From Candidatus Altimarinota bacterium (GTDB lineage Bacteria; Patescibacteriota; Gracilibacteria; BD1-5; UBA2023), in the NCBI GenBank assembly GCA_024709505.1, contig JANJWP010000027.1, positions 1 to 64,000 on the forward strand: 64,000 nt of DNA. Reading direction: 5' to 3'. Numbering within the stretch: the first letter of the stretch is position 1; each line of letters starts with the position of its first letter. A program made the position numbers and the translations under genes. The notes beneath the pieces were generated by a model, which saw only the letters and a list, made by a program, of their open reading frames with translations, ran no database searches and was not told where the DNA came from. Shown here one piece after another: positions 1-64,000 of the stretch.

Positions 1-1008
1 CCCATCACGCTCTACACTTCCAAGGAAGACTTCGTCGCCGGAGACGACTCCGGAACTCCGTCTTTCGTCAAACCGCAAAACCAAGGGTCCGACGAATTTT
101 CGCTCTCCAATTGGATTTCGATCGAAGACAAGAACCTTACCCTCGCCAACGGCGAAACCCGAGAGGTTCGCTTTTCGATCAAAGCCCCGTCGGGTGCCGA
201 ACCAGGAGGACACTACGGCGCCATCTTCTTTTCGCCCGCCCCTGACAAAGCCCAACTTGCCATCGTCCAGCGTCTTTGAGCCCTCGTTCTCGTGGACGTC
301 CCGGGGGAAGCCAAGATTTCCGGAAGCCTCGGTTCTTTCGAAATCGGAACGCTTGCGGCTTCAAAATTCTCTCCTCGAAAGTCGTTTGAAGCTTTCCCAG
401 TCGTGTTTTCCACCCGTTTTAAAAATGAAGGGAACGTTCATTTGAAGCCCACGGGAAAGATTGAAATCGTCGATGAAAACGGTGAAATCCTCAAAGGCAT
501 CGGAAAAGAAGCGGTTCTTTCCCCCCAAGGCGCTTACGTCGGAGAACGGCTCGTGGACTACGTTCCGGTAAATGATGCCCTCGGAAACGTCCTCCCGAAT
601 TCCGAACGCCGCTTCGACTCGAAATGGGAAGGGTTCGGATACCAGGTCCTCAACGAAAACGGCACCAAAACCGTCAGTTTCAAGGGGCTCTCCGAATACT
701 ATGCCGACAAAGCGGCCGAAAAACGCCAATACCTCAAATTTTACGAATCGGTCCATACGAGAACCGTTACGAAAACCTTCACGGCGAAACTCGCGCTTTC
801 CTACGAGGGAAAGGATAAGGTCAAAAAGGATTTCGAAGAAACGAAAACCTTCGACGTTTCCTATGAGGAGCAGTACGTCGGCATGAATTTCTTGGTCGTC
901 CTTCTCATCCTTTCGATTCTCGGATCGCTTTGATACTACGTTTTCGTTGCCGCTCCCAAGGCCAAAGAAAAACTCAAGGCGGAAATTCTCGCGTCCATGA
1001 AGAAGTAG
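1..1008 (+). CDS. Surface protein with DUF916-like domain and C-terminal membrane anchor (5'-truncated)
   Basis: The window opens inside this gene; frame 1 is open from base 1 to TAG at 1006. TGA codons at 277 and 931 are read as Gly. The N-terminal half (motifs TAGDxSGTPxF-like, WIxxE, and EPGGHYGAIFF) resembles the DUF916/WxL-associated fold seen in many CPR surface proteins. A hydrophobic segment (FLVVLLILSILGSLG) near residue 300 is followed by a short lysine-rich tail, giving a single C-terminal membrane anchor with most of the protein outside. It is first in a four-gene surface operon (next start 32 bp downstream). Binding partner unknown; the domain call is by eye. Confidence 0.75.
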
Positions 1009-1039
1009 GGAAAAGGAGGAACCGTTTTCCCCCATTCAA

Positions 1040-1492
1040 ATGACCAAAGTTCGCACAGACATACGAACCTTCGCCGCAATTGCCGCCGTGATCTCATCGA
1101 TCGCCGCCGGTCTTTCTTGGAACGCCGCATTTTCCGACGAATCGATATCCATATCGGCAACGGTCGGACTCTTAGGAAATCCTCCGGTCGTCACGGGAGT
1201 CGTTCCTTCGCTTCCGGTGATCACGGTCTTTCGAAACGAATCGCAAACGGTCTCGCTCAAGGTTCACGATCCCGATAATTCGGGAACCGCCATCGTTTAC
1301 ACGGTTACCACCGTGAGCGGTGCCGTCGTTCCCCAAAACGGATCTGCTTCCGTAGTCGGAGGATATGCGGACATCGACTTTACGTATTACGCCCCTTCCG
1401 TTCCGGCGAAAAAGGTTCCGGTAACCGTTACGCTCGACGACCAATCCGGCGCGCCGGTCACGGTCAAGACGGTTGATTTTTACGTATTTTAA
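1040..1492 (+). CDS. Small exported Ig/cadherin-like protein
   Basis: A 150-residue protein with no internal TGA, ending in TAA. The N-terminus (residues 8-25, alanine/isoleucine-rich) is a probable signal peptide or signal anchor. The rest is beta-strand-like, with a VTGVVPSLPVITVFRNE segment and paired VxVTLDD strands typical of Ig- or cadherin-like domains. No catalytic motif is visible. It sits 31 bp after the preceding surface gene and 3 bp before the next, so it is co-transcribed with them. Function unknown; probably an adhesive or structural wall component by context. Confidence 0.6.
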   Translation: MTKVRTDIRTFAAIAAVISSIAAGLSWNAAFSDESISISATVGLLGNPPVVTGVVPSLPVITVFRNESQTVSLKVHDPDNSGTAIVYTVTTVSGAVVPQNGSASVVGGYADIDFTYYAPSVPAKKVPVTVTLDDQSGAPVTVKTVDFYVF

Positions 1493-1495
1493 AGA

Positions 1496-2593
1496 ATGGC
1501 AGGCTTTCGAATTCGTGCCGCGCTTCAAAAAAGACCCGTTTTTTTTGCCGCGTTCGCAGGAATTTCCCTCATGGTTTTCGCGGTCGCTTCTTTCGTCCGT
1601 TTTCAGGATTCCGATTCGCCGTCCTCAATCCGAAGCGCTCCCGGAGCTGATTCTTACGTCCGGAATCTCACTTGGGAAACGGAGTTTTTTTCCACGGTTC
1701 CCTACCGGAAAGAAGACGATCTCGAATTCGCGTTTTTTGCCGATTATCCGGGATGGTACTCTTACGTTTTTGACTGGAATGCGATCTTCGAGCGCTATTC
1801 CCTCATTGCGCTTTCCGATGGAAACGAAATCGCCCACGAAGAGCTCTCGCGGAAAAAATACCGCGGCGAATCGAACGTATTTTTACGGCTTAAGGCAAAA
1901 TTTCCCGGAGCGACGGGAAACGACCGTTTCGTAACGCCGAAAATCGTCTTCCATTCCGAATGGACTCCCGAATCGGATTTCCCCAATGGAACGCCCAAAG
2001 ATTCGGGCCCTTCGGAAAACGTCGCGACCATTTCGCAAACCCCACCCCAGGCGTTTGGAAGCGGAACTGATTTTTTCTTTCCCGTACGAACGTTTTCTTC
2101 CGACGTGAACAACGCCGTCTCCCTTTTTTGAGGAACCGAAAATTCCATTTCCCGGGTGCTTATCGGAGGAAAACCCTTCGAATGAGCCTATCATTCGGGG
2201 CACTACGTTTTCGTGGTTGACCGCGCTTCGTTTGCGGCGGGAGAATATTTCGCCGCCGTCCTTACGAAAGAAGGGAAACTCGTTCCTCTCAAGGAGGGCA
2301 TCGTTTTCGAATCGGACGGACAATTGGTGGGCATTTCGGCGATAACCCCGTCTTCGGTTCCGAATTCGCGCGAATCCTACGTTACGCTCCAGGGGCGGGG
2401 ATTTTCAAAAATCGTGTCAGTACAGCTCTCCAACAGCCTTGTCATCCATAACGCCTCGTTCCGTCTCATAAACGACTCCGTGGCCATCGTGAAGATTCCG
2501 GCCGGAATATCGGAAGGCAGCTACGCAATGAACGTGATGGACGTTTCTGGGATTTCATCGCCAAAGAACGCCGTCGTGACCATAACGAAATAA
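1496..2593 (+). CDS. Membrane-anchored surface protein with C-terminal IPT/TIG-like domain
   Basis: A 365-residue protein read through TGA at 2129 and 2183. Residues 16-37 form one transmembrane segment near the N-terminus, so the bulk is predicted outside. The last 85 residues (ITPSSVPNSRESYVTLQGRGF, then IPAGISEGSYAMNV) match the IPT/TIG pattern: a Pro-Ser start, a GxGF turn and a final VxV strand. The middle part is unassigned. Start chosen at the ATG 3 bp after the previous TAA. Without table 25 it would appear as two ORFs. Likely a structural or adhesion protein of the surface operon. Confidence 0.65.
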
Positions 2594-2604
2594 CGCCCGT
2601 TTTT

Positions 2605-4779
2605 ATGAAACGCTTCTTCCTCCCCTTCCTTCCGTTTTTGGCAATGCTCGCGTTTCCGTCGGCGGACGCGGCTTCCTATGCGGTAAAAAACCTCGATTTG
2701 AACGGCGGAGGGGCGAGCTTCGCGCGGGATATCACGGTTTCGTCGAGCGGATCGGACCTCTACGTTCGGACCTTCGTCACTCCCCTTTCCGGTTTTGAAC
2801 GCCGTCACAAAGTGACGCTTTCCGGAATGCCTTCCGGCGTTTCGGCGATTTCGTATTCCACGGCAAACTCCGACTGCTCTTCTTTTTCGAACGTTTCGAT
2901 TACTTCCGGGGGCTTTTCTTACGAATTTCCCGGAAATTGCGACGGCGTTGTCGCGGCGCGTTACCGTACTGCCGGAATCGCCGACGGTACTTATACGCTC
3001 TCCGCGATCGTTACTGATTGCGGGGTTAACGGAGTTTGTGGCGACGGGGATGATTCGTCGAGTTCGACGAATACGGCAACCGTCACCGTTTCTTCGAAAG
3101 CGGTCCTTGTCCGCGCCGTGACGCTCGATCTTGACGGCGATGGGTTCCTTGACGCTTATGACCTTTATTGGAACCGGATTCCGGCACTTCCGCTCGCTGC
3201 CGGACAAATCCGGGCAAGGGTCGATTCGCGTTTCGCGAGTTCGGTTTCCTATTCGGCTGGTTCGGGGGCTCGGGGAACCATTTCTTTTGGTGACGGATTT
3301 TTCTCTTCCGGCGAAATTCCCCGCATCGAAATCGACGGCGACGCCAACTATCAAAGCGGAAGCTATTACATCGGCGTTTCCGAGGACGGCGCCGCACCTT
3401 CGGCCACGCCTTCGAAAACTCCGGGAACCTATACCGGAACGGTAAGCCTTGCGTTTTCGCTCTCCGAAAGCGGAACGATTCGGTACGCTTTCGGAATCGG
3501 AGCGGCGAACGCGGCCTCCCCCGTCTATTCTTCGCCGATATCGTTTTCTTCGCCGACGGTCGTTTCAACCTATTCGACCGACCTTGCGGGCAATTCGAGA
3601 ACCCAAAACTTCGCCTACGCCTTTTCCTGTTCGGTTTCCGCCCCCACGAACGGAAGCGTTTCCGCCTATCCGGCCTGCGTGGTTTCGTGCAATGTCGGAT
3701 ACGTTCTCTCGGGAGGGGTTTGCGTCGTATACGGAGGCGGGTCTTCGGGAGGATGATCGAGTTCCGGTGGATCTTCCGGGGGAAGTTCTTCTGGGGGGTC
3801 TTCCGGAGGCGGGTCTTCTTCGGGTGGGGCGACAGGCGTTCCTTCCCAACCCCAAGCGTCCAACAATCCGGCCACGATTTCATCTTCCACGGCGGATCTC
3901 TTCTACTTTGCGAGTCTTTCCGGAGCACTCTCCTATTTGGACCTCCGGATACTGAACGCCGACGTGAAAAGCGCTTTCGTCAAATCCGCCATCGAAATCG
4001 GCATTGACGATTCGGCGTACTATCTCGGCTTCGATTCGGTACTGAAAAAGGAATACAACCGAGCGATTAACGCGTTCGTATTGTTCTTCGTTCTCTCCGA
4101 CAAAGCAAAGACCTTTGCGTTGACCGATATGGAAAAAAGCGAATACGCTTGGGCGGAATCGGTTCTTGCGGGCGCCAAATCCTGGACGAAAAAGATTGCG
4201 GAACGGTACGTTTCGACGTACAAATATCCAACCGGGGCAACCGTTTACCGAACGAACTACGAGCCCATAAAACTCGTCATGTCAAAGCTCGAAAAACGCT
4301 ACGTGGGAAAATTCAATTTGCTCCTTTCTTCTTCTACGATAGATCGAAAAACCTATCTTTCGGCCATTGACGGGTGGAACCGCTTCGTGCTTCATTTGAG
4401 CGTATTTCGAACCTATGGACGCCTCGAAGCCTCGAAAACCCGGGCCATTGCCGGAATCACCCTCTTTGAGCCGATCTACAAAAAACGGGTTCGAACCGTC
4501 GTCGTACCAGTGGTGGCCGAAATTCCAACTTCCCCGACGGTTGCCGTTCCGTTCCCGAAGGACGTATCATACGGACAAACTTCCGACGACGTGCGTCGGC
4601 TCCAGCAAATGCTGAAGGATGCCGGATATTTTGGAACCCTCTCCCCCACCGGATATTTCTGACCTTCGACGAAAGGCTTCCTTACGCGATTTAGTGAGGA
4701 AGTGCTCAAAATTCCCAATCCGGAAGGAATATTTTCCGGGAAAGTCCGCGAAGCGACGAACGCGTACTTAGTCCGATAA
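2605..4779 (+). CDS. Secreted protein with Gly/Ser linker and C-terminal peptidoglycan-binding domain
   Basis: A 724-residue protein, last in the surface operon. Residues 1-23 (MKRFF..PSADA) are a classical signal peptide. About 370 residues of Ig-like and Asp-rich beta structure follow, including a cysteine-rich CxxxCNVGY segment. A long Gly/Ser linker contains an in-frame TGA at 3754, which fits Gly. A helical region and a PG_binding_1-type domain end the protein: GQTSDDVRRLQQML, then GYF-TGA-PSTKG, where the family has a conserved GYFGP turn (TGA at 4660). The C-terminus therefore probably anchors the protein to murein. The stop overlaps the convergent rarA gene by 12 bp. Confidence 0.75.
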
Positions 4780-5976
4780 GAAGTATTTCCTCCCTTCGAG
4801 CCCTTTGGGAAAATGCTCCTGGGAGGATTTTTTCTCGGGAAGGTCGTGGGCGTATTCGTATCCCTTGGCGTGCCCGAGTTCCCCTAAAAGCTTGGTCGGA
4901 GCGTTTCGTAAGTGCAGCGGAACGGGGAGGTTTCCGTATTCCTCGACGTCACGCCGCATCTTTTGCATGGCCAGATAGACCCGGTTGTCTTTCGGAGCCC
5001 CGGCGAGATAATAGGCGAGCCAGCAGAGTTCGAGTTCGGCCTCGGGCATTCCTACTTTTTCGCAGACGTCATACACCATGTTGGCGTATGAAAGCGCTTG
5101 CGGATCGGCCATTCCCACGTCTTCGGCGGCGAAATTAATCATTCTCCGCGCCACGTAACGGGGATCTTCTCCTCCGGCAAGCATTCGTCCGACGTAATAG
5201 ATGGCCGCGTCGCCGTCGGAATCGCGAAGCGATTTGTGCATGGCCGAAATCGAATCGTAGTGGTTATCGCCATTTCGGTCATAGGCAATGGTTTTCCCGG
5301 CGCTTTCGGCCATGTCGGCTTCTTCGAGAGTGCCGGCTCCCTTGACGACGAGCGCCTGTTCGAGCACCGAGAGCGCGAAACGAAGATCGCCGTCGGTTTT
5401 TCCAGCGAGCCATCCTATGGCCGAATCGGTGATTTGGATTTCCGGAAACCGTTCGTGGATTTTTTGTCGGTTCGCCGTGAGATGTTCCGCGACGTCCGAG
5501 GGAGAAAGAGGTTCGAACACGAAGACCTTCGCGCGGGAAAGGAGCGCCCGGACGATGGTGAAACTCGGATTTTCCGTCGTTGCGCCTATCAAGGTCACGA
5601 TGCCTTTTTCGACATAAGGAAGGAGCGCGTCCTGTTGAGCTTTGTTCCAGCGGTGAATTTCGTCGAGAAAAAGGACGGTCCTTCGTCCTTCGAGAAAGTT
5701 TTTCCGGGCTTTCGCGATGATTTGGGTCAGGTCTTCTTTTTTACTCACGACGCCCGAAAGGTGGAAAAAGTCGGCGTCAACGGTTTTGGAAATAAGATAG
5801 GCGAGACTCGTTTTTCCGGTTCCCGGAGGTCACCAAAAGATCATCGAAACGAGATGTCATGATTCGAGCATTTTGCGGATGGGAGCGCCTTCCCCGACCA
5901 ATGCTTTCTGTCAGGCGAATTCGCTCCAGTCGCTCGGACGTAAGAATGACGAGAGCGGTTCTATGTGGTTCGACAT
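4768..5976 (-). CDS. rarA: Replication-associated recombination protein A (RarA/MgsA AAA ATPase)
   Basis: A 402-residue clamp-loader-like AAA+ ATPase acting at stalled replication forks. The N-terminal [25 protein letters not shown] region (Walker A) and the [18 protein letters not shown] Walker B/sensor region are diagnostic. Arg/Gly-rich lid motifs and the C-terminal helical domain ([15 protein letters not shown]) follow. Three TGA codons (5830, 5857, 5911) fall on the conserved Gly of WGPPG, GHL and GQ, which is among the best evidence for code 25 here. Start ATG at 5976 chosen because homologs begin just before the PLxxxLRP motif; no Shine-Dalgarno is seen. Length is normal for the family (about 400-450). 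Confidence 0.95.
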
Positions 5977-6131
5977 GGGAGGAATCCGAAAATCAGAAGG
6001 AAGTGACGAAGTTGCCGCCAGTATACCTCGAAGCGGAATTTCTTCCATTTGGGTTTCGTTCCATCTTTTCGTCTCAACGGTTGACAAAACCGGGTTGTCA
6101 GGTATTTCTATTTCATTACCCACCCATTCCC

Positions 6132-7706
6132 ATGCAGGATTCCCCCATTGGCGAACTTATCGAATCGCTCGGCGCGAAGGTCTCGGAACTTCCCGAAGAC
6201 GCTCCAGCCTCCTCGCTTGAGGCTAGGCGGAGAAAAAAACTCGTGGGAGACCTGCTCGTTTTGCAAATCGGTGCCGCCGAAATCGCCGAATGTCTCGAAA
6301 CCCAGCGGAAGGAGGCGGAAAAAAATACGCGGCTCTCGAAGCCTCCGCACGTTTCTCCGAACATCCTTCGCGAAGCGTTGTCGGCCAAGGTCTCCAACCG
6401 GTACTACAATTTTCAAAAGTTCGCCTCGCTCGCCGAAGATTTCCGAATTTTTTCCGACGGCCCCATTCCCCTTTCCCACGAAGCGGAAGCCCTGCTGCAG
6501 ACGGTCGTGCATCCCGAACGCTTGGAATTGGCGCTTTTGCGCGAACTGGGGATTTTCCTTCCTCCGATAAAAGGCCGCTGAAACCGGGCAAAATACGAGG
6601 AGGTGAAAGCAAAAATCGCCGCGATTCCCAAGCTTAAAGAACTTATCGCGAATTCCGTTCCCATTGCCCCTTCGAGAGGAAGAGGAAAAGCTGTGGCCAT
6701 CGTCGATCGGGATGGTGGCGGAGACGGAAAAATCCTCGCGTTCCAAGACCGGACGATCCGGGTGTCCAAACGCCAAAGTTCGATCGTGACTTCGGCTTCG
6801 GTATACCCCGACGCGTATTCGTATCTCAGAAGCCGGTATTATGCCGAGAACTTCCTCTCCGAACGGGCGAACGCCCTCTCCGAGTCGTCGTCGCGGCTTG
6901 CACGGCTGATCGTAACCTACGATGCCGACAAACACGACGCCGGAAGCCTGGAACGACTCAGAAACGAATTTTCCTCCAGAAAAACCTTCTTCGAACAGCG
7001 GGCCTTTCTGGATCGGCTTCTTTCGGTCGGATTAAAAAACCGTTCGCAAGACCGGCTTCGAATCGTCTGAGCCCTCCATGACGCGCAAAAAGCTTTTCAA
7101 GACCGGATAGGCAAACGCCTCGCCTTCGAAAACCAGGCGAAAGCCGTCGAATTTTCCTTAGAAAAGGAGCGGACCGCCTGGAAATCCCTCTACGGAGCTT
7201 TCGTCGTTCGGTTTTCCGGAGAAGAAGACGCGGTGGTTCGGGCAAAACGGGTGGCCTCGATTTTCGAAGGCTACGCACTTTCCGGTTTTGATTTTCCGGT
7301 ACGGCCGTTTTTGACGGTGCGGAGGTCGTTCGAAGAGCCCGTCAAAGAACTTAACCGAGCGATTGGGCTTTCCGATTCCGCGGCATGCGGCAGGGCGCTC
7401 GAAAACCTCGATCTCCTGCTTCGTTCGCAGGCGTTCTGGCTCTTTTGTTTTGGATTGGAGCACGCGTTCAAAACGGATTCCCTTACCGGAGGCGCGACGG
7501 ATTCCGAAAAACTTTCGTCCGTAATCGACCGGAAAATCGCCCGGATGGAAACCATGGTGTTTTCCGGAATTTCGTCGAAAAATGCCGAATCGGAAAGATT
7601 TCGGGCATATGCCGATTGGCTCGAACGGTTCCGAAAACTTTCGTCCGCCGAAAAGTTCGGCGAACTGGTGCTCGCGCTTGAATCGGTTCGGAAATCCATC
7701 GGATAG
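6132..7706 (+). CDS. Hypothetical helical protein
   Basis: A 524-residue protein read through TGA at 6579 and 7068, ending in TAG. It is mostly charged alpha helix, with stretches such as RLxxLRNEFSSRKTFFEQRAFLDRLL; no signal peptide, transmembrane segment or recognisable active-site motif is visible. It diverges from rarA (155 bp apart) and is followed by a strong hairpin terminator. Start taken at the ATG at 6132; an upstream in-frame extension to 5859 overlaps rarA and has no supporting signal. I do not recognise the family. Confidence 0.6.
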
Positions 7707-7708
7707 AA

Positions 7709-7733
7709 AACCCCCGCCTTTTCGACGGGGGTT
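7709..7733. terminator. Bidirectional hairpin terminator between convergent genes
   Basis: AACCCCCG pairs with CGGGGGTT around a short loop; a second GGCCGG/CCGGC hairpin with six T residues follows. It lies between the hypothetical gene and the convergent glucosaminidase gene. Confidence 0.75.
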
Positions 7734-7754
7734 GGCCGGATTTTTTGCCGGCGG

Positions 7755-8318
7755 TTAGAGGAGGGGTTCGGGCAGGTCTTCCGCCTCGGCCTCCGGAAGG
7801 ATTTTTCGAACGGAACGAACCATTGATTTGAGCTTTGGAACGTAGTCTTCGTCCTCGGCGTACCTATCGAGTTCCTCCACGAGTTTTTCGGGATGGTCGG
7901 TAATTTCGAGCTTCTTACGAAGATCGGAATACGTTCCGTTTCCCGAGAGGGATTTGACATAGCTGCGAATGGAATCCTCGGCGCTCTCAAACCGCATGTA
8001 GGTACCGTCTTTGCGGGTGAGTCCAAAGAAGTTTTTCCGCTTCAGCGCCGGCTTGTGCCGTCCCCAATCGGTTTCGAGAGCCGCTTGCGCGACCGCGATT
8101 TCGATGGGAAGTTTTTCAGCGACGATGCCGGAGTGTTCGTTCATGACGGCCCGGATTTTCGGAGCTATCCAGGCGACGAAATTTACGAGCGGGTTAACGG
8201 AAGGGGAACCGCGGTTCCCCAAGGCGCCATCATACGCGTTTGCGGATGAACATGCGAAAATGATGAGCGCCGCGTTTACTCCCGAGCGGATCCATCGGCA
8301 ACATCGACAACCGTCCAT
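7755..8318 (-). CDS. Exported glucosaminidase-domain protein (Bax/LytG-like)
   Basis: A 187-residue exported murein hydrolase candidate. The N-terminus has a hydrophobic signal peptide ending in SSANA, a good signal peptidase I site. The mature part contains LPIEIAVAQAALETDWGRH and KRKNFFGLT, the glucosaminidase-family motif with the catalytic Glu in ALETDWG, followed by FESAEDSIRSYVKSL. Family members cleave GlcNAc linkages in peptidoglycan. Start chosen at 8318 because an AAGGAAG sequence precedes it, one of the few clear ribosome binding sites here; a much longer in-frame upstream extension is antisense to the next gene and rejected. Confidence 0.85.
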   Translation of the reverse strand: MDGCRCCRWIRSGVNAALIIFACSSANAYDGALGNRGSPSVNPLVNFVAWIAPKIRAVMNEHSGIVAEKLPIEIAVAQAALETDWGRHKPALKRKNFFGLTRKDGTYMRFESAEDSIRSYVKSLSGNGTYSDLRKKLEITDHPEKLVEELDRYAEDEDYVPKLKSMVRSVRKILPEAEAEDLPEPLL

Positions 8319-8412
8319 CAGAACTTCCTTTCTCGTATCGAAGGGGCTCCATACTATTGATTTTTTAAAGAAATTGAATAGATTTTCCCTTCCCTTTTCA
8401 CCATTTTGTCGC

Positions 8413-8799
8413 ATGCCGTTTTCTTTCGATTCAAAAACCCTTGACCGTTTGCGTTCATCGGGGGTTGAGCGCGTTCGCGTCCGCCTGATTTCCGGGGGCT
8501 GTGCCGGAACGAAGCTTTCCGTCGAAACCGAAACCCCGAGCAAGCCGGGCGACGAGGTTTTTAACATGGGAGGAATTTTGGTTTCGGTTTCCCAATCCGA
8601 TGCAGAGCGCCTTTCCGACGCGAAAATCGTTTGGATGGAGAAAAACGGCAAGGAAACCTGGCTTCTCATAAGCAAAGGGATTCGCGAACGCTGCGGATGC
8701 GGAACGAGCTTTTCTTTTGGAATTCCCACAAAAAAACTTGGGGCGCTCAAGGCCCTTTACGCGAAAAATTCGCCCCGAACGCGAATCGGCGAAAAATAA
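8413..8799 (+). CDS. A-type iron-sulfur carrier protein (IscA/ErpA/HesB family)
   Basis: A 128-residue protein with the three conserved ligand cysteines of A-type carriers: one in SGGCAGTK and two in CGCGTSFSF near the C-terminus. These proteins bind iron or Fe-S clusters and deliver them to apo-enzymes; the window also encodes Fe-S clients (Nth and a radical SAM enzyme). No TGA inside. It diverges from the glucosaminidase gene. The C-terminal tail is about 25 residues longer than typical. Exact paralog (IscA, ErpA or SufA) cannot be told from sequence alone. Confidence 0.85.
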   Translation: MPFSFDSKTLDRLRSSGVERVRVRLISGGCAGTKLSVETETPSKPGDEVFNMGGILVSVSQSDAERLSDAKIVWMEKNGKETWLLISKGIRERCGCGTSFSFGIPTKKLGALKALYAKNSPRTRIGEK

Positions 8800-8838
8800 T
8801 CGTAGGCATTAAATTTTAAAGCAATCGGCGGCGGTATC

Positions 8839-9582
8839 CTAATGGCCATGGGCTACGAGGTTCACCGCAAAATACGCGAAGGCCGAGCCCGAAGCGGTGA
8901 GCGCGATCATTCGGTAAGAGCTTTCTTTGGAGTGCGCTTCCGGAAGGATGTCGCTCGCCCCGATGTAGAGGACGATTCCGGCAAATGCTCCCAAATACAG
9001 GAACAAGCCGTATTCCGGAAGGGTGAAAAGCAGCGTCGAAAGCGCTCCGGCAACCGGTGCCACGGCGTTTGCGAAAAGGAATTTTTTCGTCCGGTTCGCC
9101 GTATTCTTGTGGGTGAGCATGAAGGTGACCGTGTTCATGCCGTCGGTGAACCCGTGTGCGATGACCGCGAGAGCGACCGCGAACCCTACGGCGGGATCGA
9201 CTTGAAAACCGAGCCCGATTCCTATTCCGTCAACGAAGCTGTGTCCAATGAGGGCGAGCGAGGATGCGGCTCCCACGTGCGGATGGTGGTGGTTGGCGTA
9301 GTCGGATTCATGGTTGTGATGGATGAGCACGGCCTTTTCGAGGAAATGGAAGGCTAAAAAACCTCAAACGAGCGCGAGCATCGCATGGGACGCTTCGTAT
9401 CCGCCTTCGTGGGCAAGCTCGAAGATTTCGGGAAGGAGTTCAAAGGAAACGATTCCGAGAAGCACTCCGGCGGAAAAGGCCATGACGAAATGGAGCCGGT
9501 CTTTAAAACGGAGGGAAACGAAACCTCAAATAAGAACCGAAGCGAAAGCGGCGAGGGCGAATAGGGCGGTATAGGAATCCAT
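8839..9582 (-). CDS. ZIP-family divalent metal transporter
   Basis: A 247-residue, roughly eight-helix membrane protein that imports Zn2+/Fe2+/Mn2+ in its family. The N-terminal part (GVLLGIVSFELLPE) and the helix IV/V motifs HSFVDGIGIG and HGFTDGMNTV carry the metal-binding His/Asp/Glu residues. A His-rich cytoplasmic loop (HHNHESDYANHHHPH) lies between helices III and IV as is typical. TGA codons at 9364 and 9526 are Gly. Start at 9582; no Shine-Dalgarno. The intergenic space upstream contains two forward promoters of the neighbouring gene. Confidence 0.9.
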
Positions 9583-9655
9583 CGTAATTGGAGGGAAAAA
9601 TGAAAACCCGGGAAGTATATTGAAAAATCTTTAAAACGGGAGCGGGATTTTATGT

Positions 9656-9683
9656 TTGACAAATTAACTTCCATAGGTAATAA
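9656..9683 (+). promoter_or_regulatory. Sigma70-type promoter directly followed by a terminator
   Basis: TTGACA at 9656-9661, a 16-nt spacer and TAATAA at 9678-9683. Initiation is expected near 9690, only a few bases before a terminator hairpin, so the product would be about 35 nt. The 11-mer CCATAGGTAAT in the spacer/-10 also occurs at the csoR promoter. Confidence 0.45.
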
Positions 9684-9696
9684 AAATCCACCCCCG

Positions 9697-9724
9697 GACC
9701 CGCGATTTCTCGCGGGTCTTTTTT
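9697..9724 (+). terminator. Intrinsic terminator
   Basis: GACCCGCGA pairs perfectly with TCGCGGGTC around a TTTC loop, followed by six T. Orientation is forward; no forward gene ends nearby. Confidence 0.8.
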
Positions 9725-9750
9725 GACAAATGAAGAATTGAAATTATAGA
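9723..9750 (+). promoter_or_regulatory. Promoter of the zincin-like gene (leaderless)
   Basis: TTGACA at 9723-9728, 16-nt spacer, TATAGA at 9745-9750. The start codon is at 9757, where transcription should begin, so the mRNA is predicted to be leaderless. Confidence 0.65.
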
Positions 9751-9756
9751 TAATCC

Positions 9757-10836
9757 ATGTCCGCAAAACGATCCATGCCGTACCGTTCTTCTCCGGAGAC
9801 CGTCGAAACCGCGCGACGGTCAATCGAATCGGCGGTGGAATCCTGAGCCGTGAGCCGGATTTTGGAGTTTGTCCGCAAAGGAGCCAGCCAGCCGTTCTGA
9901 GAAATTCCGAATGCTCGCGACATTGGCCGTTACGTCGCCTTCGAAGAACGAAAAATGGCCGCGCTCGAAAACCGAGCTCATCTCCTTTTGATCGAGACGG
10001 TCATTCCAGCGTGCACCGATTATGTTCGAGACCGTTTTCGGGAGGAGCTGCAAGGCGAATTCCCCCGGTTCGATTCGATTCTTTTCGCTCCCGAATACAC
10101 CTCTTCCACCGAGCGTGAAATTTTTGGATGAGAACTTCCTCCGCTCGTGTCGAGATATTCGGGGGGTTGCGAGCCGGTGTACGAAAACGGCGAAGCGAAA
10201 ATCGGACTGAGGCTCAACTTCGATTCGGTGTTCAAAAGTCTCGAAGAAGAGGAAGAAATCACTCGCGAATCCTTTGAGGATTTCGTGGTGCAAGTTCTTT
10301 TCCACGAAGTCATGCACGCACTCTCGGCCAATGTGTACCTCACCGACGAAGGGAAGCGTTCGGCCATTGCCAAGTGGCTCCGTTTTCTCGAAAACGTCGG
10401 GGAAATTCCCGAATATCCCGATTGGAGCGAAATTTCGACGCGATTCGGATATTCGTGCACGTTCGTGGGCGCTTCAAACGGCGACGGCGAACCGACGTAC
10501 CGGTCTTTTCCCGAAATAAACGACATGAACGAAGCCCTCACCGACATTTTTGCCGCGAGGGCTTACGCGCGTTACCGAAAAAAATCATGACTTCCGTCGA
10601 AGCGCTACGTTTTCGGATATCCGCTCCATGCCAAAGCCCTTCATGGGGCACTCGCCGAATTTTGCCGCGAAAACGGCCACGACTTCGACGAAACCTTCAA
10701 AATGATCGAACGGGGGTATTTTTTTGACGACGGCGACTATCTCGACGCCTTTGAAAACGTGTTGTGGGCCATAGTAAACCCGTTTTCGCTCCGCCTTCAA
10801 GGCGCCCGGATTTGGAATCACGACGAAAACGCGTAG
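9757..10836 (+). CDS. Putative zinc metallopeptidase (HExxH zincin-like)
   Basis: A 359-residue protein read through four TGA codons (9844, about 9895, 10129, 10588). Residues 183-187 are HEVMH inside a hydrophobic helix (VLFHEVMHALSA), the zinc-binding signature, and a Glu in NEALTDIFAARAY about 72 residues later is a plausible third ligand. No signal peptide is visible, so it is probably cytoplasmic. A strong promoter ends 6 nt before the ATG. It is followed 28 bp later by creD. The exact peptidase family is not recognised; the substrate is unknown. Confidence 0.7.
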
Positions 10837-10864
10837 GATATCGGGCGAATAACCCCCAAATCCC

Positions 10865-12337
10865 ATGGACACCCCCGTTAAGACGGCCGTAAGGAATTCG
10901 CCGATCTTCAAGATCGTCGTTTGCGGATTCCTCGGACTTCTCCTGATGATTCCGGCGAGCATGGTTCAAGATCTCGTTCGCGACCGAAGTTCCCTCAAAT
11001 CGGCCGCGACCGCCGAAATCGCTTCGAAATGGGGGGCGAGCACTACGCTCGCGGGACCGATTCTTTCCATTCCCTACGCTTCGAAAGAAGTCCGCTATCT
11101 CACGCCGAACGGCATCATGGCCCAAACGGGGCCGAAAACGGGTTTCGTCCACGTTTTGCCGAGCGAACTTTCTTACGAGACTTCGATGGATCCGTCGATC
11201 CGGAGCCGAGGCATTTACGACGTGACGGTTTACCGGAGCGCGAATGTCATCCGGGGGAAGTTCGATCTCGAATGACTTTCCGCCCTTTTTGAAAAGCTTG
11301 GAACGCCCGATTACTCGAAAGCGCTGGTCACGATTGGATTCAGCGACTCCAAGGGGGTCGAAGCCGTTTCGGAAATCACTTTCGGCAGTGCGTCGAGCCC
11401 GTTTGTTCCAGGCTCGGAAATTCGTGGCGTATTGTCGAACGGAACCTCCGCGAAAATCGATCTTTCGTCCATGAGCGGAACCGTTTCGTTCTCGTCGGAA
11501 ATCGTGCTGCGCGGTTCGGAATGGATGAAGTTCGTCCCGCTCGGAAAAACGACCTCGGTAAAAATGTCTTCCGCTTGGCCGAATCCGAGTTTCGACGGCG
11601 CGTTCCTTCCTTCGAGCCGGACGGTCAACGAATCGGGATTCCAAGCCGAGTGGAAAATCCTCGATTACAACCGGAATTTTCCCCAACACTGGGTAGACAA
11701 CGCTTATTCGCTTGGATACGTTCCGACCGGAGTTTCCTATGAAGGCGGCGGAAACTGGGACGGATACGGCATGATGGCCGAACGTTCGATGAAATACGCT
11801 TCGACGACTCAGGATTCCGAAGCTTCCGGTCTCAATATCGGAAACTCGGCCTTCGGAGTGAGCCTCAAGCCGGGCGTTGATTCCTATTCGAAAACCTCCC
11901 GGACAGTCAATTACGCCATCCTCATCGTCGGACTCACGTTCGTCGCGTTCTTCCTCATGGAAATACTCCATAAGCTCCGGATACATCCCATCCAATACCT
12001 TCTCGTCGGATTCGCGCTCGTGGTGTTCTATACCCTGACGCTCTCGCTCTCGGAACACTTCTCGTTTGATCTTGCCTATCTCGCTTCGGCCACGTTGACC
12101 ACGGCGCTCATCACCGCCTACGTCGCGGTAGCCTTCAAATCAAAAGCGCTCACGGCCACTATCGCCGCGATTCTCGGCATTCTCTACGCGTTCATCTACG
12201 TCATCCTGTCTTCCGAGGATTACGCCCTTCTGCTTTGAAGCTTCGGCATTTTTCTCGTTCTCGCGCTTCTTATGTACGCGACGAGAAACGTCGATTGGTA
12301 CGCCATTGGCGAGAAGAGGACGGAAAACGGAGATTAA
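10865..12337 (+). CDS. creD: CreD-family inner membrane protein
   Basis: A 490-residue protein with an N-terminal membrane segment (residues 14-34), a large external beta domain, and a C-terminal set of six helices. The diagnostic segment runs through GVDSYSKTSRTVNYAIL, LRIHPIQYLLVGFALVVFY, LSEHFSFDLAYL and SEDYALLL-TGA-SFG; CreD has Gly at the last TGA (12236). A second TGA is at 11273. CreD is a membrane protein of unknown biochemical role linked in E. coli to the CreBC regulon and envelope integrity. No creBC genes are present here. Length is close to the family norm of about 450. Confidence 0.9.
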
Positions 12338-12374
12338 TTGCCGCCCTCGTGCCGCGTTTTTATGGCATGAGGAG

Positions 12375-12402
12375 TTGACATATCGCTTTTCTTAAATATA
12401 GA
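12375..12402 (+). promoter_or_regulatory. Promoter of the peptide/radical SAM locus
   Basis: TTGACA at 12375-12380, 16-nt spacer, TATAGA at 12397-12402; expected start near 12409, giving a leader of about 43 nt to the small peptide gene. Confidence 0.7.
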
Positions 12403-12451
12403 GATATCGCCAATGTTTGGCGAAAACGCATTTCCGGCTTTAGGAGGCCTT

Positions 12452-12592
12452 ATGAAGACAGACCAAAAGAAAATGCCCGCACAACCCGTTCAGGGGCGGA
12501 TCGTCGATGGCGCCAACGCTTCGGCGTTCTCCAGTTGCGGGAACACCCGGAAGACGGCCATCCGTCCCGCTCCCGGGAAGAAGCAGGGGTAA
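12452..12592 (+). CDS. Putative RiPP precursor peptide
   Basis: A 46-codon ORF with an AGGAGG ribosome binding site at 12442-12447, rare in this window, and its own promoter. The peptide is hydrophilic: a Lys/Gln-rich start (MKTDQKKMPAQPVQGR), a middle with a single Cys (AFSSCGNTRKTAIRP) and a basic end (APGKKQG). No signal peptide. It lies 80 bp before a radical SAM/SPASM gene with a terminator in between, the classic layout that lets precursor be made in excess over maturase. One Cys and several Ser/Thr/Asn/Lys/Arg could be modified. No homolog is recognised; the RiPP role is inferred from context. Confidence 0.7.
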   Translation: MKTDQKKMPAQPVQGRIVDGANASAFSSCGNTRKTAIRPAPGKKQG

Positions 12593-12631
12593 TTCCGAGG
12601 TTTTCGAACTCCCGGGATTCGCCCGAACGGC

Positions 12632-12658
12632 ACGGGGGGCTTGCCGCCCCCCGTTTTT
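12632..12658 (+). terminator. Attenuator-like terminator between precursor and maturase
   Basis: ACGGGGGGC pairs with the downstream GCCCCCCGT around a short loop, then TTTTTCTTTTC. It lies 40 bp after the small peptide gene and 15 bp before the radical SAM start, so maturase expression depends on read-through. Confidence 0.85.
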
Positions 12659-12672
12659 CTTTTCTTTGAAAC

Positions 12673-13941
12673 ATGCGCCCGCTCCAGGATAGGAATTTTC
12701 TCGAAAACGAAATTTACGCGGTAACCCACGGCAACCGGACACTCGCCTATGCTCCGTTGACCCGATTTTTCAGCGTTCACGAATGAACCGTTTCCAAGTC
12801 CGAAATTCCGGCGGACTGGAAAGAGGCCGCCTCCAACCCTGAAAACGTTCCCGAATTCGTTTCGGAGAAAGGATTTGCCGACGAGCGGAAGAAGCTGAAA
12901 GTCCGGATGAACGTGACTTCCGCCTGCAACCTCAATTGCTCTTATTGCAGCGTGAGCGCTCAAGCGGGAAAAGGCAAGCACATGGACGAGGAACTTGCCC
13001 TCCGGGCGGTTTCGCAAATGGTCGAATTCGCCAAGGAAACGGGGATGGGTGAAATCGAACTCGCCTTTTCCGGAGGCGAACCCACGCTGCAATCCGGACT
13101 CATTGAAAAAGTCGTCGCACACGCGGACGAACGGGTTGGTGCCGAAGGCATCCAATTGGTAACGAAACTCCTGACGAACGGGGTGCTTTCGCGATCGGTG
13201 GCCGAGCGAATGGTTCCGCTTTTTAACGGAATACAGGTTTCATGGGACGGGTTTCTCGAAAACCATCCACGCTACGGAACGAAGAACGCCCAAATCTCGA
13301 AAACGGTATGGGAGAACATCCGGCGGTTTTCGGAAGCCGGATCAACCGTGAACGTCGCCATGGTCGCCTCCGAAGAAAATGCCGGAATCATCGGCACGGT
13401 GGTGGACGAAATTTATGAAACTTTTCGGATAGAGCACCTTTTCATCGCACTGAAAGACCGTCTCTGAAAGGCTTCTTCGGGAGAAAATTTCAACTACGAA
13501 GCCCTGCGCGAAGAGTACGTTCGGACTTGGAAAAAATACCGTCGCCTTTGAATCGACGTTCCGCTTACCGGAACGGACATCCACTCGATATCGCAATATC
13601 CGTGCGGAGTTTCGGCGCCGAATTTTTCCATCGCCCCGAATGGAACGGTTTCTTCGTGCACGGTATCGTTCAACGATTCCGATGATTTTGCCCGAAGTTA
13701 CGATTTTGGGGCCGTGACTCAAACCGGACTCAAGCTCAATGAATCGCGGATTGTCGAATTTCAAAAAATCGACGTCGCAAGCCTTCCGGAATGCTCCGAT
13801 TGTTTTGCGAAATGGCATTGCCGCGGCTGATGCGCTTATGCCAACCGAAAGGAATCGATGAGAATTTCGGCCCCCGAACGCTGCGAGTTCATCAGGAAGG
13901 TCGTCGCTGACAAGATATTGTTTCTCGCGGGAATCGAGTAA
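12673..13941 (+). CDS. Radical SAM/SPASM peptide maturase
   Basis: A 422-residue enzyme. An N-terminal region with a THGNRTLAYAPLTRFFSVHE-type strand pattern, seen before the barrel in many peptide maturases, is followed by the cluster-binding CNLNCSYC (Cys85, 89, 92), SAM-binding FSGGEPTL and the TIM-barrel core. The C-terminal SPASM part has YPCG, IAPNGTVSSC, LPECSDC and WHCRGGCAY, where the last GG uses TGA (13828), a conserved Gly. Further TGA: 12784, 13465, 13549. SPASM enzymes install thioether, C-C or epimer modifications on peptides, using auxiliary Fe-S clusters. Probable substrate is the upstream 46-residue peptide. Confidence 0.88.
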
Positions 13942-13954
13942 GGACGATTTTTTC

Positions 13955-14524
13955 TTATTCCAAACGGACGAATTCCATCGTCCGTTTTTTCGTGTCATAA
14001 ACCATCGTTCCGGCTTCCGGACGGACTTTTACGGCCTTTTTCATGGAAATTTTGGAAATCTCCGCATAGGCCATCGCAATGAATACGCTGTGGCTTACGA
14101 CCAAAACGTTTCCTTCCGAATCGGGCGGGAACGATTCCAAGAATGCGCGGGAACGTTTTTTCACTTCGAAAAAGCTCTCCCCTCCGGAATGCTTCCGATA
14201 AGGGAACGGTTTGGTTTCGTAAATTTCCCAATCGATTTCATCTTCGGTTTTTCCTTCCGCGATTCCAGCTCCGCGTTCGCGGATTTCGGAGCGGAGTTCG
14301 ATGGGAATCGCGAGCTTTTTGGAGATGACTTTTGAAGTTTCGACCGCTCGGGAAAGGTCGCTTGAGACGATTTTATCGAACCGGACCCCCATTGAAGCCA
14401 ACCGTTCGGCAAGCATGGCGGTTTCTTCCCTTCCTTTTTGGGAAAGCGTTCCGGGGAGCCGTCAGAGAATGATTCCGGCGGCTCATTCGACGGTTTCGCC
14501 GTGACGCAGAAAAAAAAGGCGCAT
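13955..14524 (-). CDS. Histidine phosphatase family protein (phosphoglycerate mutase-like)
   Basis: A 189-residue protein beginning MRLFFLRHGETVE, the catalytic RHG motif, then GRLPGTLSQKG, SSDLSRAVET and VVSHSVFIAMAY with the second active-site His. TGA at 14462 and 14483 are Gly. The branch includes phosphoglycerate mutases, cobalamin/ribazole phosphatases and broad-specificity phosphatases, so the substrate is not assigned. It converges on the radical SAM gene with 13 bp between stops. Confidence 0.88.
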
Positions 14525-14677
14525 AGGAGGAAGTGTTTTTTTACGGTTTTTTGGAGGAAAGATTACTCCCTTTGGCGATTGTCGCAAATTTGACCTCGAA
14601 ATTTTCAAAGATTTCCGTCACTTTTAGAAAAATTTTCCGTCTCCCCTTTCGAACGCTTATCCGTAACAACTTCCAAC

Positions 14678-15160
14678 ATGAAAGCTTTCGCCACTACCTC
14701 TGCCGCTCTCGTTGCAGCGCTTATCCCCCTCTCGGTACTCGCGGTCGAAACCGCCGTTCCGATGCTGTATTCCGAAAATCCGGACATTCTTCCCATGGCC
14801 GCTGCCGTCGTCGAGGACGAACCGCGCATGTGCACCATGGAATACGCTCCCGTCTGCGGAATCGACGGCGTAACCTACGGCAACGCCTGCGGCGCCGGAA
14901 AAACTGCCGTAGCGTATTCGGGCGAGTGCGACGCTTACGTTGATCGCGCGGCTTATGCCCGCCACGTTCGAAAATCGGAAGCCCCCATTTTTAAACGGGT
15001 TTCCGCTTATTCCGAACAAGCCCGGCTCACGGCCATTGACACCATCGAAAAACGCATCGAAGCCGTAAAAAAGAGTCGGATTGCCCGCGAGATGCAAAGA
15101 AAGCGTATTACGGAGCTCGTCTTCGTAAAGAACGTCATTTTAAAGTCGCTTGGACACTAA
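14678..15160 (+). CDS. Exported Kazal-type serine protease inhibitor domain protein
   Basis: A 160-residue protein with an N-terminal signal peptide ([22 protein letters not shown]), then a compact Kazal domain: [20 protein letters not shown], ending at YSGEC, with the expected Cys spacing and the VCGxDGxTYxN core. Only about five Cys are evident, fewer than the six of the canonical fold. The C-terminal 70 residues are basic and helical. Kazal domains bind serine proteases in a substrate-like way; the exported location suggests protection against external proteases. Own gene, no operon partners; 163 bp before the copper operon. Confidence 0.85.
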
Positions 15161-15257
15161 GCACGCCCAATTTTTCGCTTTGAAAGGATTCCGATATTCA
15201 CGAGCGGGAGGACGGACGCCTTTGCCGGAGATATTTTTATGCAATCTTTGTATGAAA

Positions 15258-15303
15258 TTGACTTCATGAAATAAATTAATAGTATACCTCCACCATAGGT
15301 AAT
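15258..15303 (+). promoter_or_regulatory. csoR promoter with overlapping palindromic operator
   Basis: TTGACT at 15258-15263 lies 17 nt before AGTATA. ATACCT at 15284-15289 and AGGTAA at 15297-15302 form an inverted repeat with a 7-nt spacer, similar in shape to CsoR operators (ATACC..GGTAT). Repressor bound here would cover the -10/start region, fitting copper-induced autoregulation. Confidence 0.6.
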
Positions 15304-15323
15304 GGTATTTCTAAAAATAGGTG

Positions 15324-15602
15324 ATGAGAACCGAAAAACGGACGAAAATCCTGATAGGAACGAAGAAATGCCGGTGAATGCTCGAAAAGATAGATAGAAT
15401 GCTGGAGGACGAAGCTTACTGCGCCGATATTGCCCAGCAGATCAACGCGACCATCGGACTCCTCCGAAGCGCGAACGCGGCGCTTCTCGAAAACCACCTC
15501 CAAACGTGCGGGGTGAAAAGAATTCAATCCGGAGACCCGGAAGCCATCGCGGAGTTCTCCGAAGAAGTTATGCGCGTATGGAACGTAACGCAAAGGAACT
15601 AG
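15324..15602 (+). CDS. csoR: CsoR/RcnR-family metal-sensing repressor
   Basis: A 92-residue all-helical repressor. The Cys-His-Cys copper signature is present: Cys33 (EAYC), His58 and Cys62 (LLENHLQTC). Residues 19-30 (MLEKIDRMLEDE) match helix 1 of the family. Start is placed at ATG 15324, before a TGA (Gly) at 15375, because shorter starts lose the first half of helix 1. Apo-CsoR represses its operon; Cu(I) binding releases DNA. It heads the copper island and a palindromic operator lies just upstream. Overlaps the next gene by 25 bp. Confidence 0.88.
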
Positions 15603-16054
15603 ACTCACTTCTTATTACCTCCTCCGTGAAACGGCTTGTCGCTGTCATCCTCGCCAACTTCCTCCTTCTGCCCGTGTGCGGAAGTGCTTTGGCGTCCGCA
15701 GCGGACGCCAGCGAAATTCTGATGCACCATTCCTGATCGTCCATGGATGATTGATCCAGAATTTCGGAAGATGCCATTGCCGATACCGACACTATCTGTG
15801 AGCATCCGCACGGCGGCGACTATCCGATCATGGATTGCTGCGACCCCGACCATATGCAATCGCATATTGCGACTCCCGGAACCCGTCCTGCAGAGAAAGT
15901 AGCCAAAGTATCATCCCTCCATCTTTCCTCCCTTCTCGATTCGATCGGAAACGACGTTTCGATTTCGGCCGCGAGCCATCCTCAGACCGCCCCTCCGTGC
16001 GTCGATAAACGAGGCTATGCAGCACTCGTCGGCATCGTAAAGCGCCTCGACTAA
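15578..16054 (+). CDS. Exported His/Cys/Met-containing protein of the copper island
   Basis: A 158-residue protein with a hydrophobic N-terminal segment (LVAVILANFLLLPVCGSALASA), likely a signal peptide. After it come MHHSGSSMDD and CEHPHGGDYPIMDCCDPDHMQSHI, rich in His, Cys and Met as in metal-binding or DUF2946-like exported proteins that accompany copper pumps. Two TGA (15734, 15749) are Gly. The start overlaps csoR, so translation is probably coupled. A periplasmic or surface copper-buffering role is inferred from composition and neighbours; no family is firmly recognised. Confidence 0.65.
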
Positions 16055-16065
16055 GCCACGACCGC

Positions 16066-16136
16066 ATCCCTTCCGTAAGGGGAATTTCGCATACGTTTCA
16101 GTATGGCATGATTCCGCCTGCCCGAAGGGATTTTTC
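16066..16136 (+). terminator. Possible hairpin terminator or processing site
   Basis: ATCCCTTC and GAAGGGAT form an inverted repeat about 50 nt apart, the right arm followed by TTTTTC. The loop is long, so this is tentative. Confidence 0.35.
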
Positions 16137-16183
16137 GTGCTTCTATTTTAATCTGATTGCTTACAAATAACTTTTACCATCCC

Positions 16184-16477
16184 ATGAAGAAGAACATTCT
16201 TATAGTCGCGCTTTCGCTCGGTCTCGTACTCCTCCTCGCATCCTGTTCGACCGGATCAAGCCATACCATGGACGACGGTTCCAATATGGATGGGGCGATC
16301 CATGAATCCTCCGCCGAACATACCGAATGAGATTTCCACGCTATGGAAGACGGATCGTCCATGGCCGGAAAAATTCACGAAGAGTCCGAAAGCCACGCTC
16401 CGGGCGATGTCCACACCATGGAAGACGGTTCTGCCATGGAAGGCGCTGCTCATGAGGAGGCGACAGAAAGCCAGTAG
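16184..16477 (+). CDS. Met/His-rich lipoprotein with three tandem repeats
   Basis: A 97-residue lipoprotein: the N-terminus ends in LLLASC, a good lipobox. The mature chain is built of three related units, HTMDDGSNMDGAIHE, HAMEDGSSMAGKIHE and HTMEDGSAMEGAAHE, separated by Ser/Glu-rich spacers. Each unit holds two His and two Met, ligands favoured by Cu(I)/Ag(I). One TGA (Gly) at 16328. It sits between the csoR pair and the RND adaptor gene, so a membrane-tethered copper chaperone or buffer is likely. The name is descriptive only. Confidence 0.75.
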
Positions 16478-16498
16478 CCTACCACTAACGTTTAACAA

Positions 16499-18571
16499 AT
16501 GAAGAAATCAATGATCATAAAGGTTGGGGCTTCCTTGTTCGCCATCGCGGGAGTTGGGTACGCGCTGTACGCCTACATAGAATCGCCCGGACAGGTCCCC
16601 CGTAAGAAAACGGCAGCAGCCGACCACTCCAAAATGGAGCGGATGGTCACCTACGTGAAGCCCAAGGCCTACGTCGGAACCAAGGCAGCCATCACTTCGT
16701 ACCTCGGGGAAATCCAGACCGAAAAGAACGGTCAGATCTACGCGTACCGGAACGGAATCATCGAGGCGTACCTCGCGAACGTGGGTGATACCGTTAAGAA
16801 AGGGCAGGTGGTAGCACGTCTGCTTCCGGCGGAATACTCCCCGGACATCGCGAACATGATCGCGGACCGGAAAGCCGAACGGACCCGTTCAGTAGGAATG
16901 GTGAAGTCCGCCGAACTCACCCTCGCCGAAGCGAAGTCCCGCCGGGAAAAGATCCTCGCCGCCGCCGATCTCAAAATCGCGAACGCGAACACGATCGCGA
17001 ACCGAGTCACCGATACCACTTCGAGCCAACTCGACAAGACCGCGCTCGAACAGGACGCGAAGGTCGCGAAGCTCGAATCCGATCTCGCTTCCATGGACGT
17101 TCAGATTTCTTCCCAGGAAAAGACGGTCGAAAACATGAAGAAGAAGACCGAAGCGTCGGTGGCCCTCGAATCCGACAAGCTCGCACTCCGCGAGACGACC
17201 GTGAAAACCGCGATCAAGAATGCCCACGCGACGCTCCTGCAAATTTTTTACGGAGCGGATTCGTCGCTCTATAGCGTAAATCAGCTCAGGAACACGTATT
17301 TCGGAGCGAGGAACTCCTCCACCGTAAATGCCTTCACGAACGCGATGGCAACCTTCCATGCGAAGTACCAGGAGATAGATTCGCTTACCAAGGACGAATC
17401 CTTCGCGTTCGCTCGGGAAGTCGCTGACACCGTGGACAAGGGGATAAGGGTGCTCGACGCGACGGTCGTGTCCGCCGATTACGGCGAGGACATGCTTACC
17501 GCCGACAAAAAGATGCTTTTCGAGGCGAAGACCGATTCCATGAACGGAATCCTCACGATCCTCAACATGTACGAGGAACAGAAGAGCATGCTCGCGAAGG
17601 AAACGAGCGTGTCTTCCGCCGAACTCGCGAACGAAACGCTCATGCTCGACAAGCTGAAAGCGGAGCGTTCGGTCGTAGAAAAGGAACTCGCCATGGCACG
17701 TGCCGAAAAGGACCGGATGATCGCGGAAGTCCGCAACATGAAGAGCGAATCCGAGAACGAGGCTTCCAAAATGGTGACCGCCGAAAACGCCGATAAAATC
17801 ATGTCGCTTTCCGAAGCCGACAAGATGGTCACGGAAGCGGAAAAGATGCTCATCGACGCGAGATCTTCCCTCCAGGCGGCGAACGAAGCCCTCGGAGTCC
17901 TCGAATCCGCGGGATTCTCGAACGAGGTCCGCGCGCCTTTCGACGGAAAGATTACCAGGCGTTACGTCAACGTCGGGGAATCCGTATCCATGTCGTCCCC
18001 GTTCTACGACATCGTAGGCACCGCTTCCAAGAAGCAGGCGCCAAAAACCTTCGTGCGCTTCGAGATTCCGGAAACGGACCTCCTCGATGCGACGATCGAT
18101 AAGGAAATCCGATTCTACCGCACGGCCGAACCGCTCCGAAAACTCACCGCGAGGATCGCCCGGGTTTCCCCGGCAGTCGGGTCCGCGACGAAGGGGGTTG
18201 TTATCGAAGCCGAATTTAACGAGGAGATCGAAAGCATCCAGGTTGGATCGAGCGTCCGGGTCGAAATGGAAAAGGCGGGAAACATGCTCCTCATTCCGTC
18301 GGCATCGGTAGCGCAATCGGACGACGGAAAACTCTCCGTCTTCACGGTCGATTCCAAGGGCATCGTAAAATCCAAGGAGATCTCGACCGAACGCACCGTA
18401 GGTCTCGACGTATACGTATCGTCCGGACTTACTAAAGACGACCGTATCGTCGAGCTCCCGAAGAACTACGCGTTCCTCGAAGACGGGGTAAAGGTCTCCC
18501 CGATGGAAAAGCCGACCGTATCGGCTCCTGCGGGCGCGGCTTTGTCCATGCCGGAAGGGCATAAGCATTAA
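16499..18571 (+). CDS. RND efflux periplasmic adaptor (CusB/HlyD-type membrane fusion protein)
   Basis: A 690-residue adaptor, much longer than usual (about 400), because of a very long coiled-coil hairpin (roughly residues 125-470). It has a signal anchor at residues 8-28, the first half of the barrel-sandwich hybrid (IYAYRNGIIEAYLANVGDTVKKGQVVARL), the hairpin, the second half (VRAPFDGKITRRYVNVGESV) and a beta-barrel/membrane-proximal domain ending with HKH. No TGA codons occur in its 691 codons, unlike neighbours. It partners the RND pump encoded 28 bp downstream. No outer-membrane channel gene is seen. Metal specificity (Cu/Ag) is inferred from csoR and the oxidase. Confidence 0.88.
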   Translation: MKKSMIIKVGASLFAIAGVGYALYAYIESPGQVPRKKTAAADHSKMERMVTYVKPKAYVGTKAAITSYLGEIQTEKNGQIYAYRNGIIEAYLANVGDTVKKGQVVARLLPAEYSPDIANMIADRKAERTRSVGMVKSAELTLAEAKSRREKILAAADLKIANANTIANRVTDTTSSQLDKTALEQDAKVAKLESDLASMDVQISSQEKTVENMKKKTEASVALESDKLALRETTVKTAIKNAHATLLQIFYGADSSLYSVNQLRNTYFGARNSSTVNAFTNAMATFHAKYQEIDSLTKDESFAFAREVADTVDKGIRVLDATVVSADYGEDMLTADKKMLFEAKTDSMNGILTILNMYEEQKSMLAKETSVSSAELANETLMLDKLKAERSVVEKELAMARAEKDRMIAEVRNMKSESENEASKMVTAENADKIMSLSEADKMVTEAEKMLIDARSSLQAANEALGVLESAGFSNEVRAPFDGKITRRYVNVGESVSMSSPFYDIVGTASKKQAPKTFVRFEIPETDLLDATIDKEIRFYRTAEPLRKLTARIARVSPAVGSATKGVVIEAEFNEEIESIQVGSSVRVEMEKAGNMLLIPSASVAQSDDGKLSVFTVDSKGIVKSKEISTERTVGLDVYVSSGLTKDDRIVELPKNYAFLEDGVKVSPMEKPTVSAPAGAALSMPEGHKH

Positions 18572-18598
18572 AAAAACTTATTCCCTAACCGATACAAC

Positions 18599-21500
18599 AT
18601 GCTCAATGCCGTAATCAAATTCTGTCTCTCGAACCGGTTCCTCGTGCTCTTCGCTTCCATCGGGCTTCTTGTTTTCGGAGCGATTTCCCTTGGGAAGCTT
18701 CCGATCGACGTCCTCCCGGACCTGAACCGTCCCCGGGTCACCGTGTTCGCGGAAGCGGACGGGTGGGCCCCGGAAGAAATAGAAAGCCTCGTCACGTTTC
18801 CGATCGAACGCGTACTCAACGGAGCCCCCGGCGTCATAGCCGTCCGCTCGCAGAGCGCCGTCGGGCTGTCGATCATCAATGTCGAGTTTGACTGGTGAAC
18901 GGATCTTTATCGGAACCGGCAGATCGTCAACGAGAAACTCGCGTCCGTTAACGTTCCATCGAACGTGAAAACGTCTCTCGGACCAACGACCTCGCTCCTC
19001 GGGGAAATCGTTTGGGCCGGGGTAATTTCCCCCGACGGCTCGGCGGATCCCATGAAACTCCGTTCGATAGCGGACTGGACCGTGAAACAAAGGCTCCTAA
19101 CCATTCCGTGAGTTGCGAACGTCCTCGTAATGGGAGGCGAATCGAAACAGTACCAGATACTCCTCAAACCCGAAAAACTCTCCGCGTTCGGCATATCCGT
19201 AATGGAAGTTTCCGACGCCATGAGAACGGCCAACGAGAATAAGGCGGGCGGATTCCTCATTGAAGGAAATAGGGAGTCGCCCATTCGAATCCTGGCCCGA
19301 ACCACTTTCGTCGAAGAACTGAAAAAGACCGTCATCAAGACGGTTCCCGCATCCGGCCCCGCCGGAATGGGCGGAACCAACGTCGGATGAAAACCCCGGA
19401 TCGTCACGCTCGCAGATGTTGCGGACGTCGTTTTCGCACCGGATCCGAACAAACGCGGAGACGCTACCATCGAAGGGAAGCCGGGCGTGATACTCCGCAT
19501 CGTGAAACAGAACGACGCGAATACCCTCGCGCTCACGAAAGCGATCGACGAGGCGCTCGCGGAACTCAGGCCCAATCTCCCGAAAGGCGTAGAGCTTTCC
19601 GGGGAAATATTCCGCCAGGAATGGTTTATTAACGGCGGACTCAAAAACGTCGAGGAAGCGCTTCGCGATTCGGCGGTCGTCGTGGCGGTCGTCATTACCC
19701 TCTTCCTCGCGAACGTCCGTACGACCGCCATAACGCTCATATCGATCCCGTTCTCGCTCCTCGTCGCGTTCATCGTATTCAATGCCCTTGGTCTCGGAAT
19801 CAACGTAATGACCCTGTGAGGATTGACCATGGCGATCGGGGAACTCGTGGATGACGCGATCGTCGATATAGAAAACGTGTTCCGGCGGCTCCGAGAGAAC
19901 GCGCTCCTCCCGAAAGGAGAGCGAAAATCATCGCTCAGGGTCGTATTCGAGTCGTCCAAGGAAGTGCGAAACTCCATCGTCTACGCGACAATACTCGTAG
20001 CGATCGTCTTCGTTCCGCTCCTCCTCCTTCCGGGGGTCGATGGAAAGCTTCTCGCGCCGATCGGTACCGCGTACATCGTGGCGCTTCTCGCTTCGCTCAT
20101 AGTATCGCTTTCGCTCGTCCCGGTGCTCGCGTCGTATTTCCTGCCGAAATACATCGAGGAGCGCGCGAAGAAGTACGGGGATTCCAAGGAAAAACTGCCT
20201 CCCGGATACGAAGCGGACGATACGCAATTCATCCGAAAGGTGAAGGACTTCGCAATCCGCCCCATCCGTTTCAGTATGGCGCATCCGAAATCGATTCTCG
20301 CCGCGGCTCTGGCAAGCATAATCCTTACTGCCGGACTCTACGTCTTGGCCGGAAAGGAAGGATTGCCCGCTTTCAACGAGCCGACTTTCACGACCATGAT
20401 GTTCGTGCCGAACGGCAGCTCCATCGAATACACGAAGTCGGTCGTGAACGAAGTGACCGGAAAAATCACGAAGATACCCGGCGTGAAGCATTTCGCTTCC
20501 ACCATCGGGCGATCCGATGCCGACGCGCACGCGAGCGGCGTGAACAGCGCCGAATTCGAGATACTCATCGACACCGAAAAAGCGGACAAGGAAGACATAG
20601 AGCGGGAGATATTAAAAGTATATAAGGAATATGAGGGGAAGGTCATCTTCTCCCTCGGACAGCCGATCACCCATCGCATGCAGGAACTCGTTTCGGGAGT
20701 CCGAGCGCCTATCGTCCTCAGATTGTACGGAAAGGATTTGGAAACGCTCCGTTTGCAAGCCGGGAACATCCTCGGCGCGATGAACAAGGTTCCGGGAATA
20801 GTCAATGCCCAAATCGAGCAGGAAGAACGGGTTCCGCAGATTTCCGTGGACATCGACCGGAACGCCGCCGCGAATTACGGCATCAGCATCGGCATGGCAA
20901 ACGAAGCCCTAGAAACCTGAGTCATGGGAATGCAGGCGGCGGAAGTGCTCGACGGAAACGAACGGTATCCGCTCATCGTGAAGTTCGATCCGGATTGGAG
21001 GGGCGACCTTCGCTCCTTGGGCAACCTCCTCGTCTCGACGTCGTCCGACAAGCCGGTGACGCTCAGTCAGTACGCCGCAATCAAGCGCACCGACGGCCAG
21101 AACCGCATCAGCCATGACGGGGCGCAACGCCGGATACTGATAACCGGATTCGTTCAGGATCGGGACGTAGTGAGCACGGTGGAAGAACTGAAAACGAAGG
21201 TGTCAGCCCTTGGAATCCCGGCAGGGTATTTCGTATCGTACGAAGGGGATTACCAAGCTCAGAAAGAAGCGACGAAGAGGCTTTCGCTCATCGCGCTCTT
21301 CGTAATAGCGGGAGTCGTCATGATCCTCTATTGGCATTTCCGGAGCATCATGCTCGTGGGACAGATACTCCTCTCGGTCGTCGTCGCGTTCCTCGGAGGC
21401 ATGATCGCCGTGCTCGTAACGGGGAACGTCCTGTCCACCGCGCATCTGGTCGGATTCATCGCGCTCATCGGAATCGTCTCGCGAAACGGGATCATGCTCG

Positions 21501-21811
21501 TCTCGCACTACCTCCACCTCATGCGGGTGGATAAGATGGAGTGGTCCGAAGAGCTCGTGATCCGCGGATCGCTCGAACGCGTCGTTCCCGTCATGATGAC
21601 CGCGCTGACGGCAGCGCTCGCGCTCCTGCCGCTCATCGTCTCTGGATCGGCCATGGGGAAAGAACTCCTCTTTCCGCTCGCGACGGTGATCTTCGGAGGA
21701 CTCGTCCTCTCGACCGCGATCGAACTCTTCCTCCGCCCGGGACTTTTCTACGCTTTCGGCAAAGCCGGAGCGGGAAAGTCGCTCCTCGGAAGAGGTACGG
21801 AGCTCGAATAA
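18599..21811 (+). CDS. Heavy-metal RND efflux pump (CusA/CzcA-like permease)
   Basis: A 1070-residue, 12-helix proton-driven pump. Recognisable regions: LGKLPIDVLPDLNRPRV, FPIERVLNGAPGV and VEFDWGTDLYRNRQ in the first porter domain; LGGLTMAIGELVDDAIVDIENV in helix 4 with the acidic residues of the proton relay; and GIVSRNGIMLVSHY in helix 10. Five TGA codons (18896, 19109, 19388, 19817, 20918); those in FDWG, IPGV and the GGL motif are conserved Gly in the family. The shape is that of HME-RND pumps; copper/silver rather than zinc/cobalt is inferred from neighbours, not from the porter residues. Confidence 0.92.
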
Positions 21812-21835
21812 TTTAATCAATAATCCAAACACTCT

Positions 21836-23440
21836 ATGAAACCAGCCTATTACATTGTTCCGCTCGCATTCCTGCTCGGCGCGGTGGCAGCATTTTCTGC
21901 ATATACTTTCCTTCCGAACTTGGGTCAGCGCGAAATTCCGAAAAATAACACGTTTAAAAAGATCGATCAATCGCTTCTTAGCGAGGCACGACCCACTCAG
22001 GTAGTCGATCTCAAAGACGGAGATTCCTATGATCTCACCGTGACTCGGGTAAAGAAAAAAATAGGAAAAAATACCGTGACTCTGCTTGCGTATAACGGCT
22101 CCGTTCCGGGTCCGGTTATCCGGACGACGAAGGGGGCGAGCGTGAAAATCCGTCTCACGAATAATCTCGGCGATCTCGATACAACGCTCCATCCTCACGG
22201 CGTTCGAGTAGAGGAGGCATTCGACGGAATTCCTCCCGAGCAGGGCGGAATAACACCAGTTTCTTTCGGGAGCGGCAACACCGTCGAATATACGCTCAAA
22301 TTTCCGGACGCCGGAGCATTCTGGTACCATCCGCACATCCGGGACGACATTGGGCAGGGCATGGGGCTTTACGGTAATTTCATCGTCACGGATGCCGCCT
22401 CCGGATTCACCAATTCGGTCAATCGCGAAGAGTACCTCTTCATAAGCGACATCCTGATCAAGAAATGAAATACCGCCGCGTATCCGAAGGACAAAACGAA
22501 CTACGCGATCATGGGGCGATATGGAAATACGCTTCTTCTCAATGGAACCGATAAATATTCGCTCCAAGCGAAGCGGGGCGATGTTATCCGATTCTATCTC
22601 ACCAATGCCGCAAGCGTCCGCACATTCAACATTTCTATCACGGGAGCGAAGGTTAAGTTGGTCGGATCGGACGTCGGGAAGTATGGAAAAGAAGCTTTTC
22701 AGGATTCCGTACGGATCGCTCCGGCGGAGAGATATATAGTCGAAGCGTACTTTGAGAAGGCAGGAGATTACAAGATCGTACACAAGACGCCCGAAAAGTC
22801 CTATACGATCGGATCGGTTAAAGTTTCCGATGCGTCTTCCGACCAGGATTACTCCAAATCTTTTGCCATGCTAAAAAGCTACGAGGAGGTGGTTGTTGAG
22901 ATGGCAAAATTCGAGCCATATTATGCGAAAAAGGCGGACAAAAATCTTTCTTTCTCGCTCGATATGGATGAGATGGGAAATATGGGCAACATGCACGGCA
23001 TGTCCCATGGCGGCATGGATGAAAACCATATTTCCGCAGACGGGATCGAGTGGGAAGACACGATGGGGCCAATGAACGCCATATCGAATAGCGATATGGT
23101 CACCTGGCAGATAAACGATACCGATACGAATCAAACAAACGCCGACATCGACTGGAAATTCAAGAAGGGCGACCTGGTGAAAATCAGCATCGTAAACGAA
23201 ACGGGTACGACCCATCCGATGCAGCACCCCTTCCACATGCACGGACAACGATTCATCGTCCTCTCGGAAAACGGAAAAAGAGTCGAGAATCCAGTATGGA
23301 AGGATACGGTTCTCGTACCCTCCGGGCAACCGGTGGAAATCCTCGTGGATATGTCCAATCCCGGATCCTGGATGGCTCACTGCCACATTACGGAACACCT
23401 TCACTCCGGAATGGGATTCGGATTCAAGGTGGAGCAGTAA
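21836..23440 (+). CDS. Multicopper oxidase (CueO/CopA-like)
   Basis: A 534-residue exported oxidase with N-terminal signal anchor (residues 4-22). All four copper-binding motifs are present: LHPHG, WYHPH, HPFHMHG and HCHITEHLHSGM, the last supplying T1 Cys and His and the trinuclear ligands. A Met/His-rich insert (MDEMGNMGNMHGMSHGGM) near residue 385 resembles the CueO Met-rich copper entry region. One TGA (22466) is Gly. Family members oxidise Cu(I) to the less toxic Cu(II) with O2 as acceptor. That implies exposure to oxygen. Located directly after the RND pump gene (24 bp). Confidence 0.92.
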
Positions 23441-23483
23441 GAAAGGAATTCGGAAGGTATCTTAATTCCTCATTTATCATCCT

Positions 23484-23750
23484 ATGAAAACAGATGCTTT
23501 GGATACGCGGCGCCTTTTGAAGGTCGTCGCGGTCTGGACTAGCATAGTCTACACGGTATGCTACGCCGGAGTGGCGCTCTATCCGCCGATCAGGACGCTT
23601 TTCATGCGATACGCGCTCCACGCGGACGCAGCATTCGCGTCGGACTACTTCGGATTCGGATACTATCTTTCCTGACTCGTCATCTGGAACGTTGTGGCAT
23701 TGCTGGCCGCATGACTCTTCGTAGCGCTTTACGACGCCATGGAACGGTAG
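23484..23750 (+). CDS. Small DUF5676-like membrane protein
   Basis: An 88-residue protein with two predicted helices, VVAVWTSIVYTVCYAGVALY and a second around IWNVVALLAAGLFVALYDAMER. TGA at 23673 and 23709 are both in small-residue positions of helix 2 and read as Gly. The pattern, including LFMRYALHAD between helices, is like the DUF5676 membrane proteins that accompany multicopper oxidases and metal pumps in CPR genomes. Biochemical role unknown; co-transcription with the oxidase is inferred from spacing. Confidence 0.65.
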
Positions 23751-23817
23751 GAACTGGCCGCTCCTTCCGGGGCGGCTTGGTTCGAAATCTTTCCCTAACA
23801 ACTAATCAATAGAAGTA

Positions 23818-24345
23818 ATGAAGAAATTCCTGAAAAAATACGCGTTCGAGGCGGGGATAATCATCCTATCCGTCATGCTTGTAGGGCTTGTCGCTTTCGC
23901 GGCATTCTCTTCTGGACCGGACTCCGATTCCACTTCCGACGGCAAGTGAAAAATCGCCGTGGAAACAGCCGTACCCTTGAACCTTGGAAACATTCCGATC
24001 CGGGGAGGCAAGGTATCCGCGAAATTCACGCTCAAAAATTCCGGCACGGAACCGCTTACGATATTGGCCGGACAGACAAGCTGCATGTGCACCGTAGCGA
24101 CTCTTCAAAAGAACGGAAACGATGTTTCCCCGAGGATCACCATGCCCGGACATGCCAACCCCGGTCCGACGAAGGTTGCCGTAATGCTCGCTCCGAACGA
24201 ACAGGCTGAACTCGTTGCCATATTTGATCCGATGGCCCATGGTCCGAATGCGGTGGGACCGATAAAGCGCGACGTTATACTCACCACCGATTCGGCTGAC
24301 ACTCCGCAGATAGACCTCTCCTTTTTCTGAAACGTCGTGCAGTAG
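23818..24345 (+). CDS. DUF1573-domain exported protein
   Basis: A 175-residue protein with an N-terminal membrane segment (AGIIILSVMLVGLVAFAAF) and one DUF1573/ASPM-like beta domain: FTLKNSGTEPLTILAGQTSCMCTV, where most relatives have SCGCT. TGA at 23947 and 24328 are Gly. DUF1573 domains form Ig-like folds in exported proteins; here the CxC pair could bind copper. It is followed 17 bp later by a second DUF1573 gene, so the two are tandem paralogs of the copper operon. Confidence 0.8.
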
Positions 24346-24362
24346 GCCTTTAAGCGATAACA

Positions 24363-24881
24363 ATGGAACGCATGAACAAAAAACCATATCGCATCATCGC
24401 GCTTTCGCTCCTCCTGGTCTTATTGCTCGCATCGTGCAGCTCCGTTCCGAATGATCCAAATAGCATCGGCAATTCGGCATCCGGAACCGTAGTAAACCAG
24501 GGAAAGAAAGAAGATTTCACCATTGATGAAAAGGAATACGATTTTTGAAGGATCAAACAGTCCGGCGGAAAGGTCGAGCATTCTTTTCCTTTCATGTACA
24601 ACGGGAAAGAACCTCTCGTTATCAAGGGGGTTCCCACGAGCTGCGCATGCACGTCAGCCAAGATAGACAAAACTTCTCTTAATCCCGGCGACACGGCTAC
24701 GATAACCGTTACGTTCGACCCGAACCTGCACGAAGAGCCGACAGGAAAATTCTTCAAAACCGTCTCGCTTTTAACCGAGCCATCCGTAAAGGATACTCCG
24801 GAACTTAAAATTTGGGCAGAAATCGACCTCGATCTCGGACCGAAAGCTTATAAGCTGAAGGAGAAACATAATGATCACTAA
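24363..24881 (+). CDS. DUF1573-domain lipoprotein
   Basis: A 172-residue lipoprotein: signal ending LLLASC, then a linker and a DUF1573 domain with EYDFGRIKQSGGKVEHSF, GVPTSCACTSAKID and a PGDTATITVTFDP strand. TGA at 24546 falls on the Gly of the conserved DFG turn. The Cys-x-Cys pair is a candidate metal or redox site. Last gene of the copper operon; a hairpin terminator follows 43 bp after the stop. Confidence 0.82.
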
Positions 24882-25398
24882 CCATAGGAATCTCCAATCC
24901 CAACGTTGGTTGATTCATAGAACAAAAGCCCCGCATTATTTGCGGAGCTTTTGCTCATCTCGTGAGTAGAAGAAATCGAAGTAGACGTATCTATGTAAGC
25001 GGGTTGAAAGCCATAAATCGATTCGAAAAGTTCGTAGAAGGATTCCCTCGAGCCCGTCGTCTTAGTTTTTTTAATAAGTTCCAAAAGCTTTTCCTTCCCA
25101 TGAACATTTACGAGGAATGCAATGGCAAATCCAGCTTCAGAATATACGCCGGCACCACCATTTTCATGAAATTCTAGAAATTTCAGCAGTTTCTCAGGCC
25201 GGTTCTTGAGCTTATTTTGACCTGAAACAAAAATGGAAATTCCTTCGGAAAGCTAAAAAAGTATTCAGCGACAAGATGTGGACGGTTGCGAGTCCAGTTG
25301 AGCTCGAAAAATTCGCCAAGCTCCCGCATCGATCTTTCGTAAACTTCTTCCAGCTTAGGATAATCTATTTTTGAGATGTGATAAACCGTACAGGAATC
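24878..25398 (-). pseudogene. Broken gene, probable metallopeptidase-like CPR protein
   Basis: Two overlapping reading frames together give one protein-like product. The first (from 25398) reads DYPKLEEVYERSMRELGEFF, then NWTRNRPHLVAEYF, and then loses sense; the second, entered after a TAG, reads ISIFVSGQNKLKNRPEKLLK, HENGGAGVYSEAGFAIAFLV and LLELIKKTKTT before running through the terminator hairpin to TAG at 24878. A frameshift near 25250 and absence of a good start codon indicate decay. The first part resembles a CPR family of YxRSMxELxxFFxxxW proteins. Identity is tentative; a sequencing error is possible. Confidence 0.45.
24924..24952 (+). terminator. Terminator of the copper operon
   Basis: AAAAGCCCCGCA and TGCGGAGCTTTT pair with one mismatch around a TTATT loop; the right arm ends in TTTT. 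The inverted symmetry allows use from both sides. Confidence 0.75.
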
Positions 25399-25405
25399 CT
25401 ATGAA

Positions 25406-25909
25406 CTAAAGTTTTTCCAATTCCGCCGTGACCGTTTCGAATCAAATGCTGGGATCCGTCAATCTCAAAACCCTATTCTTCAGTCCGTTTGTTTCGATAT
25501 TTCCAAGAAGTCTAGGAAGTTGTCTCTTTCTCCAAACAAATGTTCTCATTATAAAACCAGGATTCAATTTATCAGCCAAAGCCATTCATACCCTCTTTTC
25601 TTTTCCTAAGTATGACTTCAGCCACCTTGCCAACATCCTCCGCACGTTTCAAAGCGGAGGATAATCGAGGATAACAATCCTATCGACCAATGGCATGGAT
25701 TTTACGATGGAACAACTCGGTCATTCGATAATCCATTCCGACTTCGCGATGGCTTCTTTTTGAAGCTCCGCATAATTCACGTTCTCCGTCCAATCGTCGC
25801 TCCAGAGCAGTTCGTCCAAATGGATAACCGGAACCCCAAAGTGCTCGCCGAGCTTTTTGGCGAGGGTGGATTTTCAGGATCAACCGGGTCCGGTAATATA
25901 GATTCTCAT
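25406..25909 (-). CDS. P-loop kinase of the adenylate kinase/FlaR-like family
   Basis: A 167-residue nucleotide-binding protein invisible in the standard code. It starts MRIYITGPGGSGKSTLAKKL; two TGA codons supply the second GG and the SG of the Walker A loop. LDELLWSDDW and SEWIIEGPSC (TGA) and VDRIVILDYPPLGNVRRML (TGA) follow the order seen in topology-modulation/FlaR-type adenylate kinase relatives. Five or more TGA in a short gene. The substrate is unknown. No Shine-Dalgarno. The gene upstream is tRNA-Lys on the same strand. Confidence 0.8.
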
Positions 25910-26004
25910 AGGAGGGTATTTAAGGTTCTTGAGTTGATTTTTTTTAAAACTTATATGCTAAAAAGCTCTCCGTCATGCGACGAAGAACCTTTGCAAATTT
26001 AACA

Positions 26005-26081
26005 TGGTGGATCGGGAGGGACTCGAACCCTCGACCTTGGGCTTAAGAGGCCCCTGCTCTAACCGACTGAGCTACCAATCC
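26005..26081 (-). tRNA. tRNA-Lys (anticodon CTT)
   Basis: Cloverleaf on the minus strand: acceptor GGATTGG/CCGATCC (one G-U), D arm GCTC..GAGC, anticodon loop CTCTTAA, T arm GAGGG TTCGAGT CCCTC. The 3' CCA is encoded. Anticodon CTT reads AAG (Lys). Confidence 0.93.
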
Positions 26082-26217
26082 ATGGGTTTTGGCTTTGGGG
26101 CGTTCCTCAAAGCGGGGAAAATATAACCGACCGAAAAAGAAATGCAAACGATTTTTCGAGTTTTTTTGCGAAGTTCCGTATACTCTGCGAAATTGGTTTT
26201 TCTTCCTCTAAAAATCT

Positions 26218-27051
26218 ATGCGCGCCCTCCTTCCCCTTTGTATCTTCGCGGCGACTTTCGCCTTCCAAGCATTCGTTCGTTCCATGGGATGGGATTTTTT
26301 CGTCGAGATATCTCCCGCGTCTCAAAAATACTGGAACATTACCGACCGTTCGCTTTCGGCCCTAAGCGCTTTAGCCGGACTCTGGCTCACGAACGTTGTG
26401 GCGGTCATCGCGCTCGATAAAGTCTTTTCCAAAGTCCTTCGTTCGAGTCCTTTGGCAAAAAAAATCCTTCCGCTTCTCAAATATGCCGCATCGGCCCTCA
26501 TTTGGGGATTCGGACTGGTTTTCGTACTCTCCATTTTCGGCGTGAACGTCTCGACCCTCCTTACCGGAGCCGGAATCGGTGGACTTGTTTTTGCCCTTGC
26601 GTCCAAAGAATTCGCCTCCAATCTTTTTGGAAGCCTCTCGCTCATTTTTGGAAATTTTTTCAAGATCCATGACCGTATCCGAGTCAAGGGATTTGAAGGA
26701 ACGGTCGAAGAAATAACGCTCTCCTACACCCGTCTTACCGATAAAAATGGGCACTCCGTTTTCATGCCCAACAAATACCTCAACGCCGAACCGGTGGAAA
26801 ACCTGAGTCAAAACCAATTCAAAACCGCCGACATTCCCTTTTCGGTTCCAACGTCGTTTGAAATTTCCCGGCTTTCCGATGCGCTCACCTCGGCGCTCTC
26901 CAAAATTCCAAACGCCAAAGTCCGTCTTTCGGTCGTTGATATCGGCACTTCGGAAACGAAACTCTCCGCGAAGATCGAAGCACCTTCGGATAATATGGAA
27001 AAGGCTCGGGAAATGGTTACCGAGCATATATTCAAAGTATATTTGAAGTAA
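26218..27051 (+). CDS. MscS-family mechanosensitive channel
   Basis: A 277-residue channel of the small-conductance type. Three or more N-terminal helices lead to the pore helix, TGAGIGGLVFALASKEFASNLFGSLSLIF, which carries the Gly/Ala-packed signature, followed by the beta domain entry HDRIRVKGFEGTVEEITLSYTRL and VFMPNKYL. Such channels open under membrane tension to release solutes during osmotic downshock. A TATACT -10 box is at 26179 and the leader is only about 27 nt, T-rich and without a Shine-Dalgarno. Confidence 0.92.
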   Translation: MRALLPLCIFAATFAFQAFVRSMGWDFFVEISPASQKYWNITDRSLSALSALAGLWLTNVVAVIALDKVFSKVLRSSPLAKKILPLLKYAASALIWGFGLVFVLSIFGVNVSTLLTGAGIGGLVFALASKEFASNLFGSLSLIFGNFFKIHDRIRVKGFEGTVEEITLSYTRLTDKNGHSVFMPNKYLNAEPVENLSQNQFKTADIPFSVPTSFEISRLSDALTSALSKIPNAKVRLSVVDIGTSETKLSAKIEAPSDNMEKAREMVTEHIFKVYLK

Positions 27052-27068
27052 AGATTTTTTCCAAACGG

Positions 27069-27866
27069 CTACCGCGAAGCGCGAAGTCTTTCCAAATGGG
27101 AGGCAACGACGAAAAGCGCGCGGTCGAGTTCGAGATGGGGGGTTACGTTGGTCGTGGCGATGTTCGAATACGCTTCGGCAACCGCCGCCGCCGAAGCTTC
27201 GTCCGCGACGCGTCAACGAAGAATCGCGTCTCCAAGGCAGGAAAGTGCCGAGAGGCATTTGGAACGCTCGGGTTTGGATTTGACCGAAAAAGAAACGAGC
27301 GGTCAAAAATCGCCCGAAACGAAGGATTCCACGGCCGAGCGTATTTCTTCATCGGGTTCGAGGGCCGATTCGTTCGAATCGGAATACAGGCATCGCGAAA
27401 GCACCGTGTCCAAAAGCTTCGAGCGCGATTTGACCGTCAAAAGGAAGAGCGTGCCTTTCGGAACGTCTTCCAAGGTTTTTAAAAGCGCGTTCGCCGCTTC
27501 GGGAGTAAGTCCGTCGGCATCAAAAAGCACGACGGTTTTTCGGTCGGTTCACTGTCCGGTAAGAGCGGCCTTGGCGATGATGTTCCGAACGTCTTCGACC
27601 GAATAGGTCGGCTCCCGCCGTTTTTCGCCCTTTCGGAACATTTCCTCGGCCTCTTTTTGGGTTTTCGATTCCCGACCGAATTTCACCGTTGCTTCGAAGG
27701 TCATGATTTCGGGGAGCGGGGACTCAAAAAGCTCTTCCCGCGTCGAAACCCGGAATCCGGTGATTTCGGCGATGGCGTCGAACGCCGAATAGTCCGAACA
27801 GATTACCGGTGGAACGGTGACGTTGTCGAAGTATTTGGAAACGATTTCCTGGAGTTCCTGGGTCAT
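27069..27866 (-). CDS. DNA polymerase III delta-prime-like subunit (HolB-like, no P-loop)
   Basis: A 265-residue protein. The middle part, TDRKTVVLFDADGLTPEAANALLKTLEDVPKGTLFLL, matches the clamp-loader AAA+ core (Walker B-like DADxLTPEAANALLKTLE), and VLSRC is the sensor-like SRC motif. The N-terminus has no Walker A, as expected for delta-prime, which is structural rather than an ATPase. Three TGA (27213, 27303, 27549) are Gly. It converges with MscS (17 bp between stops). Length is shorter than E. coli HolB (334), as in many CPR. Confidence 0.72.
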
Positions 27867-27944
27867 TTGCAAGCGGCGTTCAAATCGGTATACTCGGCCT
27901 TGAGTATATCGAAATCCGCTTTCGTGCGGAATTTTCTTTTTCAA

Positions 27945-28949
27945 ATGAGCAATCGACAAATCGCCGTACTCGTGCTTTTGGTTACGATTTCGGTCGTGGC
28001 CGGAGCGTTCTACCTCTTCTTCGTTCGGAACGTTTCCGAACTCCGCATCGGCATAAGCGGCCCCAGGACCGCAACCGTAAAAATCATGAAGGGCGCGGCC
28101 AACGTTCTCGCGATCGAATGTGCCAACGAATGCACGCTCAAAAAAATTCCCCCGTTCGACTACGAACTCGTCGTCAGCGCGGACGGATGGGCCGATTATC
28201 GCGAACGGCTTTCCTTGAGGAGCCGCGACCGGATATACCGGATTATCGATCTGCGCCGCGACGTGAAAACCGAATCCTACGTCGCCGAAACTCGCGACCG
28301 GGTGGCCGAACTCCGCGGCAAGCGCTCGGTCATGTCCGACGAAATGGCAACGGCAACCCTTCGAACCTATCTTGGACACTATCGCGAAAAAGACTATTTC
28401 ACCGACGCGAACCCCTCTTTTCGATTGGTTGAACGGGATGGTGACGGAAAAGACCGAATTCTTTTTTCGACCGAAAATCCGAACGCTTCCGCCACCGTTT
28501 CCGACGACGGGCTCGTATGGGTTGATGCCGGGGGTGCTTCGTCGCTTTTCGACCTCCAAACCGGAAGACGCCATTTTCCTTCGCTTCCCGCTGGAATAAG
28601 CAAGATCGAACGGGCTCCCAAAGATGGGCATTTCGTTTTTTCGGACGCGAAAGACGCCTACGTTTTTGATGCGGCATCCAAGAACGTCGAAAAAATCGCG
28701 ATTTATGGTGACGTCGTCATCCGGTCTGACGGAACGGTTGTCGCGCTCGTTCGGAGAGGGGACGAAAAGAGGACTTCGCTTCTTAATCTCGAAAACGCCT
28801 CGCTTTCTTACGTGTTCGTCGATTCCTTCTGAAAGCGCGATCTCGTATATTCGACCGAAAAAAACGTGCGGCACGTCCGTTCGGCATCGTGAGTCCTCGT
28901 GCTGGAATACCAAAACGGAGACCGTGAAGTTTTAAAAAACTTCGAATAG
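27945..28949 (+). CDS. Membrane-anchored PEGA-like/beta-propeller-like protein
   Basis: A 334-residue protein with one N-terminal membrane helix (IAVLVLLVTISVVAGAFYLFF). Residues 35-90 resemble a PEGA-type beta repeat (TATVKIMKGA..., PPFDYELVVSADGWADYRERL); the rest has repeated strand-turn units (DDGLVWVDAGG, DGHFVFSDAKDAYVFDA) like an incomplete WD/propeller. TGA at 28830 and 28890 are Gly. It precedes the flippase gene by 28 bp. Function unknown; probably extracytoplasmic sensing or assembly. Confidence 0.6.
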
Positions 28950-28977
28950 CCCCCATAGAACCCGAACGGAAATCGAA

Positions 28978-30489
28978 ATGGCCACCAAAAAAGTCTACCT
29001 CAACACCGCCGCCCAAATCGGCGGAAAAATCGCGACGGCGCTCATCTCGATATTCCTTATCAAGATTCTCACCGGGTATCTCGATATCGCGGGGTACGGG
29101 CTTTATTCCAAAATCTACAACTTCCTCTCGATCTTCGCGGTCGTCGCCGACCTGGGACTCTATACCATAGCGGTCCGCGAAATCTCGCACCACAAGGGAG
29201 ACGCGAAAGAAGTTCGGAAAATCGCCGGAACCGTGCTGACCATCCGCGCGGTGATGGGGCTTGCCATTATCGCTTTGGCCCTCGCGGTAGCGGCCGTGAT
29301 TCCCGGATACGACACCGACGTCGCGATGATCGGCGTGCTCATTGCCGGGGTGTTCACGTTTTTCGGGCTCGTCAATTCGTCGATCCTCTCGCTTTTGCAG
29401 GCCTACCTCAAAACCGAATTTTCGTTCGTTTCGACGGTGCTTGGAAAGATTACGACCTTCGCGGCAATCGTCCTTATCGCCTACGTGGCATTGCCGAAGC
29501 CGTTTCCGAATCCGATGGAAAATTCGTTTCCTTATGAAACGGCGGCTTTCGCGCTCGTCATGCTCGCGGGGCTTCTGGGCAACGTCGTCATGACGGTTTC
29601 GCTCTACCTCTATTCCCGGAGGGTCGAGAAAATATCGTTCGTATTCGACCGCGAATGCGCGATGAGGATTACGAAGGCCTCCCTCCCCTATTGAGCCGCG
29701 CTCTTTTTGAACGTCGTGTTTTTCAAGGCCGACGTGGTCATGCTTTCGGTTATCGAACCCCAAGCCGTTGCCGATACCAATATCGCGCTCTACGGAGTTC
29801 CCATGAAGATCGTCGAAGTAGGCATGATGTTCGGCACGGTGTTTCTCAATTCGATGCTTCCGGTTTTGACCGAGTCGATGAAGAAGGGCGTCGCCGAGCT
29901 TGAGCCTCTCGTAAAGAAGGCGTATTCGCTCCTCTTTTTCTTCTGAGCGGGAACGGCGCTCTTCCTCGCGATCGCGGCAGTTCCGGTAGTGGAGTTCATT
30001 TCCAATGCCAATTACGTTGCCGACGGTCCGAGCGGATACGATTCGTCCGACGCGATGCGCATCGTGGCGTTCGTGTTCTTTTTCTTTTTCCTTTCGTCGC
30101 TTTTTACCTATTTGCTCGTCGCCGCCGGCGAACAGAAACGGCTTTTAAAGATCAACGGGATCATCGCCTTGGCGAATATCGTCGGCAACGCGCTCGTGAT
30201 TCCGACATACTCTTTCGTTTGAGCGGCCGTGGTCACGTTGGTTTCGCAGGTTTTCCTTCTTTTCCTTACGGCCCGGGCGGCGGGTCGCGCGGTGGGGGCG
30301 GCGACGTTTTTCGCAAAAGAAACCTTCGCGGTTTCAGTGCTTGCGCTCGGTTCTTCGGCAATCTGCTTTTTCGTATTGCGGGATTTGCCGAGTCTGGGAA
30401 ATTTTGCGACGGTCGTGGTTGCCGGAGCGGCATTCGGGGTTCCGTATTTGCTCGGGGGGGGCATGCTGAAAAATCTTGTCCGATCATAG
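28978..30489 (+). CDS. Polysaccharide/lipid flippase (MOP superfamily, Wzx-like)
   Basis: A 503-residue, 12-14 helix membrane protein beginning NTAAQIGGKIATALISIFLIKIL and DIAGYGLYSKIYNFLSIFAVVADLG, the typical start of oligosaccharide flippases. TGA at 29692, 29944 and 30220 lie in small-residue spots of helices; the last in YSFVGAAVVTLVSQ matches the usual YGxxGAA turn. These transporters flip undecaprenyl-linked glycans across the membrane. No glycosyltransferases lie next to it here. A strong terminator follows 33 bp after the TAG. Confidence 0.85.
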
Positions 30490-30521
30490 TCGTAGATTTA
30501 GAGCGCTCCATTCTTAAACGA

Positions 30522-30553
30522 AACTCCCCTCCGAATCTCGGAAGGGAGTTTTT
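30522..30553 (+). terminator. Terminator after the flippase gene
   Basis: AACTCCC-TCCGA pairs with TCGGA-GGGAGTT around ATC, with one bulge in each arm, followed by TTT. Confidence 0.8.
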
Positions 30554-30574
30554 ACGAACGTCCGTAAACGGGTC

Positions 30575-30991
30575 CTATTTCAACAACTCCGCCCCTTCTC
30601 CGCCATACTTAGTGGCAACGAGATCGATGATAAGTCCGAATACCGCGCCGGCGGCGAGCGTAAGCCAAAAAGTCGTCCAAGCGTCGGTTCCGGCCGCCGG
30701 AGCGACCATGGCGCCGGCGGCGAGCGGCAAAGATACGAAAACGCCCAAACACGTTCCGCGGAACCACGCCGGAATCGGGAAACGGAAAATCGGGTGGATG
30801 AGGTAAGCGCCCGCAAGGCCGATTACCATTCCAAGAAGAATCCGGTCAGCAAGAATCGTCCACATGAGCGCGGTTCCCCAAATCGAAGGGACCGCCGAAG
30901 ACGCGAGATAGGTGCAAAGAAATCCTGCCAAAAGTCCGAGGGATACGGCGATGGCGAAGCGCTTGCGCGCCGGAGGACACGTTTTAGCCAT
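30575..30991 (-). CDS. Small four-helix membrane protein, hypothetical
   Basis: A 138-residue protein with about four hydrophobic helices (FAIAVSLGLLAGFLCTYL; ILLGMVIGLAGAYLI; GTCLGVFVSLPLAAGAMV; FWLTLAAGAVFGLIIDLV) and a short charged end. Start at MAKTCPPARKR rather than the longer frame, since the extra N-terminus has no membrane-protein character and overlaps the divergent polA region. No known family recognised. Confidence 0.6.
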   Translation of the reverse strand: MAKTCPPARKRFAIAVSLGLLAGFLCTYLASSAVPSIWGTALMWTILADRILLGMVIGLAGAYLIHPIFRFPIPAWFRGTCLGVFVSLPLAAGAMVAPAAGTDAWTTFWLTLAAGAVFGLIIDLVATKYGGEGAELLK

Positions 30992-31142
30992 GGAAAAGAT
31001 GGGTGAGGAAAACGGCACCGCAATATTACTCGGCGAACCGATTCGCGCAAGGCGTGGCGATGGCGTGCGCATAAGGCGGCAATTTGCGTTTGCGAAAGCC
31101 GCTTCCAGCGAGATAATGGCGGCGAGCCTTTTTCACGAGCCC

Positions 31143-32549
31143 ATGCCAAAATTTCAAGATCTCAAAATTTCCCTCGCGCTTTCCGATTCCAAGCGAAAGA
31201 TTTCCGATTTTAGAGAATATGCCGAGCGTATCCATGAATACGCCGCTTCCGACGACGCCGTGACCGAGGCTTTTGAGCGGGCCTATTTCGCCGACAAGGA
31301 TTTTCGCGACGAAAAAGAGATGCTCCCGCCCCCAGGCGACGCAGTCGCGGCACTTGAGAGCGAACTGCTTCCCGTTTTGGCTCAAATGGAAGCCACGGGC
31401 GTGCATGCCGACGCGAAAGAACTCCGCGACATCGGCGAAGAACTCCGCGAAAAATCAAAAAACCTCGAACTCGAAATGATCGATTTGATTGGTGAACCGT
31501 TCAATCCCAATTCGGCCAAACAGGTCCAATATGTGCTTTTCGACAAACTGAAGATTCCTTCGGGAAAAAAGATCAAGACCGGGTTTTCGGTTGATTCGGA
31601 CACGCTCGAAGAAATTGGGAAAAATTACGCCATCGCGAACCTCATCCTCGAATACCGTTCTTACGAAAAACTCCGCGCGACCTACGCCGAAGGGCTCTTA
31701 AAGGAAATCGGCGAAGGCGGCCGCATCCATACGACCTACAATCAGGTAGCCACTTCGACCGGACGCCTTTCGAGCGAATCGCCCAACCTTCAAAACGTTC
31801 CATCCGGAGAAGGGTATCCCGCAAGAATCAAGGGATGTTTCCGTCCTGCCGAAGCCGGGTGGAAATACCTCGTGGCTGACTATTCCCAAATCGAACTCCG
31901 TATTCTCGCCCACCTTTCGAGCGACGGGGCGCTTTTGAACGCCTTCGAACTCGGGCGCGACATTCACGCCGAAACGGCGAAATTTCTCTTTCCAACCGCG
32001 AAAGAAATCAGCAAGGACATGCGCCGCATCGCCAAAACGGTCAATTTCGGAGTCATTTACGGGATTACCGGATTCGGGCTTTCCAAAACCATCGGCACTT
32101 CGCCCGCCGAAGCGACCGGATACATCGCCGCGTTTTTCGAACGCTACTCCGGAGTCCGCGCCTATTACGACGCGCTCCTCGAAAAAGCCCGGACGACCGG
32201 ATACGTCGAAACTGCCCTCGGCCGCAAGCGGTTCGTCAAAGGATTGAATGACTCCAACCAAAACATTCGCAAAGGCGCCGAACGTGAAGCGACGAATATG
32301 CCCGTTCAATGAACCGCCGCCGACGTCGTCAAGCGCGCGATGGTCAGCGTGGCTGAACGCCTTAAACGGGGAAAGTTCGAAAGCCGGATGATCATGCAGG
32401 TCCACGACGAGCTCGTCTTCGAGGGGCCGGAATCCGAAATGCCCGACCTGGAAATCCTCGTGCGCGAAGCGATGGAAACCGCCCTTCCGGGCTATCGTCT
32501 GCCCGTTGATATCGCCACCGGTTCAAATTGGGCTTCGGCCAAGGGATAA
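31143..32549 (+). CDS. polA: DNA polymerase I, polymerase domain only (Klenow-like)
   Basis: A 468-residue family A polymerase. All polymerase motifs are present: DYSQIELRILAHLS (A, catalytic Asp), RRIAKTVNFGVIYGITGFG (B, O-helix Lys/Tyr) and MIMQVHDELVF (C). NMPVQ-TGA-TAADVVKRAM (TGA at 32310) matches the universal QGTAAD, strong proof of Gly. There is no 5'-3' nuclease domain and only a remnant before the palm, so the gene is about half the length of E. coli PolA. The start is uncertain: ATG at 31116 is also possible. It is followed by rbfA after 78 bp. Confidence 0.93.
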
Positions 32550-32627
32550 GACCCTCGCCAAGAAGCCGCTTTCGGCTTGAATACGGAACGCTCTTCCGTA
32601 ATATCGGACGGTAATTTTTCCAAAAAA

Positions 32628-32996
32628 ATGACTTCGAGAACCGATAAAATCGGCGCCTACCTTTCCGCCCGCGTCACGCAAGCCGCCGTCGAACGCCTTC
32701 GCGATACCGAACAGGATGAAAAATTCGGTATCGTTTCGGTGGTTTCGGTGCGCGTTTCACCCGACCTCTCTTACGCCGACGTTTTCGTCGATTCGATTTC
32801 CGCCGCCAAGGACCTGCCCAAGGCGCTCGCACCCATGGCGGGCTCGCTGCGCCATGAACTTTCCCGGAAAATCGGCCTCCACAAGGCGCCTATAATCCGC
32901 TTTAGGACGAAAAAAGACTTGGAAGGCGAAATTTCCTCCGAAGAACGGGTGCTTACGATTCTTGATGAAATCTCCAAATCGCATGCGGGCGCTTAA
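32628..32996 (+). CDS. rbfA: Ribosome-binding factor A
   Basis: A 122-residue KH-like protein. The order VSVVSVRVSPDLSYADVFVDS, LRHELSRKIGLHKAPIIRFRTKKD and VLTILDEI is that of RbfA, which helps mature the 16S rRNA 5' end in late 30S assembly. Start at MTSRTDKIG; the longer in-frame start adds an unsupported 17 residues. Overlaps the next gene by 14 bp. Confidence 0.88.
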   Translation: MTSRTDKIGAYLSARVTQAAVERLRDTEQDEKFGIVSVVSVRVSPDLSYADVFVDSISAAKDLPKALAPMAGSLRHELSRKIGLHKAPIIRFRTKKDLEGEISSEERVLTILDEISKSHAGA

Positions 32997-33996
32997 GCGG
33001 ATCAAAACCTATTCCGAAGCGTTTCTCCGATACTTCGAGAGGAAGAATTTTCGCGATCGCGTGCGCGAAGAAAAAACTAAGAAATACCTCGTTTCAACGG
33101 CGCGACCAAAATCGGTTACTATCTTCGATTCGTGCGGTCGCGGGGGAAAATTTCGTTTCGCTTCGACCATCTACGCAAAAATCCGCGAAGAAAGCGATGC
33201 TATCCGCGCGGTGTCGGCATCGATCGCGGCAGTGCTCGTTTTGCTTTCCGGCTATTTGATTTTCGGTTCCACCTATTTTCGAATATCGCCGTCGAAGGTC
33301 ATTGTCGAGCGTCTCGATTCCGGGAGCGACGTTAACATCGCCTACAAGTCCATCGAAGAATTTTACGGAGCGCCCATATTTTCAGTCGAATCTCGGGCGG
33401 TAGCTTCCGCCGTGATCGCCATGCAAAAAAACATCCGCGAGGCGCGGGTCTCCAAGCTTTATCCGAACGGACTCAAGATCGTGCTGTCCTCGTGGCCGCC
33501 CGAATTCGTCACGTACTTCCCTTCCCTCGAACGCTATTACGGAGTTACCGGAAACGGCATTTTAGTATACGCGAGAAGCCGGAATCCGGAGCTCGCGGAA
33601 ATCAGCATCATCGACCCCGATTTGGCTGAGGCCGGATTTCTCGATTACCGGGAAGGCATCGCCGAAGAGTCCATGAAACGGATGCTCTCTCTCCGTGACG
33701 CGATGAAAGAAGCCCTTCCTGGAATCGTCATTTCCAAATACGCGTATTTTCGTCTTGAACAGGAAGTCCACGTATCCCTGGATTCGGGAGCGCGGCTCAT
33801 CTTCTCCCTCGACGGAACCGACCGGCGGCAGTTGTCCACCCTCGTCTTTTGGAATTCGCAAGAAGGGGGGATTTTAGCGAAATGAGGCATGGCCTACGTT
33901 GACTTGCGCGTTCCAGCAAGGGTGTTCGTATGCCGCGAAGAAGCCGTCTGCAAAAAGAACCTTGCGCGAATTTATGGAGAATACTACGGCAAATAG
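32983..33996 (+). CDS. FtsQ/DivIB-like cell division protein
   Basis: A 337-residue protein with a basic cytoplasmic tail, a single membrane helix (about residues 83-103, VLVLLSGYLIFGSTYF) and a POTRA-like domain (SPSKVIVERLDSGSDVNIAY, EARVSKLYPNGLKIVL) as in FtsQ/DivIB. After TGA (33883, Gly) the C-terminus ends YVDLRVPARVFV, resembling the DLR motif of FtsQ. FtsQ links early and late divisome proteins. Context: next to a Bat-type operon rather than mur genes, so identity is good for fold but less so for function. The stop overlaps the following gene by 23 bp. Confidence 0.72.
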
Positions 33997-34465
33997 CGGC
34001 GCGCTCGCCGAACTTCGGGACGTGAGGTTTCCGGCTCCGGATTCGGATTTTTTTTCCAATTTCCTGCCGGAATTCCTTTTCGCGGTCATCGTGGGCATCC
34101 TCGTCGGAGCGGCGGTGGCGCACTATTCGAAGCTTTTTTCGGCAATCGAAGCCGAAAGGAACCGCCCGAAAACGGCGCTCGAAGAAGCCGTTTCGTCGAT
34201 ACGGTCCCTTGATTGCGATTCGGAACATTTCGCGGAGGAGCTTTGGAAAATCCTTCGAAAATATCTCAGCGAACGCTACGGAAACCCGTTTTTTCCAAGC
34301 ATGACGGCAAGCGAAGCGGTAATCGCGATGGACAAAGACCCCGAATTTGAAAAACTCGCCGGACTCGTCCGTCGCCTTGAATATGCGCCCGAACGCGAAA
34401 CATCCGCAAAACTCGCGCTCAAAGAACTTTCCGTCGATTTCCTCATCCAACGCGAACATGGGTAG
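33974..34465 (+). CDS. DUF4381-like membrane protein of the Bat operon
   Basis: A 163-residue protein: short N-terminus, one membrane helix (FLFAVIVGILVGAAVAHYSKLF) and a helical cytoplasmic domain with LWKILRKYLSERYGNPF. DUF4381-like proteins usually precede the VWA genes of Bat (aerotolerance) operons. It overlaps the upstream FtsQ-like gene and the downstream VWA gene, so translation is coupled. Exact role unknown; the assignment rests on size, topology and context. Confidence 0.6.
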   Translation: MENTTANSGALAELRDVRFPAPDSDFFSNFLPEFLFAVIVGILVGAAVAHYSKLFSAIEAERNRPKTALEEAVSSIRSLDCDSEHFAEELWKILRKYLSERYGNPFFPSMTASEAVIAMDKDPEFEKLAGLVRRLEYAPERETSAKLALKELSVDFLIQREHG

Positions 34466-36416
34466 CGTCGAATTCTTGCGTCCGGAATGGTTTTTTACGG
34501 CGATTCTTTCGCTCCCGGTTGCCGCACTCGTTTTTTGGGAGGCCCGGTTTTGAAGGTATTTCCGCACGAAAAACGTCCGTGAAGGACAAAAAAGCACTCC
34601 GCTCGTGGGACTCCAGGCTTTCTTTGCCTCACTCGCCATCATTGCCGTCTCAATCCTTCTTGCCGACCCAAGACAACCGTTTACCAAACAAATCGAGCGC
34701 AAAGAAGGCACTGACGTCGTCTTCGTGCTCGACGTTTCAAAATCGATGCTCGCGGAAGACCTCATGCCCAATCGCATCGACGTGGCGAAAAAGGTCATCT
34801 CGGAGTTTGTCGCGAAGCGCGACGGAGACCGTTTTTGACTCGTCGTTTTTGCGGGAAAACCCTTTCTTTTTTCTCCGCTCACCTCCGATCTGGAAGCGTT
34901 TTCCACAATTCTTTCGAAGGTTACGACCGATTCGGTTCGACAAGAAATTCCGGGATTTTCGGGAACCAACATCGGAGAAGGACTGCTTCTTGCTTCCGAA
35001 TCGCTCTCCGGGGCTACCGGCGACAAAAACGTCATCCTCGTAACCGACGGCGAAGCCAACGTGGGGGTCGATCCAAGACCCGTCGCGAAACTCCTGCAGG
35101 AAAAAGGAGTAAAAGTGCACTCCGTGGGAATTGGGGACCCTGGAGGAATCGACCTTTTCGTGACCGACAAGCGGACCTGAGAAAAACACTATTTCCTCTG
35201 ACCGGACGGGAAACCGATTCGCGCCATCGTCGATGCCGAACTCATGGCCTTCATCTCGACGACCACTTCGGGGATGTTCGCGAATGCCCGTGATCAAAAG
35301 GGGCTCGAAACCATTTTTTCCGCCCTTGATCAGGCAACGAAAAAGGAATCGTTTATCGAAACCGAAAAGCGGTATTCCGAAATCCGTTTCCCTTTCGCCC
35401 TTTTGGCGCTCGTTTCCATCGTTTTAACCGCTCTTTTTTCGAGGCTCGCTTCCGATGATCCCTCGATTCTCCCGGTAAAACCCTTGAAACTTGCCGAAAG
35501 TTCGGGAAACTATCGCGTATCGAAATTCCGGCGGATTCTCCGTCGCGCATGCTTCCTTACGGCATGCCTTGCGGTGCTTGCCGGCCTTTTCGGATTTTCC
35601 TATCGGATCGAGAGCGGTTCCGAAAGCCGAAACGTCATGTTCGTGCTCGACGTCTCCCGCTCGATGGACGCGGTTGATCCGCTCGAAAAAACGAGTCGGT
35701 TGGACCGGGCCAAGTCGTTCGTTTCATGGGCGGTTTCCAAATATCCGCAAAATCGGCATTCGCTCGTCGTTTTCTCGGGAGAAGCCTTTGAAGCCGTTCC
35801 GGCGACCGAAGACGCGCGGACGTTTTGATACTTTCTTTCGGGGATTTCGAGCCGTTATTCCCAAACCGTCGGAACCGATCTGCAAAATGCCCTGCGTTTG
35901 GTTTCGCGAAAGCTTTCCGAGACCGCTTTTTCCCCCGAAGGACCAAAATCGCTCGTCGTATTTTTAAGCGACGGCGGCGATCGCGAAGATACTCCCGAAG
36001 TTCCAGAACTCCGCGCCATCTACGCTCAATCCGATAAAATTGCCGAAACCCTTGCCATAACGTTCGGAAGTCCGGAAGGAGCCGTCGTTCCTGCGGGGTT
36101 GGACGTTTTCGGATCTCCAGTCGCCGTGCGCGACGAAAAGGGGAATCCCGTCATTTCAAGAGCCAATCCCGAAGCGTCCGAACGTCTTGCCAAAGCCACT
36201 CTTGGAGCCGCGACGAACGAAAAGGACGCGAAGACCGCCTTTTCCAAAGCCCTTTCGAAGGTCGTCACTTCGAATCCACAAAACGGCGGCGTTTCCCCTC
36301 CTGCTGAAAAAATCGAACCGTTTTGGATTTTTGCGCTCCTTTCTTGGTTTGCCGCGTTCGCCATTCAGGATAAAATGCCCCTATGAACCAAAAGGCCATT
36401 CTTGCGGGCTCAGTAA
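34458..36416 (+). CDS. Fused BatA-BatB protein with two VWA domains
   Basis: A 652-residue protein from one open frame, read through six TGA codons (34551, 34836, 35178, 35199, 35826, 36384). Unit 1: membrane helices, VWA domain with MIDAS residues DVSKSM, GTNIGEGL and TDGEANVG, then a helix (FALLALVSIVLTALF). Unit 2: helix (ACFLTACLAVLAGLFGF), second VWA with DVSRSM, GTDLQNAL and LSDGGDRE, then a C-terminal helix. BatA and BatB are normally separate genes; no stop separates them here. Bat proteins form membrane-associated metal-binding complexes of poorly known role. The TGA at 36384, not a stop here, extends the end to TAA at 36414, overlapping the next gene. Confidence 0.83.
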
Positions 36417-37360
36417 CCGCAATCACTTCCCTTTTTCTCTTAAACCTCGCCGTCCATACGGGAGAGGCGTCTTTCGTTTTGGGGTGGCTGCAGGCGAAAA
36501 ACGGGAGCTACGAACGCTCGGCCTTCTATTTCCGCCGAGCGGGCAAGGACGCTTTTAGCGGTTCATCGCTGAAAGACCGCGCCAACGTCGCCTTGTGAGC
36601 ATCGCTTGTCGCAAGCGGAAAATACCTCGACGCGACCAACATTCTCATGAAGGGCAACGATCGCTCCGAAGAGGGTGAGAAACTGAATCTCGACGCTTTG
36701 CGGCTCTACGCTTTTGGAATCGCGCGGGCCCATACCGCCATGCAAAACGATTCCGAAACCCGCAAGATTCAGCTCGAATCGGCGCTTGAGGCTTTCAGTG
36801 GATCATACCGATTGCGCCAAAACGAGGATGCGGCGCACAATTACGAAGTGATTAAACGGCTTCTTGACGAGGAAAGAAAAAAGGACGAAGAAAAACGAAG
36901 CGAGGAAGAGGCCAAGAAAGAAGAAACGCCGCCCGAACAAGAAGAACTAAAGAAAGAAGAACCGAAAAAGAACCAGCCTCCAGAAGAAGGACTAAAAGAA
37001 GGCGGGAGCGAACAAGAAGGGGCCTCGGAAAAAGATCCTCCCCTCCCCGCCTCTCCCGTTCCCAACCAAGGGAATTGGACCAATGGCGGAGATCCGCAAA
37101 CGCTTCGAAGCGATCCGGGAGGAAACAAAGGCGCCAACGTCACCGTTCCACTCTCCCCGGCAGAACGCCAAGAGCTCGAAAATGCCCTCAAAGGCCTCGT
37201 GGAACTTCAAGAAAACCGGGGGAAATACGTCCGTCCCGACGGAACGCAAAATTCCGACGGAAACGTTCCGAACGCTTTGCGGGAACTTTTTTTCGGCGAT
37301 TCGTTTTTCGAAGGCTTCTTTCAGGATTCCGAAAACGTTCGCGGAAAGAAAAGTTGGTAG
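36383..37360 (+). CDS. BatC-like TPR protein
   Basis: A 325-residue protein: N-terminal membrane helix (ITSLFLLNLAVHTGEASFVLGWL), TPR-like helical repeats (residues 30-150: YERSAFYFRRAG, LKDRANVAL-TGA-ASL), then a very acidic Glu/Lys-rich linker (EERKKDEEKRSEEEAKKEE) and a Gly/Asn-rich C-terminus. This matches BatB/BatC-associated TPR proteins. TGA at 36596 is Gly. Translationally coupled to the fused VWA gene through a 34-bp overlap. Confidence 0.75.
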
Positions 37361-37369
37361 GCGGAGAAA

Positions 37370-38080
37370 CTATTCCGGAACCACGAGCGTCCCCCGCACT
37401 TCTTCGCTTCCGAGCCGGTCGATATCCTCGATTCGGCAGACGAAGAGGGGAAGTTTTTCGTCCTTGGCAAGAGCGATCGCGCTTTGATCCATGATACGGA
37501 GGTTTTTGTTTAACGCTTCGCTTCCAGTAACGGTTTCGTAGCGGATGGCATCGGGATACTTGGCAGGATCCTTATCGTACACTCCATCGACCTTCGTGCC
37601 TTTAACGAGCACGTCGCAATGGAGCTCGAGCGCGCGGAGCACCGCGGCGGAGTCGGTGGTGAAATAGGGATTCCCCGATCATCCCACCGCAATGACGACG
37701 CGGCCGTTTTTCAGGTGTTTGACGGCGCGGCGCTGGATGAAAAGTTCACTTACGCGGTTGATTTCAAGGGCGCTCATGATCCGCACTTCCCTTCCATGGC
37801 GTTCGATGGCGTCTCAAAGCGCGATCCCGTTGATAACGGTCGCGAGCATTCCCATGTAGTCGCCTTGCGAGCGGTCGAGGCCTTTGGCGGCCATCGTCGC
37901 ACCTCGGAAGATGTTGCCTCATCCGATCACGATGACGACCTCTTTCCCCGCATTCGCGAGGGCGACGACCTTGGTCGCGAGAGTGTGGAGGAAATCGACG
38001 TCGATTCCGTATCCTGCCGATCCTTGGAGGGCTTCGCCGGAAAGTTTGAGAAGGAAACGTTTAGCGTTTCGAACGAGCAT
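37370..38080 (-). CDS. pyrH: UMP kinase (uridylate kinase)
   Basis: A 236-residue amino-acid-kinase-fold enzyme that makes UDP from UMP and ATP. Motifs: [23 protein letters not shown] (second Gly is TGA at 37919), [24 protein letters not shown] (TGA at 37679) and [17 protein letters not shown] third TGA (37814) is in GIALGDAIE. Start at MLVRNAKRF. Length fits the family (about 240). It is the last gene of the gyrB-HTH-pyrH minus-strand group and converges with the BatC-like gene (9 bp between stops). Confidence 0.94.
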
Positions 38081-38130
38081 GGAATATCTGGATAAGGAAA
38101 TGGAGGCGAAGAAAAATCCCGCGAACGGGA

Positions 38131-38736
38131 TTAGATGGTGGCGAACCAAACGCCGATAAAGCCTAAAAGAAGGAGGGCGAGGGCGACCGCGAGAATGACC
38201 GTGACGGTTTTTTCGTTCTCGAGCCTCTTTGAGAGGGACTCGATTTCTTTGGCGGCCTGATTTTTTTCGTCTTCGCCCTTGGTTTTGGCGGCTTCGAGAA
38301 GGTAGGCGGTCTTTTTGAATTCGATCATCGAAACTGAATTTTTCAGCTCGGCTTCGGCTTGCCCTACGCGAAAAGAAAGTTCCCGAATGACCCGGTCCTT
38401 CTCGTCGATGCGTTTTTGCGCGTCTTCAAAAAGGTCTTGATAATCGACGATGACCGAACGACGTTTGAACCCGGTGTCTTTCTGGTCTTCAAAGAAGATG
38501 ATTTCCGAAGCGTTCGAAACGGTCGAAAACGATTTTGGAAGGTCCTCCTGCCGGGCACGGTCGTCAACCTCCCGACCGAGTTCGGTTTTAAGTATTTCCA
38601 AATCCCCGTCGTGGACGAACACCTTTTTCCCTACCTTTTTCGAACGGAGCTTTCCAGCTTTGACGTATCGGTCCAAAGTCCTCGTCGAGACGGCGAGGTG
38701 TTCGGCTGCGGCGTAACGGTCGAGGGTGAAGGGCAT
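38131..38736 (-). CDS. Membrane-anchored excisionase-type HTH protein
   Basis: A 201-residue protein: an N-terminal MerR/excisionase-like helix-turn-helix (YAAAEHLAVSTRTLDRYVKAGKLRSKKVGKKVFV, given here in outline), a long coiled coil (residues 75-170) and a C-terminal membrane helix (VTVILAVALALLLLGFIGVWF). A DNA-binding head tied to the membrane by a coiled coil is unusual; it may tether DNA or regulate from the membrane. It starts 4 bp from the gyrB stop, so it is in the same operon. No known family name; function inferred only from architecture. Confidence 0.7.
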   Translation of the reverse strand: MPFTLDRYAAAEHLAVSTRTLDRYVKAGKLRSKKVGKKVFVHDGDLEILKTELGREVDDRARQEDLPKSFSTVSNASEIIFFEDQKDTGFKRRSVIVDYQDLFEDAQKRIDEKDRVIRELSFRVGQAEAELKNSVSMIEFKKTAYLLEAAKTKGEDEKNQAAKEIESLSKRLENEKTVTVILAVALALLLLGFIGVWFATI

Positions 38737-38740
38737 ATCC

Positions 38741-40678
<1,938 letters not shown>

Positions 40679-40730
40679 TTATACGGAAACGGCGCCCAAA
40701 GTAAAATCGGTTTCTCCCCGGTTTTCCGCG

Positions 40731-41168
40731 CTACAAAACGAAATCGATGGGCGTACCGCGGCTTTGGAAAACCGCCCGTTCAAGTTCGAAGCGGGACTCC
40801 CACGAAATCCAAAAATCAAAAGCGGCGGGGTCAGTAGCCGCCCGCAGGAGGATCCAATTCTTCCAATCTTGGAATTTCGCTTCCGGAAAGCCCGAACGTT
40901 CCAAATGGGAAAGTCCGGAGAGAAGAATTTTCGAAGCGGCTTCGCGCTTGGCCGAACCAAAAAATTCGATCCGTTCCGAATCCCCTACGGAAAAAGCCAT
41001 CCGCTCGAGTTGCCCAAGGAGAAAGAGCGCTTTTTTTGGTCCGTGACGCAGTATCCGTTCGGCATATTCGACGGGGGTTCTTCCGGCGAGCTCCACTCGG
41101 TCCAATGCCAAAACCGCCCGTGCCACGAATTCGCGGGTTTTGGCATTTATCCGAATATTCTGGGGCAT
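40731..41168 (-). CDS. Hypothetical protein
   Basis: A 145-residue mainly helical protein with no signal peptide or membrane segment (MPQNIRINAKTREFVARAVL, then repeated Arg/Leu helices). A GGAGG sequence abuts the ATG, and a longer start at 41240 is possible, but that extension crosses a hairpin and a short direct repeat and looks non-coding. It lies between the ABC-F gene and gyrB, all minus strand. Not recognised. Confidence 0.5.
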   Translation of the reverse strand: MPQNIRINAKTREFVARAVLALDRVELAGRTPVEYAERILRHGPKKALFLLGQLERMAFSVGDSERIEFFGSAKREAASKILLSGLSHLERSGFPEAKFQDWKNWILLRAATDPAAFDFWISWESRFELERAVFQSRGTPIDFVL

Positions 41169-41206
41169 CCTCCGTTGCAGGGGGCATCCTCCGCTTTCTG
41201 CGGAGG
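41162..41206. repeat. Short direct repeat plus hairpin
   Basis: GGGGCATCCTCCG occurs at 41162-41174 and 41181-41193; the second copy runs into a perfect hairpin, CCTCCGC TTTCT GCGGAGG (41188-41206). On the minus strand each copy reads CGGAGGATGCCCC, so the duplication also copies a GGAGG-ATG start context. Confidence 0.6.
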
Positions 41207-41276
41207 CTTCGTTTCGTGAGGCAGGCAAGTTCTTGGGCATGGAGAGCGTTTTGAAAACCGTTTCGAAGGGAAGGGA

Positions 41277-43016
41277 TTATTTTCGACGGTCCCTTCCGAA
41301 TTTTTCACGGATGCGTTTGGCCTCGGCCTTTCCAAGCTTCTCTTCCAGAACCAAATCGAGTTCTCCCTCGTCGTTCCAGAGGGAAACGTCATACGATATC
41401 CCCCGGTCTTTCTTAAGTCGGTAATCGGCATAATTCCCATAGGACAACGTCAATTCACCGTCTTCAACAATCCAAAGGTGTGACGCGACTTTGTTGACGA
41501 AATAGCGGTCGTGCGAAATGAAAATGATCGACCCCGGATATTCGCGCAGCGCCTTTTCGAGCGATTCGCGGGAATCGTAGTCGAGATGGTTGGTCGGTTC
41601 GTCCAAAACGAGAAGGTTCGAGGGGCGGAGTCCGATCATGGAAAACAATATCTTCGAAACCTGTCCTCCGGAAAAATCCCGGACCTTCCGATCGACGTCC
41701 CCGTACGCGAAACCGTAGTTCCCCAACACCGACGCGAGCCTTTCGCGAGTGAACGCGAATCCGGCTTTTTCAAAATTGGCGAATACCGTCGAATCAAGGT
41801 CGAGTTCTTCGTGCATTTGGGAATAATAGGCCACGTCAAGCCCCTTGTTTTTGGAAAAATAGCCGTCAAGGAGGGGGATGTCACCCAACAGGGTTTTGAC
41901 CAGGGTTGACTTTCCCACTCCGTTTTCGCCCACAATTCCCACTCGCATCTTTTCGTACATGACGATCTCGCTCACGAAAAAGAGGGGGTCTTTTCGTCCG
42001 ATGAACGCTTCTTTAAGCTCGAGAATCTTTTCACCCGGACGTTCGGAAAATTCGAAACGGAATTTCGGGCGTTCCGGAATGAAAGGTTTTTCCGGCTCCT
42101 CGAGCCGTTCGAGCATCTTTTCGCGACTCTTGGCAAAGCCCGCGCGCGAACCGGCGCGGAAGCGGTTGATGAGCGCTTTTTCGGACTTGATCAGTTCCGC
42201 GTGTCGCTCGTATTCTTCCAAAAGCCGCTCTTCCCGCTTGCGTTTTTCGAAGACGTAATCGGAATAGTTGCCCACGTATTCGACGATCGGACGTCCTTTA
42301 ACGACGTCGTAAACCTTGGTACAGGTCGCGTCGAGGAATTCGCGGTCGTGCGAAATGATGAGGTATCCGCCCTTCCACGTTTCCTGAAGGTATTTTTCCA
42401 ACCATTCGACGCTCCCCATGTCGATGAAGTTCGTCGGTTCGTCCAAAAGGAGGAAATCGGGTTTGAGGAGCAGAATTTTCGCGAGGGCGATTTTGGTTCG
42501 CTGACCTCCGGAAACCTCTTTAAGCTTGGAATGAAGAAGCGGAAATATGCCGATCCCCCGAGCGACGCGGTCGATTTCGCGCTCGTAGTCGTAGCCTCAG
42601 ACGGCCTTGAAACGCTCGATCGCTTCGGCGTAACGTTCGACGCCGCCTCCGTCGTTCATTCCGGCTTCGGCGGAATCGAGCTCGGTTTCGGCTTCCAAAA
42701 CCTGGGGAAAGGCGTTGCGAAGCTCTTCGAAGACGGTTTTTTCTTCGAAGTCGAAGTGGATTTGCGCCAAATACCCGAGCGTGAGGCCTCCGGTGTTATC
42801 GACCGAGCCTTCGAAGCGCCCCATGAACTTTTCGCCCTCTTCGTCGGCCAAGGTCCTCTCTCCGGTAACGACCTTCATGAAGGTCGTTTTTCCCGCTCCG
42901 TTGCCTCATACGACGGCGATTCGGTCGTCGTGATTAATGATGAGCGAAACGTCCCGCATGAGAATTTCTCATCCGGGAAGCTCGTAACGCTGTATTTTGA
43001 CGTTCAGATGCCGCAT
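41277..43016 (-). CDS. ABC-F family ATPase
   Basis: A 579-residue protein with two ABC ATPase domains and no membrane segments. Domain 1: GGNGAGKTTFMK Walker A (first G is TGA at 42906) and VSGGQRTKIALAKILLLKPDFLLLDEPTN, split in outline. Domain 2: GENGVGKSTLVK, FSGGQVSKILFSM and LLVLDEPTNHLDYDS, with a linker between. Other TGA: 42597, 42969. ABC-F proteins bind the ribosome E site; members act in elongation rescue or antibiotic protection. Uup/EttA/ABC-F subtype is not assigned. Start at MRHLNVKIQ. Confidence 0.9.
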
Positions 43017-43103
43017 GGCGGGGATAATATTCCGAGCGGGGATTTTTGCAATTTGCGTTCGCCCGCAATGGGAATATACTCGCCCTTCCGTTTCTTTTTC
43101 CTT

Positions 43104-43886
43104 ATGACGAAAGCCAAGCGCCAAAGCGGCATCATCATTAAGACTCCCGAACAAATCGAGGGAATCAGGAAGTCTTCCAAACTTGCTGCCGCGACCCTCG
43201 ACATGATTGCCGGCTATATCAAGCCCGGAATCACTACCGAAGAACTCGACAACGTCTGCAACGCCTTCATTCTTAAGAACGGCGGGGTTTCCGCCTGCAT
43301 CGGCTACAACGGATACCCAAAATTCACCTGCATATCGATAGGCGACGTGGTTTGCCACGGAATCCCGAACGGAAAAACCATCCTTAAAGACGGGGACATC
43401 GTCAACGTTGACGTCACCACCATCGTAGACGGATACTTCGGCGACACTTCCCGCACCTATTTGGTAGGGAACGTTTCTCCCGGGGCGAAAAAGCTCGTTG
43501 ACACGGCCAAAAAATGCCTCGACATCGGGATCTCGGAAGTCCGCCCCGGAAACCGTTTCGGAAACATCGGATACGCCATTGCGAATTACGCCGAGAAACT
43601 CGGGTACGGGGTCGTGCGCGAATATACCGGACACGGAACGGGCATCCATTTTCACGAAGAACCCTACGTCGTCCATAAGGCCCCCAAGGATTCGGGGGCA
43701 AAAATGGAACCGGGCATGATCTTCACCATCGAGCCGATGATCAACCTCGGCACCCACAAAACCAAACTCCTTCCCGACGGATGGACGGTAAAAACGCAGG
43801 ACGGGAAGATTTCCGCCCAATTCGAACATACCCTTCTCGTGACCGAAGATGGGTGCGAGATATTGACGACGACAGAAACGGAATAA
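43104..43886 (+). CDS. map: Methionine aminopeptidase type I
   Basis: A 260-residue metalloenzyme that removes initiator methionine. Metal ligands are in place: Asp in VNVDVT, Asp in FGDTSRTY, His in YTGHGTGIHFHEEPYV, Glu in FTIEPMINLG and Glu in QFEHTLL. The substrate-pocket Cys is seen in VVCHGIPN. A TATACT box ends 23 nt before the ATG and the short leader is pyrimidine-rich. No TGA. It diverges from the ABC-F gene and ends at a terminator. Confidence 0.95.
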   Translation: MTKAKRQSGIIIKTPEQIEGIRKSSKLAAATLDMIAGYIKPGITTEELDNVCNAFILKNGGVSACIGYNGYPKFTCISIGDVVCHGIPNGKTILKDGDIVNVDVTTIVDGYFGDTSRTYLVGNVSPGAKKLVDTAKKCLDIGISEVRPGNRFGNIGYAIANYAEKLGYGVVREYTGHGTGIHFHEEPYVVHKAPKDSGAKMEPGMIFTIEPMINLGTHKTKLLPDGWTVKTQDGKISAQFEHTLLVTEDGCEILTTTETE

Positions 43887-43889
43887 GGA

Positions 43890-43916
43890 AAACCCCCGCT
43901 TTTCGCGGGGGTTTTC
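43890..43916. terminator. Terminator between map and convergent small genes
   Basis: AAAACCCCCGC pairs with GCGGGGGTTTT around a short TTTTC loop; Ts on the right and As on the left allow use from both sides. Confidence 0.85.
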
Positions 43917-43953
43917 CGTTCGCCTCCTTTCCAACGAACGGGATTTTCCAAAA

Positions 43954-44292
43954 TTAACGCGGATTCTTTTTCCACTCGAGACAGCCAATTTCTTCGATTT
44001 TCCGGAGAATCTCGGGGACCGACGGATGATCTTCGAAGAGGGTTTGGAGAACGAGCGAAATGAGGTTCCAGGTTTCCGGAGACCGGGGTTTCGAAAGCCA
44101 TTTCTCCAACCGGTCTTTCGAAAGTCCTTTCGCCGAGCGCGTAAGCAGTTCGAGCGTCAAATCCTGGATTTCAGCCTTGGCGGCCATGTTGACGGAGACC
44201 AAGAGACTGTGGCGGACGGCCCAATTCCAGGTCTTTTTGCGCCGCGCGATTTCCCTCTCTTCGCGCGGATTTCTTCTTGCCGGAGCATTCAT
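43954..44292 (-). CDS. Hypothetical helical protein, paralog of the upstream small gene
   Basis: A 112-residue helical protein ending in TAA. Its C-terminal half (ETWNLISLVLQTLFEDHPSV, PEILRKIEEIGCLEW) aligns in outline with the C-terminal half of the adjacent 44312-44557 product (EWNVFGIAARVVLIRHPAYS, VLQIVQEMGG). A GGAAGG ribosome binding site lies 7 nt before the ATG. Likely a tandem duplication. Function unknown. Confidence 0.6.
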   Translation of the reverse strand: MNAPARRNPREEREIARRKKTWNWAVRHSLLVSVNMAAKAEIQDLTLELLTRSAKGLSKDRLEKWLSKPRSPETWNLISLVLQTLFEDHPSVPEILRKIEEIGCLEWKKNPR

Positions 44293-44311
44293 GGATTGCT
44301 TCCTTCCCGGT

Positions 44312-44557
44312 TCAGTATCCGCCCATTTCCTGGACGATTTGCAGTACCGCCGAATACGCGGGATGACGGATCAATACGACGCGGGCGGCAATCCCGAAGA
44401 CGTTCCACTCCGCGCGGGTCCATTTTTCCTTGCGCATTTCGGCAAGGCGCATCTTGAGAACGTCGTCGTCGCCAGCCCTGATGGATTCAAGGTACGTGTT
44501 GACCCGGGGGACGCATGCCGTATCGATCTCGACAAGCGGGATTTCTTTATTGCCCAT
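44312..44557 (-). CDS. Small hypothetical protein whose natural end is a TGA codon
   Basis: An 81-residue helical protein starting MGNKEIPLVEID, with a strong AAAGGAGG ribosome binding site. Homology with its neighbour ends near QEMGGY, followed by TGA at 44312-44314. In code 25 this TGA is Gly and the next in-frame TAG is not until 43664, after passing through the paralog and the terminator into the antisense of map. The TGA is followed by the ribosome binding site and start of the next gene, so it looks like the true end. Sequencing error, pseudogenisation or a recently transferred standard-code gene could explain it. End coordinate is therefore uncertain. Confidence 0.5.
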   Translation of the reverse strand: MGNKEIPLVEIDTACVPRVNTYLESIRAGDDDVLKMRLAEMRKEKWTRAEWNVFGIAARVVLIRHPAYSAVLQIVQEMGGY

Positions 44558-44647
44558 GGGGGCCTCCTTTCGGTTTTGGTTTGATGGCGCAAAAATCGCG
44601 ACGGTGGGTTTATACCGTCGCGATTTGAATTGTCAACTAAACGGCGG

Positions 44648-46087
44648 TTATCCGAGCCGTTTTTTCAGCATTTCGGTAAACATTTTCGGATTCCCCTGCC
44701 CCTTCGAAGCCTTCATGCAGGATCCGACCAAAAAGCCGAAAAGCTGGATTTTTCCAGCCTGATATTCGGCGACTTGCGCGGCAAATTCGGTGATTACCTG
44801 TTCCACTACGGCTTCGAGAGCGCTCGAATCGTTGACCTGGCGAAGGCCGAGACGATCGACGATTTCGTCGGTCGAACCGCCGTTTTCAAAGAGTTCTTCG
44901 ACGACCGTTTTCGAATTGGTCGAAGAAAGTTCGTCGCCGTTCACAAGCGCGATTACCCGGGCGAGCTCCGCCGCCGGAACGTCGGCGAAAGTTTTAATAT
45001 CACCGAAAACCGAGTTGTTATTGTATTCTTGAATGATCGCGAAAAGCACCGTCGTCACGTACGAACACGATTTCTTGGCGTCTCCGGTAAGCCGGACGAG
45101 TTCCTCGTAATAATCGGAAAGCGTCCGTTCGTTCGAAAGGATGCGCGCGTCGTCCTCCCCGAGTCCGAATTCGTTCAAATATTTTCGGCGTCGGTCCATC
45201 GGCAGCTCCTTTACCGCGCGTTCGAGCACGTATTCTTTCGATACGACCAAGGGCGGAAGGTCGGGTTCCGGAAAATACCGGTAGTCCATGGCGTCTTCCT
45301 TGGAACGCTGCGAACGCGATTCGCCGTGTTCGTCGTCCCATCCGCGGGTTTCCTGCGTTATGCGTCCGCCCGATTCGACGATTTCGATTTGGCGGGCGAA
45401 TTCATGGTCGATGGCGCGACCGATGGCCGAAAACGAGTTAAGGTTTTTGAGTTCGACGCGGTTGTTGAGCTCGCTCGACCCAACCGGGCGGATGGAGATG
45501 TTCACGTCGCAACGGAGCTGCCCCTTTTCCATGTCGGCATCGGAAGCCCCGCACCACCGCATGATTTTTTGGAGTTCTTCGAGATAGGCAACGACGTCGG
45601 CTTTGGAGCGGAAATCCGGTTCGGTAACGATTTCCATAAGCGGCGACCCGGCGCGGTTGTAGTCGAGAAGGGTGCTCGATCCGGCATGGACGAGTTTTCC
45701 GGCGTCGTTTTCGATGTGCATCCGGTGGATGCGGAAGGTTTTTTCAACGCCTTCGACCATCGTTTTCACTTCGCCATGTTCGGCGATGGGATGGAACAGC
45801 TGGGTAATCTGGAACCCTGCCGGAAGATCCGGGTAAAAATAGGATTTCCGGTCAAATTTGGAAACTTCGTTGACGGTCATGCGCATCGCGTTGGAAGCGC
45901 GGACGGCCAAATCCACGATCTTGTCGTTCAAAACGGGAAGCATGCCCGGAAAACCCATGCAGACTCCGCAGACGTTTTCGTTCGGTTCCTCCGCAAGCGC
46001 AACGGCATTGCGGCAGGAACAAAACATTTTCGTTGCGGATTTTACGCGGACGTGGGTCTCAAGGCCCATGACGATTTCGTATTTCAT
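44648..46087 (-). CDS. gatB: Aspartyl/glutamyl-tRNA(Asn/Gln) amidotransferase subunit B
   Basis: A 479-residue subunit of GatCAB, which amidates misacylated Glu-tRNA(Gln)/Asp-tRNA(Asn). Motifs: YEIVMGLETHVRVKSATKMFCSC, Cys pair CGVCMGFPGMLPVLN, HIENDAGKLVH, DYNRAGSPLMEIVTEPD and RCDVNISIRP. The C-terminal YqeY-like domain is intact. No TGA. Start at MKYEIV; an in-frame extension upstream to 46222 is antisense to the protease gene and not supported. gatA and gatC are not in the window. Confidence 0.96.
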   Translation of the reverse strand: MKYEIVMGLETHVRVKSATKMFCSCRNAVALAEEPNENVCGVCMGFPGMLPVLNDKIVDLAVRASNAMRMTVNEVSKFDRKSYFYPDLPAGFQITQLFHPIAEHGEVKTMVEGVEKTFRIHRMHIENDAGKLVHAGSSTLLDYNRAGSPLMEIVTEPDFRSKADVVAYLEELQKIMRWCGASDADMEKGQLRCDVNISIRPVGSSELNNRVELKNLNSFSAIGRAIDHEFARQIEIVESGGRITQETRGWDDEHGESRSQRSKEDAMDYRYFPEPDLPPLVVSKEYVLERAVKELPMDRRRKYLNEFGLGEDDARILSNERTLSDYYEELVRLTGDAKKSCSYVTTVLFAIIQEYNNNSVFGDIKTFADVPAAELARVIALVNGDELSSTNSKTVVEELFENGGSTDEIVDRLGLRQVNDSSALEAVVEQVITEFAAQVAEYQAGKIQLFGFLVGSCMKASKGQGNPKMFTEMLKKRLG

Positions 46088-46188
46088 ATGGCGGTCAGCA
46101 AAAGAACGGGAGGGATTGTATCGAGTTTGTTGCAAAACGGAAGCCTTTGTGATGGAATAATGGGGATATTGCCGTAACCTCATCCGGT

Positions 46189-49100
46189 ATGCCGTTTTTC
46201 CAAAAACGATTCGTCGCCTCATTTACCGTCGCGGCCCTTTTGGCGCAAGCCTTCCTTCCAGTTTCCGCATGGGCCGAACGGACGCCGAAAGTCCCGCAAA
46301 AAAATGCCGGGCAATCCGCAAGCGTTTCGCTTGAAAAGGCGCCCGAGGTTTTGAAATCGCGTCTCGCGAAACAGGCGGAATCATTCAAGAAATCCGGAAA
46401 AACGGCAAAATATGCCGAAACCAAAATCCGTTGGAGCGACGAAGCCGAACGGCCTTCGCAAATCCGGGGGCTTTCGCTGAAGGCTTCAAAAAATCCCGTC
46501 TCCGACATCGAGGCGGTCTTAAGCGATCTCTCCCCTCTCTACGGAGCGGATTCCGGCAAATCGAAACCGGTCCTTACCCTTTCGGAAATCCGGGTTTCCG
46601 AAAGGACCGGGGAGCGCCACGTGCGAATCGCCCAAAGCCATTCTGGCATCGAGATTCTCGGCGGAGAACTCATCGGACACGTGGATGAAAACGGAAAGCT
46701 CTATCAGATTGACGGAAAATACCGTCCGGATTTGAAGGTTTCGACCACCGAAAAAATTTCGGCCGCCAAGGCGCTCGAAACCGCCCAAAAACGCTATGGA
46801 GCAAAAAATCGCCTCAATCTCTCCGTTCCCAAGAAGGCCATTCTCCCCCAAGGTTCGCAAGGCCGGCTCATCTGGCAGTACGAGGCATCCTTCGAAGACG
46901 AAAAGAAGGGGCTTTCGCGCAGGGCGTTCCAAATCGATGCCGAAACCGGAAAAACCATCCGCGAATTCGAAACCCTCAAAAGCACCAATCCCGCTAATGT
47001 CACGGGAAACCTTCTCGAAGGGGAAGGGGGCGTTTCGGTTTCCCTTTCGGGAACCTATTACACCGGGAATCCTTCTGGATACTACCTTTGGGATCCTTAT
47101 GATCGAAAAACTTCCGTCATCAACTATTCGAGCAATTCGGGAGCTTACGTTGACGCCGATTGGTACGCCATGCGTCCAACCGCGAATTGGGGAACCTCCG
47201 ACCGCCACGAAATCTCGGCCGCTTACAACGCCCAAAAGACCCTCGATTTTTTCAAACCCTACGGATTCACCGTTGACGACATCGCCTTTCAGGACGTCAA
47301 CCAAAACGAACTCCCCTTCATCGTCCATTACGGAACCGGCGTGAACAACGCGTTTTGGTATCCGGGAGTCGGATTCTATTTCGGCGATGGGGACGGAGTG
47401 AATTTTTCTGGGTTCGCGGCGCTCGACGTCGTGGCCCATGAATTTGGCCACGCATGGACCGAAAACACTTCCAACCTCATCTACTTGGACGAACCCGGAG
47501 CGCTCAACGAATCGTTTTCCGACATCGTCTGAGCCACCGTGGAACTCATGGTTCAACCCGATGGGCGTTCAACATACCCTTCAAGCACCGCCGGACAATC
47601 CGACTGGCTCATGGGCGAAGACATCATGCGGCTTCCCGGAGCATCCCAAGAAGCCCTCCGCGACTTGCGCAACCCCGCCAACCCGGAAACCGTGGGGGCA
47701 TGGGGGGCGCAACCCACCCGTTACCGCGGAACCCACTGGTACTTTTGAAATTCCGATAACGGGGGCGTCCACCAGAACAGCGGCGTACAAAACTTTTTCT
47801 ACTACCTTCTCGCCGAAGGCGGAAGCGGGGAAAACGACGGACTCCTCTACAGCGTGGACGGAATCGGGCTCGACTCGGCCTTCGACGTCGCTTTCGAAAC
47901 CAACTCGCACTTCCTTCCCTCCGACGCGAGCCATTCCGATGCCCGGCAGGCATGGATTGACGCGGCGAACTCCCTTGATTCCAATTACGTCGCTTCGGTC
48001 GAAGCCGCTTGGGACGCGGTAGGCGTCTATGCCGAAACCCAATATCCGGCCTTCATTACCGCCGACGAAAGCTTTGAAAACGGAACCTCCCTCCCCTCGG
48101 GGTGGACCACCGGAGCCGGAACCGGAGCGTGGACGGTCGTAACTTCCACCGGTGCCGTCGGAAGCAATTCGCTCCAATCGCCTGCGATTTCCGATTCGCA
48201 GAGCGCTTCGGTAAGCCTTGCCGCCGAAACTTCGACCGGATACCTCACCTTCTTCGCGAGAACTTCGACCGAAGCGATTTTCGACGAACTCCGCCTCTAT
48301 GTGGACGGATCGCTTTTCGCCGATTTTTCCGGAGAACGTTCGTGGACCCCTTACGCCTATCCGATAAACGCGGGCAACCATACCTTCGAATGGCGCTACG
48401 TAAAAGATTCGAGCGTGAGTTCCGGACTCGACCAGGTAGGAATTGACGCCGTCCACGTGGAATCGCTCACGGGAACGGTTTCGGTCGTTTCGGCCACCGG
48501 AGAAAACGGCATCCATTCCAAAAACGGGCTCTCCGCCGTTCTCCAAATGGGAGGAAGCGGAACCTACGCGTTCGAAAACTCGCTCGGCAAAATTTCCCGT
48601 GGAACGGGAAGCGGAAGCGTGAGCGTTCCTCTTTCGACCGCCGTCGAAGGAACCGGATCGGTACGCTTCCAATACCGCAACGACCGAAGCTTCGTTTCCT
48701 CCATCATGGAGGCGTCGTTCTTCGTTGACGCAACCGCCCCTTCGACGGTTTCAGTCTTGGTTCCGGCAGCGTCTTCCGGCGCTTCCGTGAACGTTTCGTG
48801 GACGGCTTCGACCGATACCGGATCATCGCTGAAGGCTTCCCCCTATTTCTATGAAGTCGCCTCCGATTCTGGATTTTCTTCGGTAACCCAAAGCGGTACC
48901 GCTTCGGCAACCGGAACGACGCTCGCCCTATCCGATGGAATCCACTACGTCCGCGTAACGTCGTTCGATAAAGCCGGAAACTCTTCGATTTCCGCCACCG
49001 CCTCAGTAAACGTCGATACCCAGGCTCCGAACGCCCCCTCGACCGTAACGGTCAATAATGGGAACGTCGTCGTTTCCGGACAGGAAACTTCCGTTCCAGT

Positions 49101-51396
49101 AAGCGCCGTTTTCGAAGCTTCCGAAGTCGGCGGAACCGCCCATTTCCGCCTGTACTCCGGAACCGGACTCTCCGTGCAGGCGTCCGCCGGAATCGATTCG
49201 TCCGGATTCGCCCTTGCAAACGCGAACCTCTCTTCCCTTCCCGACGGAATCCTCTCCTACGAAGTCCATGCCGCCGATCCGGTGGGCAATTCCGGAGCCG
49301 TAGCCCTCGGGACGTTCGGAAAATCGGTGCTCCCAAGCGATGGAAACGTCGTTTTCGCGAGCGGTTCGCACGTTTCTTCGACCCAAGTTACGCTCTCCGT
49401 TTCGGCGAATAAGAACGTCGATTTCGAAATCACGGGCGACCTTGCGTCGAGCGTTACCGGAAGCGTTTCCGCCGGATCTTCGATTGACGTTTCGGTCGAA
49501 CTTTCGGCCGGCGAAGGAAACAAGACCGTCATGACCACTTTTACCGACGAAGCTTCCGCAACCAGCGTGGCATCGGCGACGGCCTTCCTCGATTTGAACG
49601 CCCCCTCGTCGTCCATCGCTTCGCATTCGGACGGGCAGCACGTAACCGGAAACCAAATCGTCCTTACCGGTTCGGCAAGCGACGCGGGCGGAATCGTTTC
49701 GCTGACCTTAAATGGAACATCGCTCCCCGCTGCCAACGGCAACTGGTCGAGAACCCTTCCGCTCGATCCGGGCTCCAATTCGTTCGTCCTCGAAGCGACC
49801 GACCACGTGGGACGCGTTTCGACGGCAAGCGTTTCGGTCATCCGCGTTCCGGTCGTTTCCCATCTCGCCGTCACTTCGGGACAGGGGGAGATTACCGCCA
49901 CCTTCGTTTCCGACATCTTCGCGCTTGGAGAAATCGAATATTCCACCGACCTTTCCTTCTCGAGCGGAGCGGTAGGTTCGATGAGCGGAACTTCGCATTC
50001 GATTTCGGTCTCGAACCTCCAAAGCGATACTGTGTATTACGTTCGGGCCAAGGCCTCCGTTGAAGGAATTTCGGGACAACCCAGTTCGTCGGTCGGCATA
50101 AAAACGCCCCTGGTCGTCAATTCCGCCGAATACGGCGACGACGTTTCCGCAACCGGTTCGCTCGTATTTTCGGAGGCGACTTCGACGGGAGTGACGTTCG
50201 GAAGCGCGAGCGGTTCGGTTACCGTTTACGGTGACGACGGACAGGATTCCGTCACGTTCCCCTTGGACGGACTCTCTATTTCAACGACGGGATGGGACGG
50301 AGGTTTTTCGGGACCACGAACCGCTTCAGTCAGCGGATCGATCAGCGACGCGGGATATTCGCAAACCGGCGCGGTCTACGCCATCGGCCACGCCTCCTCG
50401 CGCCTTTCGTTCAGCGGTGCGACCGCGATCGTCCGGATCAACGTCGGACTCGCGCTCGAGGGACGAACGCTTCGCGTTTACCATTCCGACGACGGCATCT
50501 CATTCGAATTGGCGGCAAATTGTCAGGTAACCTCGGGAGTTTGCGAGTTCCAGGCTTCACGCTTCTCGTACTACGGTTTTGCCGTCGCGAGCGATTCGAC
50601 GCCGGACGCATTCTCTTTCACTCCCAAGTACGACGTCGAACTTGCCTCGAGCGTCGATTCTGATCCGGTCACCCTCACGGGATTCAACGTTCCGACCCAA
50701 ATTTCCATCGTCGGCGGAACTTATTCGGTCAACAACGGATCGTTCGTTTCGACGACCGGAAACGTTTCTGCCGGAGACAGCGTGAAAATCCGCCTCGTTT
50801 CTTCTTCAACCGCTTACGCGACCTCTTCGGCGACGCTTACCGCCTGAGGAACGAGTTCAACCTTCACGGTGCGCACTAAGAACGTCGCCGCCCCTTCCGG
50901 AGGAGGAGGCGGTGGCGGTAGCGGCGGCGGAAGTTCGTCATCTTCGGTTTCGTCTTCAGGGAACGCGCCATCCGGAACCGTTTCGCAAAATGTCTCCGGG
51001 CAAACTGCCGTTTCCCAAGCGGGCCGAAAAAGGAACCTCGTCGCGTCGAAAAACCCCTACCAGACCGTCGCGGAAATCGCCAAGGCCGAATCGCTTCTCA
51101 AACTCGGTAAAAACGCCACGTCCAAAAACCTTCCGGCGGGCATCAAACCGCGAATCGACCGTACGGTTACCGAACGGATCGTGACGAATCTCAAGCTCGA
51201 AACGAAAAAGACCGGGGCGGAAAAAGCGAATTCGCTCGACCGTGCATCAGCCGTGGTTGCCAAATATGCCAAATCGCTCAAGGCCGGCGGGGAAAAAGCC
51301 GTATGGACCTATGTCGCCGAGAGCCTCAAAGCGAAAGCCGACGAACTCCGCAAGCCCCCGAGAAAGAAAAATGTCGTCACGCGCAAAACCCCTTAG
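46189..51396 (+). CDS. Giant secreted M4-family (thermolysin-like) metalloprotease with Ig-like repeats
   Basis: A 1735-residue protein read through TGA at 47530, 47746 and 50845. Signal peptide residues 1-29 (ending SAWAE), propeptide with FTP/PepSY-like part (SHSGIEILGGELIGHVDENGKLY), then the catalytic domain: zinc ligands His417 and His421 in VAHEFGHAWT with catalytic Glu418, third ligand about Glu441 in GALNESFSDIVG, and GGVHQNSGV as in thermolysin. About 800 residues of Ig/fibronectin-like beta domains follow (several DxxAPS starts), then a Gly/Ser linker and a basic C-terminus. Likely a surface or secreted protease with adhesive repeats. Probably a single-gene unit. Confidence 0.9.
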
Positions 51397-51426
51397 GAAA
51401 AACGGATAAAAAGTCGCAAGTTCCGC

Positions 51427-51453
51427 TTGCGTATCGAGAAATCCGCATATAAT
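51427..51453 (+). promoter_or_regulatory. Promoter upstream of rpsB
   Basis: TTGCGT at 51427-51432, about 15-nt spacer, perfect TATAAT at 51448-51453. Initiation near 51460 would place the next hairpin at the very 5' end of the transcript. Confidence 0.55.
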
Positions 51454-51456
51454 TCC

Positions 51457-51498
51457 CCCGGTTTCCCTTCGGAACAAGAAGCGGAGACCGGGTTTTTT
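51457..51498 (+). terminator. Terminator after the protease gene, or attenuator in the rpsB leader
   Basis: CCCGGTTTCC pairs with GGAGACCGGG (one G-U) around about 16 nt, then six T. It is 60 bp after the protease stop and downstream of a TATAAT box, so it may end the protease message or attenuate rpsB. Confidence 0.75.
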
Positions 51499-51585
51499 CG
51501 ACGTTAACGGCGCGTCCTGATGCGGATTTCCGCATTCCTCACGCCGGTCGCCAAACCCTTTTAAGGATTATCTTTTTTTCTTTTT
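51499..51585 (+). promoter_or_regulatory. Possible rpsB leader stem-loop
   Basis: ATGCGG/CCGCAT (51520-51535) forms a perfect stem capped by ATTT, nested in a GGCG..ACGCC outer stem (about 51509-51545). The following stretch to the ATG is T-rich without a Shine-Dalgarno. A nested stem at this place fits autoregulation by S2, as known for rpsB leaders in other bacteria; here it is inferred only. Confidence 0.4.
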
Positions 51586-52350
51586 ATGACGGCAAATTCC
51601 GCCCTCGTTAAGGATATGCTCGCCAATGCGGTGCATATCGGACACAAACGCCAGTATTGGTCCGCAAAAATGCGCGACTACATCTACGGCACCCAGAACC
51701 ACACTCACGTCTTCGACCTCTCGAAGACCGCTACCCGCCTCGAAGCGGTTAAGGCAGCCCTTGCTGACCTCTCCGCGAAGGGAAAGAGCGTCCTCATCGT
51801 AGGAACCAAGCTCCAAGCGCGCGACCTCGTCCGCGAAATCGCCACCGCGACCAACTGCTACTACATCGACAGCAAGTGGGTTCCGGGCCTCCTCACCAAC
51901 TTCCCGACCATCAAACGTCGCATCGCCACCTATAACAAGATCGAAAAGGATCTCGAAGACGGCGCTCTCGACACCCTTACCAAAAAGGAAAAGTCCCAAA
52001 AGCTTAAGGAACTCGAAAAGCTCCGCAAGGCCTACGAAGGTATCAAAGACCTCAAGCGCACTCCGGATGCCGTTCTCGTCGTTGACGGATACTACGAACT
52101 CCTCGCCCTCACCGAAGCGAAGAAGCTGAAACTTCCTACCTACGCCCTCCTCGGATCGACCGGAGACATCGACAATACCACCGACTTCGTTCCGTGCAAC
52201 GTCAACTCCATCAAGTCGCTCAAATTCGTTCTCGAATATCTCAAGCCCGCGCTCTTCCGCGCAAAGAAAGAAAACATCTTCAAGACCGAACGGATGGCTC
52301 CGAAGGCCGGATCCGAAGAAGTTTCCGAAACCGAAGCTTCCGAAGAGTAA
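51586..52350 (+). CDS. rpsB: 30S ribosomal protein S2
   Basis: A 254-residue S2. Diagnostic segments: MLANAVHIGHKRQYWSAKM, YIYGTQNHTHVFDLSKT, VLIVGTKLQARDLVREIA, YIDSKWVPGLLTNFPTI and PDAVLVVDGYYELLALTEAK, then GSTGDIDNTTDFVPCN. The C-terminus is Glu/Ser-rich. No TGA and strongly biased codons, as expected for a highly expressed gene. First of rpsB-(membrane protein)-tsf. Confidence 0.96.
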   Translation: MTANSALVKDMLANAVHIGHKRQYWSAKMRDYIYGTQNHTHVFDLSKTATRLEAVKAALADLSAKGKSVLIVGTKLQARDLVREIATATNCYYIDSKWVPGLLTNFPTIKRRIATYNKIEKDLEDGALDTLTKKEKSQKLKELEKLRKAYEGIKDLKRTPDAVLVVDGYYELLALTEAKKLKLPTYALLGSTGDIDNTTDFVPCNVNSIKSLKFVLEYLKPALFRAKKENIFKTERMAPKAGSEEVSETEASEE

Positions 52351-52380
52351 TCGTCGAAATAAGATTCACCCCTTGGAAAC

Positions 52381-52707
52381 ATGCCGAACGGAACCGACGA
52401 CGTTTTTTCTAAAAACGATCTTCCGCCCAAGGGCCAACGCGTCCTTGGTGCGGTCTGCTACTTCCCACTAGGTTTCTTCCTCCCTTATTTTCTCGATAAG
52501 GGGCGCGAAGACTTCGTCGCTTACCACGTTCGCGTTGGGGCGTCCTACTTTTTCTTCACGCTTCTGGTCGGATACGTTTTTTGGATTCTCTGGCTCTTCT
52601 ATCTCGTTTTGGGAGCCTATTCCGCCTACAAGGCCTTCTCGGGCGAACGCTACCTTCCCGGGTTCGTAAAAGCCCTCGTTGAAGCCGTGAACGGCGATAA
52701 AAAATAA
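52381..52707 (+). CDS. DUF4870/Tic20-like membrane protein between rpsB and tsf
   Basis: A 108-residue protein with three hydrophobic stretches (VLGAVCYFPLGFFLPYFL; ASYFFFTLLVGYVFWIL; LFYLVLGAYSAYKAF) and a short basic end; HVRVGASYFFF resembles the small Tic20/DUF4870 fold. It lies in the classic rpsB-tsf gap, 30 bp after rpsB and 18 bp before tsf, so it is in the same operon. An unusual insertion into an otherwise conserved gene pair. Function unknown. Confidence 0.7.
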   Translation: MPNGTDDVFSKNDLPPKGQRVLGAVCYFPLGFFLPYFLDKGREDFVAYHVRVGASYFFFTLLVGYVFWILWLFYLVLGAYSAYKAFSGERYLPGFVKALVEAVNGDKK

Positions 52708-52725
52708 CCTAACCCCAAAAACCAC

Positions 52726-53514
52726 ATGGTTACCGCACAAATGGTCAAGGAGCTCCGCGACCGCACCGGCGTTGGAATGGGCGACTGCAAGAACGCGCTC
52801 GTCGAAACGAACGGCGACATCGAAGCCGCCATCGAAGTCCTTCGCAAGAAGGGAATCGCCAAGGCTGCCAAGCGCGCCGGAAACGAAACCTCCGAAGGCA
52901 AGATCAAGATTGTCGTAGAAGGCAATGCCGCTTACGTAGCGGTCGTTACCTGCGAAACCGACTTCGTCGCCCGCAACGAAACCTTCGAAGAAATGCTTAC
53001 CGCGTTCATCGAAATCCGCAAGCAGTCCGCCACCGACGCCGAAGCCCTCGAAAAGGCCGAAGCGCTCAAGGCCTCCGAATACACCCTCAAAGTTGGCGAA
53101 AACCTCGTCATCAAGACCCTCTCCAAGGTCGAAGGCGACGTTCTCGCTTCCTACGTCCATTCCAACTTTAAAAACGGTGCCCTCGTCGTTGCCAAGGCCG
53201 GAACCGACGCTGAAAACCTCAAGCTCGTTGCGATGCATGTCGTCGCTTCGCAGCCGCTCGTTTGCCGCCCGGACGACGTAGATGCCGAATTCGTCGCGAA
53301 GGAACGCGAAATCGCTCTCGCACAGATGCAGGAAGATCCGAAGAACGCCGGAAAGCCGGCTGACATCCTCTCGAAGATCATCGAAGGAAAGATGGCCAAG
53401 CTCAAGGAGGAAAACGCCCTCGAAACCCAACCGTTCGTCGTCAACCCGGATCAAAAGGTCCGCGACTTCATCGGTGCCGGCAACGTCGTTTCGTTCCAGA
53501 AATATTCCATCTAA
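52726..53514 (+). CDS. tsf: Elongation factor Ts
   Basis: A 262-residue nucleotide exchange factor for EF-Tu. N-terminal UBA-like VKELRDRTGVGMGDCKNALVE, then YVAVVTCETDFVARNETF with the TDFV motif that contacts EF-Tu, and the core with MHVVASQPL. Length and order fit the long form. No TGA. Followed by tRNA-Trp. Confidence 0.95.
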   Translation: MVTAQMVKELRDRTGVGMGDCKNALVETNGDIEAAIEVLRKKGIAKAAKRAGNETSEGKIKIVVEGNAAYVAVVTCETDFVARNETFEEMLTAFIEIRKQSATDAEALEKAEALKASEYTLKVGENLVIKTLSKVEGDVLASYVHSNFKNGALVVAKAGTDAENLKLVAMHVVASQPLVCRPDDVDAEFVAKEREIALAQMQEDPKNAGKPADILSKIIEGKMAKLKEENALETQPFVVNPDQKVRDFIGAGNVVSFQKYSI

Positions 53515-53551
53515 TGAACATACGGTGAAGGGGTCTCCCCTTCCCGTTCCT

Positions 53552-53626
53552 AGCCCCATAGTTTATCGGCTAGAATTAGGGACTCCAAATCCCTCGGGGT
53601 AGGTTCGACTCCTACTGGGGCTGCCA
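53552..53626 (+). tRNA. tRNA-Trp (anticodon CCA)
   Basis: Acceptor AGCCCCA/TGGGGCT with G discriminator and encoded CCA, anticodon loop CTCCAAA, T arm GTAGG TTCGACT CCTAC. The CCA anticodon reads UGG only, which fits UGA not being read as Trp here. Confidence 0.92.
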
Positions 53627-53628
53627 TT
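53610..53628 (+). repeat. 19-bp direct repeat, copy 1 (tRNA-Trp 3' end)
   Basis: TCCTACTGGGGCTGCCATT, the 3' end of tRNA-Trp plus two bases. An identical copy lies at 53782-53800. Such tRNA 3' duplications mark integrase attachment sites. Confidence 0.85.
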
Positions 53629-53637
53629 GAAAAAATA

Positions 53638-53670
53638 AACCTCCTGCGCAAGCGGGGGGTTTTGTTTTTT
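53638..53670 (+). terminator. Terminator after tRNA-Trp
   Basis: AACCTCCTGC pairs with GCGGGGGGTT (two G-U) around GCAA, then TTTGTTTTTTC. Confidence 0.75.
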
Positions 53671-53731
53671 CAATCAGCTATCCGAGAGTAGGAGTCGAAC
53701 GGAGGACGAATCCGAAGGATTCGAGGACGAC

Positions 53732-53776
53732 AACGATGCCCGACCTCCGAGTCCGAAGCCGCATTCAGCGGCGAGG
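53732..53776 (+). repeat. 45-bp direct repeat, left copy
   Basis: Runs from AACGATGCCCGACCTCCG to GCATTCAGCGGCGAGG and contains the perfect palindrome GCCGC-ATTCA-GCGGC. A second copy with three mismatches lies at 55275-55319. The two bound the AT-rich island. A GAATCC-GAA-GGATTC palindrome stands just upstream. Confidence 0.85.
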
Positions 53777-53781
53777 AAGAT

Positions 53782-53800
53782 TCCTACTGGGGCTGCCATT
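53782..53800 (+). repeat. 19-bp direct repeat, copy 2 (tRNA-Trp 3' fragment)
   Basis: Exact repeat of the tRNA-Trp 3' end, 172 bp downstream of the original. No other part of a tRNA is rebuilt here, so it is an att-like remnant and not a gene. Confidence 0.85.
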
Positions 53801-53816
53801 CAGTATGAAAGTATCA

Positions 53817-53840
53817 AAAGGAGCCAGAGATGGCTCCTTT
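53817..53840. terminator. Perfect 10-bp hairpin at island edge
   Basis: AAAGGAGCCA GAGA TGGCTCCTTT. No long T tract on either side, so it may be a terminator or another structured site. Confidence 0.5.
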
Positions 53841-54017
53841 ATGCTGTTTCTGGAGTTAGCAGAAAATTCCGGAAAATTGATGATTTTTACGTATGGCAGA
53901 GTGATAGTCAATAAAACTGATAGTCAGTTTGTGGCTTTGGTAAGCCATTTATAATGTTTTTGAGAAATGGCGAGTTCTAAGTAGTAGGTGGAATCTTAGT
54001 GGTATGAGCGTGAGAAA

Positions 54018-54152
54018 ATGGAGAGTTTGTGGTTATTTGGAGAGGTTGGTGGAGTTAATTATCCCCACTATACACTCAAAGAACTTGCCACCAATGAGGA
54101 GAGAAAACTGCATTCGGTTTTTTTGATTGATCTTCGTCGTTTGAATGAATAA
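54018..54152 (+). CDS. Short hypothetical ORF in the island
   Basis: A 44-codon ORF, MESLWLFGEVGG then NYPHYTLKELATNEERKLHS, closed by TAA. The sequence looks protein-like but is short and may be the surviving start of a decayed gene. No function recognised. Confidence 0.3.
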   Translation: MESLWLFGEVGGVNYPHYTLKELATNEERKLHSVFLIDLRRLNE

Positions 54153-54514
54153 CTACGGGAATATCACTATTCTTCATAAATCTAAAATGTACCCTCTTGC
54201 CTTTCTTGAAATAGGTGGAAATTATCACTCTATGATTTTCATCAGAACGGACAAAACCGTAGTAATCAAATCATGTATATCCAAGCAAAGGAATTCGAAG
54301 TTCAAATCCTACAAGAATACAGAAAGGAGTCTCTCATTGAAGTACGATATTTCGCATTCAAGAAACTTCGGACCGATAACTCCAATGTATCATCAAAGAT
54401 GAATTTTCGGAAAAGCTTTTAAAAAAGAGGAATTTCTTTAATAATTCTTTTGCGAGAAATACACAAAGCGCACTTACGCAAAATAAAGAAATATAAATAA
54501 TCATAATCTAAAAA

Positions 54515-54769
54515 TTACTTATAAATATCTCTTCGATGTCCTATTTTGAGGAAAATAACATCGTCTCATTCCCTTTTGTACAAAAATCTATAATTTCAAA
54601 TTCTAAGTCTCTCTGTTGCGGGAAGAAGATTTACAACTCGTTTACTTGAAGCCTTCAATCTTTCATTATCTTTCAAAGAAATAAGCGATTCCGAAAGCAT
54701 GTTTTGTATGTTCGGATCAAATGATTCAAATTCTTTCAGGGCTTGTTTGGTAAAATGAAACACTATCAT
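54515..54769 (-). CDS. RelE/ParE-superfamily toxin
   Basis: An 84-residue basic protein visible only with UGA as Gly (two TGA). It begins MIVFHFTKQALKEFESFD, has a Lys/Arg-rich middle (ERLKASSKRVVNLLP) and ends with ERLRIGNYRFLYKREGDDVI then FLKIGHRRDIYK, the RLRxGxYRxxY and GHRRxxY motifs of RelE-type mRNA interferases or ParE relatives. The Gly of RIGNYR is TGA. It starts 2 bp after the antitoxin stop, so the pair is an operon. RelE and ParE modes of action cannot be told apart by eye. Confidence 0.85.
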
Positions 54770-54771
54770 GA

Positions 54772-55011
54772 TTAAATAGTGAAAGATGCAATTCCTGACG
54801 CTTCGGATTTTTTCAAAGCTTCTTGTAAAAATTCACGATTTTTATGCATTTCATACGCTTCCATATACTCTTCAATAAAATCATCACATTCAGTAAAAAA
54901 AGGAAGAAGAATTCATTCAGGCTTTCATCTTCGAATAATATAAGAAGGGGTTTTTTCTTTTGTAATGCTTGCTGAATTTCTTTGGAGATCGGTAGTAGTA
55001 TAGAATTTCAT
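54772..55011 (-). CDS. Phd/YefM- or RelB-like antitoxin
   Basis: A 79-residue acidic protein, split in the standard code by two TGA codons. The N-terminus MKFYTTTDLQRNSASITKEK and IIRRGKPEGILLPF match the DNA-binding half of Phd/YefM antitoxins (TTxxLxxN..., then xxxGKPEAxLxx). The C-terminal half (ECDDFIEEYMEAYEMH, ALKKSEASGIASFTI) is helical and would wrap the toxin. Such antitoxins neutralise the toxin and repress the operon. AT-rich DNA upstream (55020-55075) has TATA-like boxes for its promoter. Confidence 0.85.
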
Positions 55012-55274
55012 ATGTATTTGATTACGTATTAAACTATGTTTTATACTATATATAATAAGATACGAATACGAAATGATTTCATAAAAAAACTTCCACATTC
55101 TATAGTTAGCACATCTAAGTAACGCTACTTTGCCTTTGCATAGCCAAAACAGCATTCAAAAAAATTCCTTAATTTTATCAGAAACCCTTTGCTAATGCGG
55201 TTTACTGAAGAAAAGTTGTAATCCATATCCAAGTGGTATGCTCGAAACTGAGTTTTCCTTATTACAAAGAGCAA
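55012..55274. other. AT-rich upstream region of the toxin-antitoxin operon
   Basis: Contains TATA-like sequence on the minus strand around 55030-55060 that could be the promoter and operator of the toxin-antitoxin genes. A minus-strand ORF of 60 codons (55125-55307) crosses into the direct repeat and lacks coding character. No other feature seen. Confidence 0.45.
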
Positions 55275-55319
55275 AACGATGTCCGACCTCCGCGTCCGAA
55301 ACCGCATTCAGCGGCGAGG
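55275..55319 (+). repeat. 45-bp direct repeat, right copy
   Basis: Runs from AACGATGTCCGACCTCCG to GCATTCAGCGGCGAGG; three mismatches to the copy at 53732-53776. G+C content returns to the host level immediately after it, marking the right edge of the island. Confidence 0.85.
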
Positions 55320-55341
55320 GAGCGGAACGCTTCAGACACAG

Positions 55342-55370
55342 TTGACTTCAAAAAATAATCGTCCTATAAT
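55342..55370 (+). promoter_or_regulatory. Strong promoter of the fibrinogen-like gene
   Basis: TTGACT at 55342-55347, 17-nt spacer, TATAAT at 55365-55370. Expected leader of about 20 nt, pyrimidine-rich, no Shine-Dalgarno. Confidence 0.75.
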
Positions 55371-55397
55371 TCCCGCGTTTGTTTTTCGCCCCCTGGC

Positions 55398-56348
55398 ATG
55401 CACAAGGAACTCTCCAAAGCCTTTCATTCAGCTCTCGTATTCTTTTGAACGGTAGGGATCCTTTCGATATCCTACGGCGCATGGAACGGCACGATGTCCC
55501 AAGTCTCTTCGGGGAGTGGACTCACTTCACAAGGATGGAACGCCATCGTGAACAATATTGACCACCTCAAATCGAAAACGACTTCGGTAAACTGTCCTTC
55601 CGGGCAGTACGTCACGGGGTTTGACGCTTCGGGGAACATCGTCTGCTCGAATCCGTTCGTCAACATCGTAGCAAACGGTTCCGGGCGGAAATGGTCGGAC
55701 AATACCTTCGCGACCAGTTGCAACGGATATAGGAATCCCGCCTCCGGAAATTATACCTATTCGGGGTTGACCGGGGATGGCATTTATACCGTCAAGCCCG
55801 CCGGAAGCGAAATCAATGTCTATTGCGACATGACTTCCGACGGCGGCGGCTGGACGCTCGTAGCGCGTTCGATAAGCACCGTTGCGGCGAGTACCCACAT
55901 GGTTTCATCAGCGGTTTCGACGGTTCTTGATCCAGGTCAAACATTCGTTGGAAAATTGAGCGATTCGATCATCAACCAAATCGCCCCCTATTCCGCGGGA
56001 AATCCCCCCGTATTCAAACAGGATTGCCAAAGCCGGGTCAACTACTACAAGCTCGCCGCCAATTTCGACGCGACGGCGGCAGGCATTTGAACGATACAAA
56101 TTTCGGTAGCCTGACCGAGCAGCGGATTCTTTTCGGTCAATAACAGTTATTCCAATTGTTCGAAAGGACTTCAGGGGTGCGACTGTTCAACCAGCGGATG
56201 CTGGTGACATAACGGGGGGCGGAATCCCGGGGCATTATTCGGAGCCATGGGCGGATTTTGAGGCACGACGAACGGATGTTTCTATACCGACAATTCCTTG
56301 CAGACTTCGGCTTGGTCGAACGGAAGCGGAAAAACCTGGGTGCGGTAA
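55398..56348 (+). CDS. Surface protein with fibrinogen-like domain
   Basis: A 316-residue protein read through five TGA codons, ending TAA. One N-terminal membrane helix (ALVFFGTVGILSISYGAW); then CPSGQYVTGFDASGNIVCS and a fibrinogen C-terminal-like domain: GLTGDGIYTVKPAGSEINV, YCDMTSDGGGWTLVAR, with a Cys-rich end (NCSKGLQGCDCSTSGCWG). In bacteria these domains occur on exported adhesion proteins and bind glycans or proteins. It starts just right of the island, under a strong promoter. It converges with the glycosidase gene (19 bp). Confidence 0.78.
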
Positions 56349-56367
56349 CGTTCTCGATGCTTCGCAA

Positions 56368-57540
56368 TTAGAACGATCAGCCTCCTGCCGTTCGATATTC
56401 CTTTTTCGGCGTACGTTTTACCGTTTTCGGAGCATAGGGGCCCTTGCCGTTTCCGAGCGCGAGAAAATCGAGAGCGGCGCGGTAATCGGACGGATGATCG
56501 GGTGAAAGGACCTTCCAATCCAATTCGCCGTGCACGGGCTTCGAAAGTCCGTAGGTAGCATCAACGTTGAAATAAAGCGCATAGGAGAGTTTTTCGGAAT
56601 ATGCCGAAAAACGGGCAAGGTCGGCAATCCAAGCGTTCTTGTCGGCAAAGTTTTCCAAATAGGATTTTCGGGCCTTTTCCCAAGTCCACTGCCCCTTGAA
56701 CCGTACTGCGGTCGTTCCAACTTCGTCGAGGCCGACTGGTTTGCCGTATCTTTCAAGGCGTTTCAATAAGGCGTAATTGCCGAGCATTTCTTCAGCCGTT
56801 TTCCATCCGGCCCAAAATTCCGGCTTGGCGCGTCCCCAATTGTACAAGGTCGTCCCCACGGCATCGACGTATTCGTCTCAGGGCCAATAATCTTCGAACG
56901 TAGGGCAAAAGGGTTTCTCTTCCCGAATCGGCCCATCCAACTCGCAATGATACAGGCGTGAGGATTGATTTGGGCGCTCATCGTCGGTGGGGAGGTCGAG
57001 CGAATTGACCGAAAATACCATCTTGAATCGCGAGGACGAAAGTCCGTTTTTTCGCGAAAGAGCATGCACGTGCCGGAACGCCTTACGAAAATCTTTCGGA
57101 TGGGAAGCCCAAGAATACCATCCGCCGTTCATTTCGTGCATGGTACGGAACAATACCCGGATTTTCAGTTCTCGGACAGTTTGGAAAAAACGGGAATACG
57201 CGTCGTCAAACGATCCCGAAGCCACTTCGGCGGCCGTGTGTCAAAAAGGAGAAACGGTAACATGATAGGTTCGACCCGTTCAAAGAAGCGTTACCGCCCG
57301 GCGGAATTCGGCATCGGTTCCGGTTCCATACCCGTCATAAATGAAGGCGACGGTCGAAACGCTCGTTCCGGGATAACGTTTCTCGATTCAAAGAATCTCT
57401 TCCGGGAGATTCTGCTCTGCGCGCAACCCAGTAAGAATCGTCTTTGACTCGGCATGAGCGGAACCGAAAATCCCAATCGTGCCCAAAAGGAAAAGGAGGG
57501 TGGCAATTCTTGAAAGGAACGGGTCGAAACGGTGGAACAT
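56368..57540 (-). CDS. Secreted glycoside hydrolase, GH26-like (mannanase family fold)
   Basis: A 390-residue protein with signal peptide (RIATLLFLLGTIGIFGSAHA) and a (beta/alpha)8 pattern. RTMHEMNGGWYSWASHPKDF and FRHVHAL carry the GH26 acid/base Glu motif, and GKPVGLDEVGTTAV the likely nucleophile Glu; PGDEYVDAVGTTLYNWG is the usual YPGDxYVDxVG segment. Five TGA codons (56377, 56878, 57241 and two more) are Gly. It probably hydrolyses a beta-mannan or related glycan outside the cell; the exact substrate is not known. End extended past TGA to TAA at 56368. Confidence 0.8.
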
Positions 57541-57708
57541 CTGAAAAAATCAATGGGGCAACCGTCGAAAATCCTATCCGAAAGCCCAAAAACGCAAGCG
57601 CGATCCGATTCGATTGCGAGGATGCCCGTCGAATGTCCGGCGTTTTTTCTTGATTCGCCCGCTCCGGGGCGTACAATGGCTTTGGTATTCGTTCACCCCT
57701 TCTCCACT

Positions 57709-58092
57709 ATGAACGACGCTGCGATCCTTCAAATATTCGCCCTCGCGTATCTCGCGGTCGGCATCGGCGGGCTCGTCGATCCGAAAATGGCAAAAGGACT
57801 CATGCGCGATTTCGAAGACAATCGCGCCCTCGCCTACTTAGCCGGACTCTTCGGCCTCATCATCGGATACGCCATCGTGGCGACGAGATGAGAAATATCG
57901 GGAACTCCCGAAACCGTTCTGGCCGTGCTCGGCTGGATATCCCTTCTCAAAGGACTTTCGCTCATGGCGCTCCCCGTTCAATTCATGAAAATGGGGGCAG
58001 CCATGCTAAAGCCCGCATTCGTCGTCCACCTGCTTCCTTATTTCGCGCTTTTGCTTTCCGGAGTCGCCTTTTGGCTCTCGGGCATGGCCTAA
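57709..58092 (+). CDS. Small four-helix membrane protein, hypothetical
   Basis: A 127-residue protein with four hydrophobic helices (ILQIFALAYLAVGIGGLV; YLAGLFGLIIGYAIVAT; VLAVLGWISLLKGLSLMAL; HLLPYFALLLSGVAFWLS). One TGA (57889) is Gly at a helix-turn. Start at MNDAAILQ after a pyrimidine-rich leader. It lies 15 bp before an S4-domain gene, so they are co-transcribed. Function unknown. Confidence 0.65.
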
Positions 58093-58107
58093 TCCCTCCC
58101 CTTCTCC

Positions 58108-58320
58108 ATGGAGTTTCCCGTTTCCGGATGACACATCGAACTCGCCCAACTGCTCAAGGCCGCAAGGCTCGTTTCGACGGGTTGAGAAGCGAAACTCGCC
58201 GTCAAGAGCGGATTTGCCTCGCTCAATGGCGAAAAATGCTGCATGTGCGCAAAAAAAGTGTTTCCCGGGGATTCGGTGACCTTCGACGGAAAAACCATTG
58301 ACGTCACGGTTCGCAAATAA
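58108..58320 (+). CDS. S4-domain RNA-binding protein (YbcJ/YaaA-like)
   Basis: A 70-residue protein, too short for many gene finders and broken twice by TGA in the standard code. HIELAQLLKAARLVSTGGEAK, VKSGFASLNGE and FPGDSVTFDGKTIDV follow the compact S4 fold (xLxxFLKxxxxxxSGGEAKxxIxxGxVxVNG...xxGD). The TGG-EAK Gly is TGA. S4 proteins bind structured RNA. It carries an unusual CCMC motif after LNGEK. Confidence 0.82.
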
Positions 58321-58345
58321 CTCCGCCTTTTCTTTTAATCGCGGT

Positions 58346-59011
58346 TTATTCGCCCGAATCGCGAAAAAGCGCCGCGATATCGGCATAAGCGAAGCCCGCC
58401 CGCAAAAGTCGGTCGCGGGCTTTGTTTTTTTCTTGGGACGAGAATTCCAAAACGTTCGGAACCGAATGGAATTCGGAGAGGATTTCGCCGTCGCAAGGAT
58501 ACATTTCCCGAACGTAATCCGGAAGCCGGTCGCGAAATTCCGGATATTCCGCGCGGATTTGCGCGAGAACGGCGGCGTTCGACTTTCCTTTCGCCGCGAA
58601 TGTCGAAAGTCGCTTGTCAATAGCGGGTTTGCGGATGCTCCAATCGGAAAAGGAAAGTTCGTTCTCCATGGACGTCCGAACGTCCTCGGAATCGAAGCCC
58701 TTGCGCAAAAGCGATGCCGAAACCTTTGCGCGGGGTTTGCCCGAAACCGCTTGGGAAGCGATTTTCGATTCGAGATTCCGAACGTCGCTCACGTAAGTCG
58801 AAAAGCGGACGAAAACCTCTTCGGCCAGGGATGGGGTCGCGGCCTTGAGGAGCAACTTGATCCGAAGTTTGGCAAGCGGCGGCGCGTATCGTCCGTAATA
58901 CCACGCCGCATAAGACAGAAGCTTGTCAGGATCGGAGATGGGTTTTGACGGAGTTTTTCGGGCGAACAAGGGTGAAAAATGGGCGGTATTCGCCCGAATG
59001 ATATCAACCAT
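58346..59011 (-). CDS. recX: RecX-family regulatory protein
   Basis: A 221-residue basic helical protein with tandem three-helix repeats: LLSYAAWYYGRYAPPLAKLRIKLL, then KVSASLLRKGFDSEDVRTSM and NAAVLAQIRAEYPEF, GFAYADIAALF, typical of RecX, which inhibits RecA filament growth. Start at MVDIIRANTAHF chosen over a longer form overlapping the next gene. Identity is good for fold, moderate for function because sequence is divergent. Confidence 0.68.
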   Translation of the reverse strand: MVDIIRANTAHFSPLFARKTPSKPISDPDKLLSYAAWYYGRYAPPLAKLRIKLLLKAATPSLAEEVFVRFSTYVSDVRNLESKIASQAVSGKPRAKVSASLLRKGFDSEDVRTSMENELSFSDWSIRKPAIDKRLSTFAAKGKSNAAVLAQIRAEYPEFRDRLPDYVREMYPCDGEILSEFHSVPNVLEFSSQEKNKARDRLLRAGFAYADIAALFRDSGE

Positions 59012-59081
59012 TCCCCCTTTCGCGAAGAAATTGTTGCGAAAAATCCGTGACAAGCGCGCGCGAAACGGTATCTTATGCCGC

Positions 59082-59471
59082 ATGAACGACTTTTTCTTCC
59101 TTCTGCTCCTCGCGGTTCCGCTCACGCTTGCGGCAAGCTTTTTAATTGCCGCCAAACGTCAACGGAAAGAACTCAAACCCAAAGACCGCTCAAAGCTCAT
59201 AAACGAGCTTTTACGATTGGAAAACCGCTCCTCTTCCGAACGGATCGTCGGATATGACAAGGTGCTCGATCACGCGCTTGCGGCCTACGGATTGCACGGA
59301 ACCCTCGGGGAAAAGCTCAAAAAAGAGCCGGTCGTGCTCCGGGGAAAACTCGACGAAATCTGGAAGTTCCACAAAATCCGCAACCGCATCGTCCACGATT
59401 TGGAACCCGTCGCGGGCTTGGACGAACACGCCGACCGTTACAAGCGTTTGATTTTAGAAATATTGACGTAA
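59082..59471 (+). CDS. Membrane-anchored HEPN-like small protein
   Basis: A 129-residue protein: N-terminal helix (FFFLLLLAVPLTLAASFLIAA), a basic stretch and a helical domain ending with FHKIRNRIVHDLEP, an RxxxxH motif like the RNase motif of HEPN domains. Whether it cuts RNA is not known. The coding 3' end overlaps the promoter of the ncRNA downstream. Confidence 0.55.
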   Translation: MNDFFFLLLLAVPLTLAASFLIAAKRQRKELKPKDRSKLINELLRLENRSSSERIVGYDKVLDHALAAYGLHGTLGEKLKKEPVVLRGKLDEIWKFHKIRNRIVHDLEPVAGLDEHADRYKRLILEILT

Positions 59472-59490
59472 GCGCTTTCTTTCGTATTAT
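59463..59490 (+). promoter_or_regulatory. Promoter of the putative ncRNA
   Basis: TTGACG at 59463-59468, 16-nt spacer, TATTAT at 59485-59490; overlaps the stop codon of the HEPN-like gene. Confidence 0.55.
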
Positions 59491-59496
59491 CAGGTC

Positions 59497-59825
59497 CGCA
59501 GTTGCATGATGAGGCGATACTGAGCGCGTTACCAACGCTTGGTATCAGGATGGAAAAAGGGCGCTGGTGACCCGTATCCGTTTTACCCTTTTTCGGTAGG
59601 GCGGCGGGCGCTCAGTCCCCGCAAGCCGGTCTGGTTTTCTTTTCTTCGCCTTTTCTTCTGCACAGACCGAGTCTTCCCTGGCCTTAGCCAACCCCCATGC
59701 TTTTCAAATCCGAATGGAGAGCCGGAGGCGAACGGCCAATAATGGGGGGCCGGATACGTGAAAAAAGATCCGCGGTTGCAAAAAAGAACCAAGGATAGTC
59801 CCCGGATTCGTCCGGGGATTTTTAT
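59497..59825 (+). ncRNA. Putative structured non-coding RNA, about 330 nt
   Basis: No gene in either strand fits this 350-bp gap, but it has a promoter, strong secondary structure and a terminator. Stems: GATACTGAGCG with CGCTTGGTATC (11 bp, two G-U) near 59517-59548; GAAAAAGGG with CCCTTTTTC (9 bp) near 59552-59600; CCCCCAT with ATGGGGG near 59695-59750 enclosing GCCG..CGGC. CCGCAGTTGC near the start and CCGCGGTTGC near the end are near-repeats. It does not show the SRP, tmRNA, RNase P or 6S hallmarks I know. Size would suit a housekeeping RNA with divergent sequence. It ends at the terminator 59799-59828. Confidence 0.5.
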
Positions 59826-59828
59826 TTC
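59799..59828 (+). terminator. Terminator of the putative ncRNA
   Basis: TCCCCGGA TTCG TCCGGGGA followed by TTTTTATTT; the T tract overlaps the end of the convergent nth gene. Confidence 0.88.
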
Positions 59829-60448
59829 GTTTTCGAAGGACAAACCGATCGGAGCGGACAATCCCCGCAACGCGGATTTCTCGCAAGGCAGCGGTAACGG
59901 CCAAAGAGCACGAGCGGATGGTGGGACCCCACCTTCTGTTCCCGCGTGAACTTCTTTTCGATGATCCGATCGGTTTCTTCCGGGGCATTGGTTTTTACGA
60001 CGGCGAGCCGGTTCAATACTCGGTGCACGTGCGTATCGACGCCGACATAGGGCAAATCATAAAGCACCGAAAGCACGACCTTGGCCGTTTTAATGCCGAC
60101 TCCGGGGAGCGAAAGCATTTCGGGAACGGTTTTGGGAATCGAAGAACCGAACCGTACAACGAGCATTTCGGCGGCAAGACGGACGTGTTTGGCTTTAGTC
60201 TTATAATAGTTCACCCCCGAAAGAAGCCCTTCGGTTTCTTTCGGGGAAATTCGGAGCGCGTCTTCGGGAGTTCGCACGCGCGCGAAGTACGGCGGAGTAA
60301 CCTTGTTGACCTGTTTGTCGGTGGTTTGCGCCGAAAGCATGACCGCCACCAAAAATTGGAACGGCGTTCCGTAATCGAGCTCCGTTCGGATATCGGGATA
60401 TTCGGACGATATGACCGAGAGAATGAAATCGAGTTTTGCCTGGTTCAC
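59822..60448 (-). CDS. nth: Endonuclease III
   Basis: A 208-residue base-excision-repair glycosylase/AP lyase for oxidised pyrimidines. HhH motif LPGVGIKTAKVVL with catalytic Lys, VDTHVHRVLNRL with the catalytic Asp, and the [4Fe-4S] ligands C-x6-C-x2-C-x5-C (CLARNPRCGDCPLRSVC) near the C-terminus. No TGA. Length fits the family (211 in E. coli). The stop overlaps the ncRNA terminator. Confidence 0.95.
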   Translation of the reverse strand: MNQAKLDFILSVISSEYPDIRTELDYGTPFQFLVAVMLSAQTTDKQVNKVTPPYFARVRTPEDALRISPKETEGLLSGVNYYKTKAKHVRLAAEMLVVRFGSSIPKTVPEMLSLPGVGIKTAKVVLSVLYDLPYVGVDTHVHRVLNRLAVVKTNAPEETDRIIEKKFTREQKVGSHHPLVLFGRYRCLARNPRCGDCPLRSVCPSKTK

Positions 60449-60460
60449 GAAGAAGCGCGC

Positions 60461-61474
60461 TTAGTGTCGAACGTAGATTTCTCGGAGTTTTTTTGCCATG
60501 GGGGCTTCGGAAAAGGTTTCCGAAACGAGTTTCCAATCGTTTTCGAGTTCGCTCACGAGCCACATGGTCCTTCGGTAGGCCCGTTCAAGTTCATCCCGCT
60601 TCAGGCCCGATCCTAAAAGCCTCGAGGAATGCGAGCGTGCGGCAATGACGGACGAAACTCCATCGCGATCGGTAACGAAGGGATTGATGGCTCGAAGGTA
60701 GGGAACGTTCGGATCGTACTCGGCGTAAAACGAACGGAATTTTTTCAACGCCCATTCGAGCGCCGCGAAATTCCGAGGATCGACCATGTATTTCACCATG
60801 AGGAACGCCGCCGTTTCGTCGTAACTGCCGATGCGGTCGTTTGGATCCATTCCGGCTTGCGAAAACATGGCCCGCCAAAACCGTCCGCCCGCCAACCGGC
60901 AATCCATACTGGAAGTTCCGTCGGAATCCACGGCCCGATTGAGCGCTCCCGATATTCGAAGCACGTCACGGGCGAATTCTTCGAGCTGGGGAAGTTCCAG
61001 CGCGAGGGAGAGCTTCTCGAGCGATTCGACATTTTTCTTAGGATCGAGGGTCACGTTTTCCGACGAACGATCCGACGGCTTGCGAACGACCGGAGCGGAA
61101 TCATAGTATCCGCTTTCATAAAGCGCGTCAATGAGCGTGAGTCCGTTGGGAAAAACGTGGGAAAGGGCTTCCTTCGGGGAGCGAAATTCGTACGTGGCGT
61201 TCATTTCCGCAAGCAATCGCCTGACGGAATTGGAAACCGAAAGCGGCATGTTCGGATCATCGAGCGTTTCGTAGAGGCGCCGGATAATCACGGTGAAGAC
61301 CGCGTAATTGTACCGTTCTTTCCCTTGGGGCGATTCGATGTCGATTTCCCCTCCGATCAAATTTTCCAACCGGAGTTTGGTCACGCGGAAAGCGTTCTCC
61401 GCTTCGGGCGGAAGGCCGGTCTCCCCTTCGGGAAGAACGGTATACTCGGATTTGGAAAGGTTTACGGTAGTCAT
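60461..61474 (-). CDS. Hypothetical protein
   Basis: A 337-residue mostly helical protein without signal peptide or membrane segments and without TGA. Segments such as LRLENLIGGEIDIESPQGKE and FAALEWALKKFRSFYAEYDP show amphipathic helices; no active-site motif is recognised. It is 12 bp upstream of nth on the same strand, so they are likely one operon. Cytoplasmic by composition. Confidence 0.6.
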   Translation of the reverse strand: MTTVNLSKSEYTVLPEGETGLPPEAENAFRVTKLRLENLIGGEIDIESPQGKERYNYAVFTVIIRRLYETLDDPNMPLSVSNSVRRLLAEMNATYEFRSPKEALSHVFPNGLTLIDALYESGYYDSAPVVRKPSDRSSENVTLDPKKNVESLEKLSLALELPQLEEFARDVLRISGALNRAVDSDGTSSMDCRLAGGRFWRAMFSQAGMDPNDRIGSYDETAAFLMVKYMVDPRNFAALEWALKKFRSFYAEYDPNVPYLRAINPFVTDRDGVSSVIAARSHSSRLLGSGLKRDELERAYRRTMWLVSELENDWKLVSETFSEAPMAKKLREIYVRH

Positions 61475-61558
61475 GCGTCCATGCTACCATAAGCCGCCGT
61501 ATGCGTCAAAAAGGCGCCGCTCCTTGCAAAAGCCCGTGGGAAACGTACACTTGCCGAC

Positions 61559-62383
61559 ATGGTCATCGACACGCACTCCCACGCCTACTTCGACGAACTT
61601 TCCCTTCGGGAAGACGATCTCCTTTCCAATATGGAAAAATCTGGAGTGGCCTTCGCCGTACAAATCGGTTGCGATTTCGATTCGAGCGCCAAGGCGGTCG
61701 CCCTCGCCAAGCGCCACCCGGAAAAATACCGCGCCACCGTGGGTCTCCATCCTGGCGAAGCCCAGAAAATGTCTTTCCAACGAATAGACGAAGAAGTGGA
61801 AAAACTCCGCCGACTCCTCGAACGAGAACGGAGCATGGTCGTCGCCATCGGAGAAACCGGATGGGATTTTTACCGTCTTTCCGAAGATCCTTCCGTCCAA
61901 GCCAAGGAAATCGAATCGGAACGTCGGGCGTTCCGATTGCAAGCGGACCTCGCTTTGGAATACGGGCTTCCGCTCGTCGTCCATACGAGAAATTCCGGCC
62001 GCGCCACGCTCGATTCGCTTCGCGAATTCGGCATCCGCGATGCCGTAATCCACTGTTTCAGCGAAGATGCCGACTTCGCCCGCGAAGCCCTGGGAATATC
62101 TTCCGGAATACGTTTCGGCTTCTCGTGAATCCTCACCTATAAAAACGCTAAAACTCTCCACGCGGCGGCGGCGGAAATTCCGCTCGAACGCATTCTCGTC
62201 GAAACCGACGCTCCGTTCCTCGCGCCGGAACCGGTACGGGGAACCGTAAACGAGAGCGCCAACGTCCGCCACGTCCTCGAACGACTCAAAACCTACCGGA
62301 AAGAAGATCCGGAAACCGTTGAACGAACCGTTTTTGAAAATTCCCTCCGGTTTTACGGGCTTTCCGAAAACCTCTTCCATTAG
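61559..62383 (+). CDS. tatD: TatD-family deoxyribonuclease
   Basis: A 274-residue metal-dependent hydrolase. Motifs: IDTHSHAYFDEL (His ligands), TVGLHPGEA, AIGETGWDFY (Glu), LVVHTRNSG, VIHCFSED (His), and S-TGA-ILTYKNAKTLHAA then LVETDAPFLAPEPVRG (Asp). TatD proteins have SGIxTF/YKNA, so the TGA (62126) is conserved Gly. They act as 3'-5' exonucleases in DNA repair or degradation. It is followed 9 bp later by the next gene. A TACACT box lies close before the ATG. Confidence 0.93.
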
Positions 62384-62392
62384 CTACCTTCC

Positions 62393-62812
62393 ATGAAATT
62401 CGCCCTCGACTTCAAGAAAAAGCTCTCCCGCACGGAAATCGTAATCCTTGCCGCTTCCGTAATGACGCTCGCGGTGCTGTTTTTTTATCTCGCCACCCAC
62501 GTCCGATTCGCCAAGGAAGAAGGACTTTTCGAAAACCGGCCGAAAATCATGGACGTCTTCCGCGATAAAAACGGGAACGCCACCTCCGTTCCCAATCCCG
62601 AACGTATCGAACCCTGGATGAACTTCCGGTACGTCAACGTGGTATTCAGGCTTCCGGAAGAATACCTTCGCGATTCCCTTTCCATCGACGATGCGAAATA
62701 CCCGAACGTTCCCATTGGAAAATACGCGAAAAAGCGCGGCATAGACCGCGAAAGCTTTTTGAGAGAACTCCGTCGCCTCGTCTCCGAGGCGCAAAGCGCC
62801 AACGGCAAATAG
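62393..62812 (+). CDS. Single-pass membrane protein, hypothetical
   Basis: A 139-residue protein: one N-terminal membrane helix (IVILAASVMTLAVLFFYLAT) and an external domain with FRYVNVVFRLPEEYLRDSL then IDRESFLRELRRLV. No TGA. Located between tatD and the DedA gene, in the same transcript (9 and 2 bp gaps). Function unknown; the small C-terminal helical part resembles no family I can name. Confidence 0.6.
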   Translation: MKFALDFKKKLSRTEIVILAASVMTLAVLFFYLATHVRFAKEEGLFENRPKIMDVFRDKNGNATSVPNPERIEPWMNFRYVNVVFRLPEEYLRDSLSIDDAKYPNVPIGKYAKKRGIDRESFLRELRRLVSEAQSANGK

Positions 62813-62814
62813 CC

Positions 62815-63423
62815 ATGCTCGACTTCCTCCTTTCCTCGCTTCTCGTTTGGAAATACGCCCTCCTCTTCGGCGTGGTTTCTTTTGCCGCGTTCGGATTTCC
62901 CATTCCGGCAACGGCACTGGTCGTGGCGGCCGGAGCGTTCGCGGCACAAGGATATTTCGACGTGTTTCCGGTTTTCGCTTCGGCAATGGCGGCCGCGATA
63001 GTTTGAGACCATGCCGCCTATTTCGTTTCACGCAGGTACGGCAAGTATGCCTTCGCAAAGATCGGCTTCGCAAAAGCGCTCTCTTCGGACCGTTATTTGG
63101 CACTCGAATCGAAGTTCCAACGGCATTCCTCCTTTGCCATCATCGGAAGCCGGTTCGTTGGAACGAGCCTCGTTCCGGCCGTGAACATTCTTTCCGGGCT
63201 CTCGAAAATTCCCGTAAAAAGGTTTTTTACGCTGGTAGTCGCGGGCGAATTTTTCTACGTTTCGCTTTTCGGCGGACTCGGATACCTCTTTGGCGACCAA
63301 TGGCAGGCCATATTCGCCATCGTGCGCGACGTCGGATGGATCGTTGCGGTCAGCATTGGGGCCGTCGTAACGCTAGCCGTGCTTCGATATCGGAAAAGGG
63401 GATGGAGGTTTCGACGCGGATAA
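62815..63423 (+). CDS. DedA/VTT-domain membrane protein
   Basis: A 202-residue, about five-helix membrane protein: AAFGFPIPATALVVAAGAF, IV-TGA-DHAAYFVSRRYG (the conserved GD..xYxxGR-like turn, TGA at 63004 is Gly), RHSSFAIIGSRFVGTSLVPAVNILSG with the FxxRFxPxxR-like helix. DedA proteins are thought to translocate phospholipids such as undecaprenyl phosphate or PE. Basic C-terminal tail (RYRKRGWRFRRG). Confidence 0.82.
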
Positions 63424-63450
63424 GAAAGGCGATCGTTCAGCCGGGAATCC

Positions 63451-64000
63451 TTATCGCATTTCCAAAAGCTTCGAATCGACGTATTCGGGAATCGCGAGAC
63501 GAATTCGCTCGACCAAACGTTCGTACATGTAATAATCCTCCTCTTCGGTAAGCAGGTCGAAGGTGATTCGGGCGGTTTTTCCGCCTTCCTCGCTTTTTTG
63601 GGCGATTTCGAGGATGTTGATCTTCATAAGGAAGAATATGTCGGTCAGTTTTCGTAGCACGCCGATCTTGTTTTGGAAGGTCATCTCGACCTTGAGGCGC
63701 ATTTGTTGGGTTTCCGATCCCGCCCAAATTGCCGGAATGAACCGGTCGAATATTCCCTTTTTAAGGGATCCACAGTCAACGCGGTGAACGGTGATGCCGA
63801 ATCGGCTCGAATATCCGACGATCCGATCTCCCGGAACTGGCGAACAACAGTTGGCCATTCGATACGGTATTCCTTTTTCGCCTCAGATGAGCACTGACGG
63901 GATTCCGTCGTCCGACTTTCCCGATTCGTCGGATTTGATTTTTGAGGAGACCGATTGCGGGGCCTCGGTTTTTCCGGATTTCTCATAGGGGATTCCGTGA
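63451..64000 (-). CDS. RelA/SpoT homolog, C-terminal part (5'-truncated by window edge)
   Basis: About 183 C-terminal residues. VLIGGEKGIPYRMANCCSPVPGD (TGA at 63883 is Gly), VGYSSRFGITVHRVDC are the zinc-finger/CC-containing region of long RSH (p)ppGpp synthetases-hydrolases, then an ACT domain (MRLKVEMTFQNKIGVLRKLTDIF, MKINILEIAQKS) ends in TAA. The C-terminal domains sense uncharged tRNA on the ribosome. The catalytic HD and synthetase domains lie outside the window, so which activities are retained cannot be seen. Confidence 0.88.

Follow-up and report, generated by a model that had tools for sequence, protein, structure and literature searches.

RiPPs (ribosomally made, post-translationally modified peptides) matured by radical SAM (rSAM) enzymes with SPASM domains are the described systems closest to the locus reported here. 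CteB is a thioether-forming RiPP maturase, ChlB is a RiPP rSAM enzyme, SuiB is a carbon-carbon cyclase, and sactipeptides have a thioether between the sulfur of Cys and an alpha-carbon. The SCIFF peptides contain six Cys and a Cys-Thr linkage, and NxxcA has a single thioether between Cys23 and Asn20, with the partner residue three positions before the Cys (PMC8326336). PapB joins Cys to a downstream Asp or Glu (PMC9413430).

The locus studied here is located in a window of 64,000 nucleotides from a Candidatus Altimarinota bacterium (GCA_024709505.1, contig JANJWP010000027.1, positions 1 to 64,000), which lies on contig C28 of a 1.17 Mb genome that is 98% complete. It comprises genes for a short peptide, an rSAM/SPASM enzyme, and a histidine phosphatase. 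On the evidence of its sequence it appears to be a genuine and previously unnamed RiPP-type locus, and it very probably belongs to an undescribed family working by the mechanism proposed below. The presence of an rSAM domain, a seven-Cys SPASM domain and an N-terminal RRE (RRE-like here), and of a short, highly conserved precursor beside the enzyme, resembles the SCIFF/CteB/Tte1186 system (TIGR03974). In contrast, the peptide has one Cys instead of six in 45 residues and has no sequence similarity to SCIFF. The PapB/freyrasin system (NF047865) likewise has a peptide rSAM/SPASM maturase and is the best NCBIfam match, whereas none of the three peptides found here has Asp or Glu within six residues after the Cys. 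The invariant Phe26, three residues before Cys29, is reminiscent of the ranthipeptide NxxcA, even though the residue at -3 is Phe rather than Asn and the family comparison is through NCBIfam only. An invariant peptide core with a SPASM rSAM enzyme bearing an RRE (RRE-like here) is also shared with the PQQ system (PqqA-PqqD-PqqE), but the peptide lacks the Glu/Tyr pair, and no Pqq-like genes were seen in the conserved neighbourhood.

The precursor peptide gene (12452..12592, + strand) starts with ATG at 12452, stops at 12590-12592, and encodes 46 amino acids, MKTDQKKMPAQPVQGRIVDGANASAFSSCGNTRKTAIRPAPGKKQG. The sole Cys (C29) lies within SSCGNTRKT, in agreement with the preliminary description of this DNA. 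Short ORFs with a Shine-Dalgarno site are present 5' of the rSAM orthologues in two other genomes, G065 (locus L039) and G079 (locus L052), and encode homologues of 34 and 40 amino acids, MLTKQGKIDDGQNASAFSSCGNTRKISARPLKTK and MSSKSGKINDGKHASAFSNCGNTRKTRVRPQKTEKKQKSD. The peptides from these three known loci have the common pattern GxI-DG-xx-ASAFSxCGNTRK-xxx-RP with 18 invariant residues and one Cys each, and their stretches from Cys to RP are CGNTRKTAIRP, CGNTRKISARP, and CGNTRKTRVRP. Invariant residues around Cys29 include Phe26 (-3), Asn31 (+2), and Thr32 (+3). In a 25-codon block, pN is 0.12-0.20 and pS is 0.82-1.06, which suggests strong amino-acid constraint with synonymous sites near saturation; the GC content of the three loci is 53% versus 26-31%.

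Across the class (353 genomes), the peptide profile matches only the window's own genome (G000), G065, and G079, which are the same three that have a complete-length rSAM orthologue, one of them split by a frameshift. The probability that the same three genomes coincide at random is 1.4e-7 if genomes are independent, and is a guide only because the genomes are related. The adjacency of peptide and enzyme nonetheless makes chance co-occurrence implausible. In a phylum-wide draw, the peptide was found in one of 380 genomes, namely the window's own. No match was found in viral contigs by exact-pattern search, nor in the plasmids and phages searched. The preliminary description had proposed a RiPP locus and looked to other Gracilibacteria, called with translation table 25, for the same peptide and enzyme pair. 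Two more genomes have it, and the lack of peptide conservation beside homologous rSAM genes, named there as counter-evidence, does not hold. Both of the other orthologues recognisable as full-length have the peptide core next to them, and the proposal is thus supported; as in RiPP loci, a precursor is conserved next to a modifying enzyme (3/3 peptide loci).

The maturase gene (12673..13941, + strand) encodes 422 amino acids and needs code 25 because of four in-frame TGA codons, which are read as Gly. Residues 85-92 contain the rSAM cluster motif CX3CX2C. The SPASM domain has seven Cys (311, 329, 374, 377, 383, 387, and 404) arranged as CX12GX4C at 311-329, CX2CX5CX3C at 374-387, and the last Cys at 404, and the Pfam matches to both rSAM and SPASM exceed their cut-offs. 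Among the 353 class genomes, the enzyme has one full orthologue in G065, on a Gracilibacteria contig (48% identity), and another in G079 (45% identity) that a frameshift within an A-run, due to assembly error or decay, divides in two. In G115 (L053:4550-4732) a C-terminal remnant consisting of the last ~60 residues is present at 53% identity with the phosphatase kept and the peptide absent, and is an example of module decay. The further matches in the class, with E values of 6.9e-17 or weaker, are short or show low identity (20-36%), and by sequence look like other radical SAM enzymes. The distribution of orthologues is patchy. Distant homologues with 23-28% identity occur in Bacteroidota, Ignavibacteria, and KSB1, where the upstream small ORFs have no related motif.

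The modifying enzyme belongs to a peptide-maturase family, as expected of a RiPP locus, since rSAM and full SPASM domains are present and the best PDB relative is CteB. By sequence profile, CteB has 80 bits (1.8e-21) and the anaerobic sulfatase maturase anSME 45 bits (8.7e-11); by fold, CteB is again first (7e-17) and anSME second (3.4e-13). The enzyme does not therefore group with the sulfatase maturases, the outcome that the preliminary description regarded as adverse. Other fold matches are ChlB, SuiB, and weakly PqqE (3.8e-06). The best NCBIfam model for both orthologues is PapB at 91.2 and 100.6 bits, below the cut-off of 340. SCIFF TIGR03974, the second model for the G065 orthologue, gives 70.7 and 88.4 bits against 425, the sactipeptide model StsB gives 74.5 against 625, and the sulfatase maturase model TIGR03942 gives 50.6 against 349.45. 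The N-terminus (about 15-64) is predicted to form a compact RRE-like domain, which is not called RRE here. In two AlphaFold models (pLDDT 82 and 79), the barrel is preceded by three strands and then two or three short helices. These helices do not reach the length required by the strict RRE definition, and the region has no Pfam match. Aligned with distant relatives that have a fuller N-terminal domain, the maturase lacks one helix or has it in shortened form; a Y-A-P-L strand motif is common to both. A role as a defence system was considered separately and rejected, as PADLOC gave only viperin-like rSAM background (53 bits).

The regulatory layout recurs in all three peptide loci as TTGACA with a TATA-type box, stem-loop, Shine-Dalgarno site, peptide gene, hairpin, and enzyme gene. 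All the elements listed in the preliminary description are present, and their arrangement is found twice more. The putative sigma-70-like promoter (12375..12402, + strand) consists of TTGACA at 12375-12380, a 16-nt spacer, and TATAGA at 12397-12402; in L039 and L052 the peptide is likewise preceded by TTGACA and, after 16 nt, a TATA-type box. A generic promoter scan gave nothing on the + strand and missed this site because its second hexamer lacks a final T. A stem-loop, TCGCCAA-TGT-TTGGCGA (12407..12423, + strand; z about -2), lies close to where the transcript is expected to begin, and L039 (z -2.1) and L052 (z -4.1) have stem-loops of other sequence in that position. The Shine-Dalgarno sequence is AGGAGG (12442..12447, + strand) in the window, AGGAGG in L039, and GGAGG in L052. 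The gap between peptide and maturase contains a terminator-like hairpin (12632..12654, + strand) with a 9-bp GC-rich stem and a T-run, 40 bp past the peptide stop, which is probably a partial terminator; L039 and L052 have intergenic hairpins of unrelated sequence at the same position. Six terminators were found versus 5.2 expected from shuffles, which is not above chance. A consensus scan by itself would not prove promoter or terminator, and the case rests on recurrence. The structure kept without sequence suggests that these elements are selected. An RNA search 5' of the peptide found no riboswitch or known RNA, only tRNAs.

The histidine phosphatase (branch 1; PF00300, 114 bits) is encoded convergently at 13955..14524 (- strand), ending 13 bp from the maturase stop. 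Its start is ATG at 14524, with a TTG 84 nt upstream possible. The preliminary description overlooked this gene, which adjoins the rSAM gene in 4/4 loci spanning two families, while the other neighbours differ. The two genes converge in the window and G065, and they share one direction in G079 and at the G115 remnant. Of the 221 class genomes with a phosphatase match, the three other module genomes take the first, second, and fourth ranks behind self. A tree of 15 sequences chosen as best matches places the four module copies and one from G303 in one clade (support 99/98); the G303 copy is a lone, probably broken phosphatase inside the module subclade. The nearest NCBIfam model of the four module phosphatases is the alpha-ribazole phosphatase CobC (TIGR03162) with 77-90 bits, below the cut-off of 162.9, and their function may differ. 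By gene neighbourhood, the histidine phosphatase appears to be a conserved partner, better supported than the zincin (9757) or CreD (10865). These two were suggested earlier as partners and are rejected, being absent from the neighbourhoods of the relatives' loci. The earlier remark that no exporter or protease is adjacent holds: C39 exporter-peptidases and TldD/PmbA were searched for in G000, G065, and G079 and none was found, and no machinery for leader removal or export, a common but not obligatory RiPP trait, is conserved near the loci. The putative zincin itself (9757-10836) has an HEVMH motif and no Pfam match. On the other side, the protein encoded at 14680-15160 (+ strand) is probably secreted and contains a Kazal-type protease inhibitor domain (PF00050, 37 bits), which is unexpected in a Patescibacterium.

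The proposed mechanism begins with overproduction of the peptide, which would be driven by its own promoter, the 5' stem-loop, the Shine-Dalgarno site, and the leaky terminator behind it. The maturase would be expressed by read-through, at a reduced level relative to the peptide. Its RRE-like domain would bind the short N-terminal stretch G-[KR]-I-x-DG, after which SAM and the two auxiliary SPASM clusters would support hydrogen abstraction in ASAFSxCGNTRK and the formation of one cross-link. The most likely interpretation is a new RiPP family in which radical chemistry installs one cross-link, probably at the invariant Cys. The likeliest bond would be a thioether from Cys29 to a nearby invariant residue, either Phe26 at -3 or Asn31/Thr32 downstream, and this single Cys thioether is our first choice with a roughly even chance of being correct. 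The probable role of the phosphatase is to dephosphorylate the product, an adduct, or a linked small molecule. Both the invariance of the core and the absence of C39 and TldD in the three genomes favour a dedicated product, signal- or cofactor-like, over a diversifying bacteriocin. The wider proposal of a new RiPP class in code-25 bacteria is speculative and quite unlikely as a whole; there, the core would become an intracellular cofactor- or signal-like molecule through a compact-RRE rSAM enzyme and a dedicated phosphatase, with no exporter or leader peptidase.

The main rival to the thioether is a carbon-carbon linkage. The enzyme would still be a RiPP maturase, making a link of the three-residue cyclophane type at F-S-(S/N) or altering Asn, Arg, or Lys, and the Cys would serve otherwise. 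Phe26, Asn31, Thr32, Arg33, and Lys34 share the invariance of the Cys, ChlB and SuiB are among the fold matches, and the acceptor residues of PapB are absent from the peptides. However, the thioether enzyme CteB leads by both sequence and fold, the PapB and SCIFF models top NCBIfam for the G065 orthologue, and the residue in the third position of the cyclophane is not constant (S, S, N), which makes a bond other than the Cys thioether rather unlikely. That the phosphatase is a chance neighbour, with the functional unit being peptide and maturase, is unlikely too. Its convergent orientation in the window and G065, which therefore keeps it from sharing one transcript with the maturase, and its lone relative in G303 are consistent with chance, whereas its adjacency across two families and in both orientations amid differing neighbours, together with the high rank of the module genomes, argues for partnership.

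The substrate role of the peptide may also be questioned. The small ORF, lying 5' of a strong hairpin and having a Shine-Dalgarno site, could encode a regulatory leader peptide whose translation controls an attenuator ahead of the rSAM gene. What such leaders conserve is runs of codons rather than whole sequence, whereas here 18 residues do not vary and codon choice does so freely. The hairpin sequences are also unrelated across loci, no alternative antiterminator was seen, and the rSAM/SPASM enzyme class acts on peptides; a leader role is thus very improbable. Less credible still, at a probability close to negligible, is an anaerobic sulfatase maturase or QhpD-like enzyme with its target protein elsewhere and the peptide incidental. 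QhpD is related to the SCIFF maturases (PMC8326336), and anSME is the second fold match. Nevertheless, anSME falls well below CteB and its model far below cut-off, the enzyme has a 75-residue N-terminal domain, and peptide and enzyme strictly co-occur. The reading of the peptide as the probable substrate of a RiPP maturase is accordingly preferred.

Gracilibacteria are bacteria of small size that probably live attached to hosts or as predators, and to our knowledge very few of their biosynthetic pathways are known. No literature joining Gracilibacteria, RiPP, and radical SAM was found among open-licence papers. The recurrence of the locus in distant relatives points to a pathway of peptide modification not yet described, in a group with almost no known pathway of this kind. 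The set of peptide, enzyme, and phosphatase is rare, yet kept across lineages more than 20 points apart in GC. This suggests that its product is accessory and specific, with a possible bearing on the interaction of cell and host. The enzyme genes have from 4 to about 20 in-frame TGA codons, which hides the locus from standard gene calling, and similar loci are therefore probably under-counted. The locus also offers a minimal one-Cys substrate for studies of rSAM cross-linking.

Other loci with distant rSAM relatives were observed in the phylum. Two Patescibacteria of one family (L072:1252-3945 and L075:292-2961) have such a relative with a convergent ORF of ~385 amino acids; these ORFs are similar to each other and have, by eye only, the look of S41-type peptidases. 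In another of the Patescibacteria (G620), a 29-amino-acid ORF, MKKKAKIKAIALKNSKKKQVIKSLECYGC (L074:972-1061), is followed after 15 bp by a distant rSAM relative (1077-2306), and is a second, unrelated candidate for a peptide-maturase pair.
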